A program made the position numbers and the translations under genes. A stretch of 64,000 nucleotides of DNA from NCBI RefSeq assembly GCF_026210795.1, contig NC_089442.1:3038001-3102000 (forward strand), given 5' to 3'. Below the pieces are notes generated by a model. That model was not told the origin of the DNA, did not search any database, and saw only the letters and a list, made by a program, of their open reading frames with translations. The stretch's first letter is position 1. Every line of letters begins with the position of its first letter. Source of the stretch: Rhizophagus irregularis. Taxonomy: Eukaryota; Glomeromycota; Glomeromycetes; Glomerales; Glomeraceae. Below, one piece after another: positions 1-64,000 of the stretch.

Positions 1-570
1 TTAAATTTTCTTGGAGAAGAACGAGAACGGGATCCTGAAACTAAAATATATCCTCAAATTCCTGAAGATTTCAACAAAGCAGAAAATGTTCTTATCATGT
101 TAATTGCAATATATTTTTTTGCAAAAGTGTGGACTAGATCAAGTATTGAGAAGTGTAAAGAATTAATATCTGAAACTATGAACTATAAGGAAATTATTAA
201 ATTAATTCGTAAAGAAATGAAACTGGATGAAGATGCCCATTTAGTCTTAATTTTGCAAATTGATGATTTTCAGTTCTCACCTTATTGGACAGTCGTATTA
301 CTTCGCATCATATCTTACATTGTGGAAACTAATAAGACATTAATATTTTCAGTATGTACTGGCACTGAACCATCTAAAATTTCAAATTTGTATGGGTTCT
401 TTGCATCACAATATAGAACTAACAATATTAATTTACCACCTATAAACTTCACTCAGTTCATTAAGTATTATGAAGAGAATTATAATGTTTATCAATTGGA
501 AAAATATTCTCCTCCTGATGGACCTTTGACGAAAAGTCATCATTTTGTCTTAGAAAAAAAAATAGAATAA
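1..570 (+). CDS. P-loop ATPase family copy, cut by window edge and C-terminally truncated
   Basis: The frame is open from base 1 to a TAA at 568-570, so the 5' part lies outside the window. The 189 visible residues match the middle of the complete minus-strand ATPase gene at 3601-6464 along nearly their whole length (for example IYFFAKVWTRSSIEKCKELI is shared). The Walker B stretch reads LQIDDFQF, where the complete copy has LQIDEFQF, so the usual catalytic Glu is Asp. A sensor-like strand ending in VCTGTEPS follows. After an FIKYYEENY segment the similarity stops and the protein ends about 330 residues earlier than the paralogue. It is most likely a truncated duplicate, possibly a pseudogene. 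Family is assigned by comparison inside the window; the biochemical role is unknown. Confidence 0.6.
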   Translation, partial: LNFLGEERERDPETKIYPQIPEDFNKAENVLIMLIAIYFFAKVWTRSSIEKCKELISETMNYKEIIKLIRKEMKLDEDAHLVLILQIDDFQFSPYWTVVLLRIISYIVETNKTLIFSVCTGTEPSKISNLYGFFASQYRTNNINLPPINFTQFIKYYEENYNVYQLEKYSPPDGPLTKSHHFVLEKKIE

Positions 571-1324
571 AACTATTTTATTAATTACTTTTACAATAAA
601 CTAATATTAGTAAAACTATTTTTATTATTTCTTAAATAATATAGATTAAAACTACTATTTTATTACTTTTATAATGAAACTATAATTCATTTACATTTTA
701 TTAAATTTAATAAACAAATAATAACAAGACCAATTACTTAATAAAATTTAATAAACAAATAACAAGACATTCAATTACTTAGAAGCGAAATAATTAATAA
801 GAGCCTGTTTAAAAATTTTTTATTGTTTAAAAATTGTGAAATTGTCTTTTTTTTTGTTAACAACCAGTTCAAATAATTGTCACGTGACACATGATTATCA
901 AATTTTTTTCTAATTAAAAATAATTATAATTTATATTTATAGAATACTGAATATTCAAAATGACCTATTTTTTCACAAACTTCATAATCCACGTAAGTAA
1001 TGATTTATCATTTGATTTTTGAAGTTTTTATTAAATCTGATTTATTGGGCGAAATTTCAGTTAACCATTAAAAATATGTGTAAAGTTCTTAACTCATTAA
1101 GCCAAATGAGCAGTTCAAAGCTAAGCATTTGTTCAACCCCTATCTCATTAATAAAACATACCTTCCAATTAATACCAGAAATAGTTTACAAAAGAATTAA
1201 TATTTGGAAATTAGTATAAAAATAACTAAATTTATAATTACCGAATACAGCATTATCATAAAAAATTTAAAAATATTTAATTCTATTAAAAATGGAAAAA
1301 TGGATTAAATCCATCCAAAACGTG
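571..1324. other. AT-rich intergenic stretch, no gene seen
   Basis: Only short A/T runs and one 66-codon open frame at 1019-1219. That frame has no ATG at its start, no recognisable motif and no codon bias, so I do not call it a gene. Confidence 0.5.
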
Positions 1325-1846
1325 GTTTTGCAATGGGTAATGATGGTTGGACTGGTTGTATAAAAATTAACTCATGAATTTTTCTTATATTATTACTCAT
1401 TATCTATTTTCTCCATCTTTGTCTAACATTATCTGGTGATTATATTCACTTTTTAGCTGCAAATCTCTTATTTTTTTTTTATATTTTATAAATCTGTATT
1501 ATTTTCTCTATAACTATGTTGATGAATAATTATTGAAGCTTAAGACATTACACAATTATAGTATGAATAATATGAATGATCTTTTGTTTTGCAATGGGTA
1601 ATGATGGTTGGACTGGTTGTATAAAAATTAACTCATGAATTTTTCTTATATTATTACTCATTATCTATTTTCTCCATCTTTGTCTAACATTATCTGGTGA
1701 TTATATTCACTTTTGAGCTGCAAATCTCTTATTTTTTTTTTATATTTTATAAATCTGTATTATTTTCTCTATAACTATGTTGATGAATAATTATTGAAGC
1801 TTAAGACATTACACAATTATAGTATGAATAATATGAATGATCTTTT
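1325..1846. repeat. Perfect-length tandem duplication, 2 x 261 bp
   Basis: Bases 1325-1585 are repeated directly at 1586-1846. By eye the copies differ at one base: TTTTTAGC in the first, TTTTGAGC in the second. Even the ten-base T run is the same length, so the duplication is very recent or is an assembly artefact. No coding frame is shared. Confidence 0.95.
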
Positions 1847-2112
1847 TGAGAAAATAAAAAAATGATTTCAGAGCCTAAAAAAACTAATGTTCAATTTGAC
1901 ATTCAGGATTCTTGTAGCATTAAAGTACAAGATAAATTTTTGCAGGATTTTACAATGGTTAGTGTTGATTTATTTCCTGACACTATATATCTTGTATTAA
2001 TATATCAGATGACAGTTTTGTTTTTATTCCATCCAGTATATTGATATTTAATCACAAGAATGACTCACTTAAAAAAAATCCATAAAAAGACACCCTGATT
2101 ATTAATTGAGAA

Positions 2113-2159
2113 ACTTATTATAAATTGCAACTTATACAATGTTGCAATTTATAATAAGT
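2113..2159. repeat. Perfect 19-bp hairpin with 9-bp loop
   Basis: The left arm ACTTATTATAAATTGCAAC (2113-2131) is followed by a 9-base loop and its exact reverse complement (2141-2159). It lies just upstream of the composite element at 2212 and may be a tiny foldback element or a transcript hairpin. Confidence 0.85.
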
Positions 2160-2211
2160 ACAGTTAACTCTCCACACATATTATCACCACTGTTAAAAGA
2201 GCTACTCTCAG

Positions 2212-3223
2212 AGATAATGGTGTAGTTAGCCGAAAAATTCAGCCAAAGGCGCAGTAAATTTCATCTAACAGCCAAAATATCCAAATAGCAGTCATTGCTC
2301 ATGTAACCTCCTAATTCACTTTTATTATGGTCAATAGTACCCTCTTCAAATATATAAACATTTGTAAAGTTTAAAATCAATCTAAACTTGTTTAATTGGC
2401 TAAATTAATGATTTTTGAATCCATAATTCTGGCCAAAATTTTCTTAATTCTGGCCTAAAATTGATTAAGTTGAAAATTTCAGGTAAAATTATTTATACAA
2501 AATAATCTCAGTCTCTAAGTGTTTATTGAAATATTTTTTCAAATGCTTTTTGTTTTTTGAGTTGGATCTTAGCTAAAAATTAGTATATTTAAAATAAATA
2601 TAATGCAAAAACTTGAAATTTGTCAAAGATAGTGAATAATATAAGACTTTAAATTAAAACAAAAAATATTTTTCGCCATTGTATAATAAAAAGAAATGTA
2701 TGTATATTTTCAAATAATTAAAAAAAATTCTCTTTTTTATTTCATTTGTATAATTGTATTATTATAGTTTTAATGGTAAAATAAAACTATTCATTAATTT
2801 AAAGAACAATTAAATATTAAAAAAATTTCTTTTTTACAATTAAATTACTAAAAATCTAATATTGAAGTATGATTGGACAGAAATAAATAAGTTAAAAATA
2901 ACAAATATTTTGTAGTTTTATTTAATTAAAAATAATGCACTATTCAAAAATAAGATAGTAAATAGTAATGTTATGTACTTCTTGTTTTCTATAATAAATG
3001 AAATTTTGTCATTATTTCATATTGACTGCTATTTGGATATTTCGGCTAACTACACTATTATTTAAAAAAAGTGTATTTAGCCGAAAATATTCAGCCAAAA
3101 ATAGTTAGATGTTGAACCAATAAAATATTCAAAGATTAATATGAATTTTTTTCGGCTGGGTGTTGTTAGCCGAAAATTTACTGCGCCTTCAGCTGAATTT
3201 TTCAGCTAACTACACCATTATCT
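2212..3223. mobile_element. Composite inverted-repeat element (MITE-like), about 1.0 kb
   Basis: The ends are long imperfect inverted repeats: 2212-2262 (AGATAATGGTGTAGTTAGC onward, with GGCGCAGTAAATT inside) matches the reverse complement of about 3172-3223. A second inverted pair lies inside: the AGCAGTCA region near 2272-2298 against TGACTGCT at about 3025-3050. A further internal end-like sequence sits near 3050-3090. A TA dinucleotide flanks ATGGTGTAG on both sides, which would suit a Tc1/mariner-type target site, but the flanks AGATA and TATCT are themselves complementary, so the exact boundary is uncertain. No transposase frame is present; the element is non-autonomous. Its middle matches a second copy at 38010-38762. 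Confidence 0.65.
2375..3024. repeat. Dispersed repeat core, copy 1 (second copy at 38010-38762)
   Basis: Shared blocks include AATCCATAATTCTGGCC, AAAAACTTGAAATTTGTCAAA and TCATTATTTCATATT in the same order and at similar spacing at 38010-38762. The copies differ by many substitutions and small indels, so they are old. The core lies between the AGCAGTCA and TGACTGCT inner repeats of the 2212-3223 element. Confidence 0.75.
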
Positions 3224-3600
3224 AATTTCAAGCCAATGAGCCTGTTTGGTATAAATTTATACAAAAACTATTTACTGGGATATTGGAAATATAATTATTT
3301 GTAACATATATCACCTAAAAATAATTGCTGTATCAAGAATTTTTTTATAATTACTTTAGATTACATAAATAAAAACTTTTTATACAACTAGATTAAAGTT
3401 AACTGAAATTTTATTTAAAGTTGTTTTTTGAAATTTATTTTATTTAATTATAGCAGAAGTTAAACTAAAGCTTTTTTTTTTGAATTTAATAAATTGTCAA
3501 CTGTAATATAATAATTTCAAAAAATAAAATAACAATTATATAATATGATATATATTTTTAATAAAAGGAGAACAAAAAAAGGGAGATGAAAGAAAAAAAG
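3224..3600. other. AT-rich 3' flank of the ATPase gene
   Basis: No coding frame. It is the downstream side of the minus-strand ATPase gene and probably holds its 3' UTR and poly(A) site. Several AATAAA-like words occur, but none can be singled out in this composition. Confidence 0.4.
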
Positions 3601-6464
3601 TTATAAAAATTGTACATTGGTTGCAATGTTTCCAGTGAGAATTGCATAAGGACTAATAAAGTCAAGTAAATCCTCCCCAGCTACAACAGCACAATTCTCT
3701 GGGATCTCTGTTCTGTTACCTATGAAAGTTTTTGGAGAAATAAGGATAAATCGTTCACATCCTCTTAAAGTTTTTTTTGCTTCATTCTTAAGAATATTTA
3801 TGTCAATTTCTCCTGTTGAATTTGTATGGATTGGATGCCCAGACTCTAAAGCTAAACTATACTTATATTGCTCATCACCATGTGGTGTTAATGCATCAAC
3901 TGAATGAGTTCTTCGTGCAATCAGAACTAGATACTTACCTAAAGTAATGTCAATTTCTTTATACCCTAGAGGACCTGAACATACTACTGGAATATTTTTT
4001 CTATCTTTTAGTCCAGGTTTAAAAAATTCATCATATTTACCTTCTTCCTTAGGTATCAATCCTGAATGTTCATAGTACTCAATTTCTTTAACTTGAATCT
4101 CTTTATTTCTGAAATTATTTGAGCAAATACCATTCCCACCATAAATTTCTGTAAAAGTAATTGTGGAAATACCAAGAAGATTTGCTAAGCCATATGTGGC
4201 TTGATGCATACGAAGCATAAATTTTGGAAATGATTCTTCATTTAATAAAGTAAAAGGACTTAAAAGTAATTTATCAAAAATGTTATTTAAATTTAAGTAA
4301 TCCACTAATATGGATATTATAATCAATGGAGCTCTTGGAATGTAATTATCATAATCAAACTCTTCAAGATAAATAAGACCACCTATCTCAAATTCTTCGA
4401 TTGTATATTTAGAGCCAAAGATTTTGTCTTTCTTGGTAATGATAGATTGAGTATGTATAAAATATAATAATAAAATAACATTATTTTCATCACCTAAGCA
4501 CTCCAACCATAGTCCTTTGGAATATTTAATCTTTACATGATTACACAATAAATCCCAAAATTGTTTTGCCACATCATAACTTTCAAATACATTTGATTTT
4601 TTATCTAAAATTACTCTTGTTGCGATTTCAAGTATCATTGGTATTCCCCTTATGGCATTCACTATACTAATATAAATATTATTTTCTACAAGTGAATCTG
4701 CATCATAGTTATTATCAAAATACCTAATAAACTTATTAAAAGTTTGTGAAGATTCACTTAAATTCATTGGTGGTAAATTTAATTTTGCAGTACGATACTG
4801 TGATGCACAAATTATATCCAAAGAAGATATTTGGGATGGTGCAGTACCAGTACATACAGTAATTATTAGCGTATTATCGGTCTCTACAATATCAGCTATA
4901 ATACGAAGAAATGTAGTTGTCCAATATGATGAGAATTGAAATTCATCAATTTGCAAAATTACGACTAAAAGGGCATCTTCATCCAGTTTCATTTCTTTAC
5001 GAATTAATTTAATAATTTCCTCATAGTTCATAATTTCAGATATCAATTCTTTACACTTCTCAATACTTGATCTAGTCCACACTTTTGCAAAAAAATATAT
5101 TGCAATACACATATTAAGAATATTTACTGCCTTTTCAATGTCCTTGGGAATTCGAGGATATGTATTTGTTTCAGGATTCTGTTTTTGTTGTTCTCCTAAT
5201 AAATTTAAAATCTCTTTCATATTAATAAATATATGTTTGAAGTTTACTTTGAAAGTTTTTACACATCTTTGAATCCGGTCATCTTCAGCAATAAAGTTCT
5301 CAATTTCAAATCCTATACGAGTCTTTCCAACACCATTTCCACCATAAATTATAATACCCTGATAATCTTGCTTACGATTTGTACCATATACAAGAAAAAT
5401 GTTAGTATATATATGGTTACAAATGCTTTCTTGTATATTAAGGCGTGGGATAAAGGGAACAAATATGACAGGTTCTTCATCAGCTGAAAAATGGTCTCCA
5501 AGCTCCAATAATGATTCAAAAGAGATTTTATTTATCTTGTTAGATTCTAAGGATAACATCACAAATTAGAAATGAAGAAATTGTTTTGTAATAACAGTAA
5601 TATTAGGAAAAATATAACCTGTTGGCTCATAAAGAGAAAGTGGACGTAAACGTTTTCCTGCATAAAATGAAAATGTTTAAGAAAATGAAGTAAAGCAATG
5701 GGAAAGCCAAGTCACATTCATTGTGTTGACTAATTTTTTATGACTTACTTACCAGTTACAGTTTGTTCTATGAAATGGAAGTGTGATGGTAAGGAGCAGG
5801 AAAAAAATGAGATTATTATTGGTAAATATGACAGTGTACAGAAAATAAAATAAAACAATAGATAAGTCAAGCCACATTTACTGCATTGACTAATTTACTT
5901 ACCAGTAGCAATTTGTTGTCCTATAAAAATGTGAATGTGATGATAAGAAACAGGAAAGAAAAAAAAATGAGATTGGCAAGTACTCAGTATTATTAGTAAA
6001 TATAACAGTACATAGAAAATGAAATGAAACAATGGTTAAGTCAAGCCACTTTTACTGTGTTGACTAATTTATTATGACTCACTTACCAGTAGCAAGTTGT
6101 TGTTCTATAAAAATGTGAATGTAATGAAAGAAGCAGGAAAGAAAAAAATGAGATTAGTGAGTATTTAGTATTATTGGTGAATATTTCAAAGCACAGAAAT
6201 AATGAAGCCAAACATAATATCAATTATGTAAAATATACCATATGCTAATAATTTTTTGAGACATTTGACTTTTGCTTCATCATCTACTGCATTTTGCAGA
6301 ACACTCTCTGATCTAAACACCTCATCTGGGCACTTGATATAATAAGCTTGTAATCTAATATATTCATCTCTTGTTATTAAATTTGACTTTAACAAGTGGT
6401 TAAGTTCTTGAAAGAATATATTTGGAGGTGTAAAAGCTGAAGTTGAAGCTGAAGAAGAAGACAT
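3601..6464 (-). CDS. Six-exon P-loop ATPase (Crinkler-like architecture possible) with repeated mini-exons
   Basis: Proposed exons, transcript order: 6464-6239, 6104-6087, 5920-5903, 5767-5753, 5657-5619, 5546-3601, giving 753 residues. Every intron is GT..AG and phase 1. Exon 1 starts MSSSSASTSAF and would otherwise run on into intron. The long last exon also has an in-frame ATG at 5559, but a TAA lies three codons upstream in the same frame; splicing 5618-5547 removes both. Walker A GGNGVGKT lies near residue 175, Walker B LQIDEFQF near 305 and a sensor-like VCTGT near 335. The C-terminal 200 residues may be an effector or nuclease domain, as in Crinkler proteins, but I cannot prove that. 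The three mini-exons code for EQQLAT, GQQIAT and EQTVT. The ATPase is well supported; the donor at 5618 (GTTATA) is the weakest junction. Confidence 0.75.
5696..6205 (-). repeat. Three tandem intron + mini-exon units (about 158, 178 and 174 bp)
   Basis: Units 5696-5853, 5854-6031 and 6032-6205 share blocks such as AAGTCAAGCCAC, TGTTGACTAAT, CTTACCAGTA and AAAAATGAGATTA. On the minus strand each unit holds an acceptor (TTTTATAG or TTCATAG), a mini-exon of 18, 18 or 15 bases and a GGTAAGT donor. All three mini-exons are phase 1 at both ends, so adding or skipping any one keeps the reading frame. The peptide therefore grew by duplication of an intron with its exon. Confidence 0.8.
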
Positions 6465-8105
6465 ATTTTCTTTTTGTGTAATATAGAGTTTTACAACTTG
6501 AAAGATTTTTTTGAAATTTTTTATGGACTAATATATTTATATTTGTTAAAAATATTTTACTGTTCTATTATTGTATTAAATCATAATTTAAATGATGATG
6601 TTCCATTGTTTGATCAATAATGGTGAACAACGTGATCACAAAATTATTTATTATATATTATCCCCTGATCGGCACCATTTACACGATTAGTCATACCTAC
6701 TGGGTAGCAAATTTTATATGTTTTATTTATCCGTTTCTAGGAAATTTTGCGGTAAAAATTAACTATTGATTATACTATAATGGACTGATTTGAAAATTTG
6801 AGTAATTCGGAAAGATTTGCATTTTCAAAATGAGAAAAACTTTCTTTTAATTTATTTGTAATCTCAATATTATTTTAAGTGTAATAGTAATAGTTCCGAA
6901 GCTTTTAAAATTTACTCACGATATACTATAAAACACTTACTATTGTGTAAATGGCAGGGGATAAATAATACTTATTTTGAAACTTTTTAATGTGAGAGAA
7001 TTCTATTTCAGTTATTAAATTCTTGACTAGCAACTGCAAAATAAAATAATAGAATCTTGCAAGAAAATATATAATTTTTATCATTATTTTTATTATCTTA
7101 ATGTACTGTTCTTATATTAACATTATTTTTCAAATTAAAAAGTTCGTAATCGAATCATAATTTAAATAATACTATATTAAGACAATTATGGCGCTAAAAA
7201 TCTCTTTGAGAAAGCAAAGACATTAATGGTACATATGGTACATTTACAAAAATCAGATCATATTATTCGTACACCAAAATAGATGAAAGTACTGAAATAT
7301 CATGACCAGTCTCTCATCGTCAATATTTTTGATTGAAATTTATTTATTCTATAACAAAATGAGAGTTGCTGATGGCTAAATATATTTTATGATACATAAA
7401 ATTTGTGTAGCCAATTGCCACAGTAAACTAAATAAAAAATTAACTGTCATCAGAAAAAATTATTAAAATTTAAATTATTCACTGATTTAATTCGGTATCC
7501 AGTAAAGAAATTGTTCAAACACGTACGGAACCGGTTTGTATCACTATAATAGATAATAAATTATTTAATTTGTATTACTTATTTTATTTTTATTTTTTAA
7601 TATTTAGAATGAACACAGAATGTACTACATAGAAACTATGCAAGAATCGAAAGTAATACAAATAAGAAAACTAAAAACTATGCCGCCCTCAGATGACTTC
7701 ACTGGTCATTGGAAATAAAAAAGAAAAAGATAGTTAAAGAAATCCTTTGGAAATCAATAGCTAACACCAAAAATAAAATCTATCCTGCAAGAAAAAAAAC
7801 ACATTTTTTGCGTATTTGTTTTCGTTAAAAATTAGTGCTACTATCAATACTGTAAGAGGTAGAATAACGTGGTGCAAATTTTAAAAAAGGAAATATGTAA
7901 AGAATTCCAAACAAAAATAAAAATATAACAAACTAAAAATAAAATAATATATATAGGAAAAATCTATTCAAACGAAACAGGCGTAACTTTTGCCTTCTTG
8001 CTTTGAATTCAGATGTTGAGTTCATTGGAAAGAACATCATTAATTTGATAAAAAACGTTGGGAGGATGCGATGAGGAATATCGCGTTGCCAACAACCTAG
8101 AACCC
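6465..8105. other. Promoter side of the ATPase gene and AT-rich intergenic DNA
   Basis: No convincing gene. The first 150 bases upstream of 6464 should hold the ATPase promoter, but no distinct element stands out. A weak MITE candidate is listed separately at 6659-6966. Confidence 0.4.
6659..6966. mobile_element. Possible small MITE with short TIRs
   Basis: TTATCCCCTG at the left and CAGGGGATAA at the right are exact inverted repeats. Beyond them CCATTTACAC pairs with GTGTAAATGG, offset by a 6-7 base insertion in the left arm. There is no coding frame and no clear target duplication, so this stays tentative. Confidence 0.4.
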
Positions 8106-8229
8106 TTATGTTTGCAACGATCTTTCGGAAAGTTTCTCGTTGGTCGAGGTCAAGTACTCAAGTTGTTTGATACGTGAACGATATTCAACGTCACGTGAAT
8201 TTTCTTCAAGTTGTCTGACAAACTCCCCT
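8106..8229 (-). pseudogene. Coiled-coil exon remnant
   Basis: On the minus strand a TTTTTTATAG acceptor precedes an open exon that ends in TAA. The peptide EFVRQLEENSRDVEYRSRIK continues as a charged heptad-like stretch, typical of a coiled coil. The upstream part of the same frame is built from TCCGGAAA repeats and does not look coding. It appears to be the 3' exon of a decayed gene whose 5' part may have been separated by the hAT insertions at 8374-13797. Exact gene identity is unknown. Confidence 0.45.
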
Positions 8230-8690
8230 ATAAAAAAAGAATTCCAGACATACTTGAGTCCTCCTAGGCATTTTCCGGAAATTTTCCGGAAATTCAAAAC
8301 GTCTTGGCATCTGGAATATTGTAATTTTTCAGACATTTTCCGGACACCTGAACATTTTCCAGACACTTTCAGTTAAGGATGGTCATCGGTCCTACCGGTC
8401 CTACTCGGTCCTGGACCGGTCGGTCCCAGGACTTGTAGGACCGGACCGCGGTCTTGCATTTTTTTGTGGCGCAGTAGGACCGGTCCTGAGGACCGACCAG
8501 TCCTCATACCGGTCTTCATATAATAAATGAGTTTTATATTGAATAAACCTATTAATCTGACAAAGGTCTTCATAAAATAATATAAAGACCGGCCATTTCC
8601 AAACCAATAAATAATGACAATCACTCTTCCCACTTGTAGAGTTGCTTGTCAAAACGCTGAAACTCCGAAACTCCAAAAAAAGCGTTTAAG

Positions 8691-8963
8691 CGGAATATCT
8701 CATCATCCAGTGATCATAAAAGGATGAAACCACCACCATTCGAATCATCTCAGCGAGACGCGTCGAATGGTGACTAAATCATGTTTCTAGGATCGATAGA
8801 TAGTCGGTAATTATTGAATTTATTATCAAATAGTTTTGCTGACGTAATTTTTTTTTATCAATTCTAAAATCATGATTTTTATACCATTCGACGCGCCGCA
8901 GCGAGACGATTCGAATGGTGGTAAAATCATCCTTTTATAATCACTGGATAGCGAGATATTGCG
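8691..8963. mobile_element. Foldback element with about 106-bp arms
   Basis: Arms 8691-8796 and 8857-8963 are imperfect inverted repeats with a 60-base spacer. Shared blocks include AATATCTC, TAAAAGGATGA, CCACCATTCGAAT and TCGAATGGT. It lies within the left half of the GGACCG element. No target duplication is obvious. Confidence 0.75.
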
Positions 8964-9520
8964 TTTTGAAGTATTTTTTCTCAAAGCTTTAAATTTTGCA
9001 TGACGTTGTGATTAAGGTTGCTTGCCGAAACCTGTTTGGCCTAATGCCGAAAGGTGAAACCTCTTATATAGTGCTGAAACGCCGAAACGCCGAAACTGCG
9101 AAACCTGTCAAAATTGCGAAACTGCCGAAACATGCCGAAACCTCTATAATAGGTTTCTCCGTAGTTTCGGCATAGTTGATCATAAGATTTGCATATAGTT
9201 ACGCCAAGTTACACCAATTAATAATATAATTTAGATGATCAAATAATCTACAGATAAAAGATTAAACTTCAATATTTTACCGTCGTCTTAGTTCTTTTAA
9301 GCTTTATCTAGTGTTAGAATTTTCATTTCTAACTCCCATATTAATATTATGATATTACACGTTTTTACAGTTTTTTTTTAAGGGGCTTATATTCATTAAA
9401 GGAAAATGCGTAACATGCATTTAATAAACCCAATTCCGTCATCTCCTTTAACACTGAACTAAAGTTTCTTTTACTTTCTTCCGTTTTCTTAATAATAATA
9501 TTAATAATAAACTGTTTCAA

Positions 9521-11821
9521 ATGACTGATCACATAGAAGATTCACCCATTAAAATGAAAAATAGAGGAGGTCGGCCACCTAATAGCATTTGGGAAGATAT
9601 TAATAAAGGAGAAGCTGTTGGTTCTGGCAAATTTGCCGCCTCCTGCAAGTACTGTAAGAATACATGGTCACGCGGTGAAGTTTCAAAGCTCGAAGAGCAT
9701 CTTTCAAACCATTGTCCAGATGCGCCAGCAGCAGTTGTTAGAAGGTATATGACTAAAGTAATGGAACGGCAAGATAAGTCCAAGTCATCCAAAAAAAGAA
9801 AATACTCTGAAGGTCAAAGTAACATGGATGATTACCATGATTCAACAGAGCTTAACGAACAAAGATGTACACGAATTAATCGTGCATTAGTTAAATTTTT
9901 TATTGCGTGCAGAATTGCGTTTAGAGTAGTGGAACATCCCTTTTTCATCAATTTTATAAAAGAGCTTAATGCCGGGTACAATACACCAACAAGGGAAGTA
10001 TTAGTAAATCAACTACTTGAACGTGAATTAGCTCAAGTGAACTTCAAAGTTAATTCTGAGCTTGAAAAGAAAACGAATTTAACGTTAGGTTTGTTAAATT
10101 AAATAGGCTATCATACGTCATTTTTATTTAATCTTACTTACTATATAATATTAATTTATAATTTAGCCTTTGATGGTTGGATGTCTGGTACACATCGTTC
10201 AATTTGGAACTTCATTGTAATGACTCCGTCGCGTAAAGAATATCTTTATCAACTTTCTGATTTGTCTGAAAATTCGCACACTGCAGAATATCTAGTTACG
10301 GTAATTGAAAAGGTTATAGAAGGTATTGGAGAAGATCGAATATGTGCTGTAGTTTCCGATAATGTGGCCAATGTTCGTAATGCACGAAAAATTATACATG
10401 AGAATCATCCAAAGATTGAGAATGTGCGATGCGTTGCACATTCTATCAATTTAATTGCATGCGACATCGTCAAGGAGAAGTTTGGGGAACGTTTATTAAA
10501 ACGTGTTAATATTTTGACAACCTTTTTTAGAAGTTCTCATCAGGCTAATGCAAAACTTGCTCAAATAATTAAAGAAAAAGGAATTAGTGGAGGAGGATTA
10601 AAATTATATTGCAAGACACGCTGGACTACTGCTAGTGAATCCGTAAATTCAGTAATAAATTTGGAATCAGCACTAGAAGAAATGGCCAGCGATCACGATA
10701 AAGTGCTAACAAATAATAAAATAAAACCGATTATTCAATCGAGAAATTTTTTTTCAAATTTACGAGTTCTTGGGTTTGTTCTGGATCCTCTAAGAAAAGC
10801 GGTACTTTCATTAGAATCGAGAAGAGCTACACTTGCAGATTGTTTCCTGAGCTTGGCAAGACTTGCAGCTACATTAAAAAAGTTACCCAAATCATTAAAT
10901 TCTGCATTCCAAAGTCATTGTATCAAAGTAATAAATGAAAGATTTGATGAATTCGATGATAATAAGTATATTACTTGTTTTTTTATGGATCCCAGATTTA
11001 GAAACGCGCCACTTAAAAAATGCGCCCTCATGAGAATTATCAAATGTGCAGCTTCAATCGGGAAAAATTTAGGTTTCGACTGTTACGAAGCTGAAACTTT
11101 ATGTGATCAAATACAGAAATATATTAATGAGCAAGAGCCATTTGACCTAGATATCGGTTTTGCTAAAGATAATCCCGTGAATTGGTGGAAATATATTAAT
11201 ACCGAACCAGAACCAGATGTCCTGCCAAGAATTGCAAGTTATCTATTTGCAATATGTCCTAACTCAGCAACTTGCGAACGTGGATTTTCGACTTTAGGAT
11301 GGCTATTTCATAAACGTCGCTTAAATCTTAATGTGGATAAACTAGAATCCATGTGCAAATTAATTTTGTATTGGAAATCCAATTCAAAAACTGAACTTGG
11401 ATTTTATGGAATTGATCAAAAAAAGAATACTCGTCTTAGTGATGATGAGATCAATATACGTATTGCAGAAGCTTTTGCAGAAGATGACGATGAGGAATAT
11501 AATGAGGAGCAAGCTTCTACTCAGAGATTAACTACAAGTGGCGAAACAATACCTGAAGACAATTGCCGTGTAGTAATCGAAAGTCTATGGATTGATCAAT
11601 TTGTTAATTTATCGCATGATTCAATTACTAGTGAAATCGGCGATATTCCAAGAGATATATTGGATGATTCAGATGAAAATAATGCGGAAGATGATGAAGT
11701 TGATGATAGTGGTAATAACAAGAGACCCGGAGAAGGTGACTATGATTATGATATAGATGATGTATTAGGTATGGATGACGGTGATAATAATGATGATAAT
11801 TATGATAATAATGAGGAATAA
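9521..11821 (+). CDS. hAT-family transposase with BED zinc finger
   Basis: Two exons, 9521-10088 and 10167-11821, joined by a 78-base GT..AG phase-1 intron. The join makes LTLAFDGWMSG, the typical first catalytic Asp region of hAT enzymes. The product is 740 residues. An AT-hook-like RGGRPP (15-20) precedes a BED-type finger (C42, C45, H60, then H64 or C65). Catalytic candidates are D192 in FDGW, D254 in VVSDN and a Glu near 560 in SATCERGFS. The hATC dimerisation region follows (FHKRRLNLNVDKLESM). The C-terminal tail of about 90 residues is very acidic. No internal stop or frameshift was seen, so the enzyme may be functional. It should bind the GCCGAAAC-rich ends and cut and paste the element in the nucleus. 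Confidence 0.93.
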
Positions 11822-11995
11822 TAATAATGAGAAATAATTACAATAGTTAATCCAATGAGAATTAATTCTAATATCATGTGATTTAAATAATGATACTATT
11901 TAGGAAATAAATGATGTAATTATGCAGGGCAAAATATTCGCGATCAAAGTCCAGTTAACATATAATTATGCAGGCAATGCAGGCAATTGTAATTT

Positions 11996-12152
11996 TATAT
12001 TATATTTTAAAACATTGCAATTTAATTAAGGAATAAGGATAAGCATATTATATTTTAAAAATAGTGCAATTTAATTAAGGAATAAGGATAAGCATATTAT
12101 ATTTTAAAAATAGTGCAATTTAATTAAGGAATAAGAATAAGCATATTATATT
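11996..12152. repeat. Tandem repeat, about 3 x 50 bp, inside the hAT element
   Basis: The unit contains AGCATATTATATTTTAAAAA and then GCAATTTAATTAAGGAATAA. Three near-identical copies lie between the transposase gene and the second gene, followed by a shorter degenerate repeat (ACTGCGTTAATTAAATTTAT) to about 12290. Non-coding. Confidence 0.85.
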
Positions 12153-12490
12153 AGAATCAATAAGTTTTAAGGACTTCGTTAATTAAATTTATTACATTAG
12201 ATCAATAAATTTTAAGAACTGCGTTACAAAAAAAAATTTAGAACTGCGTTAATTAAATTTATTACATTAGAATCAAAACTGTGTTTATTTTGTTACAAAT
12301 ACTTTAATTATGTAGAATGTTATTATGTTCATCAGTTCATGTTTTAAACATTATAACGAATTTTAAAATTATTATAAATATTATGAAATTTGAATTTTTT
12401 TTTCGCAATTCAAAACCAAATTGTATTTTAATTTTCAAATTGTATTTAATTTTCAAATTTCAAGTTACGAAAAAATCATAAAAATAAAAA

Positions 12491-13165
12491 ATGGCAGCAT
12501 TAGTACCTTTTGTCCCACCGCCACCACCAGTATTCCAATAGACGATTAACGCAGCTAGGCAATTAATCGCGGAGCGGAGAAACTTACATCAGCAATTCGA
12601 AAGAATTGCAAACCGTCATCATGTAAATGCATGGACAATAATAGCAAATAGGGTGTTCGTTGCAACGGGATTTGCAGCGACACCCAGGCAATGCCAAACA
12701 AAATGGAATGCCCTCAAACGAGGTTATGAAAACCTCAGTAGGATAATAAATAATAATGATGACGACATTCCTATTATAAGCCCAAATAGTTTCGATAGAG
12801 CGTGTTTTGCTGATATGAACGATGAATTCTGGTTACAAACTGGTAATTATTATTAATTATTATTTTAAATTAATTTTATTTAGGCAATTCATTCAATTCA
12901 TTAATATTTTTATTGGATTTTAGATCTGTTTAGACGAGAGTATCGACGGCAGCATGCTGCGCATGATCGACGTCGATATGAATATAGATTGCGAAGGGAA
13001 AGAAGAAGGTCACGATCTAGGTCTCGATCAAGAAGTAGATCAAGAAGTAGAGATAGAAGACGAGATAGAAGTAGAGATAGAAGACAAGATAGAAGTAGAG
13101 ATAGAAGACGGGACAGAAGTAGAGATAGAAGAAGAGGTAGAAGCAGGTCCCCACATAGAAGATAA
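12491..13165 (+). pseudogene. Second gene of the hAT element: Myb/SANT-like helices plus RS tail, one premature stop
   Basis: Exons 12491-12842 and 12924-13165 join through an 81-base phase-1 intron (ACTG then GTAATT; TTTTAG then ATCTG) to an open frame of 197 residues, apart from a TAG at 12539-12541 (codon 17). Residues about 40-85 (NAWTIIANRVF, then ATPRQCQTKWNALKRGYENL) look like a Myb/SANT or trihelix-type DNA-binding fold with spaced Trp residues. The second exon is almost pure Arg-Ser and Arg-Asp repeats (RSRSRSRSRS, then RDRRRDRSRD), like an SR-type tail. Another frame over the same bases gives an acidic repeat, which I take as a shadow. No in-frame ATG follows the stop before the SANT region, so this copy is probably silent. 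hAT elements usually lack such a gene; PIF/Harbinger elements carry a Myb-like partner. Confidence 0.7.
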
Positions 13166-13794
13166 AGATATTATTAAATTTTAATTTTTATTATATTTTT
13201 AATCGTGTATTTTATTAGTTTAATATTAAATATTATAAAATAAATATTTACATATAAAAAATTATATTGTCTTTAATCTTTATTCTTATAAATTGTTTAA
13301 ATGCCGAAACTCTAATTAAATCATATAGAAAGTATTGCCGAAACGCCGAAACAGTTTCGGCAAGTTACGGCAGTTTCGCGATTTTGATAGGTTTCGCAGT
13401 TTCGGCATTTCTTGATGATTTCGTGAAACTAGTTTCGGCAGTTTCGCATACGCCATTCTGCCGAAACCCTCTAGTTTCGGCAAGCAACCTTAGTTGTGAT
13501 GATATCCAGGTGATTTGTAAAAAAAAAAATTTATATTAAAAATCATCCCAATTAGTGTTCATTTATAAAACAAGGCTATTTCTAATAAAGTTAGGGAAGA
13601 AAATCTTTTTTTATTTGTAAAAAAAGAAAAAAGACTGATCGGTCTTAAAAAGACTGCGGTTCTTAAAAAGACCGACGGTCTTATTATATGTGATACAGGA
13701 CCGAAAGACCGCGGTCCTATACTAAGACGGACCGGTCTGTCTTTTTATGGTGTAGGACCGTAGGACCGCGGTCTTCTAGGACCGATGACCATCT

Positions 13795-13998
13795 TTACTT
13801 TCGGTGACAATTTCCGGACATTCTCTTTTTATATTCTTTTGTTCCAAACGCTTTTCTTTGCTTTCTTCTTAGTAGCTTTATTTTGTTTGCGAATTTCTTC
13901 TTCAAAAAGTCATGTCGTTCTAAGCCACGTTTAAGATTACGGCAACACCTATTTTTACGGCGTTTTTTTCTTTCGATAAAGGCGGATAAAGTGGGCAA
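13795..13998 (-). other. Lys/Arg-rich open frame, doubtful
   Basis: A 67-codon frame rich in KKRRKN and RRKQRK, abutting the right end of the outer hAT element. It could be the upstream part of the gene fragment at 8106-8229 split by the insertion, since the frame stays open across the restored empty site for a short way. No domain is recognised. Confidence 0.25.
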
Positions 13999-14227
13999 AG
14001 CTTCCTATACGGAATATGGTAATTTTAATAATAATTCGTTTGCTGACTAAACAGTCGGTAGACGTTGAGCATGAGGGAATCGCAGGATCAAGTGTGGTAT
14101 AAAATTCACTATTGGACATTTAGTCATATGAACCCGAGATATCGCGCAGTTTGTTGTTGAGAGCGAACTACATCGAAGCTAATGTTTTTGTATTCTTTGA
14201 AAAAACAAGACCAAACCTAGAAAATGA

Positions 14228-14654
14228 TCATTTATCAGAGTTTTTTCCAGAATTTTTTTTATAGGGTTTCGGTTTAATCTTCTGGGTGTTGGTATAGGCA
14301 TATTCAGCGGTTTTACTCAGCTCATAGCGTCGTATAATAATCGTACATGTCAAGCCCAAACGGTTACTGCGAACTTCTTTTGGTCGATCAAGTTGTTGTA
14401 AAACTTGATTGTAGTAGGCTGTGGCGATAGGATTGACCCTTGCTGGGTTTCGATACATCGTTAAGACGTCTTAAAATGATGGTTACAACGCCATCGGTAT
14501 TTTGATAACACTGCTTGACCGCTGCTATGTTTATAATCACATGGAATAAAAATCCTAAATAAATGACGTAATTTTTGTGAAAAAACTTGATGAAACATTT
14601 GGTGAAACGATTTCTGTCATCCTTTTTTTTCCTTAGTGCGACAATTTTGTCCAA
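14228..14654 (-). pseudogene. Possible decayed gene, two overlapping frames
   Basis: Frames 14654-14388 and 14458-14228 overlap in different phases. The second (NPARVNPIATAYYNQVLQQL onward) has a composition more like real protein than the surrounding DNA. A frameshift could join them. The family is not recognised. Confidence 0.25.
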
Positions 14655-15072
14655 TACAAGTTTACGAAATCGGTTGAAATACTTGTGTATACGCTTTTCT
14701 AGAATTGAGAGAAAACGTAGATGAGGAAATTTCTAAGTGCGAATTTAATTTAAAGTTCGGACGTTTGGAGCTTGAGTAATACTCTTTAAGTGTGGTGAGA
14801 CCTTCGTTATTTGTGATCACCAAAAAATGAGAATTATTCGAATCAAAAATCTTGGGTTAAACTGTAAAAGGTAATAACGAGCAATTTTTTTTGTACATAG
14901 TGAAGTCCACGTGTGTCACAAGTACATGACGTGGACGTCGTAGAGCCAGGATTATAGAGGAGGAGACGGGCCTTACTCGGCTGAGTATCTTGCGTGTTAG
15001 AGTTCATAGTTCGTACATATATATATTAAGGTTGAAAAAGACCAGGATAAAGCAAATTTCACATGATGGTTA

Positions 15073-15584
15073 TAGAGGTTGGAACCGGTTAAGCTTAACC
15101 GGTTAATTAACCGGTTAAAACGGTTAACCGGTTAAAACATTTGTTAACCGGTTAAAAAACAATTTTTAACCGGTTAAATTAACCGGTCAAAATGCTGAAA
15201 ATATTTGTAATTCTGGCCAAATTCACAGTGCCGGCCAGAATTATAAATCACGGGACTTCGGATAAAAGTTTGGCCACCAGTTAAAATACCAACGGACCAG
15301 GTGGTGGAATTTTTTGTTATATAAAATTCATATGCGGGCCGAAATTCATAGTGCCGGCCAGACAATTTTGGCCTGAATTTCGTCTTTCAGCTAGAGTTTC
15401 GTTTCGATAGTTAGAGTTTTGGTCTGGCCTAATTTTGGCCGGGATTAAAAATATATTTGATGCTAATCCTGGCCGAATTTTAATGCTGACTAGGATTGAG
15501 TTTTAACCGGTTAATTAACCGGTTAAAGGTTTGGTTAACCGGTTATTAACCGGTTAAGACTTTTTGGACCGGTTCCAACCTCTA
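15073..15584. mobile_element. hAT MITE, 512 bp, AACCGGTTAA-rich
   Basis: The ends are TAGAGGTTGGAACCGG and its exact complement, flanked by a perfect 8-bp duplication GATGGTTA (15065-15072 and 15585-15592). Subterminal zones are arrays of TTAACCGGTTAA words. The centre carries AATTCTGGCC and GGCCAGAATT, a motif found elsewhere in the window. No transposase is present. Confidence 0.95.
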
Positions 15585-16845
15585 GATGGTTATAGGTATC
15601 TTGTTGCAATTGAGTCAAATTTATCAAGAGAAAAAGCAATATCTGAACAAAAAACCTTAATTAACAAATCAATGGAACAAGATATTAGAATTGGTATTGT
15701 TGATTACAAAAACTGTAATGGTAGATCTTGATAAGATACTACATATTATAGATGAAGATGTTGTAGAAACAGTAATTAATTCAGTTGGTGAAGCAGGAAT
15801 TTGAAGTATTAAAGAAATTTTATTATTTCTTAATCAAATTTAATTTTAAAAACTATTTTAGACCCAACATAACCTCCTATTTCAATAAGAATTCTTGGGA
15901 TAGTAGAGATGTTGGCACAAAGTTAGTTAACATATGCAATTCTCAACTGTAAAGAATTCCTTTTTTTTCCTGAATACCATTATACTCTTAGTTATTCTTT
16001 ACCCAGTTTTATGAATATAATACTTTAGATATAACAACTAGATCATTAAGAAATGAATTGTGACAACTTAAACATTAAGGACTTATGATTAATATAATAC
16101 ATTGGAGGTTTGAATTTTTTTTTTTCCTCTGGCTGGAAATTTTAGTTATTTGTTTAGGATTTAATTCTCCAATAAGTAATTATTTTTGCTCTTGGTGTTT
16201 AATCAAATAAAAAAGATCAGCATAATGATTAAACGTTAATTGGACAATTTCAAAAAATATGAATAATTTAAAAAATAATTCTACTTGTTATCCAGGTCAT
16301 AAAAAAACCATTATTTGATATGATTGATATGGAAAATTATCTAATTGATGAATTGCATGTTATACTAAGAATTACTGATAGATTATGGAGTTTATTAATA
16401 CATGAAATAATTGCATCTGGATATTTTGACATAGCACGTGAAATTATTATTGAAGAGATGCATCGAATTGGTATCCACTTTCAATTTTGGCAAGAGAGAT
16501 TCTAATAAATGGTTATATACTTTACTTATAGGCCAAGACAAGCTTAAAGTATTATGTTATTTTAATTTGGAAACAATTTTAGAACCTACTTGAGTAAAAA
16601 TGATATGAAAGTTATGGATAATCTTTATACTGCATTGAAGAATGAATATACTGATCCTACAGAATTTCATGCTGCTAGCTAAAGCTGTAATGCATGGCTT
16701 AAATATTTTCTTATTCCTTCAATTGGAAATCCTAAAGATGCTGGTTTTATTAGAGGCCTTTACTAACATGCTAACATTACACTATACATGCATGTATTAG
16801 TATGGCTATGTAAAAGAATTTATGAAAAAAACATCATAAATGGGG

Positions 16846-17537
16846 TAGAGCTCCGCACAGGTCAGGTCAGGTCGGGTTACCTGGTTAACCCTAACCAAAA
16901 TTTTTTTTCAGGTCAGGTCGGGTCAGGTAAACCATTCTGACCTGACCCGACCCATTTGACCCAAAAGTATTCATGTCACTTTGGGTAACTCAGGTTACCC
17001 AAAGTTTTATTATTAAATATTGTAAAAAAACGTTTTGTAACATTTTTTACTTTTTGTTTTATATAAAATGCTGAAACTGATAGTTTCGGCATTTTTTTTT
17101 TCGATTTTACATGTAAAAACGCCGGAATCATTAGTTCTGGCATTTTTCCTTTTGAATTTACATGTAAAAACGCTGAAACTGATAGTTTTGGCATTTTTTT
17201 CGATTTTACATGTAAAAGCGCCAGAATAATTAGTTCTGGCATTTTTCTTTTTGATTTTACATGTAAAAACACTGAAACTATCAGTTTCGGCATTTTTTTT
17301 CCGATTTTACATGTAAAAATGCCGGAATCATTAGTTCCAGCGTTTTTCTTTTTGATTTTACATGTAAAAACGCCAAAACTGATAGTTTTGGCGTTTTTTA
17401 ATTTATTTGACCCAAATATATGTCAGGTCAATGGGTCTGGTCGGGTACTGACCAGCACGAATTTGATGACCTGACCTGAATATTTTGGGTCAACCCGTCT
17501 GGTCACCTGATCTGTTGGGTCAGGTTGCAGAGCTCTA
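16846..17537. mobile_element. hAT MITE, 692 bp, with internal hairpin minisatellite
   Basis: The ends are TAGAGCTCCGCA and the complement of TAGAGCTCTGCA, flanked by a perfect 8-bp duplication AAATGGGG (16838-16845 and 17538-17545). Subterminal zones repeat GGTCAGGTC, GGGTCAGG and ACCTGACC words. The middle (17065-17405) is a minisatellite. The long minus-strand open frame over it only reflects the repeat and is not a gene. Confidence 0.95.
17065..17405. repeat. Minisatellite of seven alternating hairpins
   Basis: The unit is about 50-54 bp. Each contains a short inverted repeat. Type A reads GCTGAAACTGATAGTTTCGGC and type B GCCGGAATCATTAGTTCTGGC, with small changes. They alternate A-B-A-B-A-B-A and are mostly separated by the palindrome-containing TTTTACATGTAAAA. 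Within arms, changes on one side are often matched on the other. Confidence 0.85.
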
Positions 17538-17899
17538 AAATGGGGCATTAAATCTTTTTCCTGCTCTCCAGTTGAAAAGAAAAATCATATGCATGTGTCA
17601 TTTTTTTTCATAAAACTATGAAAGATGAAGGTAAAGTTATTAATCCTAAAGCTGCAATAGTTGAATTATCTTACAATATTCCTTCTACTTATGATAAACC
17701 TAAAAAAATTTGAATTATTAATAAAGAAAATTAGATTTAATAGAGTTTAATTGTAATTTTTGTGACATGATCAAATTGGTATATAATCAATATAATTTTT
17801 CTAATAAAACTAAACTTCATTTTATTATTCTAATAAAACAATATTTACATTTTCTAAATCTCTAAATAAATTTGTGATATATAGAAGTGTATAGCTATT

Positions 17900-18300
17900 T
17901 GGCCAGCATAACAAAATTATTGTTAATTTCATGTTCTTTTTTTTCCTTCCATTCTATTATAACTTCACCCTTTTTGTATTGAGAACATTGTTTTTTAATA
18001 TTTTCCTTGCATGTTATTCTTTTGTTAGCAAATGCAGTTGCTAAAGGAATTAATCTCATTCTTTTTTACTTCTTATTTGACAATAAATCCTTTGGTTAAT
18101 CTAATAAAACTATATATGTTTTTTGTCCTTGATCATAATGTTTAGTTGACCATTGCTCATCATTCAATATATAGTTTAATTCTTTTTTACCTCAACTTTC
18201 TTGAATAAAACATTTATAAATACCTATTTTAGCCTGAAAATGATGAATAAACCCATGAAAAATTGAAAATATTGACTTTTGGTACAAAGAAGAGAAACAA
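17900..18300 (-). pseudogene. Decayed coding remnant
   Basis: Minus-strand reading gives broken but protein-like stretches: NDEQWSTKHYDQGQKTYIVL, then LIPLATAFANKRITCKENIK and QYKKGEVIIEW, with at least three stops. Family unknown. Confidence 0.4.
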
Positions 18301-20149
18301 TTTTACATCCAGCCTGAGTATAATTTTTACCTAAGATGATATATGAGAATCTGCTTATTTTTGTTATTTAATGTTTGTATATTTGAAGGAATTCTCTGCT
18401 TTGATTAGGCTCAGTTCTTCAGTTCCAGATGATATGCTTTTTTAATGATCCTGGTATTCTGTATTTTTGCACATATCGAGTTTTTTTTTGATGATCGAGT
18501 TACATACCAGATCTTTTCTGCCGGAGATCCTGGTGTTTCACTGATGTGCAATGCAATGATTGAATAATATAAATAACTTCAAATGTATAAGAGAATCTGT
18601 ATTTGAAAAACTCTCTAAATAGATATAATTAAAAGTGAATTACTATAGAAAAAATTTTCCTTATTTTAAATTTATGTTAAAGAGAATTATAATGCTAGCT
18701 AGCACTATAAATTTGACCCAAATTACTTAGGATAGAAATTTAATTCAAGTATATTATATAACAAATTCACTATACTTTATCATTTTTAACAATTAATATA
18801 TCAAAATGAAGGATATAATCAATCAATGTCCAACTGCAAAATGACTATCCAGTTTTGGACATCTGTCATCCATAAAATCTATAAAGATAGCATGGTTTAA
18901 TCTATTTATTTATCAGAGCTAACCAATTTTTTAGATAATAGAATAAATATCCTTTGATGTATGAATATCTGATAATGATGGATAAAGACAACAATTTACT
19001 TCTTCTTGAGATCTTATACAAATAGGTTTGACAAAATTCATGTCAAGTATAGTAATTTAAACTCTGATAATATCATAATAGTGATAAATCAGTTATTCAC
19101 CAAAGTCAGACTTACAAAGATTATAGAGATGACAGAAATGACTAAATCATCACATCTTCTTTCTATTACTTTTTCTATATTTTTATTATCTATTTTTTTT
19201 TCAACTTAGCTTCTTGTAAAAGTAATAATGTGTATAATTGATTATAATTTAAATCTGAAACATTGGTTATATTGCATAACAAGATAATATTCTGTCATTT
19301 AAAAATAGTTTTCTTTGACAATAATAAGAGTTATTCCTATTTTTTCCTAAAAATATTAAAATTTTTAACCTATACTAAAGGAATATATACTAGAAAAGCA
19401 TATGCTGAAGAGAATATATTATGTTAAAGGAGAATATCAAATGTTGAAGGAAAATATGCTGAAGGAGCATGCCAACAAAAGAATATATGCTGAAGAAGCT
19501 ACAGTAGTCTACACAGTCATAGTATTTTAGTCTTTTAAAAGTATTTTCTCAAAGGTAATAAATAAATCAACCAAATTTACAAAATGAACCAAATTTTGTG
19601 TGAATTAAATGGGAATCAATGGAATAATATACTATCCCCAATTTTGCTTGATTATATAGGAAGTTGTCATGTATAGACATCTACCTATGTATGTAGTGTA
19701 TAATAATATACCAAATCATCTTTTTTTTTATCTATTTGAACTTCAGGTGGTGGTTTTAGACATATTAATGCAATATGTGCAATCATATCTGAACTTTTTC
19801 CACAAGCCTACTGTTGTTTACACTAATTGCATTTAGCACCAGGTTTTTTTTTCATTTAATAATAAATCATTAAATTTCAATTTATACCAGTATTATTTAA
19901 TGATTTCCTTACATTATCTGATCAGAATAATGTTGTTTTATAATGTTGCAGGATATTATCACAAAATGTTTGGATTGAATAATTTCTTTTTACTTTTCAA
20001 TACCCTCATTCCTTGAAAAATATCCCACGTCTCCAACTTATCTAGTTATTCAATCATTCTCTTTCTGCAACTAAAGGAGCTAATATTAAAGATACCAATA
20101 TTGATAATAATGGCAACTATATTGTTATTAACTTATCTAAACCTAAACT
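18301..20149. other. AT-rich DNA with degenerate repeats, no gene called
   Basis: Near 19380-19505 a loose repeat of GAATATATGCTGAAG words occurs (AGAATATATTATG, GAAAATATGCTGAAGGAG). Otherwise I see only short open frames without motifs. Part may be old coding sequence continuing the multicopy families on either side. Confidence 0.4.
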
Positions 20150-20335
20150 GTATTGTCCTCTAAATATATGAAGATAGTTCTATAAACTTTGATTGCACCT
20201 TTTACTAAATCTACCCATAATCTTTCTATTCTTTGATTATGTACTGATTTTCCTGCAATAAAGCTATTTCTTTCTTCTCCTCAATATTCATTCATATACT
20301 GTTTGAACAATATATTCTGATATTTATTGCGGATG
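20150..20335 (-). pseudogene. Integrase-core-like transposase fragment
   Basis: Minus-strand reading gives GEERNSFIAGKSVHNQRIER followed by LWVDLVKGAIKVYRTIF and LED. The HNQRIERLW stretch with a following aromatic and LED matches the C-terminal part of the integrase core family found in many animal and fungal genomes. An in-frame TGA lies just upstream (after KQYMNEY) and stops follow, so it is a relic. No flanking ends were found. Confidence 0.5.
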
Positions 20336-21259
20336 TATTAATCAAAAACATTAAAATAAACGGGTTAATTCCTTCTAATCATATATCTAATCATATATTA
20401 AAATATTATGATAATTACAATTGCCACATAAATAAAATTATAAAATTAAATTTTAATGTAATATCAAATAATAAATAAATAATTTTTACCAGTCACCATT
20501 ACCATCTGCTTTGACATGGTAAACAAACTCATTTTTGCCTTCAATAAAATATCATAGAACCATTTGTGATTTATTATTATTACTACAATGTACTGAAAAT
20601 ATTTACTTGATTCAATTTTTTTTCCAAGATTATTAAGTTTAAACTAATATAAAGACAGTCAAACCAGTCTCTCTGAAATGATTTTTTTTGGAGTATAGAA
20701 AACTTGTGCCAGAAACTTTATTTATCATCGAGGTGTAATACTTGAAATTTTGTCAATGGAGAAATATAACCATTCTTGAAAATTTATCTATACCTCCATG
20801 TATTACATTTGATTAACTTACAACACCATAGATGGTGATAGAGATTAATGTAATTTATAATCACTACTTTCCATTGTATTTTTACTAATATCCTTTTTAT
20901 AAAGGATGAATCCTTATCAGTCTATTAATATTAATGTAAGATTATATTTATTTCTTATATACTATATAAGCAATGGTATAAAAATAAAAATTAAAAAAAA
21001 AAAATTTATTTACCTTGAATTGTTGATCGCTTTAATGCTAATTTCTCTTCATGATCTTGATGAGGAGATGACTGTTGATGATGTTGATGATGAGGACGAT
21101 GAGACTATTAATTTTATTAATTTTTGATTTTTTCATGTCAATTCTGTTGAGTGATATCAATTGAAAATAATTAATGGTGCTTGATCTATTTAATATTTCT
21201 TTTAGAAAATGAACAAATTTTAAAGTGTATTTGTCTTAGAAAATTTTTTTTTCTTTATT
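20336..21259. other. AT-rich DNA, no gene called
   Basis: A minus-strand patch at about 20500-20550 reads NEFVYHVKADGNGDW, which faintly recalls the start of an OTU-type motif but ends at a stop. A plus-strand frame at 20906-21127 has an acidic end (DDVDDEDDE) and no other support. Confidence 0.3.
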
Positions 21260-24200
21260 GCCAAATTGATTTTATTTTTATAAAAAAGCTGGCAATAGCT
21301 CTCTAATAACTTAAGCTTTTCCATGCCTCTCTTTGAGCTTGTGCCCATGATGAAAGATATTCTACATCTTTTTTTTTGAAGAAGCTCCTCTTGCATATTT
21401 GGTTGTTGTTCAACAGTTGGTGTTGTTTCTGAAACTGGCCATACTGAAGGATGCCAAATTCAGTCAATGCTGCAACTTCTTGTCAAATTACGATATTCTC
21501 CCGGTGAAGTAAGATGTTTAAATAGCTCAATTCAACTTTTTTTGTAATAAATTGTCAAATTGTCTCAAAAAATAAAAGGACATTATTTTTTAACTAAAAA
21601 TGAGAAACTTATAAAAAAAAGTATTATATTTATAATAATTTGAATTATATATACTAATTAAAGTTTACTAACAATAATGTTGACATTGTTTTTTGTAATT
21701 GAGATGTATTTTTCTTAATACACTATAATCATAATCCTGGGTATGTTTTTTATTTCAGTTTATTATAAAAAAACGTAAATGACTATTTTTTTTGGCCTTT
21801 CTGGCGTTCTTTTTATTGTTCTTATGAATCTATTATAAAGAATCTTGAATAATATATTATATTTAAAAAATTATACTTAAAAATATTTAGTGAGCAATAC
21901 TTTCATCATAAGGGATGATTGGACAATTAGGATATGTATCTTTAAGCTGATAACCTAAATCATGCAGCCTGAGGATAGAACATTTTCCAACTATCTTATA
22001 TAAAGATATAATAATATAAATATAAAATTGTAATTTGACTTTGACAATTCAATTTTTCTAATAAAATTAACGTTTCAAGAAAGATAATGAATTGATATAA
22101 AATTATTTGATATAAAAATTCGTCTATAATGAAGAGAAAATTTTATATCAAGATTAAGATTTAAACTGAATGATATCAAGATCTCTTTTAGCATTTGACT
22201 TGAATGAGAAGTTCAGAAATATTGAGTATGATTGTAATAAACATTAAGACAGCCTGAGGATAGAACGTCGGACTCGCTTCCAGTTAAAAAACAAAATAAC
22301 CGGTGGGGGAAATTACCGAGATTACCTAATCTTTCATTTTGTGAAACCATCCTTAACTACTAAAAAATTAACCCTGCTAAAATCCGCGTCTTATATAAAG
22401 ATATAAAGATTTAAATATTAAAATCTTCTTCAGCATTTGACTGAAAAATATTGAGTATAAGAAAATTCTTGTTAAAAGAATTTAATGATTTGTAGTGGAA
22501 GTTTTTGAATATATTTGGTGAAATCATATAATTTGCCAAACCATTGACAAATCCCCATCTGGTCCTTTTGATTTGATTTGACATAACACAGTGACTGCTG
22601 ATGGCATTTTTATTTCTTTTACTTTCATGATTTTTATAATGAATAGAATGCTTTCCTTCAACTCTAAATTTCTAAATTATTTTCAGATAATCTCTCTTCT
22701 TTGATATTAATGTGTTTTCTACCAAGACTATAAAACTCTAGTGTATTAAAACTTTGGAAGATGTTCAACGGGAAGAGCTTATAAAATAGATCGTATTATT
22801 CTATTTAAAAAAAAAAAGACGATGTAAAATCTATTTTATACTAGGAAATAATGATAAACGGAAACAAAGAAGTAATGATTAATTATATATCTGTTAACAC
22901 AGTGTGCAATACATCGTACATTAATTAAAAGAATACTTCTGGTAAGATAATTTCCTATACAATGTATACTATAATTATAAACTAATTCATTGAAAAAGCA
23001 ATATCGTTTAATTGCTTTGGATTTTCAGATCATCACGTGTTGTGATAAACAGGTTTTATGAAAGTGAATGTCATTGTTTATGAAGTCATCTGATTTTTTT
23101 ACTTTTTTTATTTATTTTTATTTTTATTTCAGTTGAAAGTATTGACTTATCACTTGAAGATTCACTCTTTAAAGTTTGGAATCAAAGACATCTTGAAAAA
23201 CTATGAAAACTTTGACGATAAACGTGTAAATACCCAGGATATGATGGTAAATCTTGAATTTCCCATTTATTATTCTTATTATAATGCTATTATAAAGCAA
23301 ATTACATTCTCAATTTTTAATCTATTTGATATTTTTAGTTCTTATCTCCTATTTAAATGAACATGAAGAGGAAAAAGATCGAACAAATAAAACATTTAAA
23401 ATATTTATCAAATCAATAAATTAATATTTGTACGGAAAGAAAAAAAAATGGAAAGAAAAAAAAAGAAAGGGAAATAAATCGTTGGTCTCAATAAAATATA
23501 CTAAAGATATTTATACTTAAAATATTTGGGCTGTGCTTTAATCACATGTTAAGATATCTTTATTTTTTGAAAGTTATTCACATTTAGCCACCACCACAAC
23601 CACCACAGCCATAAAATTTGAATTCGGCTGGGTAGTAAATTCAATCATCAAGACCAATCATCAAGTTCGTTATAATTAAAGATTTTTGATAAGTATACAA
23701 GTATATCATTTTTATTTTCCAAGCCAAAAAATTTTTAATAAATACCAATTTTATACTATAAAGAAATAGAAGATAACCAATTATTTAATTTGGTATTATT
23801 TATTTATGACAAAGTAAACGAACGAACCTTTTTGTTTATCAACTAATAAATCATCTAAGCAAAATATTCAAAACTATCAAAAGAAAACGGGTAATAATAA
23901 CAAGAGGTTTATTAAACTGTTATTACCGTATATCAATTCTCTAAAATCCGCTTCTTGTTTGTAACACATTTCTTTATTTGGTACGATTTGAAGTCACGGG
24001 TTTTCTGGCCTCACGTGATTTTCACCTCCGATTTATTGATCTATATCAAATAAACTTCCAATTTACTAAATAAAGCTCAGGATTTACAATGGTTCTCATT
24101 TCCTAGTTTGTAATGTACAACCATATATATTAAAAGCGCTTCTTTTCGGAGAATTCTTCGTTAACGCTTCTAAATAATCAACAAATGTCGATATGAAGAT

Positions 24201-25500
24201 CAAAAATTTTGGTTACGTAATGATTTGTACTTATTAGTAAATCTGATTACGTAATTCTTAAATGTTATGCTGAACTAATCTTTATATTTTTTTTAACTGA
24301 TCATCACTAATCTATTACATACTTCAAACTTTATTATAATAAAGTACGGACCGATCTTTTATAAATTTTATAAATACTTGCTTATACAATCTTTTTTTTT
24401 ATTTATTTTTTTTTTCACAAAGAAAAAATAAATACTGTAATGTTTTATTAGATTTACAGGAATCAAGGTAGATCCGACGAAAATCTGTGAAATTTTTGGT
24501 AACAAAATTACGGATAATACTTTTTCCGGTTTCAAATTTCTGTACATCAAAATTCTTTATTAATTTTAGGCTAGATTTTAACAAATAAATATTTATAATT
24601 CTGGCAATAATGCCGATCTCAAGTAATGTCGGCCAGAGGCAGAAATGAACGAATAACGAATCCGATTTTTAAAAACTTTTCTTTTACAAGTCATACTTCT
24701 GATACTTCTGATCAAAGATTTCAATATAATAAAAATTTTTTGTGATCATTATTTAGAAAAAAAAATAATTATTATTTTATTAAAACATTTGATTAAAGTT
24801 TCAAGAATATTTATTATCTTGTAAAAGAAAAAGGAGGTAACGTTACATTATTGTATGGCTGAAATGTTTTTTTTTTTACGCGTGAAATTTTAAATGTGTT
24901 TCATTTCTTTTTTTTTCTATAAGATAAATATTTATTTGTAATATATTTTAAAGACGCAGTATTCTTTTTTGTAATGTTATCGTTAGATTTCCTAATTACA
25001 ATTAGTCATATCGAAACTTTTTTAGCAAAATATTGACGGAGATTTATTTGATTAACTGAAAAAAAAAAATAGGGGAACTTTTTATTTACAATAAGATGCA
25101 AATTATTAAATAAAATTTGATCATGTTCTTTCACAAAAAATAAATACTTCGTTTTTGTGAAACCAAACAATTCCTTTTTTATAACGACAGTAAAAACCAA
25201 TCAATGCTTAATACGAAGAAATGAAACCTAAAACTACGATCTTCTTAACCTAGAAATTATAAACTAAAACAATAAATTTTATTTACAATTTTTTTAAAAA
25301 GATATTCTTTTAAAAAATAAGGTTATTAAAATATATATATATATATGTATATATGCATAAGAACAATTATTAAAATAAGCGCCCAAAAGGTTTGACCGGA
25401 AATGTCCGTTGAATGAAAATGCGACAAACCATACGGCCGAATAACTGTAATTACCGAAATGTTCTGTAGCTATACGGAAAATTATCGGGAATTTTTTTTT

Positions 25501-25587
25501 CACCAGGTAATACGTCGGTAATACACCAGTAATACACCAGTAATACACCGTAATACACCGGTAATACTCCGGTAATACTCCGGTATA
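25501..25587. repeat. Minisatellite, about 12-bp unit
   Basis: About eight variants of GGTAATACACC and GGTAATACTCC. The minus-strand open frame over it (YYRCITVYYWCITGVLP) is only a translation of the repeat. Confidence 0.85.
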
Positions 25588-26699
25588 CGCCCATAGGCCA
25601 GGCCATAGGTCATAGGTAATACACACCCATAGAACATAGAGGTCGCGTGTTTAAGACATTTTTTTTTTAAATTTAATTAATTTAATTTAAATTTTTGATT
25701 CAAAGAAGAACCACCTGTCAAAATTCTTATTTGTTAATATTAATGTAAAAAATAATTTAGTGATGCATTGACACGTTTCTTTATTTGTACCTAATTTTTT
25801 AGTAATGATAATCCTATTTATTAATTTGAAACTTGAAAGAAATTAAAAGATCATCCAACAATTATTCATTTTTTCTTATTAAAGTAATTTTAATTTCAGA
25901 AATGAAACAAATTTTGTAATATTACAGGTTAAAAATTAATGCATTTTTTTATTATTCGAAATTATTTTTTCATGAAATAAATTTATTAAAATTTTTTTTT
26001 CTTTTTTAAAAAAAAAAAATATATACAGTATATGATGACGATGCTCCTCATTTTTTGTACCATTATTTGTGTGTCGCGTGGAATTATTACGTAATTTTAT
26101 TAGTTTCATATATGTATACTGTATAAGATATTTGGCAATCATTAACCAAATTCGTTTAATTCATTGGTATCCTTAAAATAGGTACACAACTTTTTTCATT
26201 ATTCCTTTTCATCGTAAAAGAAAAAAAAGGTCAAAGCCTCCCGAATTACATATTTCTTTTTTTAAATAATATATTATTTTTCTCACTATTCATCCCATAT
26301 TCGGAAAAAGTGATAATATTAATAATATTAATAGTAAAAACAGTGTTCCAAGGGTTAAATTAGTTGTCAACCCATTTCCGGATTATTATTTTATTTATTT
26401 TTTAAAGTAATAAATTACTAAAATTAATCCACAATTAAAAAATCCTAACCCTTTAAAATAATATTCACCTTAAAGATTCCATATATCGGCAATGATGTCC
26501 CGGTTAATTTTAGTACTTCCACTAAAGTACGTGATAATCCATTGAACTTTGTATTTTTGGTAAAAAAAGATGTTCAGTACCTTTTCCTATTAAGGGTACC
26601 CTATGTTTCATCTTTTTTTTTTTTTTTGAATGAATGTTTTTTTTTTACTGTGTGACGATCATTTTAGGGATCGGTGATTTTTATATAAACACTTTTTTT

Positions 26700-26838
26700 T
26701 TCTTTAAAAAAAAAATTTTTTTTTATAATAAATAGCTGGACTTCTTCCCCTTTTTCCCTTTTTCCATAAAAAAAAATAAAAATAAAAATAAAATAATATA
26801 AAATAAAAAAAAATATACATTTTTCTTTAAAAAAAAAT
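26700..26838 (+). promoter_or_regulatory. Likely core promoter and 5' UTR of the methyltransferase gene
   Basis: TTTTTTATAATAAATAG (about 26717-26733) is TATA-like and is followed by a C/T-rich tract (CTTCTTCCCCTTTTTCCC) and then an A-rich leader directly before the ATG at 26839. This is a common fungal layout; position only, not proven. Confidence 0.35.
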
Positions 26839-28086
26839 ATGGGTACTTGTGCTTCTAAAGCGGTAAAATGTAATGACCATTGGATGGACGGGATTCCTAT
26901 TGATGAAGAATTAACCCCATCACATAGAATTATTAATGGTAGAAGATTTCATACTGATGAAACTGTAAAATATATTTTTCCTAATGATGATGAAGAGATT
27001 GAAAAGTTAGAATTACAATATTATTTGTTTAAAGAATATTGGAGAACATGTTATACTTCTCCCATAACTCCGATGTTAACCGCAGGTGGTGGTCGTGTCC
27101 TTGATATTGGGTAAGTTTTTTAAAAAATTTTTAAAAATATATTAATTAATACAATTTATGTATTTTATATATATATATATACTGTATATATATATAATTA
27201 TTATATACATATTTTTTCTTTATTTTTTTACTGCGCAATTTATTGACGTTCTTTTTTTTATTGTTCAATAAGATGTGGTCCAGGAACGTGGATAATGGAT
27301 TTGGCATCTAAATATAAATCAACAACATTTATTGGTATTGATATATCCCCCATGTTTCCACAACATGTCAAACCAAGAAATGCATCATTTGTTCAATATA
27401 ATATTCTAAATAAAATACCATTTCCTAATGATACATTTGATTATGTACATCAATCACTCTTATCTTCAGCATTCACGACTTCACAATGGAAAGAAGTGAT
27501 AAAAGAAATAGTTCGAGTGACGAAACCAGGAGGATGGATAGAATTTCTTGAATATGATTATTTTGTACATAATGAAGGACCGATCTCACAACGAATAAAT
27601 GCCAGTACGATTTCATTTTTCTTATCACAAGGATTGATTCCTAATATTAGTAAACATCTTCCGGAAATTTTACAATCAACCGAACAATTAATGGATATTC
27701 ATTGTGAAATAAAATCGGTACCAATTGGAAATTGGGGTGGAACCTTAGGTTCTGTGGTATGTTATGATTTACTTTGTTGAATATTTTACGTTTAATTTTA
27801 TATTACTTGAAATTTAATTTACTAAAAATATTTTACATTTAACCAAAAATATTTTACATTTAACCAAAAATATTTTACATTTAACTAAAAATATTTTACA
27901 TTTATTTAATTATAGGCTCTTGAAGTTATTGGTATAGAAATATCAGCACTTCGAAATAATTTACAACCTTTGATGGGATTAAGCGATCAACATTACGAAG
28001 CATTAATTGAAGGTTTTGTTTCCGAGGTTAATAAATATAAATCATATATTAACACTTTTAGGTTTTATGCCCAAAAAGTGATGTAA
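26839..28086 (+). CDS. Class I SAM-dependent methyltransferase with N-myristoylation signal
   Basis: Exons 26839-27110, 27273-27756 and 27916-28086 give 308 residues. Introns are GTAAGT..AAG (162 bases) and GTATGT..TAG (159 bases), phases 2 and 0. The first junction completes motif I, VLDIGCGPGTW (about residues 87-97); FIGIDIS follows as the ribose-binding acidic strand and VTKPGGWIEF as a later strand, a Methyltransf_25/11-like core. The protein starts MGTCASK: Gly2, Ser6 and Lys7 fit N-myristoylation and Cys4 could be palmitoylated, so membrane anchoring is likely. The substrate is unknown; this fungal class is often annotated only as an UbiE-like or LaeA-like methyltransferase. The first exon has an acidic linker (NDDEEIEKLELQYYLFKEYW). 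No broken motif was seen. Confidence 0.9.
27821..27903. repeat. Intronic tandem repeat, 4 x about 21 bp
   Basis: Copies of AAAAATATTTTACATTTAAC lie inside the second intron of the methyltransferase gene. They end just before the acceptor and account for about half of the intron. Confidence 0.9.
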
Positions 28087-28603
28087 AATATTTTTTATGA
28101 GTATATAATTTTAGACATAATTTTCATTATTTTTTTCGTAGTCATAAAAGAAAAAGTGCATAACATGTGTAAATCATCATTTTATTTGTATATTTTTTTC
28201 CCTTTTTCTTTCCCTTCCCTTCCTCTCTTTACTCATTTTATTCTATTATTATTTTATTTCTTAATCAAGAATTTGTACAAGATTACAAAAAAAAAATTGT
28301 ATTTTTTTTTATACGAATCAGATAGCAGATAACAAATAGCATTGACGTTACAATTATTCAAAAACCCCATTCCCCCAACCCCCAATATTATAAAAACAGT
28401 AAATACACCAATGTAATAATAATAAATAGATCTAATGTAAAATAATAATAAAATACTGCGTAAATAATCAAGTTGCACAAAAATATTAAAAATATTTAAA
28501 TCTAAGAAACCTTCTTATTAGAAAAAAAAACCTGTTTGAAAAAAAACCTGTTTAGAAAAAAACCAGTTTTTTTTTTTAAAAAAAAAAAGAAAAAAAAAAA
28601 TAA

Positions 28604-28634
<31 letters not shown>

Positions 28635-28823
28635 GCAAATAAATAAATATAGAATATGTACTGCTACGTCTTTTTAGAAGTAAAAAAAATTTGTAATTAT
28701 TTTATTAATATTTAAATCACATGGTCAAAGTAATGCAAAATATGTACGGTAACTACGGTATGTACGGTTATTGACTTATTGATGTAATTTATTACAAAGA
28801 ATTAAGTTTTTTTTTTTTGAATC

Positions 28824-28944
28824 GGAGTAGTAAAGGAGTAGTAAAGGAGTAGTAAAGGAGTAGTAAATGAGTAGTAAATGAGTAGTAAATGAGTAGTAAC
28901 TGAGTAGTAACTGAGTAGTAAATGAGTAGTAAATGAGTAGTAAA
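28824..28944. repeat. Minisatellite, 11 copies of an 11-bp unit
   Basis: The unit is GAGTAGTAAAK: a run ending AAAG, then AAAT, then two with AACT, then AAAT again. The length is exactly 121 bp. Because 11 is not a multiple of three, it reads open in several frames as a false protein. Confidence 0.95.
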
Positions 28945-29506
28945 TATTCCATTAAAAAACCACGAATCAGCATGAATCATAATAAAAACCTTTTTAGTAC
29001 AATTAATTATCATATAAAAATTGTTCTCCTTACATTTTTTTTCCCTGATTTGAATATCTGATCCATTTTTATTTTTTTTTATAATTCCGAAATTAGTTAA
29101 TTTAAAATTAATTATAGGAAAGAAAAAATCGTGGTGAAACAATTAATTACATGTAAACTGTATATATATTATATATATATATATATATATAAAAGGTAAA
29201 TGAAACTTGAAATGTTTCATGTTAAGGGATTTTTTTATGGATCTACAGTATATCATAAGTACCGTGCTTGTAATTTTATTATTATCGTGCTGTAAATTAT
29301 TATCGTGTTTGTTTAAATTATAAATTATTACAAATTTTTTTTTTTTTCAAGAAATTCAATAAATTTCAATTAAACCACGTTGTTTATTTGAAATTTTAAA
29401 GTTTTTTGGTTTAATCCATTAATAATTATCTTTTTGTTTTTTTTCCTTTTTATTGTATAAGAAAATAAATTTAGGTTAGAAGAATTTTTTTTTTTTCACA
29501 TACACA

Positions 29507-29865
29507 AATTATTGAATCTAACGTATTATTATAGAGTATTGAATCTAACGCATTATAATAAAGTATTGAATCTAACGCTTATTATAAAAGTATTGAATCT
29601 AACGCTTATTATAAAAGTATTGAATCTAACGCATTATTATAAAAGTATTGAATCTAACGTATTATTTAAAAATACACAATCTATCGCAAATTATTGAATC
29701 TAACGCTTATTATAAAGTATTGAATCTAACGTATTATTAAAAATACACAAATTATTGAATCTATCGCAAATTATTGAATCTATCGCAAATTATTGAATCT
29801 ATCGCAAATTATTGAATCTAACGCATTAAAAATACACAATTATTGAATCTAACACATTATTATTA
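29507..29865. repeat. Minisatellite of TTGAATCTAACGCATTAT type
   Basis: Thirteen TTGAATCTA cores are spaced 18-45 bases apart. Two variants alternate in blocks: CTAACGCWTATTATAAAGTA and CTATCGCAAATTA. Confidence 0.9.
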
Positions 29866-30095
29866 AAAATTAAGGTTAGGTTTATTATAATGATTTTTTA
29901 CGCACGTATAATACGTACAATAGTTTTGTAGGTTTTAATATGATACATTTGTTACATTATTATACAATGTAAAGGAACAATAAAAAAATACAATGAAAAA
30001 AAAATAAAATCGTCCAAAAAAAAAAAGAAAAAAAAATATACAAAAGAAATATTTAAAGAAAATTTTGAAATATAAACTATGACTAACGCCCATCG

Positions 30096-31991
30096 TTAAA
30101 ATTTCACGTCTATATTACCACGATTTGATTTAATATTTATCTTACCAATTAATATCAAATCATTAAAATTACCTATATTATCACTTTTTTGATTAAGAAT
30201 ATCAAGACCTTTTTCAATTTTAACATTTCCATTCGAAGAATTTATATCGTATTGTCCATTAAATGTACCATTCTAAAAAATGAAAAAAAACTATATATCA
30301 GATATGTAACACGTTATATGTAATTATTAATATATAAAAATAACTTACAAATTTGATCGAGACGTTAGAACTATCAGAATTTATATCAATATTGGGACTT
30401 TTGATTCCTTCTTGAATATTTATACCAAGATTAATAATTTCTCCTTTTGGTGCTTTAATTTTAATATTATTATTAGATTGTCTATTAATATCATTCAATA
30501 AATTATTATCATTTAAAGTTAAATTTAATTTAACGGAACCAGTATCGGTAATAATATTTAATCCATTTCTCGTATTTAAATTTCCATCAATATTTCCATT
30601 ATTAGTCGTTATTGATAATTGATTCGTAAATAAAGTATTATTAAAAATAATATCACCTTTAGAAGTTATTAATTGAATTGGAGAATTTAAATCTTGATTT
30701 AATTTTATGTTAAATGTTTTTGAATCAATTTTTAAAATTGAATTTGTATTTGGTGTATTTTGTGTATTTGGTAATGATAATTCTAATCGAGCTGATATAC
30801 ATTTTGGTGGTATCGTCAAATACCCCAGCCATGATAATGTATTTGAATTTGGAAATGATTTTCGTAACTGTATGCAGGATTTGAATTAATAATGTTTCGA
30901 AAAGAAAGAAAAGAAAGAAAGAAAAAAAAAAGGAACTTACTATTTGTAAATTAAAATTAGAATCTCGGAATTCTGATTTTGTAAAAGAATCAGAATTTTT
31001 TATTGTCGCAAGTCGAACGGTTAATGTAGCATTACCGTTATTACTATTATTATTATTATTATTGTTATTGTTATTGGACACGTTATTTTGTGAAACTATA
31101 ATTTCCCCTTCCTGCAAAAATAATAAATTTAATTTACCTTTTAATTATTATTATTATTATTTTATTTTATTTTATTTTATTTTATTTTTTTATTTTTTTT
31201 TTGTCTTATTTATTATTTCTTTACCTGAACGTTATTAAAATCTTCAATTATAAAATTGTTATAAATATTTGGATCAAAAGAAATTGTTTCCGATGGCATT
31301 AAATCAAATTTTTCGGTTAAATGATAACAATTTTGGTAAGTAACTATAACGGCAACCTAAAAAAAAAATTCATTCAGAAATTTGAATTGTTTTAAATAAG
31401 GAAAAAAATATTTTTATATAAAAATTAGTTTTAACTTACTGCATAAATCAATCCTAATATTAATAAAGTGGCTGTAACCCATATCCATATTAATAACCCT
31501 CTTGTATTACAATAAGAACAACAAAATTTCTTACGCCTTTCTATATTCGAAAAAGAAGAAAAACAAAATCTTGTTTTAAAATAAATCAAAAAAAGTTAAA
31601 ACAAACCAAAAAAATAAAATCATATATTGAAAAAAAAAAAATTAATTAATTTAATACTTTTGTTTATACTTTTGTTTGATTTACTTGAAATTGTATCATC
31701 ATCATCATTCAACCAATAATCTCCATCCAAATTACGTTCATGCGTTCTATTATTATTAATATTACTATTACTTAAAGAACTCATATTACTAAAATTTAGA
31801 CTAACTTCACTTATATTACTAATATTACTAATGATACTTGTATTATTAACATGACTAATTTTACTTAATCTACTGAATTCTTCTTCTCTCATCATTGCAC
31901 TCGCTTCCACAAATTCTAATGTTCTTCGTTGTTGAAATTTTTTATTACTTTTATTTTCTTCTATTGCTTCTAATGTGTTTGTATTTGACAT
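30096..31991 (-). CDS. Single-pass membrane protein with DUF4097-like beta repeats (paralogue A)
   Basis: Exons in transcript order: 31991-31685, 31540-31440, 31356-31225, 31111-30941, 30867-30349, 30272-30096; intron phases 1,0,0,0,0; 468 residues. The Ser/Asn-rich cytoplasmic N-terminus (about 115 residues) ends in a Cys- and Arg-rich patch (RRKKFCCSYC), then one membrane span (GLLIWIWVTATLLILGLIYA). After the span come a short ordered region, a poly-Asn stretch and then repeats of beta strands with a turn: TSKGDI, TNNGNI, TDTGSV, APKGEI, SSNGNV, SNRGNI. The last exon resembles that of paralogue B. The fold should be a right-handed beta-helix-like DUF4097 (putative adhesin) domain facing outside. 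Function is unknown. Exon count, lengths and phases match the neighbour, so the pair arose by tandem duplication. Confidence 0.85.
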
Positions 31992-33698
31992 TTTTAATAA
32001 AATTTGTTTAAAATTTGGGAAGGATTATTTTTGACGGATTTTTTGAATGATTGCAAATCTTTTTTTTTATGTAAAAAAAAAAAAAAGTATTATGTCAAGG
32101 TAAAAAAAAAAAAGAAAGAAAAAAAGAAAGAAATTGATTTTTGTTACGTTTTTATATAAACTTTTTTTTTTTTTTTTTTTTTACAGTTTTTTTTACAGTT
32201 TATATATTATTTATTATTTCTTATATACACAAAAACTCTTTTTTATCCTTGAAAAAAAAAAAAAGAAAAAAAGAAAAAAAAGAAATTTCTATTTAAAAAA
32301 TTTCTATTAAAAAATTTTTTAATATTATGCAATCAATGCAATATGGAAAAATATAGAAAAAAATTATTTTAAATAATAATTCTATATTTGAAAAATATTT
32401 TTAATAAATTTTTTTTTTTTTTTTTTTTTTGTTCTTTTTTTTATTGTACAAAATTTAATTTTATTTGACTTATTTAAATAATATTTGTGGAAAATCTATA
32501 CTACTAAAGTAATTTATTTTAAACCGGAATCAATTTTTTAAAACGTTACAGAACATTTTAATTCAAGTAATAACAAATAACAAATATGCAAGAGATCATC
32601 TATTGCACATGTAACGTAACGTAACCATTAATGTAATTATTTTGAAAATTGTTTCGAGTTGTTTGAAAAGTGAAAACTAAGTTCATACATTCATTGACTG
32701 AAAGTACGAAGTATGAAATAATAGATAAGGAGAATAAGATTTGTTTCTTAATCACAAGGGAAAACTTTACCACAAGGGAAAAAACTTAATCACAAGGAAA
32801 AAATGTAAGCAAAAAGTAACATTTAATAATTTTAATAATAAAGACAATAAAACCCAAAAAAAAAATATATTATAATTTCAAACTTTAATGATTAAAATAA
32901 AAATGGAAATAATTCATTTGATTATTTGTTTTTTTATAATCTAATTATATATCTTTTTTTATCTTACGCAGTTTCTGTAATTCACTAACAATGGTAATTC
33001 ATTTGGTGATTGATCTTTTTTTATCAAAACAAAGGGAAAATCCGACGATTACACAAACGACTGAAAAAATTAGTCAGGGGAACTTGGGCTTAAATACATC
33101 CTATTAAAGCCCAATGTTTTTTATCATGGTACCATTATTCATGTTAAAAAAAAAAACGGATAAAATTTAAATAATTTAAGAATATTTTTGTTTTCTTGAA
33201 TGCCTTCTAAAAAAAATAAAAAAATAATTTAATAATAATAATAACAACAATAATAAAGCTAAAAAGCCAATTCTACAAATCAAGAATGTAAATCTTTCAA
33301 CTTGAATTTGATTCGTTCCTTTTTCATGATGATGGTAAATTGTAATTTTCAATTTTGGGAAAAAAAAAATATTTTTTTTTTGGCGATCATTCTTATGTCG
33401 GTTTAATGTATGATGTCATAACGGAGTGCGTTTTTATGGTATTGTTTGCTGTGACATTATTCACAATTTATTTATTAAATAAATAACTAAAACGTGTGTG
33501 TTCCCGCGTTCTTTTTGATTGCATCTTTATAATATCATTGTTTATTTTATTTACTATAATCCAAATCCGTATTCTTATTTATCATATACATATTTATAAT
33601 AATAATAATAAAAATAAAATAAAAAAAATTCACCAATAGTACATAAAAAAAATTGTACATATTATACATATTATATATATATATATATTATATAACAA
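31992..33698. other. Spacer between the two tandem paralogues
   Basis: It holds the promoter side of paralogue A and the 3' flank of paralogue B, with long A and T runs (for example 32162-32182 and 32408-32430). No further gene seen. Confidence 0.5.
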
Positions 33699-35409
33699 TT
33701 AACTAAATTCAACGTTAACATCACCGCTCGTAGCTCCAATGTTGAGGAAACCTTGCGAGTTTATTGAACCAATTCTACCTTGTCGGTTATGATTTTTATC
33801 ATTTCCAATTCCAATATTAACATCACCAGAAGTAGTCGTAATTTGATATTGTCCTTCGAATGTATTATGCTACATAAATATAAATAAATGGAATTTTTTT
33901 TTAGGAAAAATTGAATTATAAAAAAAAATTATAAAAAAAACTATAAAAAAAACTATAAAAAAAACTATAAAAAAAACTATAAAAAACTTTACCAATTTTA
34001 AATCAATATCTCCGCTAGTTGCTTTAATTGTAATTTGACTATCGGTAATCCCATCAGCAAGCTTTATATCCGTATTAATATCCCCACTTGTGGCTGAAAC
34101 ATCAACAATGGGTTTAACAACAGGATTTGAAACATTTAATTCCAAATCAATATCCCCACTAGTACTTTTCAACCCAACTTTTGGGCTTAATCCTAATATG
34201 GTGGTTGCATTAACTTTAACGTTTATATCACCGCTTGTTGATCCAATATTTATTTCATCCCGTAATGACGAGATTGAACCTTTTATATCCCCACTAGTAG
34301 CTTGGATTGTCGTTTTCGTAAATAAAATATTTTCGATATAAATATCAGAACTCGTGGTCTTTAGATTTATTGGGTAAGGGTACTGAACGGAGTTTTGTTT
34401 GAATTTAACGTCAAATCTTTTTGAATTTATGTTTACGGGTGATAATGTTGTGGTTGCAACTTGTTGTGGTAAAATTACTTCAACCCTGCTCACAATACAT
34501 TTTGTTGTCCATAACGCCAAGAAGCGGTCAATAGCATCACCTTTTGGCTAATTATAATAATTATGATAATAATAATAGTAATTTAATAATTAATTAATAA
34601 ATAATATTTATATAAAATATATTATAATACTTACGATATTTATATTATAGGTAAAAGGCGCAATTGTTGATACATATTGACTATCGGTATTCCTTGTTGC
34701 AATACGAATTTGAATAGTTGTATTGGTGACTGAAGTATCATTTGTTTGAGAGATCCAAAGTTCATCATATCTCTTTTTTTTTTTATTTTAAAAATAAATT
34801 TTTCGTTATTTTACTTATTTACATTATTTTTTTATAAAGTTAATTTACTTACATTAAAATATTTGGAAGTTTCAACATTCAATGTTGGAATTATAGTTTG
34901 ATCATAAGATAATGTTGAAGGAGTTACTGAATCCATGTTTACATAAAGGTCACGACATCCAAAAAACATCAATAATTGAGAAACCTAAAAAAAAAAAAGA
35001 AAGTTGCATTAATTTATATATTATTGTTTTTTTATTATTTTATTATTTTATTATTTTTTAAATTTTTACCGCGTGAATAATTCCCACTACAAGATAAATT
35101 ATAGAAATAATCATTAGCACTTTTGGCGTGCAACAAAACAAACACCGGTTTCGATCACGTCGTCCTAAAATAAATTATATTTATTCATGTTAGCATGTAT
35201 AATAAAATGAAATATATATATATATATATATATATATTTTTACAATTTTTTAAATAAGGTTATCTTATCGTACCTTCATTTTTTACAACTCTATTACCAT
35301 AATTAGGAGTTATTTGATTAGTTTCTTGTTGATTATATGGAAAATTTCCATCCGTATATAATGATTGCTTAGTAGAAGATTTCATATTTTTAGGGGATGT
35401 TGAACCCAT
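33699..35409 (-). CDS. Single-pass membrane protein with regular TSGDI repeats, DUF4097-like (paralogue B)
   Basis: Exons in transcript order: 35409-35274, 35164-35070, 34984-34853, 34772-34635, 34547-33993, 33869-33699; intron phases 1,0,0,0,0; 408 residues. Short N-terminus (MGSTSPKNMKSSTK), then a basic Cys patch (RRDRNRCLFCC) and one span (VLMIISIIYLVVGIIHA). The outer part has a very regular repeat: TTSSDI, ATSGDI, STSGDI, STSGDI, ATSGDI, ATSGDI, TTSGDV, ATSGDV, each followed by alternating hydrophobic residues, the DUF4097 signature. The third exon has the same 132-base length as in paralogue A. The start MGSTSPK is a weaker myristoylation candidate. Likely a cell-surface protein; partner unknown. 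Confidence 0.87.
33910..33990. repeat. Intronic (AAAAAAACTAT)n in paralogue B
   Basis: Six or so copies of an ACTATAAAAAAA unit fill most of the last intron. Read through, they give a false FFIVFFIVFF tail on the minus strand. Confidence 0.85.
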
Positions 35410-36590
35410 TTTTTTTTTCCTCTTAAAATAAATAAAGAAATAAACGAATTTAACGTACAAAAAAAATTTTTTTTAGTAAATATTCCGGTTTATATTATAT
35501 ATTTTTTAAATTTTTTTTTTTAAAAAAAAAAGGGGCCCACTTTTTTTTTGAAATATTTCCTGTTCTTTTTTATATTTTCATGTTACCGCCAAGTTATTCA
35601 TTATTTGAACACTATTATTAATTATTTATTATGAATATTATGAAAGAACATAGCCAAGATAAGAAGCATAAATTCTGTGATACTTTGGCCAAGAGTTTAT
35701 CATAACCATATAAAGAATTTTGTAATACATCAATTTTTGATTCTAAATTGATTTTGGATGAATTAAAATTTAAATTTAAACAAATGTTTTCTAGACATTT
35801 CTGTATCGAAAATTCTTTTTATTTTTTTCTCATTGACTAAATCGCGTTATGGCGCAGTAATTATCATATTATTATCATATTATTTATATTATTTATAGTT
35901 TCATAGTTTCATAAAGCATATGAACGTTTCAGAATTTATTTATTTTTTCATTGTTTAATGAACAAAGTTGCGACATGAAATGCATGTATATTAATGTATT
36001 ATATCGTTTAAAGTCGTTAGCCGTTTTTACGACTATATATTCTATATATTTCAGGTCCAATGATTTTTTACATGCAAAATTCGCTTCTGCATGTCCATAA
36101 ACGCAAAATCTTTTTTTTTTTTTGGTATTTAGAAGTAAAGAATATATTTCGATGCGTGAGAATCTAAGGTACAGTAAGTATCTATTATCTATATCGGTCA
36201 CAAGACCCAATAACTGGGTCACGTAATGACCATTTTCACCAATCAATGAAAGTCCCTGTGACTGATATAGCTGTCATTCTAACGCTTTTGATCATGCTAT
36301 TTCTTAATTACTCCACTTTTCCACTTTATAAACCTTATATGAACTTTTCCTATAAATTTTACACTTTCTTTTTTTTCTTATATATTCTACTAAAAATAGT
36401 ACATTTTCCTTTTTTTTATATACTATACTAAAAATAGTTATATCAACTATGTCAAAACTGAAATTTAATATAACTATCGAAGAAGTGCATCCAAGGAGAA
36501 AACAATAAGAAAAAATTATTCAAACATTACAATAGGAGTAATTCCATTACGCTCAAATTAATTCTCATCTAGATTTCTATTACTTACAGG
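35410..36590. other. Intergenic, no gene seen
   Basis: The first part is the promoter region of paralogue B, with a TATATTATATAT stretch. Open frames at 35929-36246 and 36246-36431 lack motifs and I do not call them. Confidence 0.45.
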
Positions 36591-36733
36591 CAGTGATGTG
36601 CTCTTGGAAGATTGGAAGCACTATTGAAAGCACCTTTGGAAAGATTGGAAGCATAATTTTCTAATAAAACCATTTGGTTTGGAAACTTCTAACCAAATTT
36701 TTATACTATTGGAAGTACAAATGAACATCACTG
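36591..36733. mobile_element. Small hAT-type MITE, 143 bp
   Basis: The ends CAGTGATG and CATCACTG are flanked by a perfect 8-bp duplication CTTACAGG (36583-36590 and 36734-36741). Inside are several TTGGAAG words in both orientations. Non-coding. Confidence 0.88.
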
Positions 36734-36741
36734 CTTACAGG

Positions 36742-38009
36742 AAATGAATGTATAATCTTTTTTTAAGTTTGAAAAAATAATATCGCGACCTTATTCCTTA
36801 ATTACCGTTACGGCGTAAAGCCGTAAACAGTCATATTATATTTGACTCTACAGGAAAATCGTAGATGACAGTTTAAAATTAGTAATTGAAGAAATAGATA
36901 TGGCGCTTATTCACTGCACATTATGAGGATGATTCTTTTGTGATGCACTTCTGCAATTTGGTAGTATTTTGGTGGTATTTATTTCTTGAAATTTCATGTA
37001 ATAAAATTGTTCATATAATAAATAAATAAAGATTTTACTTGTTCTTATACCAATTATGGTTTACCGAATTTTTCGTCGAGTCCCGCCGCAATTGTTCGTT
37101 TTCATTTGCTAGAAGGAAGCTGTTCTGCCGTGATAGTTTTGGATATCGAGAGTAGACACGTTCAAATTCTTAATGTTTCGGGAGAAACTGTTTTGCGGCT
37201 AGCGAGATGTTTCGCTCATTTAGGCTTTGGTTTCGGCCATTCCGAAACTGGCGAAACTAGCAAAACTAAAATGTCACGTGCACACTCTTTAATCGGTAAT
37301 TAAAATTATGAAATTCTGTGGATACTTTCGTTTTTTGGTTGTTTGTTCAAAACTAATTATATTTCTTTAGCTTTTACAGCAAGATGTTTAAGTGTATTAA
37401 TTGAAACTTTTGGAGGACAATTATTAGCAAAATGTGCCTAATCTTGTAAGCCTTTTTCCAAAAAGCAATCATAATTAATATACACAGGTGGCTTCATAAT
37501 GACCGTTTGATAATTTTGCTTCTTGTGTATGAGTTCTCCACACCAATGACTTAGGTCACCACCATTCTTTCTTTTCTTTTTCCACCTGTGGGTTACATGA
37601 ATGGAACTGTATCAATTGGTAAAGGATTTAGAAAAGGTAAGTTCTGGACATTCAGGTGTTAGTCATAATACTCTTCAGGTTTACTCTGCAAAATGATGAA
37701 TGGACGATGGTTTCAGGAATCTTGAAACTTTTTCTGCGAATTTTACGTATATTATATTTACTATTATTTTACTCGTATTTATAATGAAAAATGTTATTTA
37801 CAATAAAAAAAATTTCGGTAAAAAGTTGCAAACCGCGTTATATTATTACGTTATATTATTAATATGTCTGCGAAATCATAACAATCACTGCGCATGTAAT
37901 AAAATTTAAGGGCAAATTTTTCTTATTATGATAGCCATATTAAAAATTATGGTGCCGTATAGTTATTAATTATATAATTTATGTATGTAGATCAAAATCG
38001 GCTAAAATA
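36742..38009. other. AT-rich DNA with a GTTTCG-rich patch and coding relics
   Basis: 37170-37280 carries GTTTCGG, CGAAACT and related words like the subterminal zones of the 9013-13492 hAT; a matching patch lies at 39400-39475. The two could be ends of another old element, but no clean inverted ends or target copies were found. Minus-strand relics occur near 37330-37600 (VYINYDCFLEKGLQD and CPPKVSINTLKHLAVK). Confidence 0.35.
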
Positions 38010-38762
38010 AATTTTATTGGTTAAAATTGATGATTTTCGAATCCATAATTCTGGCCAAATTTTGCTTAATTCCGGCCAATTTTATAATGCCGGCCTAAAT
38101 TTTATAAAAATTGAAAAATGCAGTTCAAATGTAACATCACATTTATATAAAATAACTTTCAAACTAAATATAGAAAATAATACTTCTTGACAACATCTAA
38201 GAGTGTGTTGAAAATTTTTTTCAAATACTTTTTGTTTTTTAAGGTGGATCTTAACTAGAAGTTGGTACATTTTATTTGCTAAAAATAAGGAATAATGAGA
38301 AAAACTTGAAATTTGTCAAATATAGTAAATAATTTAAAACTCCAAATTAAGACAGAAAGTATTTTATATAATTTTATAACAAAAAAAAAGCTTAAAAAAA
38401 TATTAACTCTAATAAATTTTCAAATAAACCCAGAATCTATAAAGAAAAATTTCCCTTTTTTTCATTATATTTGTATAATAGTATTATAAATTCTTTATTA
38501 TTTCAATGGTTTTAATTACAAAACAAACTATTTTCTAATTTAAAAAACAATTTGAATATTAAAATAAAAAAATTTCGTGATGAAATAAATAGGAATCTAA
38601 TATTAAAACATGATTGGACAAAAGTGGATTTACTAAAAATAATGAAAATTTTGTAGTTTTTTTTTAATTTAAAAAAAAATATATTATTCAAAAATAAATC
38701 TAATAATACTCTTCCCTTCCTTTTTCCTATAATAAATAAAATTTTATCATTATTTCATATTA
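38010..38762. repeat. Dispersed repeat core, copy 2
   Basis: Same order of blocks as at 2375-3024 (AATCCATAATTCTGGCC, ACTTGAAATTTGTCAAA, ATGATTGGACA, TCATTATTTCATATT). The outer inverted ends of the 2212-3223 element are absent here, so the core is an independent unit or the ends were lost. Confidence 0.75.
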
Positions 38763-41001
38763 AAAAATAGAGAAAATTTGATAAATTCAATAATAAACAA
38801 AAATCTTATTGGGTGACCGACCTTATTAACTTAATAAAAGCTGTTTCTTTTGAAAAGTTACACCTAAAAATAAAATATTTATTATTAGTTAAAGGATTCT
38901 CATTAAAATTTATTGAAGTAAAAATTCTTTTTTTTATTAAAAAATCAATTTTTTTGTGTTTATACAAAAACTACCCGAATAACTACCATTAAACCCTTAG
39001 AAAATCTTTTTTTCTCTTGCAAAATTACATATATTTTTGCTATTAAAACTATATATTTATCCAAACTTTTAAAAGGATCTCAAAAAAAGTTCATTTTTTA
39101 ACGTAAACTTCTTGTATATGCGAAGAGAAAAAAAAATTTCAAAAATGGAAAATTAACTTCAGAGACTAGTAAAGCACATGATGTTCTATCAAATTACTTA
39201 ATTTGTATGGGAGTTACATATTAAAATTGACGGTTTATCATAAAATGAAGTGACTCAAATATGGTTACACGAATTTTTTTTAATATGAAAATGATTTGCA
39301 TATTACATGCACGGTGATTGATAAGTAGATGCAAAAATTGTGACCAATCAAAAATATCGCAGATTTCCGAAGTATCAATTTGATATCATGGCGAAACTAT
39401 TAGTTTTCACCAGGTTTTGGAATTTTTTTCGAAAAATTATCCGAAAATTTAGTTTCGACTTCGCCCGAAACACTGCAAGCTACTGTATATTAAACTAAAG
39501 AATTTTCTTTTGTGTGTATAGGTATAAATAATGACCTTGTTCTTTTTTTCATATACCGATTTATTAATAAATTATTATATATACCTCAAAGCAAGTTTGT
39601 ATGATTTTAGCCTGAACTCAGTTCAACGATTTTTACATGAATATTTGACATTCCTATCATTCATATTTAAATGTATGATTTAGTTACCAATTTGATAATT
39701 TTAAAACATAACATTTATAAAAAAAAACTAATTAAATATCAATATACTAGTGATATAGTTTATCCGTCACATTAGATGTTTCTGTAATTTACAATAAATG
39801 GTTGAAACAAAAAACTTTAGATAGATATATACATATATATATAAGCATTCTTTAAAAATTAATAGTTTATCTTCGCTATACACAAATTATACTTCGGATA
39901 CTTGCATACTACTTTGGATTCTAAATCCATTACTACAACATTACGAAAATAAATAATGATCATTGGCTCCCGCAGAAGCACGTTCGTTCCCGCGTGATTT
40001 TACACACGTGATCAGATGATGTACTTTTAAATCTTTAAATTCTTATAAAATAAAGCTAATTATTAATAAATAAATATAACCTCTTTAGGCCATTGTCATT
40101 TTAAGACTTTAACATATTAAAAAATGCAAGAGAAGAAAGACGATTAATTTCAATGATTTTTTTAATGCAAATTTATTTTATTTTAAACAATTTAAAATTA
40201 CTATTTAATTTCAGTGATTCGATTTATAATTATTTAAATTATACTATTTATCTTATTCATCAAACATTAAATATTATTTCTAGCAAAACTATCACAATTG
40301 TTAATTAACACGATCGTTAAATGTAATTATGTAACACTACTAAAATAAATTGAAATTCTCTTCGGAAAAATTAGAGCCGTGACGCTTCAGACCTTCTACC
40401 GGTCTCCATCACTTCTCCATCACTAATAAAAAATGATTTTATGGGTTACAATACCATTTAGTAGACAAGTAAATATTCTGTCCTTTGCGATGAGTGCAAA
40501 ATCCCATGCTGTATAAATCTTCGTTTTATCAAATGTAATTCTCTTAAAGAACGAGAATCTTCATTTGAATAAAAAAAATATATGCTGTATATACAGTATC
40601 ACATTATATTTTATTGGTAAAATGATATTTCGGTAAAATATCCCTTTGGTAAAATGGATTTCGACAAAATACCCTTCGGTAAAATGGATTTGGCAAGTGA
40701 CTTTCGGTAATACAAAAAATTTCAGTCAAGTGATTTACAATACTGATGGACTTCGCAGCGAAGACTTTAGACTAGTATTAAGACAGATTTTTTTCCTTTA
40801 ATTTGTAGGCCTATTACTTTTCCCCCAGACTTTTGGTTATCTTAGGGATTTTTTTGGGTTGGCTTCATTAAGTTTGTGACGGTAATAATATGATAACTGG
40901 GGTTTTACATTATGTGGCCCCGAAGTTTTACGAGGAAAAAATTATACAGACAAATTGACGTCTACTCGTTCGGAATAATTTGTTATGAAATTATCATGTC
41001 C
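38763..41001. other. AT-rich intergenic region with a degenerate repeat
   Basis: No gene. At 40612-40720 a loose tandem repeat of TTCGGTAAAATGGATTT and GACAAAATACCC type occurs. Confidence 0.45.
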
Positions 41002-41004
41002 TTA

Positions 41005-41241
41005 GGCCGGGCAAAAAAAATTTTTAGATTCTCGTGACATAAAATTTTAAAAATGACCCGGCCGGCCGGCATTTATTTTTATATTTGTAAAATTTTTTCA
41101 TATGTAAAATTTTTTTACGCCACATTGGCCAATAACTTAAAACACGTGATAAAAATTTTTTGCTATAAAAAAAAAATTTCCATTTTTCGAAAAACTGACC
41201 CGGCCGGGTCACGAGAATCTAAATTTTTTTTTTGCCCGGCC
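41005..41241. mobile_element. MITE with GGCCGGGC ends and TTA target sites (PIF/Harbinger type)
   Basis: The ends are GGCCGGGCAAAAAAAA and the complement, flanked by TTA on both sides (41002-41004 and 41242-41244). A second inverted pair lies inside (AGATTCTCGTGAC at about 41029 and GTCACGAGAATCT at about 41208). GG-starting ends with a TTA duplication fit PIF/Harbinger non-autonomous elements. Length 237 bp, no gene. Confidence 0.8.
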
Positions 41242-41599
41242 TTATCACGGTATAACACCACAATGTAATAATTATAACGTGATCTTAACTAGGATTTAAT
41301 TACATGCATTTAATTGGCAAGTAATATATTTCAGTCTCTTATTTCTCTTGCAACAAAGAAATTGATAAAAATTATGGATGGAAGTTCAAATCAAGTATTA
41401 TTATAATTACGAGTATCACAATCATCAAGTCATCAACTGAAATATTTTTAATTCAGCTATTTACGACATTATTTATATAATTTATAGAACGGAAGTTTAT
41501 TCAACAATATTGCTTCTAGTAATTAATAACTTTGTTTCATATAAAGCGGTTTTGCACGAAAATATGTTTAACAATTGCACCTTTCTCAATTAGAAAAGG

Positions 41600-41790
41600 A
41601 TGAATTTATTACACCAGATGAAAAAAGCAGAACTTATTAGCAGATGTATTAAAAAAATACTTTTGTGAATTAGAAGAAATCCCAACTAAAGAATTTTTAG
41701 ATGATGGCGATATTATAAAATTAGTTCAATATGAAGAAGAGCAAATAAAAATGTCTTTTGGTGATGCATTTATATAAATCTATGTAAAAC
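41600..41790 (+). pseudogene. Possible pogo/Tigger transposase C-terminal relic
   Basis: Reads CELEEIPTKEFLDDGDIIKL and VQYEEEQIKMSFGDAF with stops on both sides. An acidic IPT..LDDGDIIKLVQ stretch is typical of the tail of Tigger-type transposases. Too short and broken to be certain. Confidence 0.35.
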
Positions 41791-42986
41791 TTGGGTAAAT
41801 TTTTTTTTTTGAACAAAAAACAGATGAATTTAATAAGGAAGATATGTGTATCTTTAAAAAGTATCTTAAAATTATACAGCTACTTGAAATCGCAAGCTAA
41901 AAAGCAAGTTCCAATAACTCAATATTTCTAAAATAATTAAATTGTTTGGTCTAAAAATATAATTTACTAGGAAAAGGAATTGCTAAATTTTAATTTATTT
42001 GATCAGCAGTAATCGGTGTTATATCATGGTCAAAACATTTAAAACCCACAAAACTGTGCGTAACTATTATAAAATTTTTCTGGAATGTCTGAGACCCAAG
42101 ACCCCAATCTTAAGATTTTTTTAATTTTAAATTTTTAATTTTTTTTTATTTTATTTTTATAATGTGTAATAAAATACCTAAAATACCGTAGTGATTAAGT
42201 AGAGGTTTACTCTGTATAGTCACCGCTTAGATGTAACATGGTGAATATATAGAGGTCTGACTGTACATCGTCCTTGTAGAATTGATTTTAACGAAAAAAT
42301 CAAAAAATATTCAAAATTACCTTTGTTACTCAAAGTAAACTTACAAAGTAGCGCAATAAACCTACTTTAAGTATTCCATGCACCTCTATTCTCCGACAGC
42401 ATCATTTGGTGTATGATACAGTACCGCAATAATTACTACACCAATTTTTTGCGCAAAGATAATGATTTTTATATTATGTATTAAGAATATTTTCCGTTTT
42501 GTGATTTTACTGCGAAACAATGATTGACACATTCTAGATGGCAACTCTCTTTTTGTGTGCCATTCTACCGTCTGTGTCGATAGTTTCCAAAAATGGATTT
42601 CGTGAAAGAAAAATTTTGTTAAATGAGTCAATAATAATATTTAAATCGCCTCTGTAGCTCTAAGTAAGACTTGAGAGCAGCCAAAATTACATCTATCTAG
42701 TAATTTTTTAAGTTATATGTTGTTAAAATAAAATTTCTCTTTATGATTTTCGTTGCACCATAATTTGCTGGCTGCGCCACGAACCTGGCACACATGCTTC
42801 TACAGATAATTAGTAGTACAGACACGATGATGTGGTTACTGTAACCAATTAAATGTGATACACATAATGAATTTTGCATAAATATTATTACCGTAAATAC
42901 CATACTAAAAGGAACTTAACATAGTAAAATACATTAATTTTTCCAGGTAGGGAGAATTTTTGGTATAATTATACAGTAATGGGCTA
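41791..42986. other. Intergenic, upstream of the kinase gene
   Basis: Mostly unremarkable. 42215-42270 (GATGTAACATGG, then GGTCTGACTGTAC) resembles one end of the element at 58391-58781, perhaps a solo fragment. The last 100 bases hold the presumed kinase promoter. Confidence 0.4.
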
Positions 42987-45900
42987 ATGGTTCTCAGTAA
43001 TGATAAAGGTAAAAATCATACATATAGCATGGAAAAAGTTTCAAGTGACACCAAGGAACTTGAAGGTAAATATAATATATTAAACAAGCTGAAATGTTAA
43101 AATTAATAAATACTATCTATTATTATACCTTATATACATATAATTTAAACTAACTAACTATATTATATAAATTATATTAAATAACTTAGCTCGTAAGTTA
43201 ATAGGTTATCTTATAATTGAATAATAATAAAGTTACTTATTTTTTGTTATATACCATATAACTAAAGATTCATTTAATAATCAATAATATTATAGTTCGT
43301 AAGTTATCAGTATTTAAATATTTAGTTCTTTATTTTAAAATATCTAAATTTTTTGTTTAAATAACTATTTAATAATTATTACAGATGGTAAGTTACAACA
43401 TTTAATAATTATATTTATTTGTTTAATATTTTATATAACTCAACTAATTAGATTCTTTACTTAAATAACAAGACTGTGAGTAATATATTTAGTTTACATA
43501 CTTTGGTATTATATTTACATCTAACTAATTAACAATTAAATAATACTACAGGGTGTAAGTTATATGTTATGTTTCTATTATTTATATAATTTAAGCTAAC
43601 AAAACTCTATTTACAAAATTATTTTGTAATTTCTTTTAGTTAGTAAGTTATAAGTTATTTATTTAATTCTAATGTTATATTTATATTATAATATTTAATT
43701 TAATTTAAACTAACTAAATTCTTTATTTAAAAAATTATTTGTAATTTCTTTTAGAGCGTAAGTTACCTATTATTACACATTTATATAATATTTACGCATA
43801 ATCCAAACTAATAATTCTTTATTTAAAAAATTATTTATTATATAGCGTGTAAGATATTTATTTAATTTTATCATTACATATTTATATAATACTTACATAT
43901 AATTTAGAATAACTAAATTTTTTATTTAAAAAATTATTTAATAATATAGCGCGTAAGTTATTTATTTAATTCTATTATTGCATATTTATATAATATTTAC
44001 ATATAATTTAAACTAACTAAATTTTTTATTTAAAAAATTATTTATATTAGGGAGTAAGTTATTTATTTAATTCTATTATTACATATTTATATAAATATTT
44101 ACATATAATTTAATTTTTTATTTAAAAAATTATTTATATTAGAGAGTAAGTTATTTATTTAATTCTATTATTACATATTTATTTAATATTTATATATAAT
44201 TTAAACTAACTAAATTCTTTATTATTTTATTATTTGTAGAGTGTAAGTTATAAGTTATTTATTTAATTCTATTATTATATATTTATATATTTAAACTAAC
44301 TAAATTCTTTCTTTAATATAGGGAGTAAGTTATTTTTTAATATAAAATTTACATATAACTTAAACTAACTAAATTCTTTATTTAATATAGGGAGTAAGTT
44401 ATTTATTCAATTCTACTATTACATATTTATATAATATTTACATATAATTTAAACTAATTAAATTCTTTATTTAATATAGGGAGTAAGTTATTTTTTAATT
44501 TTATTATTACATATTTATATAATATTTACATATAATTTAAACTAATTAAGTTCTTTACTTAAAAAATTATTTTGTAATTTCTTTTAGTTGGTAAATTCTA
44601 AGTTATTTATTTAATCTATTATTACACATTTATAATATTTTAAACTAAGTAAATTTTTTATTTAAAAAATTATTTATTAGGGAGTAAGTTATTTATTTAA
44701 TTCTATTATTACATATTTATTATTAACTAAAATCTTTATTTAAAAAATTGTTTAATATAGCATGTAAGTTATTTATTTAATTCTATTATTATATATTTAA
44801 ATAATATTTACGTTAACTAAATTCTTTATTTAAAAAATTATTAAAATTATTTAATAATATAGCATGTAAGCTATTTATTTAATTCTGTTATTACATATTT
44901 ATATAGTAATTACATATAATTTAAACTAACTAAATTTTTTATTTAAAAAAATATTTGTAATTTCTTTTAGATTGTAAGTTATAAGTTATCTATTATTACA
45001 TATTTATATAATATTTATACATAATTTAAACTAACTAAATTCTTTATTTAAAAATTATTTTATAATTTCTTTTAGATGGTAAGTTATAAGTTATTTATTT
45101 AACATATAATTAAAACTAAATTAATTCTTTCTATTAGAGAGTAAATTACTTAATTTAAACTAACTAAATTCTTTATTTAATCATTTTGTAACTTCTTTTA
45201 GAGTGTAAGTTATAAGTTATTTATTTGATTCTATTATCACATTTTTATATAATATTTGCATGTAATTTAAACTAACTTTAATAAAAAAATTATTTAATAA
45301 TATAGTGGGTAAGTTATTTGTTTAATTCTATTATTTACATATTTATATAATATTTACATGTAATTTAAATTATCCAAGCATTTTAACAACAACATTGACT
45401 AAAGGACCACTTTCATAGAATGCGGTCGCACATAAGTCAATATTGATCATCATTTTACCTAATTAATGAAAATAATCTAAATTTTTTATTAAAAAAATTA
45501 TTTTGTAATTTCTTTTAGATGGTAAGTTATAAATTAATTTATTAGATTCTATTATACATATTTAAATAATATTTATATGATTTAAACTAACTAAATTTTT
45601 TATTTAATTAGAACGTAAGTTATAAGTTATTTGTTTAATTCTATTACTACATATTTAAATAATATTTACATATAATTTAAACTAACTAAATTCTTTATTT
45701 AATATAGGGAGTAAATTATTTGTTTAATTCTATTATCACATATTTATATAATATTTACATATAATTTAAACTAACTAAATTCTTTTATTTGACTAGAATG
45801 TAAGTTATAAGTTATACATATTTGTATAATATTTACATATAATTTAAACTAACTAAATTTTTTATTTAAAAATTATTTGTAATTTCTTTTAGACGGTAAG

Positions 45901-48822
45901 TTATAAGTTATTTATTAGATTCTATTATTACATATTTATATAATATTTATAATTTAAACTAACTAAATTCTTTATTTAATTAGGACGTAAGTGATAAGTT
46001 ATTTATAATTCTATTATTACATATTTATATAATATTTTTAATATTTACATATATTCTTTTAGATGGTAAATTATATGTTATATTTATTTAATTCTATTAT
46101 CGTATATTTATATAATATTTACGTATAAATTAAACTAACTAAATTCTTTATCTAAAAAATTATTTATTAGGGGGTAAGTTATTTATTTAATTCTATTATT
46201 ACATATTTATATATAATTTAAATTAACTAAATTCTTTGATTAAAAATTATTTAATAATATACTAGTTTGTAAGTTATCTATTATTGCATATTTATATAAT
46301 ATTACATACATAATTTAACTAACTAAATTTTTTATTTAAAAACTATTTAATATTATAGGGAGTAAGTTATTTATTAAATTCTATAATTACAATAATATTT
46401 ACATATAATCTAAACTAACTAAATTCTTTATTTAATTAGAACGTAAGTTATAATTTATTTATTTAATTCTATTATTACACTATTTATATAACAATATTTA
46501 TATAATATTTACATATAATTTAAACTAACTAAATTTCTTATTTAATTAGAGCGTAAGTTATAAGTTATTTATTTAATTCTAATATTACAATATTTATATA
46601 ACAATATCTATATAATATTTACATAAAATTTAAACTAACTAAATTCTTTATTTAAAAATTATTTTGTAATCCTTTAGGGCGTAAGTTATCTATTATTACA
46701 TATTTGTATAATATTTACATATAATTTAAACTAACTAAATTCTTTATTTAAAAATTATTTTGTAATTTCTTTTAGGTGGTAAGTTATAAGTTTATTTAAT
46801 TCTATTACATATAATTTAAATTAACTAAATTCTTTTATTTAAAAAATTGTTTTATAATTTCTTTTAGGGCGTAAGTTATTTACTATTACATATTTATATA
46901 ATATTTACATATCAGATATAATTTAAACTAACTAAATTCTTTATTTAAAAATTATTTTGTAATTCCTTTTAGGGCGTAATTTATCTATTATTACATATTT
47001 GTATAATATTTACATATAATTTAGACTAACTAAATTCTTTATTTAAAAAATTATTTAATATTATAGCATGTAAGTTATTTATTTAATTTTATTATTACAT
47101 ATTTATAACATTTACATAAATTTAAACTAACTAAATTTTTTATTTAAAAAATTATTTACTAGGGGGTAAGTTATTTATTTAATTATATTATATATAATTT
47201 AAACTAACTAAATTCTTTATTTAAAAAATTATTTATTTATATAGGGAGTAAGTTATTTATTCAATTCTATTATTACATATTTATATAATATTTACATTTA
47301 ATTTAAACTAACTAAATTCTTCATTTAAAAAATTATTTAATAATAGCATGTAAGTTATTATTATTTCTATTGTTTAATATATATTTTATATAATATTTAT
47401 GAATTTCATTTATTTAAATAATATTTATTACTTTAGTTGGTAAGTTGTAAATTATAGGTTATTATTGTATATTTATACAAATATTAAGATTTATATTATA
47501 TTAAATTCTTTATTCCTATTTAAATTTTATAGAGTAAGTGTTAATTTTAATTTTAAATTTTGGTGTAAATTTTAATATAAACTTTAATATAATTTAAACT
47601 TTAATTATTAGATTTGGAAAAAGTGGAAATGCAATTGTAGATAAATTTATTTTTGAAAAAAAATTTAAATGGATTCCTTATAATCAATTTGAAAATGTTG
47701 AATATCTTGATAAAGGAGGATTTGGTACTATATACAAAGCTATTTGGTTAAAAGATAATGAAAATAAAGAAGTAATTCTTAAATGTAATAATAATTTAAA
47801 TGAAAATTTAAATGAATTTTTAAATGAAGTATGATAATATAATATTTACTTTTTAATTTGAATTATAATTTATTTATGCTAAAATATTTTTATTTTTTTT
47901 GTAGTGGAAATATCATGAAAGTTGTTTAAATTCACATTTTATTATTTATTTTTATGGATTTACAAAAGATCCAGATACATTAAAATATATGGTAGTAATG
48001 GATTATGCAAACAAAGGTAATTTAAGAGGAAATTTAACAAGAATAATCAAAAATAATTGGAAACAAAAATTATATATGTTACATGAAATTATTTCTGGAC
48101 TTGATGAGATACATAAACAAAATCTCATTCATTGTGATTTTCATGATGGTAATATTTTAAATCATAATAACAAGATTAGAGATAAAATTTATATTAGTGA
48201 TTTAGGATTATGTCAACCTGTAAAATTATTTTTGAAAAAGTATGATATTTATGGTGTTATACCATTTATGGCACCTGAAATTTTAAGAGGCAAATCTTAT
48301 ACTCCAGCTAGTGATATATATGGTTTTGCTATGATTATGTGGGAATTTACATCTGGGGTACCACCATTTAATAATATAGCACATGATATTCAACTTAGTT
48401 TAAGTATTTGTAAAGGTGAACGGCCTGAAATTATTGAAAATACTCCACAATGTTATGTAGATTTGATGAAAAAATGTTGGGATGAAGTTCCATCAAAAAG
48501 ACCATCTTCTGAAAATGTATCAAATATTATTAGAGAATGGATTTTTCTTCCAAGTGAAGTAAAACTTGAAGATATTAATGAAAAATTAAAATGCGATATT
48601 ATGGAACTTATAAATGCACCAATTGGACATACCAATCTTGCTACTGAATCTCACCCACAATCATGTTATATAAGTCGCTTGCTTGATTTTACTAGTAAAG
48701 AATTGAATGAAATTCTTGAAAGTGAATATTCACAAGCTAATGTAAAAGTGAATAATGAAATGCCAGTAAGTGAAGATTTGAATGATTGTATAATTGAAGA
48801 TATAAAATCATTAGGTATGTAA
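42987..48822 (+). CDS. TKL-like protein kinase split by an array of single-codon micro-exons
   Basis: Model: exon 1 at 42987-43065 (MVLSNDKGKNHTYSMEKVSS..), 45 exons of 3 bases (43190 to 47439), a 1-base exon at 47533, then 47612-47828 and 47905-48822; 1350 coding bases, 449 residues. Exon 1 ends in phase 1; triplets keep it; the 1-base exon shifts to phase 2, as the kinase exon needs. Kinase features: WIPYNQF lead-in, glycine loop KGGFGT (about 106-111), Lys129 in VILK, catalytic loop HCDFHDGN (Asp222), DLG in place of DFG (Asp243), MAPEI, DIYGFAMIMWE and a final Arg in KRPSS. The fold is complete, so it is probably active, on unknown substrates. The micro-exon peptide is about 46 residues, basic and aromatic-rich. 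The last two exons are secure; exon 1 and the micro-exons rest on splice-signal pattern and phase. If they are not used, the start would lie elsewhere. Confidence 0.75.
43066..47611 (+). repeat. Tandem intron array with 45 three-base exons and one one-base exon
   Basis: Each unit averages about 97 bp: a GTAAGTT-like donor, usually AAACTAACTAAATT (branch motif CTAAC), a TTTCTTTTAG or ATATAG acceptor, then exactly three bases before the next donor. Exon starts and bases: 43190 CTC, 43296 TTC, 43385 ATG, 43473 ACT, 43552 GGT, 43640 TTA, 43755 AGC, 43846 CGT, 43950 CGC, 44051 GGA, 44143 AGA, 44240 AGT, 44322 GGA, 44391 GGA, 44480 GGA, 44588 TTG, 44681 GGA, 44761 CAT, 44873 CAT, 44971 ATT, 45076 ATG, 45138 AGA, 45202 AGT, 45306 TGG, 45519 ATG, 45612 AAC, 45708 GGA, 45797 AAT, 45893 ACG, 45984 GAC, 46063 ATG, 46171 GGG, 46266 TTT, 46359 GGA, 46440 AAC, 46550 AGC, 46678 GGC, 46776 GTG, 46868 GGC, 46973 GGC, 47067 CAT, 47163 GGG, 47245 GGA, 47347 CAT, 47437 TTG; then 47533 A. 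By hand count 70 of 135 exon bases are G or C. Confidence 0.88.
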
Positions 48823-49739
48823 TATAGTATATAAAAAGAATAATTTTTGCAAATTATTTATATGAAATTAATTTTATCTATTTAATTATTTAGATATTAA
48901 AACGATGAATATTAAGTTATTAACTAATCATTTGTATTTTTAAAAGAAATTTTTGGTTTTTTTGAGTGATATTTGATATCATGCATTCAAGAGAAATTGT
49001 TCTTTGTTTTATTCGTTTTAGATTTATTTAAACACTAAATAGTAGATATATTACAATTTACAAGATTCTTAGTTTGTAATTTAAATAATTCCCTTTTTTT
49101 ATATTTTATCCAAATATTAAATATATGTATTCTCCTTTTTTAGAATTATTTAAACACTAAGACTAGTGTAGTAAATATCTACTAATTTCTTGGTATGTAA
49201 TTTAAATAAAAATAAATCATTTTTTTTTATCTTTTTCAATTATTAACTATAATTATCAAATAATATAAATGTATAAAATCATTCCCAATATGTAAAATTA
49301 AGTTAAATAATGTAAATTTTTATATTTATTTCAAGAGCTAATAATATTAATGTATCAAGGTTGGCACAAAGACTGACCCAATCGATTTCAATTTCCTGTT
49401 TATCCAATCTTGTCATAATCCCTTGATCCAATTTTGGTTCTAAATCCGGCTGAACATCTGGTTGAAGTAGAATTTTTAGAAAAAAGAATTAAATATTATA
49501 AAATTTTACGTATTAGTTTAAAGTAATTTAATAAGTTCATAAATAATACAGATATATGGGTTGATTTTTATAAATGCAGATCACTGTTTACTGCCAAAAA
49601 ATTGGCTGAAATGTATTTCTACATATATTTTCTATATAGAATTTTCTAAAAAATTCATAAAATTTTTAATGACTCTAATGTCTCTAAAAATCAAGAGAAT
49701 TTTATTTTATTATTATTATATTTTATAAATACAAATTGT
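48823..49739. other. 3' flank of the kinase gene, no further gene
   Basis: AT-rich. AACACTAARACTAGTG-like words recur near 49030 and 49150, suggesting a small local duplication. A slightly more complex patch at 49360-49470 shows no intact frame. Confidence 0.4.
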
Positions 49740-49747
49740 ATTACATT

Positions 49748-50302
49748 TAGGGATGGCAAAAAACATGTTTTAAAACAATCTTGGCATTTTAAAACATGTT
49801 TTAAACATGTTTTAAAACTTTACTACATAATACATATTTGCAATAAAAATTTAAGCACTTTATTATATAATATATATTTAGAGTATAGCCGGACCGACCT
49901 TGTTGGGAATTTATTTTGTAATAGCTTAGTGATACTGCTAGTGATCCTCTACTATTCGTTAAACAAAATGTGCATTAACTCTTAAAATATATATATATAT
50001 ATATTAATTTTAAAACTTCTAATCGATCAATTAAATCAATAACTAATGTCATTTCCACAATAATTACACACTTTTGACGAGGTGTTGTTTCGTAACTTTT
50101 CAAATGCTTACGGACGTCTTCTGATGATGGTCTTTCACGAGAATAATTTTAAAAAAAGATTGCTTAAAAATACAAAAAAGTCATTAAAATAATTACGCAA
50201 TAATCATGCCAATGTTTTAAAACAAAAAAAAAGTTTTAAAACAATAAAAAACTGATTTAAATTGTTTTAAAACATCTTGTTTTAAATCACGTGCCATCCC
50301 TA
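49748..50302. mobile_element. hAT MITE, 555 bp, ACATGTTTTAAAAC-rich
   Basis: The ends TAGGGATGGCA and TGCCATCCCTA (right end reads GTGCCATCCCTA) are flanked by a perfect 8-bp duplication ATTACATT (49740-49747 and 50303-50310). Subterminal zones repeat GTTTTAAAACA words. TAGGGATGGC is a classical hAT terminus. No transposase frame. Confidence 0.93.
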
Positions 50303-50569
50303 ATTACATTATTCAATAATACAACATTATGAACACAACTCACACAAGTAACATTAAGATTAAAATTTAGTCCTATACCTCCTATACCTGATTTATTTAG
50401 ATATTGAACAAAATATTTCATAATTGTTTGTTTGATATAACTAGGGAGGCATTAGGGTTAGAAGTCCTTCATCACCACCCATAATAGTTTATTTTATAGG
50501 GACTAAAATTTGCGATTTTATTGGGTGTTGGTCACGTGGCGGACAGAGAAATTCACGTGATATTTTTTT

Positions 50570-51005
50570 TTCATAGTGCGTAGATATATATTGTCCTTCG
50601 CTTCGCTCCGGACAATCACCTGAGTTGTTTTTCTATGAATTTCAGCAAATTTTGGTAAAGAATTATAAATTCTATCACGAAGATCTTTACTTAGACTCAC
50701 TTTTGTAAAACAAATCTATTCTAAAGCTGCAACATATGTATGTAAATGTAACTCCAGCCTAGCTACACTTTGTTCATCATAATAACCATACGACTATGGA
50801 TCTACTAAAGCAACCAAAGAACCTTGAAGAACTTTAGGTCCAAATTTTATTAAGTGGATTTTTAAAAAGTAAGTGAAGTACATATAAATATTTTGATTCA
50901 GGTAAATGTTTTAAAAGTTCTCCTACTTTTTCATTTGATGTAGTAAATTCATCCTCCTCTAATTTGAGAAGATATGCATATTTTTCATATGATTTAAATT
51001 ACCAG
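50570..51005 (-). pseudogene. Decayed gene of a multicopy family
   Basis: Minus-strand reading from 51005 gives KSYEKYAYLLKLEEDEFTTS, NEKVGELLKHLPESKYLYVL and HLLFKNPLNKIWT, then a stop. In shifted frames KVLQGSLVALVDP, YGYYDEQSVARLELHLHTYV and VSLSKDLRDRIYNSLPKFAE with IHRKTTQVIV follow. At least two stops and one frameshift. It looks like a relic of a repeated gene family; the function is unknown to me. Confidence 0.5.
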
Positions 51006-52367
51006 GAGCAGTAATGCTAGAACTTCCGCTTTATATTATGATAAAGTTAAAATAATTTTATATAGTACTGTATGATTATGCTGTTTATAATTATAATTTA
51101 CCCAGTTTGAACTCCCATACCATATTTTATAATTAGTCTTATTTATTGCAAGAGAAATCCAAATACAATTAAAAGACGTGTAACATAAGTAATGTTGAAA
51201 TATAATCATGTGATTAAAGAATTTGGAAAAAATGAACATGTGATTATATTAATTCCGGTAAGAATCACCGGCTTGAAGTTTTAATTCTGGCCAAAATTAA
51301 AATCAATCAAAATTTTTGGTTAAATCGGTTAAATCGAAAGAAATTTTTACTTTAAATCGAAAAAATTTTACGGGTCCCTGATTGTAAGATCTAAAGAGAT
51401 CATGCGTACGATTAATACAAAACAAAAATGGTGGCAGTAATCAAACAATTGGAATAGACTTATAGTGTATATTAAAAAGGATATTAAGTAATTTCTATAA
51501 AAGGTGATTGAAATATATTTGGTATGTTACAATAGGAAACACGACAAGATATCAGTATGTAGTTCTTAATCGAATAAGAAAATAATCGCTTTATTATTGC
51601 TCATCACTTTACTTACTTCCCCGTTATCTTTTGTTATAAATCAAACAAAAGTTCAATTTTTATTTGCAATCTTGATTAACAAAGTAAGTAAAAAATAAAG
51701 TCACTCGTTACTCCTCTTAATATACAAAGTACGGAACGTAAAGCAAACTCACTTTCGGATCTAGTGTATAATGAATTTGATTCAAATCAAAACATTTTAA
51801 AAGGAAGGATTTGGATTTTGAACCATTATACCGTATACCCACCATCATGTGTGCGACAAAATAAGCGAATCACACAAGTTTTGTACGCACTTACGTGACT
51901 GCTGACATTAATTTTCTGACCATTCACATGATTTATGGGTAGATTATAGAGTTTCTGGTTATTTTTTTTCGGCAATTAAGAAAAAAGGATTCATTGAACA
52001 TTAATCGATTCAGATACTAATGTGAATTTAGCTAGCCAAAACATTATTGAGTCAGGCTTCACATTAAAATCGCCTTCTCAATAAATGCACTCGAAGCCAG
52101 AGTATTATTCTCTAAACAATCTGAGGAAAAATGTGAACACATAATTAAAAAAAACTGTAATATAATACTAATAAAACAAAAAAAAAAGAAACGTATAAAT
52201 GTTCTCTTAGAGCCGAGTACCATGGTTAACATTTTTTATCCAATAAAGATAGAGTGATTCATATTTATTATATAAATCTCGTAAGATAAATTATTTGGGT
52301 CATCTGATAAACCGATATTCATAATTATCATACTTTTTACATTTAGAAAAAATACGTAGCTCTGTAC
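51006..52367. other. Intergenic, no gene seen
   Basis: Contains an AATTCTGGCC motif at 51283-51292 and otherwise short frames only. Confidence 0.4.
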
Positions 52368-52930
52368 TTACTTCTCCTTGAAAGAATTGTAAATGACACA
52401 ACATACATATTTGTCAGAAATCTTCTCGCATCGCGCAAGCGGATTTCTTAATAAAAGTCCAAGTGCAGGATTGTATTTATAATCAACTTTTGTGTTGTCT
52501 ACTGTGGAGTATACACCCCTTCCATCCTTGCAAAGTATTTTATACAATCCAAATTTTCGTACCATTGGTGGATTATAGCTAAGAGCGGTGATCATCAGAG
52601 AAAATGCGTAATGATGCAATATCATGCGATAGCCTGTGCGACAGAGGGTTTCTCATATAACGTACTTTTCAGCATGTAAAAGTTCTTTTCATTATCCTCC
52701 CTTCAAACCATAGTTACGTAATTTTTCTTCGTCACATCGAGAAAGCGAGACCGGTAATTGCGAACAAGTTTATCCTTGAGCTGTAAGTTCTGCTCTTTCA
52801 AAAATCGATAGGAGCTTCTGTGACTCAGTTTCGAGTAAGTCAGCATGTTCGCCTGTGAACTGGACATAATTGTTGTTTGTGGAGGAGTTGGACCAGCAAC
52901 ACTTCTCGCAAAAGATGCTAAGACTCTCAA
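52368..52930 (-). other. Two adjacent open frames of uncertain status
   Basis: Frames 52930-52703 (MRVLASFARSVAGPTPPQTT onward) and 52625-52368 (VYSTVDNTKVDYKYNPALGL near the end) have more balanced composition than the surrounding DNA, which is also less AT-rich here. They may be relics of one gene, or partly shadows of a plus-strand relic. No motif recognised. Confidence 0.25.
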
Positions 52931-52934
52931 AGAC

Positions 52935-53365
52935 TAACCGAAACGTTCATTTCTCCTCGTACCGCATTTTTAAAGAGGTGTTGACGAAACACGGAATCGA
53001 CGGAAATGGTTAGGACAAATTCGTCAGTTTCTATCAGGTAAGGGCTTTTAACATTTACATACAGTCTTGTTTATTTCACTCGTTGTCATTAACTGTTTCC
53101 CGTCCCGCCTTTAAGAAACTCGAAGTTGATAAAGAGGAGTTACAACAATACATGAAAGAGATAAAAGCGAATGATGGTGAATATGGGAGTATTCTTTTAC
53201 TCGTTCTATTATCTTACCTTGGATCTTCAGCTTGAAGAAGTTGGCGAGGAAAACACTGGACAATGTAGATAGACTACGCAATCAAGGCCCTCGGGGAACT
53301 TATTTGCATAACAGAAGGATAGTCGCTCAGCATAGTCATTGGTTTCAGATCTGATACAATTGCGA
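52935..53365 (+). pseudogene. Decayed two-exon gene
   Basis: Reads SSYRIFKEVLTKHGIDGNG, a TAG, DKFVSFYQ, then a GTAAGG donor at about 53038. After an intron comes KKLEVDKEELQQYMKEIKAN with GSILLLVLLSYLGSSA; one missing base then shifts to KKLARKTLDNVDRLRNQGPR and GTYLHNRR. Stop plus frameshift mark a pseudogene. Base composition is richer in G+C than the neighbourhood. I recall similar repeated proteins in Rhizophagus but cannot name the family. Confidence 0.5.
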
Positions 53366-55580
53366 AATGCGTCACAAATAAACAAGAAAAAACGTAAGGC
53401 AGATACTGCACTTCGATTATATCTACAAAATCGCCACTATAAGTCTCGTCAACATTTAGAGTTATATGATTTTTGTTAAGTGAGGATCGTACTAAATACT
53501 GCTTTCTCAATTGTTATTGTGTGCCTCAAATAGAATTTCTTAAAAGTATATCCACTCAGATTTACTGAATCTGTTTTGAAAGAAGGTTAAGCGTTTGCGT
53601 AAAAATGTGAGGTGGGTAATAGAGGTAATGTCGTATTGAAGGATAGAGTTGATGTTGAGGAGAGCCGACGATGAAAACGACGGGTTCAAGGCTAACTCGA
53701 AAAACATAGACCACGAACGCTAGTATAGAAATTCATGTACCGCGGGCTATTCCCAACTTGTAATTTATTTATGCACAATAAAAATAAATGTCACTGTCCA
53801 CTCATTATTTCCTGGCAAAATCAATTACCAGTGCCATAATTTTTCTCCTTTTCATGTGCATATGAAAAAAATGTGCATGTGAAGAAAAAGGTTTTGGATG
53901 TATCACCAGTCGCTTATAAGTTATAACAGGTTGGTCGTGAGAAAGAAATTTGAATATAAATACTTGGTGATTATTGATCAATGATCATGAGCAATTTTAT
54001 AGATACATAAAGGGAAATTTATTAGCGGCTATTGGAATGGTAAGAAACTTTCGAAGATATGATATGATCATGTTGTTGTCGATTCGCTATTGGTGAGAAC
54101 AACCCGACAAATGGCAGATTTGGCAACTAATCGAGGTAAATTTAGTTAATCTTAGAAATGTGTATTTTATCAAGACATATTATAATTTTAACACGGAATA
54201 TTAATTAATTATGGACCTCCTTATGCACAAATAAATGACCAAAATCACTCTTTACGGCGTTGTCTGAAGTCTAGGTGCTTGTGAGCTTTTTTTCGAGATA
54301 GAAATAAACAAAAAACAAAAAAAATAGTCTCGCTCCTAATGTGATTACTCTGAAAAATAATAATAATAATAAAAGTCCTATTCGGATATTGATTTCTACG
54401 ACATTAAGTTATAGAAGTGGTGTAAATCAAGCAACTTTTGATGATCTCATGAATAATAAAGAGCCTAGTGCCGTTAGGATATCGCTAAATGATGAGGAGA
54501 TATATAGATCAGAAGATGTCGAGGTTACGTTTGGAAACTTACCTGAAAATTCTGTCATTTAAGGTATTCGTGATCATTAAAGCCATGGCTTTTATTGTAT
54601 ATAAAAGACAATATCACTATATCCATAATAGCATTTATTTATTTTTTTTGATCAATAACAATTTAGGTTGATGCTACAAATGTTACAAATGTAGGGGAAA
54701 CTTTCATCATTTAAATCACATCAATTCTGATACTCATAAATACAATGAGAATGCAGATGAAATGAACCTGAATACGAAAACGAAGGCAAGAATATTCTCC
54801 ACAAACTGAATCTGACTTTGTGTGGTTTAAGATATGTAGATATTGTATTAATAATGAGATTGGCAAATATTTAAACAAATAATTAAAATTATTTGCATTT
54901 GTATTTTATTTTGCGTGATAGCTCACGCTATGCCTTATATTATAATAAAAAAAACTTTTCATCGCTAAAAGAAGTTGGTCTAATAATTTTTCGTGTGGTG
55001 ATAATTGATCTTTGGTGTGGGCGGGCGCATTTAGTTTAAAATCACATGATTTTATGGAATAAAAAATATTTGCGACGCAAGCCCAATAAAGAAGTTTTCT
55101 GCATATGTAACACCCGAAATATATGCATTACTAGTAATCACGTCACAATATCTATTTTTAAAAGCAGAGTCGTAATATGATGTGTGCTTTTTGCTTGAAA
55201 GTTTTGGCATATATTTTCGTTAAGCAACTTTGAATTATTGATAAAAACAAATCATCTTTGGTTTACATGTGAATACATCACAGATCGCAGCGTTGGAAAT
55301 GGAAATTAGACGATTTAATCTGTTTAACAGATCGTCTAGGATTTATTACATCATTACATGTATACGTTAATGACATTATTCCGTTTTTGGGTATTTTGAA
55401 AAGAAATTTTTTCGTTGACCGATTTGTATAAATCATGAATAGGAATTAACGGCCAAGAATAAAAGCAATAAATAATCCGCGCAATTGATTTTCTACTGTT
55501 TGCAAATATTGACATTGACGATATTGATTCAAAGATCAGTCATCTTTTAGTAATTAGATGGATGGTCAGAGGCAACGTAA
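53366..55580. other. Intergenic, no gene called
   Basis: 53370-53760 is less AT-rich and may continue the pseudogene. A frame at 54341-54562 (VNQATFDDLMNNKEPSAVRI and EEIYRSEDVEVTFGNLPENS) has a protein-like composition but no ATG start; it may be an exon of a lost gene. Confidence 0.35.
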
Positions 55581-55674
55581 TTTTATCAACATTTTTGCGC
55601 TAAATCGTTTTTATGCGTAGTACAATATTTTATCAACATTTTTGCGCTAAATCGTTTTTATGCGTAGTACAATC
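55581..55674. repeat. Perfect tandem duplication, 2 x 47 bp
   Basis: 55581-55627 is repeated exactly at 55628-55674 (units begin TTTTATCAACATTTTTGCGC). Recent local duplication. Confidence 0.95.
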
Positions 55675-56699
55675 AAGCAAAGTTCAAAGCGTTGAATAAC
55701 CGGTGAGACGAATACCAGTGGTGTAGGGTCGACCACATGTGTGGTGTATGGTGATATTGAGCAGTGTGTAACAGTTTGAATAACTATTACTATAAACGAA
55801 ATATCTTTACATTCTTTACATTCACAGTATAATGATCCCAGGACCCCGGCTAAAGGTAATATGTAAAAAAAGTACAAATCTGCATGTAAAAAAGGAATGG
55901 TCACAAGTGAGTTTTATTATAAAAGTATATATTTTAGCTTCGGTAAATGTTCAAAATCTTAAAATGATTAATATGAATTTACAAGCTTCAAATATTTTAT
56001 ATTAGGTCATGTAATAAAAAGTGTATATTTTTAAAGGTTATATAATTAAAATATATAATAAAATTTTTTAGTTTTCACTGGTACAGTGGACGTGACCTCT
56101 ATTATAATCACCGAATTCCTATAATCCTACAGAATAAGATAAAGTATGTTAGCATAATACTCGGCTAGTCATATCTGATATTCCAACTCGTATCTCATTA
56201 GCCGTAGCTTTTCTGTCACCCACTCTTTTTTGCTAGAGGCACACTGGCACATGCTCAACAAAATTTGGTGCAGTAGTATATCACGAAGTATTCAATAGCT
56301 AATTTATTGATTTGCTATGCAAACATTTGTACAGTACTGCCGAAAAATTGAAAAAATTGCGTAAAATATATATTTCCGCGATTCTCTTTATCAAATTTTA
56401 TGATAAAACCATTTTATCGCGTAGATTTTTTACTAAAATACTACTACAATACTTCACGACAATATACACTGTCTTTGCTGGAAGATCAAGTTTTTGTAGT
56501 GTAAATAAGCAATTCTTAAAAGAATGAGGAAGTTTTATGTATAACTTCGTATCATCGTGTCGTAACATCTGTATCTTGAAAGTCTAGAGAAGAAAATCAG
56601 TTATAAATCTTCGAAGCGTACTTTACTATCTAAAAATTATAAACTTATAAACGGAAGCTCAGTAATTATAATAAGATAATCGAGAACAAAAATGAGTAG

Positions 56700-56828
56700 A
56701 AAACCCGAAAAATAAAAAATCTGGAGGCAGATATTGCAGAAAAGGACCAACAAATAAAAAATTTGAAAGAGGATATTGTAAAAAAGGACCTACAAATAAC
56801 AAATTTGGAAGAGAAAATTCCCATCTAA
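56700..56828 (+). pseudogene. Coiled-coil 3' exon remnant with 14-residue repeat
   Basis: After a GAGTAG acceptor-like site, 42 codons run to TAA at 56826-56828. They read KTRKIKNLEADIAEKDQQ, IKNLKEDIVKKDLQ and ITNLEEKIPI, a two-heptad repeat and so a coiled coil. No upstream exon could be joined, so the gene is incomplete or decayed. Confidence 0.4.
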
Positions 56829-58084
56829 CACTGATCCGGTCTGATCCTGGCTTTAATAATTTTATACGCAGTACTAAATTTTCATTTTAGATTTAGATTA
56901 GTATCTTAACAAAGAATTTAAATATGTCTTATATGTAGCTATAAAATTATTTAAAAGACGCCGGAAATAAGTGAATAATTTATACAATGTCGAGGTATAT
57001 ATTTTTTCAAAAATCTAAAATTATGCTTAAAACAAAAAAGTGTGATTTGATGCGATTCTTAATTCTGGCCGGTTTTAGCGTAACTTCGGCTGGAATTAAA
57101 TCACAATTTTACTTACACTAACTCATAATCAGCCAATCGATTCCAATTTACTGCGGATAGTGCGATTTTCCACCCATCCATCTACTGCTGAACATATAAA
57201 TCTACGGTATACAAATATTTTCTCAATGAAGATGTTCCTTTTTTCCTAAATAAAGATGATAAAACTCTATTCATGCCCTTTAGTTATTAAATTTGATGAT
57301 GATTCGATTTTATGGAAGAATCCTTGTTGGAATTCTGGAAATATATGCCATATGAAAAAGAGAGATCACACAATGAAAATAAAGATAATTTAAAAAGTAA
57401 AGTATTAAACTAATTAAAATACAATAAAAACCTTTATTTAATTAAATTAGTTTGTGTAGATAAGTGAATGTATTTTGTTCTGATAGAATAATTTCTACCA
57501 TAAAAATATTGAAAAAATAACGTTTCTATTATAAATATTAAAATTATTTATTAATAAAATTCAAAAATTACTTTTCTGCATTTATCATAACAATGTAATT
57601 TATCATATTTCTAGAGTTGAAAAAAGCTTTTCAGAATTTAATTCTTAAATTTGACGCTAATATAGAACTACATATCTTAAAAGAATTGGCTAAAATTTAG
57701 GCTACAAATATCCTTTCACACCTTGTAAACTTAATTATTCATCTCATTATACGAATCGGAATAATTTAGAAAAGTATTTACCGTTTTAACAATTTTAAGA
57801 GCCCATCAAATGGTCTATTGAAATATTAAAAGCTTTATAATATACTGTACTTTCGAAAAGAAATTAATTTGCAAGTCACATGAAATGATTTATCTCCAGC
57901 TCACCAATTTCGCTATAATAAGTGTAGCCCACATATTATATTATTCATAAAAATTGCGAAGAAAATATTAAAAATTAAAATTATAATCCGTATGACTGTA
58001 TCATAATAAAAGAATTGCAAGGAGAAACAAAAACAGAATTAATAGCTGCTAATTCAGCTCGCGATGAAAGGACAACTTCGACAT
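56829..58084. other. AT-rich intergenic DNA
   Basis: Carries one AATTCTGGCC (57061-57070) close to GGCTGGAATTAAATCAC. No gene seen. Confidence 0.45.
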
Positions 58085-58087
58085 ATT

Positions 58088-58330
58088 ACCGTTGGCCACT
58101 GCATATAGTATCCCCCCGAAAATAGTACCCCCATGATTAAGATCCGGGTATTATTCACCACCCATGCTACCTAGTTCTTGAATAATACCTGGGGTATAAT
58201 CTCCACTTTTCATATAATTTATATCCAAATATAGTATCCGGTTCCTCACGAAGTACCCGCGGGTACTATTCAATTTAAAATATCAAGTTCTTGAATAAGA
58301 CCCTGGGTACTATATGCAGTGGCCAACGGT
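58088..58330. mobile_element. MITE with 23-bp perfect TIRs, 243 bp
   Basis: ACCGTTGGCCACTGCATATA (58088 on) has its exact complement at the right end, to 58330. Both sides are flanked by ATT, a possible 3-bp duplication. Internal words such as GGGTACTAT and ATAGTACCC repeat in both orientations. The superfamily is uncertain. Confidence 0.85.
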
Positions 58331-58390
58331 ATTGGGTTGAATTATTGAATGAAAGCGAATCCTCGTACTCATTTGTTATAAACGAGATTA

Positions 58391-58781
58391 CAGTCAAATC
58401 TCGATATATCGAACCCACGGTTTGGGAGTAAAAGTTCGGTATATAGTAGAGTTCGGTAAAGAAAATATTTAGGGAAAGTTCGGTATATCAAGAAAATCAC
58501 GTGATTAATATCCCAATTTCGGACAGAATTAGGCAAAAATTAAGTGAATTAATTTCAGGCGAAATTGGCAAATCATGTGACTAAGTTCGGTATATCAATA
58601 ATTTTTTTTACGTTTTATAATAAGCGATAAATCAATAAAAGTTAGGTATACGATATATAAAGTTATACGATGTTCGGTATATCAAGATGTTTTTAAATAC
58701 TATGAAACTGGTTTTTAAAAAAAAAGTTCGATAAGTCGAGAGTTCGTTACATCGTGGGTTAGTTACATCGAGATCAGACTG
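58391..58781. mobile_element. Tc1/mariner (pogo/Tigger-type) MITE, 391 bp
   Basis: The ends CAGTCAAATCTCGAT and the complement of CAGTCTGATCTCGAT are flanked by TA (58389-58390 and 58782-58783). Subterminal GTTCGGTATATC words repeat at least five times. CAGT-starting ends with TA targets are typical for pogo-like elements. No transposase inside. Confidence 0.88.
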
Positions 58782-58783
58782 TA

Positions 58784-61700
58784 TTACAATAGAAGTCTAT
58801 AATTATCCTTTGATATGATTCAAATAAAGGAATATCTAGATAACAAATAATTTAACAGTTAGTTGTTTTACAACGAACGTTAAATTAACGTGTAAGTCTC
58901 CATAGTAAACGTGTATCATAATAAGTTCATCTTTTTTAGCAATTCTACTTATCTATATCTGTATATCAGCGTGTCTTTTAAAATTACAATGTTTATTCTC
59001 TCTTATTATTATTAAAAAGAAATGATTGTTCCTTTAAAATACGGTTGATTAATATGTTATATAAAAGTATATCCAGCTATGTCGAATGTTATTGTAACGT
59101 CAATTAATCTAAAAAAATATAAACAGTTGTTGAAATGCTTCTAGTTTTATGATTGAGAACAACACGAAATTCTAAGTACGCAATTAAAACGTGAAGTATT
59201 AATTTTTACATAAATAAATCATTGCTGCAATAAAAATTTCTTTCGAATACGGTTATAAAAACCAGCTAGCCATATGACGAGCCATTCATATGTTTGTAAT
59301 TGCACAAGACAAAATAGATCATAGAGATAAAGTTGATTTTTTAATTATTTTTTGAACTTCATCTGTTACAAGATAGTAACCAAAATATTAGGCGGTCCAA
59401 CTAGCAAAAATATCAAAATGTTGATATTGCTTTGCAGTGCGATTTTGTATTGTTTTCTTCAATGTAGTTATTATACAATCTCATTGAAAATTCGATTCAG
59501 TTATATAATATTTAGTCTCTTGTTCCGTATGACATGTAAATATGCCATTGATCAAATCATTTGGTAGTATTTTTCTAGAAGATATTTTCTCTAAAGTATA
59601 TTTTTTTACCGATATATCACAAATTAGTTAAAAGACAATATTCCATAACATATTTTTCGTGAAGTTAATTCAATAATTTCAACATCATTTTTGATAATAA
59701 AATCATAAAGTTTTTTGATTATAAGTAATTTAAATGCTGAAGTTCAAGTTCATCTGATGTTAGTGATAAAATATACCACGATATCACGGATTGTAATTTC
59801 ATTTATCTTTTTAAGCTTTAAATACTTTAGGTGAATAAATAAAATAACTATCCTTTTTTGAATATTTTAAGTAAAGGCAGTTTTAAAAGTTTAGTTTGTG
59901 TTTTTAATATGAAGGAATGAACACGAAATTCTTTATATTTGAATTCATAAAGTGAACAAGAGAGTGAAAATGTACATTTTACATCGTGCCTTTCCTTTGT
60001 TTCATAAAGTTTTTTATAACTATCAACTATTTTCTTGCAAACATGATGAAAAGTAATGGATTTGTTTTTGATTATATATTTATTATTATTATTAAGAATA
60101 TTTATATGCTAACCGGACCCGGAACTTTACATGAAACCCTGACTGGTAAAAGTGTAAAATTTTCCATTTAAGTAGCCGCATGAATAAATTACATTCTTTG
60201 GTGATTTAAAATCTTTTAGATCATAATAATCTTAATCTACTTAGACTAATAATGGATTATGATCACGTGAACGAACATGACCTCCCTAAACGAGTAAATT
60301 GGAGAAACACTTGTTATGTTCTATAGACGCCCATAGGTTAGAATATGCAGATAAAAAACCCGTCCCTCGACTGACCTTCCTCATACAGATGACTACAGCC
60401 GAAGGAAACACTTTTAATTTTACAATTGTAACCGATTAATTTTAGAGTCATACTATTTTTTTTACACACGTAGTTATTAGAAATATCACTCCTATACTAC
60501 ATCATTAACATTTTAAAACAATTTAGAATGTGTGAATCATTCCACTTATTACAGTATTGACAAGTGGCGGCCTGGTGTCGAAAGCAAAATACGGATCTTA
60601 ACTAAACTCTTCTTTTTTAGGTTTGTTTTTTTAGGGTTGATTTAATTTTATCAGTAGCGTAGTTTTACTGCTAAAATAGTATTAGACGATAATAACCACT
60701 CTTTAGAATAAAATAAATAAATAAACTTGTTATGTCCTAACACTGTTCCAACTAACCCATAATAAATACTGAAGCCTTCTTTTTTCATCGAAGAAAGTTG
60801 ACTACTTCAGCCTGAACGAATAATTGTTAATTTGGACAATACATTTGTGTGTTATGAATCAAGAATATATATTTTAATACTTTTTTATTATTTATTACAA
60901 TTATTTTTTTTTATTAAACACTTTCAAAAGGATAACGAAAACTCCGAGTTATCGAAGATACGGCACGTAAATTAGCCTCACAGAATTAAAAATGCCAAGC
61001 AAATTTGTTTTAAAAATAAACGAAGTTGTTAATAGCCACCATTATAATATTTATGCATAATCAGATGGATCCGATAATCATTGTCCATTCAGAATATTGA
61101 CAACATTATACTATATTTAATTTCATATGTAAACTCTAAGCATGTGCAAAAGTAGTTACGATTTGTATGAATTTGGAGAACGAAAATATACTGTAGCATC
61201 AAATGTATATTGTATAATTTATAAAGATTATGTTTTAGGTTTTTACAACAGTGTTAGGGGAGGGATGGAAAGAAGATCAGCACACAATTTACTACTTCAC
61301 GCATCTCTTCAGGACTTGCATGATGATTAGGAAACTGTGATATGATAGATATGAATAGAATGTAAAAAAATTAACATGAAAATCTCGAACATAAATCTTG
61401 GCGAAAATTCAGAACTTAATTTCTTAGCAACGATTTAGTAAAGTTTTATAATTGAATTGATCCGAAATAGATTTCGTAGCTTCCGTAATCCGTAGTTTCT
61501 TGGCAATGAATCATAAAAAATTAAACTATATTAGGGTTAGACAATGCAAAATATGAATCACTTAAACGCGCGATAGAGCGATAAAGCATTTATTATGTGA
61601 TAGTAATACTTTTATATCATTAACTTTTTTTGATATTTAACATTTGACTAAAATTAAATTAAAAATAAAATTTTTTTTATAGAATTTTTTATTTATAGAT

Positions 61701-64000
61701 TGACGTGGGCAAGTATCAATGATCACAATGATCACACCGATTGACATCATACATAGCGAATTAAAAAATAATAAAATGGTATAATCATTTGATGTTTTGG
61801 ATGAACGCTAAGTGTCCATGTATCCTTGTATCCTTCACTACGTTTTGTACATATATTTGCTATGCTTTGTATTAAAAAATCATGACGTTTAATAAAAATA
61901 ATCGATGTAATTATTATAAGTATAAATGAAAATGAATTTAACAAATTTCTTTATTTTTAAAATATTTGATTAAAACATTATTACGTATAAAAGTTTACAA
62001 TATCAAAAACGATTCGGCTTTTTTATTTCGAAAGAATTGGAATTATTATAATGAAACTCCTAAAGCGACATTTAGGGCAAAACTAAATTATTTAGTCTAA
62101 TACCAATTAGACAACTATTTACCAATTCAAAAAAATGTTCACCTCTTTTCTGGTTAAAATTTTTACTATCATTTTAATAATAATTACTTGCTCATAAAAA
62201 TTTGGTAAGTTTAATTGAAAATACAAGAGAACAACTTATCGAAATTAGTATTCGTTATGAATATCTAATTCTAGAATTATCACGCAATGTGAGGTTCGCT
62301 TATCTCTGCTGAAATATTTGTTCCAGGTGTTCACACTTGGGTACTTGACTGAAGCTATTAATTCATATACAAATTTCTTGTTCGAGATGTAAAACATTTC
62401 GACACTTATCAACAGTGCGATTATCATATGCACGTGACCATCTTGTGGGTTTGTAAAATTATCTTGGTGACAAGAAGTTAGGACCCATGTCGAAGTTTAG
62501 AAACAAAGTTCGTCTCTTCAGTGGTAACGCTTTTGAGCTTGTCTATCTTCCAAAGAAGTAAGGTTCGACCTTTTCTTATTCCAAATCAATACTATTGGCC
62601 ATCGTACCATTAATATTGTTTATTGTGGCAACATTAACCATAAAAACATTAAAAAAATAAGTATTTCCTATTTTATTTTGGAGATATTCAAAGTGATGAA
62701 ATATTTTTTTTTGAAAAATTTTCTAAAAAAATTGAGTAGGCTCTCGATCAGTGGCAAAAGTAAAAAAAATTATGCGAAAAAAATAGTTATGGTTTGCATG
62801 AAAAATTTTTACAAGAACAGTTAACCCAAAGGGAGTTTATGCTTTTTGATCATATTAGTTGTATAAACTCAGTTATTGGATAGATGTTAGAATATCACCG
62901 AGCTGCAAGACAGTTCGGATGATATTTTAACAAGCTATTTAATTAACCGTAAAGTTTAATATTAACCTAAATATCAAAAATATCAAGCAAAGATATTTAT
63001 GCAATAGTAATTCATTCTAAAAAATATCACGATTACTATATGTCAAAAACAGGATGATCTATTTGGCCGCATAATAAATTAGTTATTGGATGAATTCGAA
63101 AGGGCTTTTTTTAATTATTTTTTTTTAAAAAAAAATTTCAAAAGCAGTTAATACTGTAAAATTTATTTAAAACAAATATAAAGTTGAACGTTACATAAAT
63201 TTTTATAATAATGGTTGCAGAAAATAGGTATCTGACTAACGGATAATGTTTGAGACCTACTCCCTCTAAAAAAACCTACTCTAGGGTAAAAAGTCATAGA
63301 CTTTTTCCTTTAGGACTATGGTAGCATGGTTAACCAAAATCACAAAACCCAACGTATTTGTCCCAAAATATATATTCATTCTTATTCTAATTCAAAATAT
63401 AAATTAGTATCGTCTGTTTTTCTATGTATATTATTATAATGTTTCTTTTTTTGTCTTTTATTTCTTTAATTTTTCTTGTAATTTTATTCCTTTTTTCTAT
63501 CTTATGTCTCTCTGTTTTTTGACACCCATTCAGCCATATCTTTTTGTCCATATCTCTTCAAATACATAATCCCTAGCACTCTTTTCTTTGTTCGATTGTT
63601 GGTATTTCCTCAATTAATAAATTAACTTTATGTCGTTTATATTTAGCTCTTGAAATTAGTTATGAAAATTAAGTTCGCTAGTACCTCATTCCTTTACGTA
63701 AATCGGTAACGAATTATAATTGTCATTTTTGGGAAAAAAATGTTATTTCGGTGTGTGGGATCATGTTTGTATAATATCCTTATTATCCTATTAGCTTAAA
63801 TCAAAAAGTTTGTAGATTATTACACATCTTATTTAACCATCCTTATAATTTTATTGCCTATACTTCGCTTTTATGACAGGTTCACACTTTACGTAATATT
63901 TTCGTTTCATAGTATCTTCTTAACGTGGATGGTTGTTGGGTAAGTAGTTTTAAATTTCTGAATGACAATATAAAAATCCTTTTTGTAAATGACGTAAACT
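58784..64000. other. AT-rich intergenic region, no gene recognised
   Basis: Only short open frames without motifs (59352-59567, 61142-61330 and others). A small frame at 62488-62562 (MSKFRNKVRLFSGNAFELVY onward to a stop) has a plausible composition but no support. No RNA gene, element end or long repeat was found. Confidence 0.4.

Follow-up and report, generated by a model that had tools for sequence, protein, structure and literature searches.

The window, a stretch of 64,000 nucleotides of the Rhizophagus irregularis genome, holds a kinase gene whose predicted 5' part is a tandem array of three-nucleotide exons (Table 1). Sites of the form AG-NNN-GT[AG] number 46 within 43060-47620, where 4.6 are expected for the length, against 60 in the remaining ~59.4 kb. 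One of the 46, at 47535, overlaps the site of a 1-nt exon, which leaves 45 units. Their acceptors are TAG (42), CAG (2) and AAG (1), their donors GTAAGT (37), GTAAAT (4) and four single variants. The introns (n = 46) measure 59-210 nt, with a median of 91.5, and 28 of them contain CTAAC, its branch A lying 22-42 nt from the AG. The 45 triplets are of 24 kinds, and 70 of their 135 bases are G or C. An earlier note on this DNA had listed 45 consecutive 3-base units, the same triplet diversity and G+C content, one AAG and two CAG acceptors, GTAAGT-like donors and CTAAC in most units; our recount agrees with it on each of these points.

Table 1. Predicted features of the kinase gene, in positions of the window.
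Feature	Position	Strand	Remarks
First coding exon (predicted)	42987..43065	+	79 nt, ends in phase 1, MVLSNDKGKNHTYSMEKVSSDTKELE + G; 26 aa identical in NCBI protein P0001
Array of 45 exons of 3 nt	43190..47439	+	A+T-rich introns of one repeat family between exons
Array exons 1-15, starts	43190, 43296, 43385, 43473, 43552, 43640, 43755, 43846, 43950, 44051, 44143, 44240, 44322, 44391, 44480	+	
Array exons 16-30, starts	44588, 44681, 44761, 44863, 44971, 45076, 45138, 45202, 45306, 45519, 45612, 45708, 45797, 45893, 45984	+	
Array exons 31-45, starts	46063, 46171, 46266, 46359, 46440, 46550, 46678, 46776, 46868, 46973, 47067, 47163, 47245, 47347, 47437	+	
1-nt exon, A (predicted)	47533..47533	+	TAG-A-GTAAGTG; restores the kinase frame
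Kinase exon 1	47612..47828	+	FGKSGNAIVDKF...KWIPYNQF...GGFGTIYKA...
Kinase exon 2 to stop TAA	47905..48822	+	

Exon 1 leaves one base, so that each codon of the array starts with the third base of a triplet and is completed by the first two bases of the triplet that follows. The expression "single-codon exons" of the earlier note is imprecise: each exon straddles two codons, as indicated by the phase at exon 1, at exon 2 and at the kinase exon, and by a depletion of stops in that phase. Splicing the window in silico reproduced the 45 sense codons and zero stops claimed for the phase of exon 1. A predicted 1-nt exon, not mentioned in the earlier note, separates the array from the kinase exon, so that 136 nt are expected between exon 1 and the kinase exon: if the 1-nt exon is omitted, the window's kinase is out of frame, and with it the frame is open from the ATG through the 45 triplets to the kinase stop, for a product of 449 aa. 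Residues ~99-350 of this predicted protein match Pfam PK_Tyr_Ser-Thr PF07714 (1e-39) and PF00069 (1.4e-35), which identifies it as a kinase. The spliced frame of another locus, L036, is likewise open over 36 triplets and 472 aa. There, and by eye at other loci, the counterpart of the first exon is split in two (MALSNDK+G, then VS..TKESK+G); exon 1 of the window has a 30-nt in-frame piece between the parts corresponding to these two exons. Peptides predicted only in spliced products include ELEALHDWFKPSR, IGTSYYEK, YGHGVWK and GRPWGTFEFGK, the last of which joins array, 1-nt exon and kinase exon.

The earlier note knew of one array; the 146.7 Mb genome of R. irregularis contains many. Two narrow AG-N3-GTAAGT patterns have 838 and 1,162 copies, and their reversed controls 23 and 0. 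The spacing goes beyond chance: TTTAG-N3-GTAAGTTA occurs 838 times genome-wide, against 60 for the three lengths N0-2 together and 116 for the six lengths N4-9, the reversed controls giving 23, 85 and 200, respectively. Of 20 stretches sampled at pattern matches, one, L047, showed no array; the arrays of the other 19 have between 13 and 75 strict units. A protein kinase lies downstream in 21 of the 22 arrays examined; at L046 no kinase was found in the rest of the sampled stretch. With exons of 0 to 39 nt allowed, and a scoring matrix trained on 3-nt units, 607 of 629 sites at 20 loci delimit exactly 3 nt, nine delimit 1 nt and six 6 nt; none of these sites gives an exon of 0, 2, 4, 5, 7, 8 or 9 nt, and chains that permit weak sites include a few of 7 to 10 nt. 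Extrapolation yields 6,205 units with both patterns (~4,100 from one, 9,700 from the other), a loose figure because the sampled loci were picked by one pattern. The array-bearing kinases are part of the large kinase repertoire of this species, which has 2,533 members (PMC10234402). The same study, a source of Nanopore data for strain DAOM 197198, limited introns to 3000 nt in its mapping.

In 14 of 20 arrays the chain closes with a 1-nt exon compatible with the kinase frame; in the other six it found none. Across the genome, the motif TAGAGTAAGTGTTA of this exon was counted 24 times, and its reversed control 0 times. At 17 loci (L039 being left out), we joined the upstream phase straight to the kinase exon: the frame is broken within 18 codons in 16 of them, and after 54 codons in L036. 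One added base before the kinase exon leaves the frame open at 17 of 17 loci, a count that is partly by construction, the acceptors having been chosen with that frame open. The array start resembles ALNDW[FY] and is conserved in most loci, while the middle differs; in 18 of 22 arrays the first 12 residues include [DN]W, a motif that exists only once the exons are joined in the straddling phase.

Selection on the joined codons was apparent when stops were counted across junctions. For neighbouring units with introns of at most 130 nt, as found by simple patterns, none of the 522 joined codons is a stop, where shuffling of the order predicts 19.5; with the same limit, units two apart give 14 stops in 396, against 14.5 predicted. 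A further set has one stop in 769 nearest-neighbour pairs (shuffled mean 23.6, minimum 8 of 1000), 28 in 748 at distance two (22.7 expected) and 24 in 727 at distance three (22.1 expected). When wide gaps are included, the strict set, from which L049 (7 units) was excluded, gives 673 neighbour pairs with 10 stops, where 25.8 are expected; every one of these stops lies among the 151 pairs with gaps above 130 nt (6.6 expected), as if units had been missed there. Within the window alone the depletion is weak (0 against 2.6 expected, P 0.033). As neighbours are depleted of stops and units two apart are not, selection appears to act on triplets that are joined, each to the one next to it, over a ~95-nt intron and are translated. 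Together with the open frame in the phase of exon 1, this coding selection bears out the earlier note in placing an array of 3-nt exons towards the 5' end of a kinase gene.

The same counts bear on the idea that the array is a neutral satellite, located in one big intron or upstream of the true start, with the kinase starting at an internal methionine of the kinase exon. Its tandem repeat character is clear, and the public models P0005, P0010 and P0016 do begin at MDNF in the kinase exon. Triplets of a neutral satellite should be independent of their neighbours, and neutrality offers no reason for the stop depletion between them or for the agreement of phases; furthermore, deleting the whole array breaks the frame at 16 of the 17 loci, and exon lengths are concentrated at 3. 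We regard a neutral satellite as very improbable.

Combinatorial skipping, by which different mRNAs would carry different subsets of triplets and one gene would yield many kinase variants, was the design proposed in the earlier note. Units that are nearly all 3 or 6 nt would keep the frame length under skipping, and flatworm micro-exon genes (MEGs) are described as varying through exon skipping (PMC7653826). However, stops are depleted at nearest-neighbour junctions only and occur at the shuffled rate wherever at least one unit is skipped, so that only the consecutive product shows protection; ~3.7% of single skips would give a stop. The limitation to neighbours supports consecutive micro-exon splicing, as far as genomic DNA can tell, and speaks against tuned combinatorial skipping. 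Skipping might still overlay consecutive splicing, the two not being exclusive, but we think it rather unlikely.

Public protein models that touch the arrays use other frames, and many begin at an internal methionine in the kinase exon. Three from NCBI (P0015, P0038 and P0062) illustrate a reading in which the triplet is the codon, the array being entered by a different exon and left by a 5-nt exon (A+GTAA). In that frame there is no stop triplet among 692, against 21.7 expected by columns; TAT and TAC triplets are absent too, and the missing stops may reflect a rarity of triplets beginning with TA or TG. The reading requires odd-length exons at both ends, and would not lead one to expect a neighbour-dependent stop depletion. 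We rejected it as very unlikely, since the upstream exon ends (exon 2 included), the kinase start and that depletion all agree with the straddling phase only. Model P0038, at locus L052, uses 29 of the 32 detected 3-nt units after a 23-nt exon that crosses a donor into the intron; because of this exon and the three omitted units, it was dropped as proof of splicing. P0001, an NCBI kinase-like protein (partial) of R. irregularis, has its best genome match in the window, where kinase exon 2 aligns at 92%. Judged by the triplets used, frame 0 is the best overall fit for its 51-aa segment, with the straddling phase fitting the first part. Its alignment to the array does not stand out from shuffles: 209 of 2000 score at least as high in frame 0, and 1064 of 2000 when the straddling phase is used. 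P0001 was therefore not retained as proof of transcription. A search of the L036 N-terminus against 5.8 billion proteins gave 43 candidates, of which none reached an E value of 1 or below.

The closest known kind of gene is the flatworm MEG. The structural definition of Olson et al. 2020 calls for at least seven exons, at least half of them below 70 nt and divisible by three, in runs of at least four (PMC7653826); the predicted structures fall within it, 45 of the 49 exons of the window being of 3 nt, 45 in a row, with 36 in a row in L036. As in the MEGs of schistosomes and tapeworms, short multiple-of-three exons come in runs, dominate the gene and are hard to annotate. According to one source, the MEGs of S. 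mansoni contain 10-20 very short exons, measuring 3-81 bp in its abstract and 6-81 bp, mostly 15 bp, in its text; their introns range from 100 to almost 5000 bp, and their products are secreted (PMC10526429). Unlike these, the R. irregularis arrays comprise 13-79 exons, nearly all of 3 nt, with homologous ~95-nt introns in fungal kinase genes, and they lack a signature of selection for skipping. Nor do they belong to the MEG superfamily, which is secreted, has a signal peptide and is of flatworms: the host is a fungus, a kinase domain follows, and the N-termini MVLSNDKGKN... (window) and MALSNDKVS... (L036) look hydrophilic by eye.

Recursive splicing and stwintrons are not known to keep exon sequence between steps. 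The R. irregularis arrays, unlike them, would keep 3 nt per step, apparently translated, and no zero-length exon, as a recursive splice site would give, is among the 629 sites. Stepwise removal of adjoining intron parts would be common to the arrays, stwintrons (PMC9024468) and recursive splicing (PMC4674806). Exons of 1 or 3 nt can be accurately spliced, with examples in Arabidopsis APC11, Drosophila hth and Fusarium CYP621A, and sequential intron definition has been proposed as a model (PMC4674806, PMC7392893, PMC12940212). Those tiny exons are isolated, whereas in R. irregularis they form tandem arrays of dozens. To our knowledge, the splicing of at least 45 consecutive 3-nt exons has no precedent, and a search of the open literature found no report of such arrays. 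Variable repeat proteins of Rhizophagus include the SP7-like effectors, with one conserved intron before the repeats, and the AGL proteins, with one to two introns; the available excerpts of both sources make no mention of micro-exons (PMC11333574, PMC8786786).

We consider it very probable that an N-terminal segment of the kinase is encoded by tandem units of one intron and one 3-nt exon, spliced consecutively and translated, a prediction made from genomic DNA in which unit anatomy, family relationship, coherent phase and selection on consecutive joins are all apparent. We infer that the spliceosome would take out each ~95-nt intron by intron definition, probably sequentially, joining every 3-nt exon of the 5' half of the gene to its neighbours. 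With introns in phase 1, each residue would be encoded across a junction, by the end of an exon and the beginning of the one after it, and the last, 1-nt exon would set the frame of the kinase exon. The resulting segment would be a variable, charged and aromatic N-terminal region, perhaps serving partner specificity. Duplication and recombination of intron-exon cassettes may grow and alter the array, whole codons being added, lost or swapped without frameshift.

The earlier note had described triplets of many kinds between splice signals that hardly vary. The triplets do not seem to vary freely: their kind is partly linked to the end of the preceding intron, so that units seem to move as cassettes; at L035, whole blocks of units are duplicated, with 85-87% identity at an offset of ~1.69 kb. 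Both observations fit cassette duplication better than a burst of introner-like insertions breaking up an older, uninterrupted coding segment, which would leave splicing and translation unchanged. Such a burst could account for fixed splice signals around differing triplets (entropy 1.84, 1.37 and 1.98 bits), but it needs a special target rule for the exact 3-nt spacing, and we hold it to be improbable. Diversification at the scale of codons is a more tentative reading, somewhat less likely than not: probably more than 100 kinase genes would carry the satellite, homologous introns would act as recombination tracks, and unequal exchange would add, delete or permute residues, phase-1 introns creating new junction codons with the frame kept, for a large and fast-changing N-terminal repertoire.

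Arrays spliced in the predicted way would be the densest use of introns known to us, with roughly one intron for each residue along as many as ~80 residues, and this in many genes of a single genome. They would bear on the lower limit of exon size, and on the number of such exons that can follow one another, before splicing breaks down. They suggest that introns can separate single codons as spacers for recombination that keeps the frame, and that arbuscular mycorrhizal fungi have a class of protein N-termini that is absent or misread in public annotations.

Two minor features of the repeats were also seen. The L035 array contains a G-rich insertion. On the opposite strand, a 12-nt spacing recurs at more than 30 sites in some arrays, and we interpret it as a constant component of the repeat.

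A listing of splice sites in the window gave 45 AG-NNN-GT units in a row at exactly 3-base spacing, confirming the regular spacing from which the earlier note read an array of single-codon exons in the kinase gene. Its counts of 24 kinds of triplet and 70 G+C among 135 bases are exact on recount; the acceptors comprise 42 TAG, two CAG and one AAG, and in the phase set by exon 1 there are indeed 45 sense codons. Introns of the array have a median length of 91.5 nt (range 59-210 nt), and CTAAC occurs in 28 of the 46 window introns, with its branch A 22-42 nt upstream of AG. Since exon 1 leaves one base over, each array codon takes its first base from the end of one triplet and its other two from the start of the following one, hereafter the straddling phase. 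Exon 1, the 45 triplets, a 1-nt exon and two kinase exons join into an uninterrupted predicted frame of 449 aa.

Predicted structure of the kinase gene in the window
Feature	Position	Basis or remark
Exon 1	42987-43065	Predicted; one base left over at the 3' end
Array of 45 3-nt exons	43190-47439	AG/GT site spacing
1-nt exon	47533	Predicted, between array and kinase exons
Kinase exons	47612-47828 and 47905-48822	Predicted

Such units recur throughout the genome (146.7 Mb, 32 contigs). The pattern TTTAG-N3-GTAAGTTA has 838 matches, against 23 for its reversed control; with other gaps it yields 60 for N0-2 (control 85) and 116 for N4-9 (control 200). AATATAG-N3-GTAAGTTATTTATT has 1,162 matches (reversed control 0), and a pattern for units carrying CTC, a frequent triplet of the first unit, has 157 (control 0). 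Of the clusters among the first 100 matches listed in the genome pattern search, about two thirds were sampled, as 20 stretches. By the strict pattern, 19 of them hold arrays of 13 to 75 units, the one exception being stretch L047. Two arrays added through kinase matches, in L051 and L052, bring the total to 22 with the window. A kinase lies downstream inside the stretch for 19 of the 22; that of L034 lies at the stretch end and just past it, and L052 contains kinase exon 1, with exon 2 outside. Judging from how the listed matches cluster, we guess at perhaps 100-200 arrays in the genome; loose extrapolation puts the units at several thousand. Stretch L046 bears a 17-19-unit array with no kinase match in the stretch, possibly a decayed gene. 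The run in L042 (145-5613) is array-like but irregular: its gaps are wide, some joined readings contain stops, and it is possibly decaying, although a kinase match lies downstream.

If the triplets are spliced in order, only neighbouring pairs make codons, and these must not be stops. Across 21 arrays (790 units), with 1000 shuffles of unit order within arrays as the null, stops occur at 1 of 769 nearest-neighbour junctions, versus 23.6 after shuffling (minimum 8). Units further apart show no depletion, their stop counts being at the shuffled level: 28/748 at distance two (22.7 shuffled), 24/727 at three (22.1), 26/706 at four (21.4) and 22/685 at five (20.6). Nor is the second straddling frame depleted in these arrays (135 versus 121.9). 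The single neighbour stop, in L035, sits across a 190-nt gap, inside which a looser chain puts a weak ATG unit.

The result holds for plain patterns with introns of up to 130 nt: 0/522 neighbour stops (19.5 expected, minimum 10 of 500), with 14/396 at distance two (14.5 expected), and still 0/415 versus 15.5 without the two longest arrays. A looser pattern gives 1/680 versus 23.7, and a 20-array version of the test 2 versus 19.1. When all gap sizes are admitted, the strict set has 10/673 stops (25.8 expected) and the loose set 8/794 (28.6). All 10 strict-set stops fall among the 151 gaps above 130 nt, where shuffling predicts 6.6; it looks as if a unit had been overlooked there. The window alone is a weak test (0 versus 2.6, P 0.033).

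A dependence of triplets on their nearest neighbours only, with about 95 nt of intron in between, is what consecutive splicing plus translation would predict. The alternative is neutral drift of a satellite, or another cause at the DNA level; we see no reason for either to tie the end of one exon to the start of the next, and between neighbours only. The exon nature of the triplets is thus strongly supported by evolution, as read from sequence, and very probably each is spliced to the next and the straddling phase is the one translated. The junctions further argue that the product under selection would be that of full inclusion, because frequent functional skipping should protect distance-two junctions also. 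With these at the shuffled level, selection for the combinatorial skipping proposed in the earlier note is unsupported.

Exon length was scanned at 20 loci with a matrix for donors and acceptors that had been trained on the 3-nt units and that admitted lengths of 0 to 39. Among 629 sites, 607 exons are of 3 nt, nine of 1 nt, six of 6 nt and two of 10 nt, with five single longer ones; lengths of 0, 2, 4, 5, 7, 8 and 9 nt have zero cases. A few 7-10 nt exons appear in chains once weaker sites are admitted. The terminal 1-nt exon is present in 14 of 20 array chains (its base is A in 11 arrays and G, C or T in the rest) and was not found in the other six. Spanning 14 bases around the A exon, the motif TAGAGTAAGTGTTA has 24 genome matches (control 0), at least 18 of which lie 317-666 bases upstream of a same-strand kinase match in an incomplete kinase list.

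This extra base bears on the frame. Of 17 loci (L039 being outside this count), 16 lose the open frame within 18 codons when the upstream phase is joined straight to the kinase, and L036 loses it after 54. With one extra base the kinase exon is open in 17/17, a count partly by construction, since acceptors were chosen with that frame open. The full join of L036 has 36 triplets and 472 aa. In the 330 nt upstream of the array, a short ATG frame with the same end phase is listed in 14 of 19 loci, window included, and a second upstream exon, VSxNIEFEGSS...TKESK+G, is recognisable by eye in many. The segment start is conserved: 18 of 22 arrays have [DN]W in the first 12 residues.

Read instead as codons themselves (frame 0), 692 triplets include no TAA, TAG or TGA, with 21.7 expected by columns. 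TAT and TAC are likewise absent, and triplets starting with TG are scarce (7/692). We infer a splicing constraint: T followed by A or G directly after the acceptor AG creates GTA or GTG, a rival donor.

Triplet G+C by position is 0.33, 0.31 and 0.48 (755 units), versus means of 0.07 and 0.09 in the flanking intron columns, and triplet entropy is 1.84, 1.37 and 1.98 bits. GT and AG are invariant; the remaining intron columns reach 1.84 bits, so the introns are not uniform. Triplets are in part tied to the preceding intron end: identity in the ten bases upstream of AG is 0.64 within triplet kinds and 0.53 between them, with TTG, GGA and ATC each having its own most frequent intron end. In L035, blocks that are 85-87% identical recur about 1.69 kb apart. 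From this linkage and these repeats, units seem to multiply as intron-exon cassettes. A G-rich insertion, GGGGAGGGG, occurs at four sites within the L035 array (3820-7230), partly copied with duplicated blocks.

Queried with the first 86 residues of the window protein, six candidate proteins gave a sole match at E up to 10: P0001, which is annotated as a partial kinase-like protein of R. irregularis. Its exon 1 is identical, and it contains an array-like segment of 51 aa as well as the kinase. With an E-value limit of 0.001, the kinase start matched 129 proteins; among the 120 listed, Rhizophagus species alone are named. Many public models begin in the kinase exon. By eye, array-like segments in inconsistent frames are seen in P0001, P0015, P0038 and the R. 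diaphanus models P0062 and P0008. The locus of P0038 is L052 (99% over kinase exon 2); of the 32 units detected at this locus the model omits three and takes up the other 29 behind a 23-nt exon, and it shifts frame through that exon and a 5-nt end. Gene finders thus detect the units yet, as we read it, fail on the 1-nt exon. Such models do not count as transcript evidence.

The nearest known kind is the micro-exon genes of flatworms, and the predicted kinase gene has the structural features that define them in Olson et al. 2020 (PMC7653826). It is unlike those of S. mansoni, which have 10-20 short exons, mostly of 15 bp, and secreted products (PMC10526429). A constitutive 1-nt exon is described in Arabidopsis, with a sequential intron-definition model put forward (PMC4674806). 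Among the results listed from the open-licence literature of PubMed Central, there was no earlier report of tandem 3-nt exons or of Rhizophagus micro-exons.

Elsewhere in the window, a 261-bp unit occurs twice at 1325-1846 with 99% likeness, a recent tandem duplication or an assembly effect. Adjacent long open frames of 214 and 572 aa lie at 9458-11818; the former, by eye, resembles the start of a BED-finger/hAT transposase. At 17065-17399, arrayed units of 99 bp, with half units of 51 bp, read AAAACGCTGAAACTGATAG..., and both strands have long open frames there. Minisatellites with units of 27, 19 and 11 bp are found at 29506-29825 and 28825-28945.
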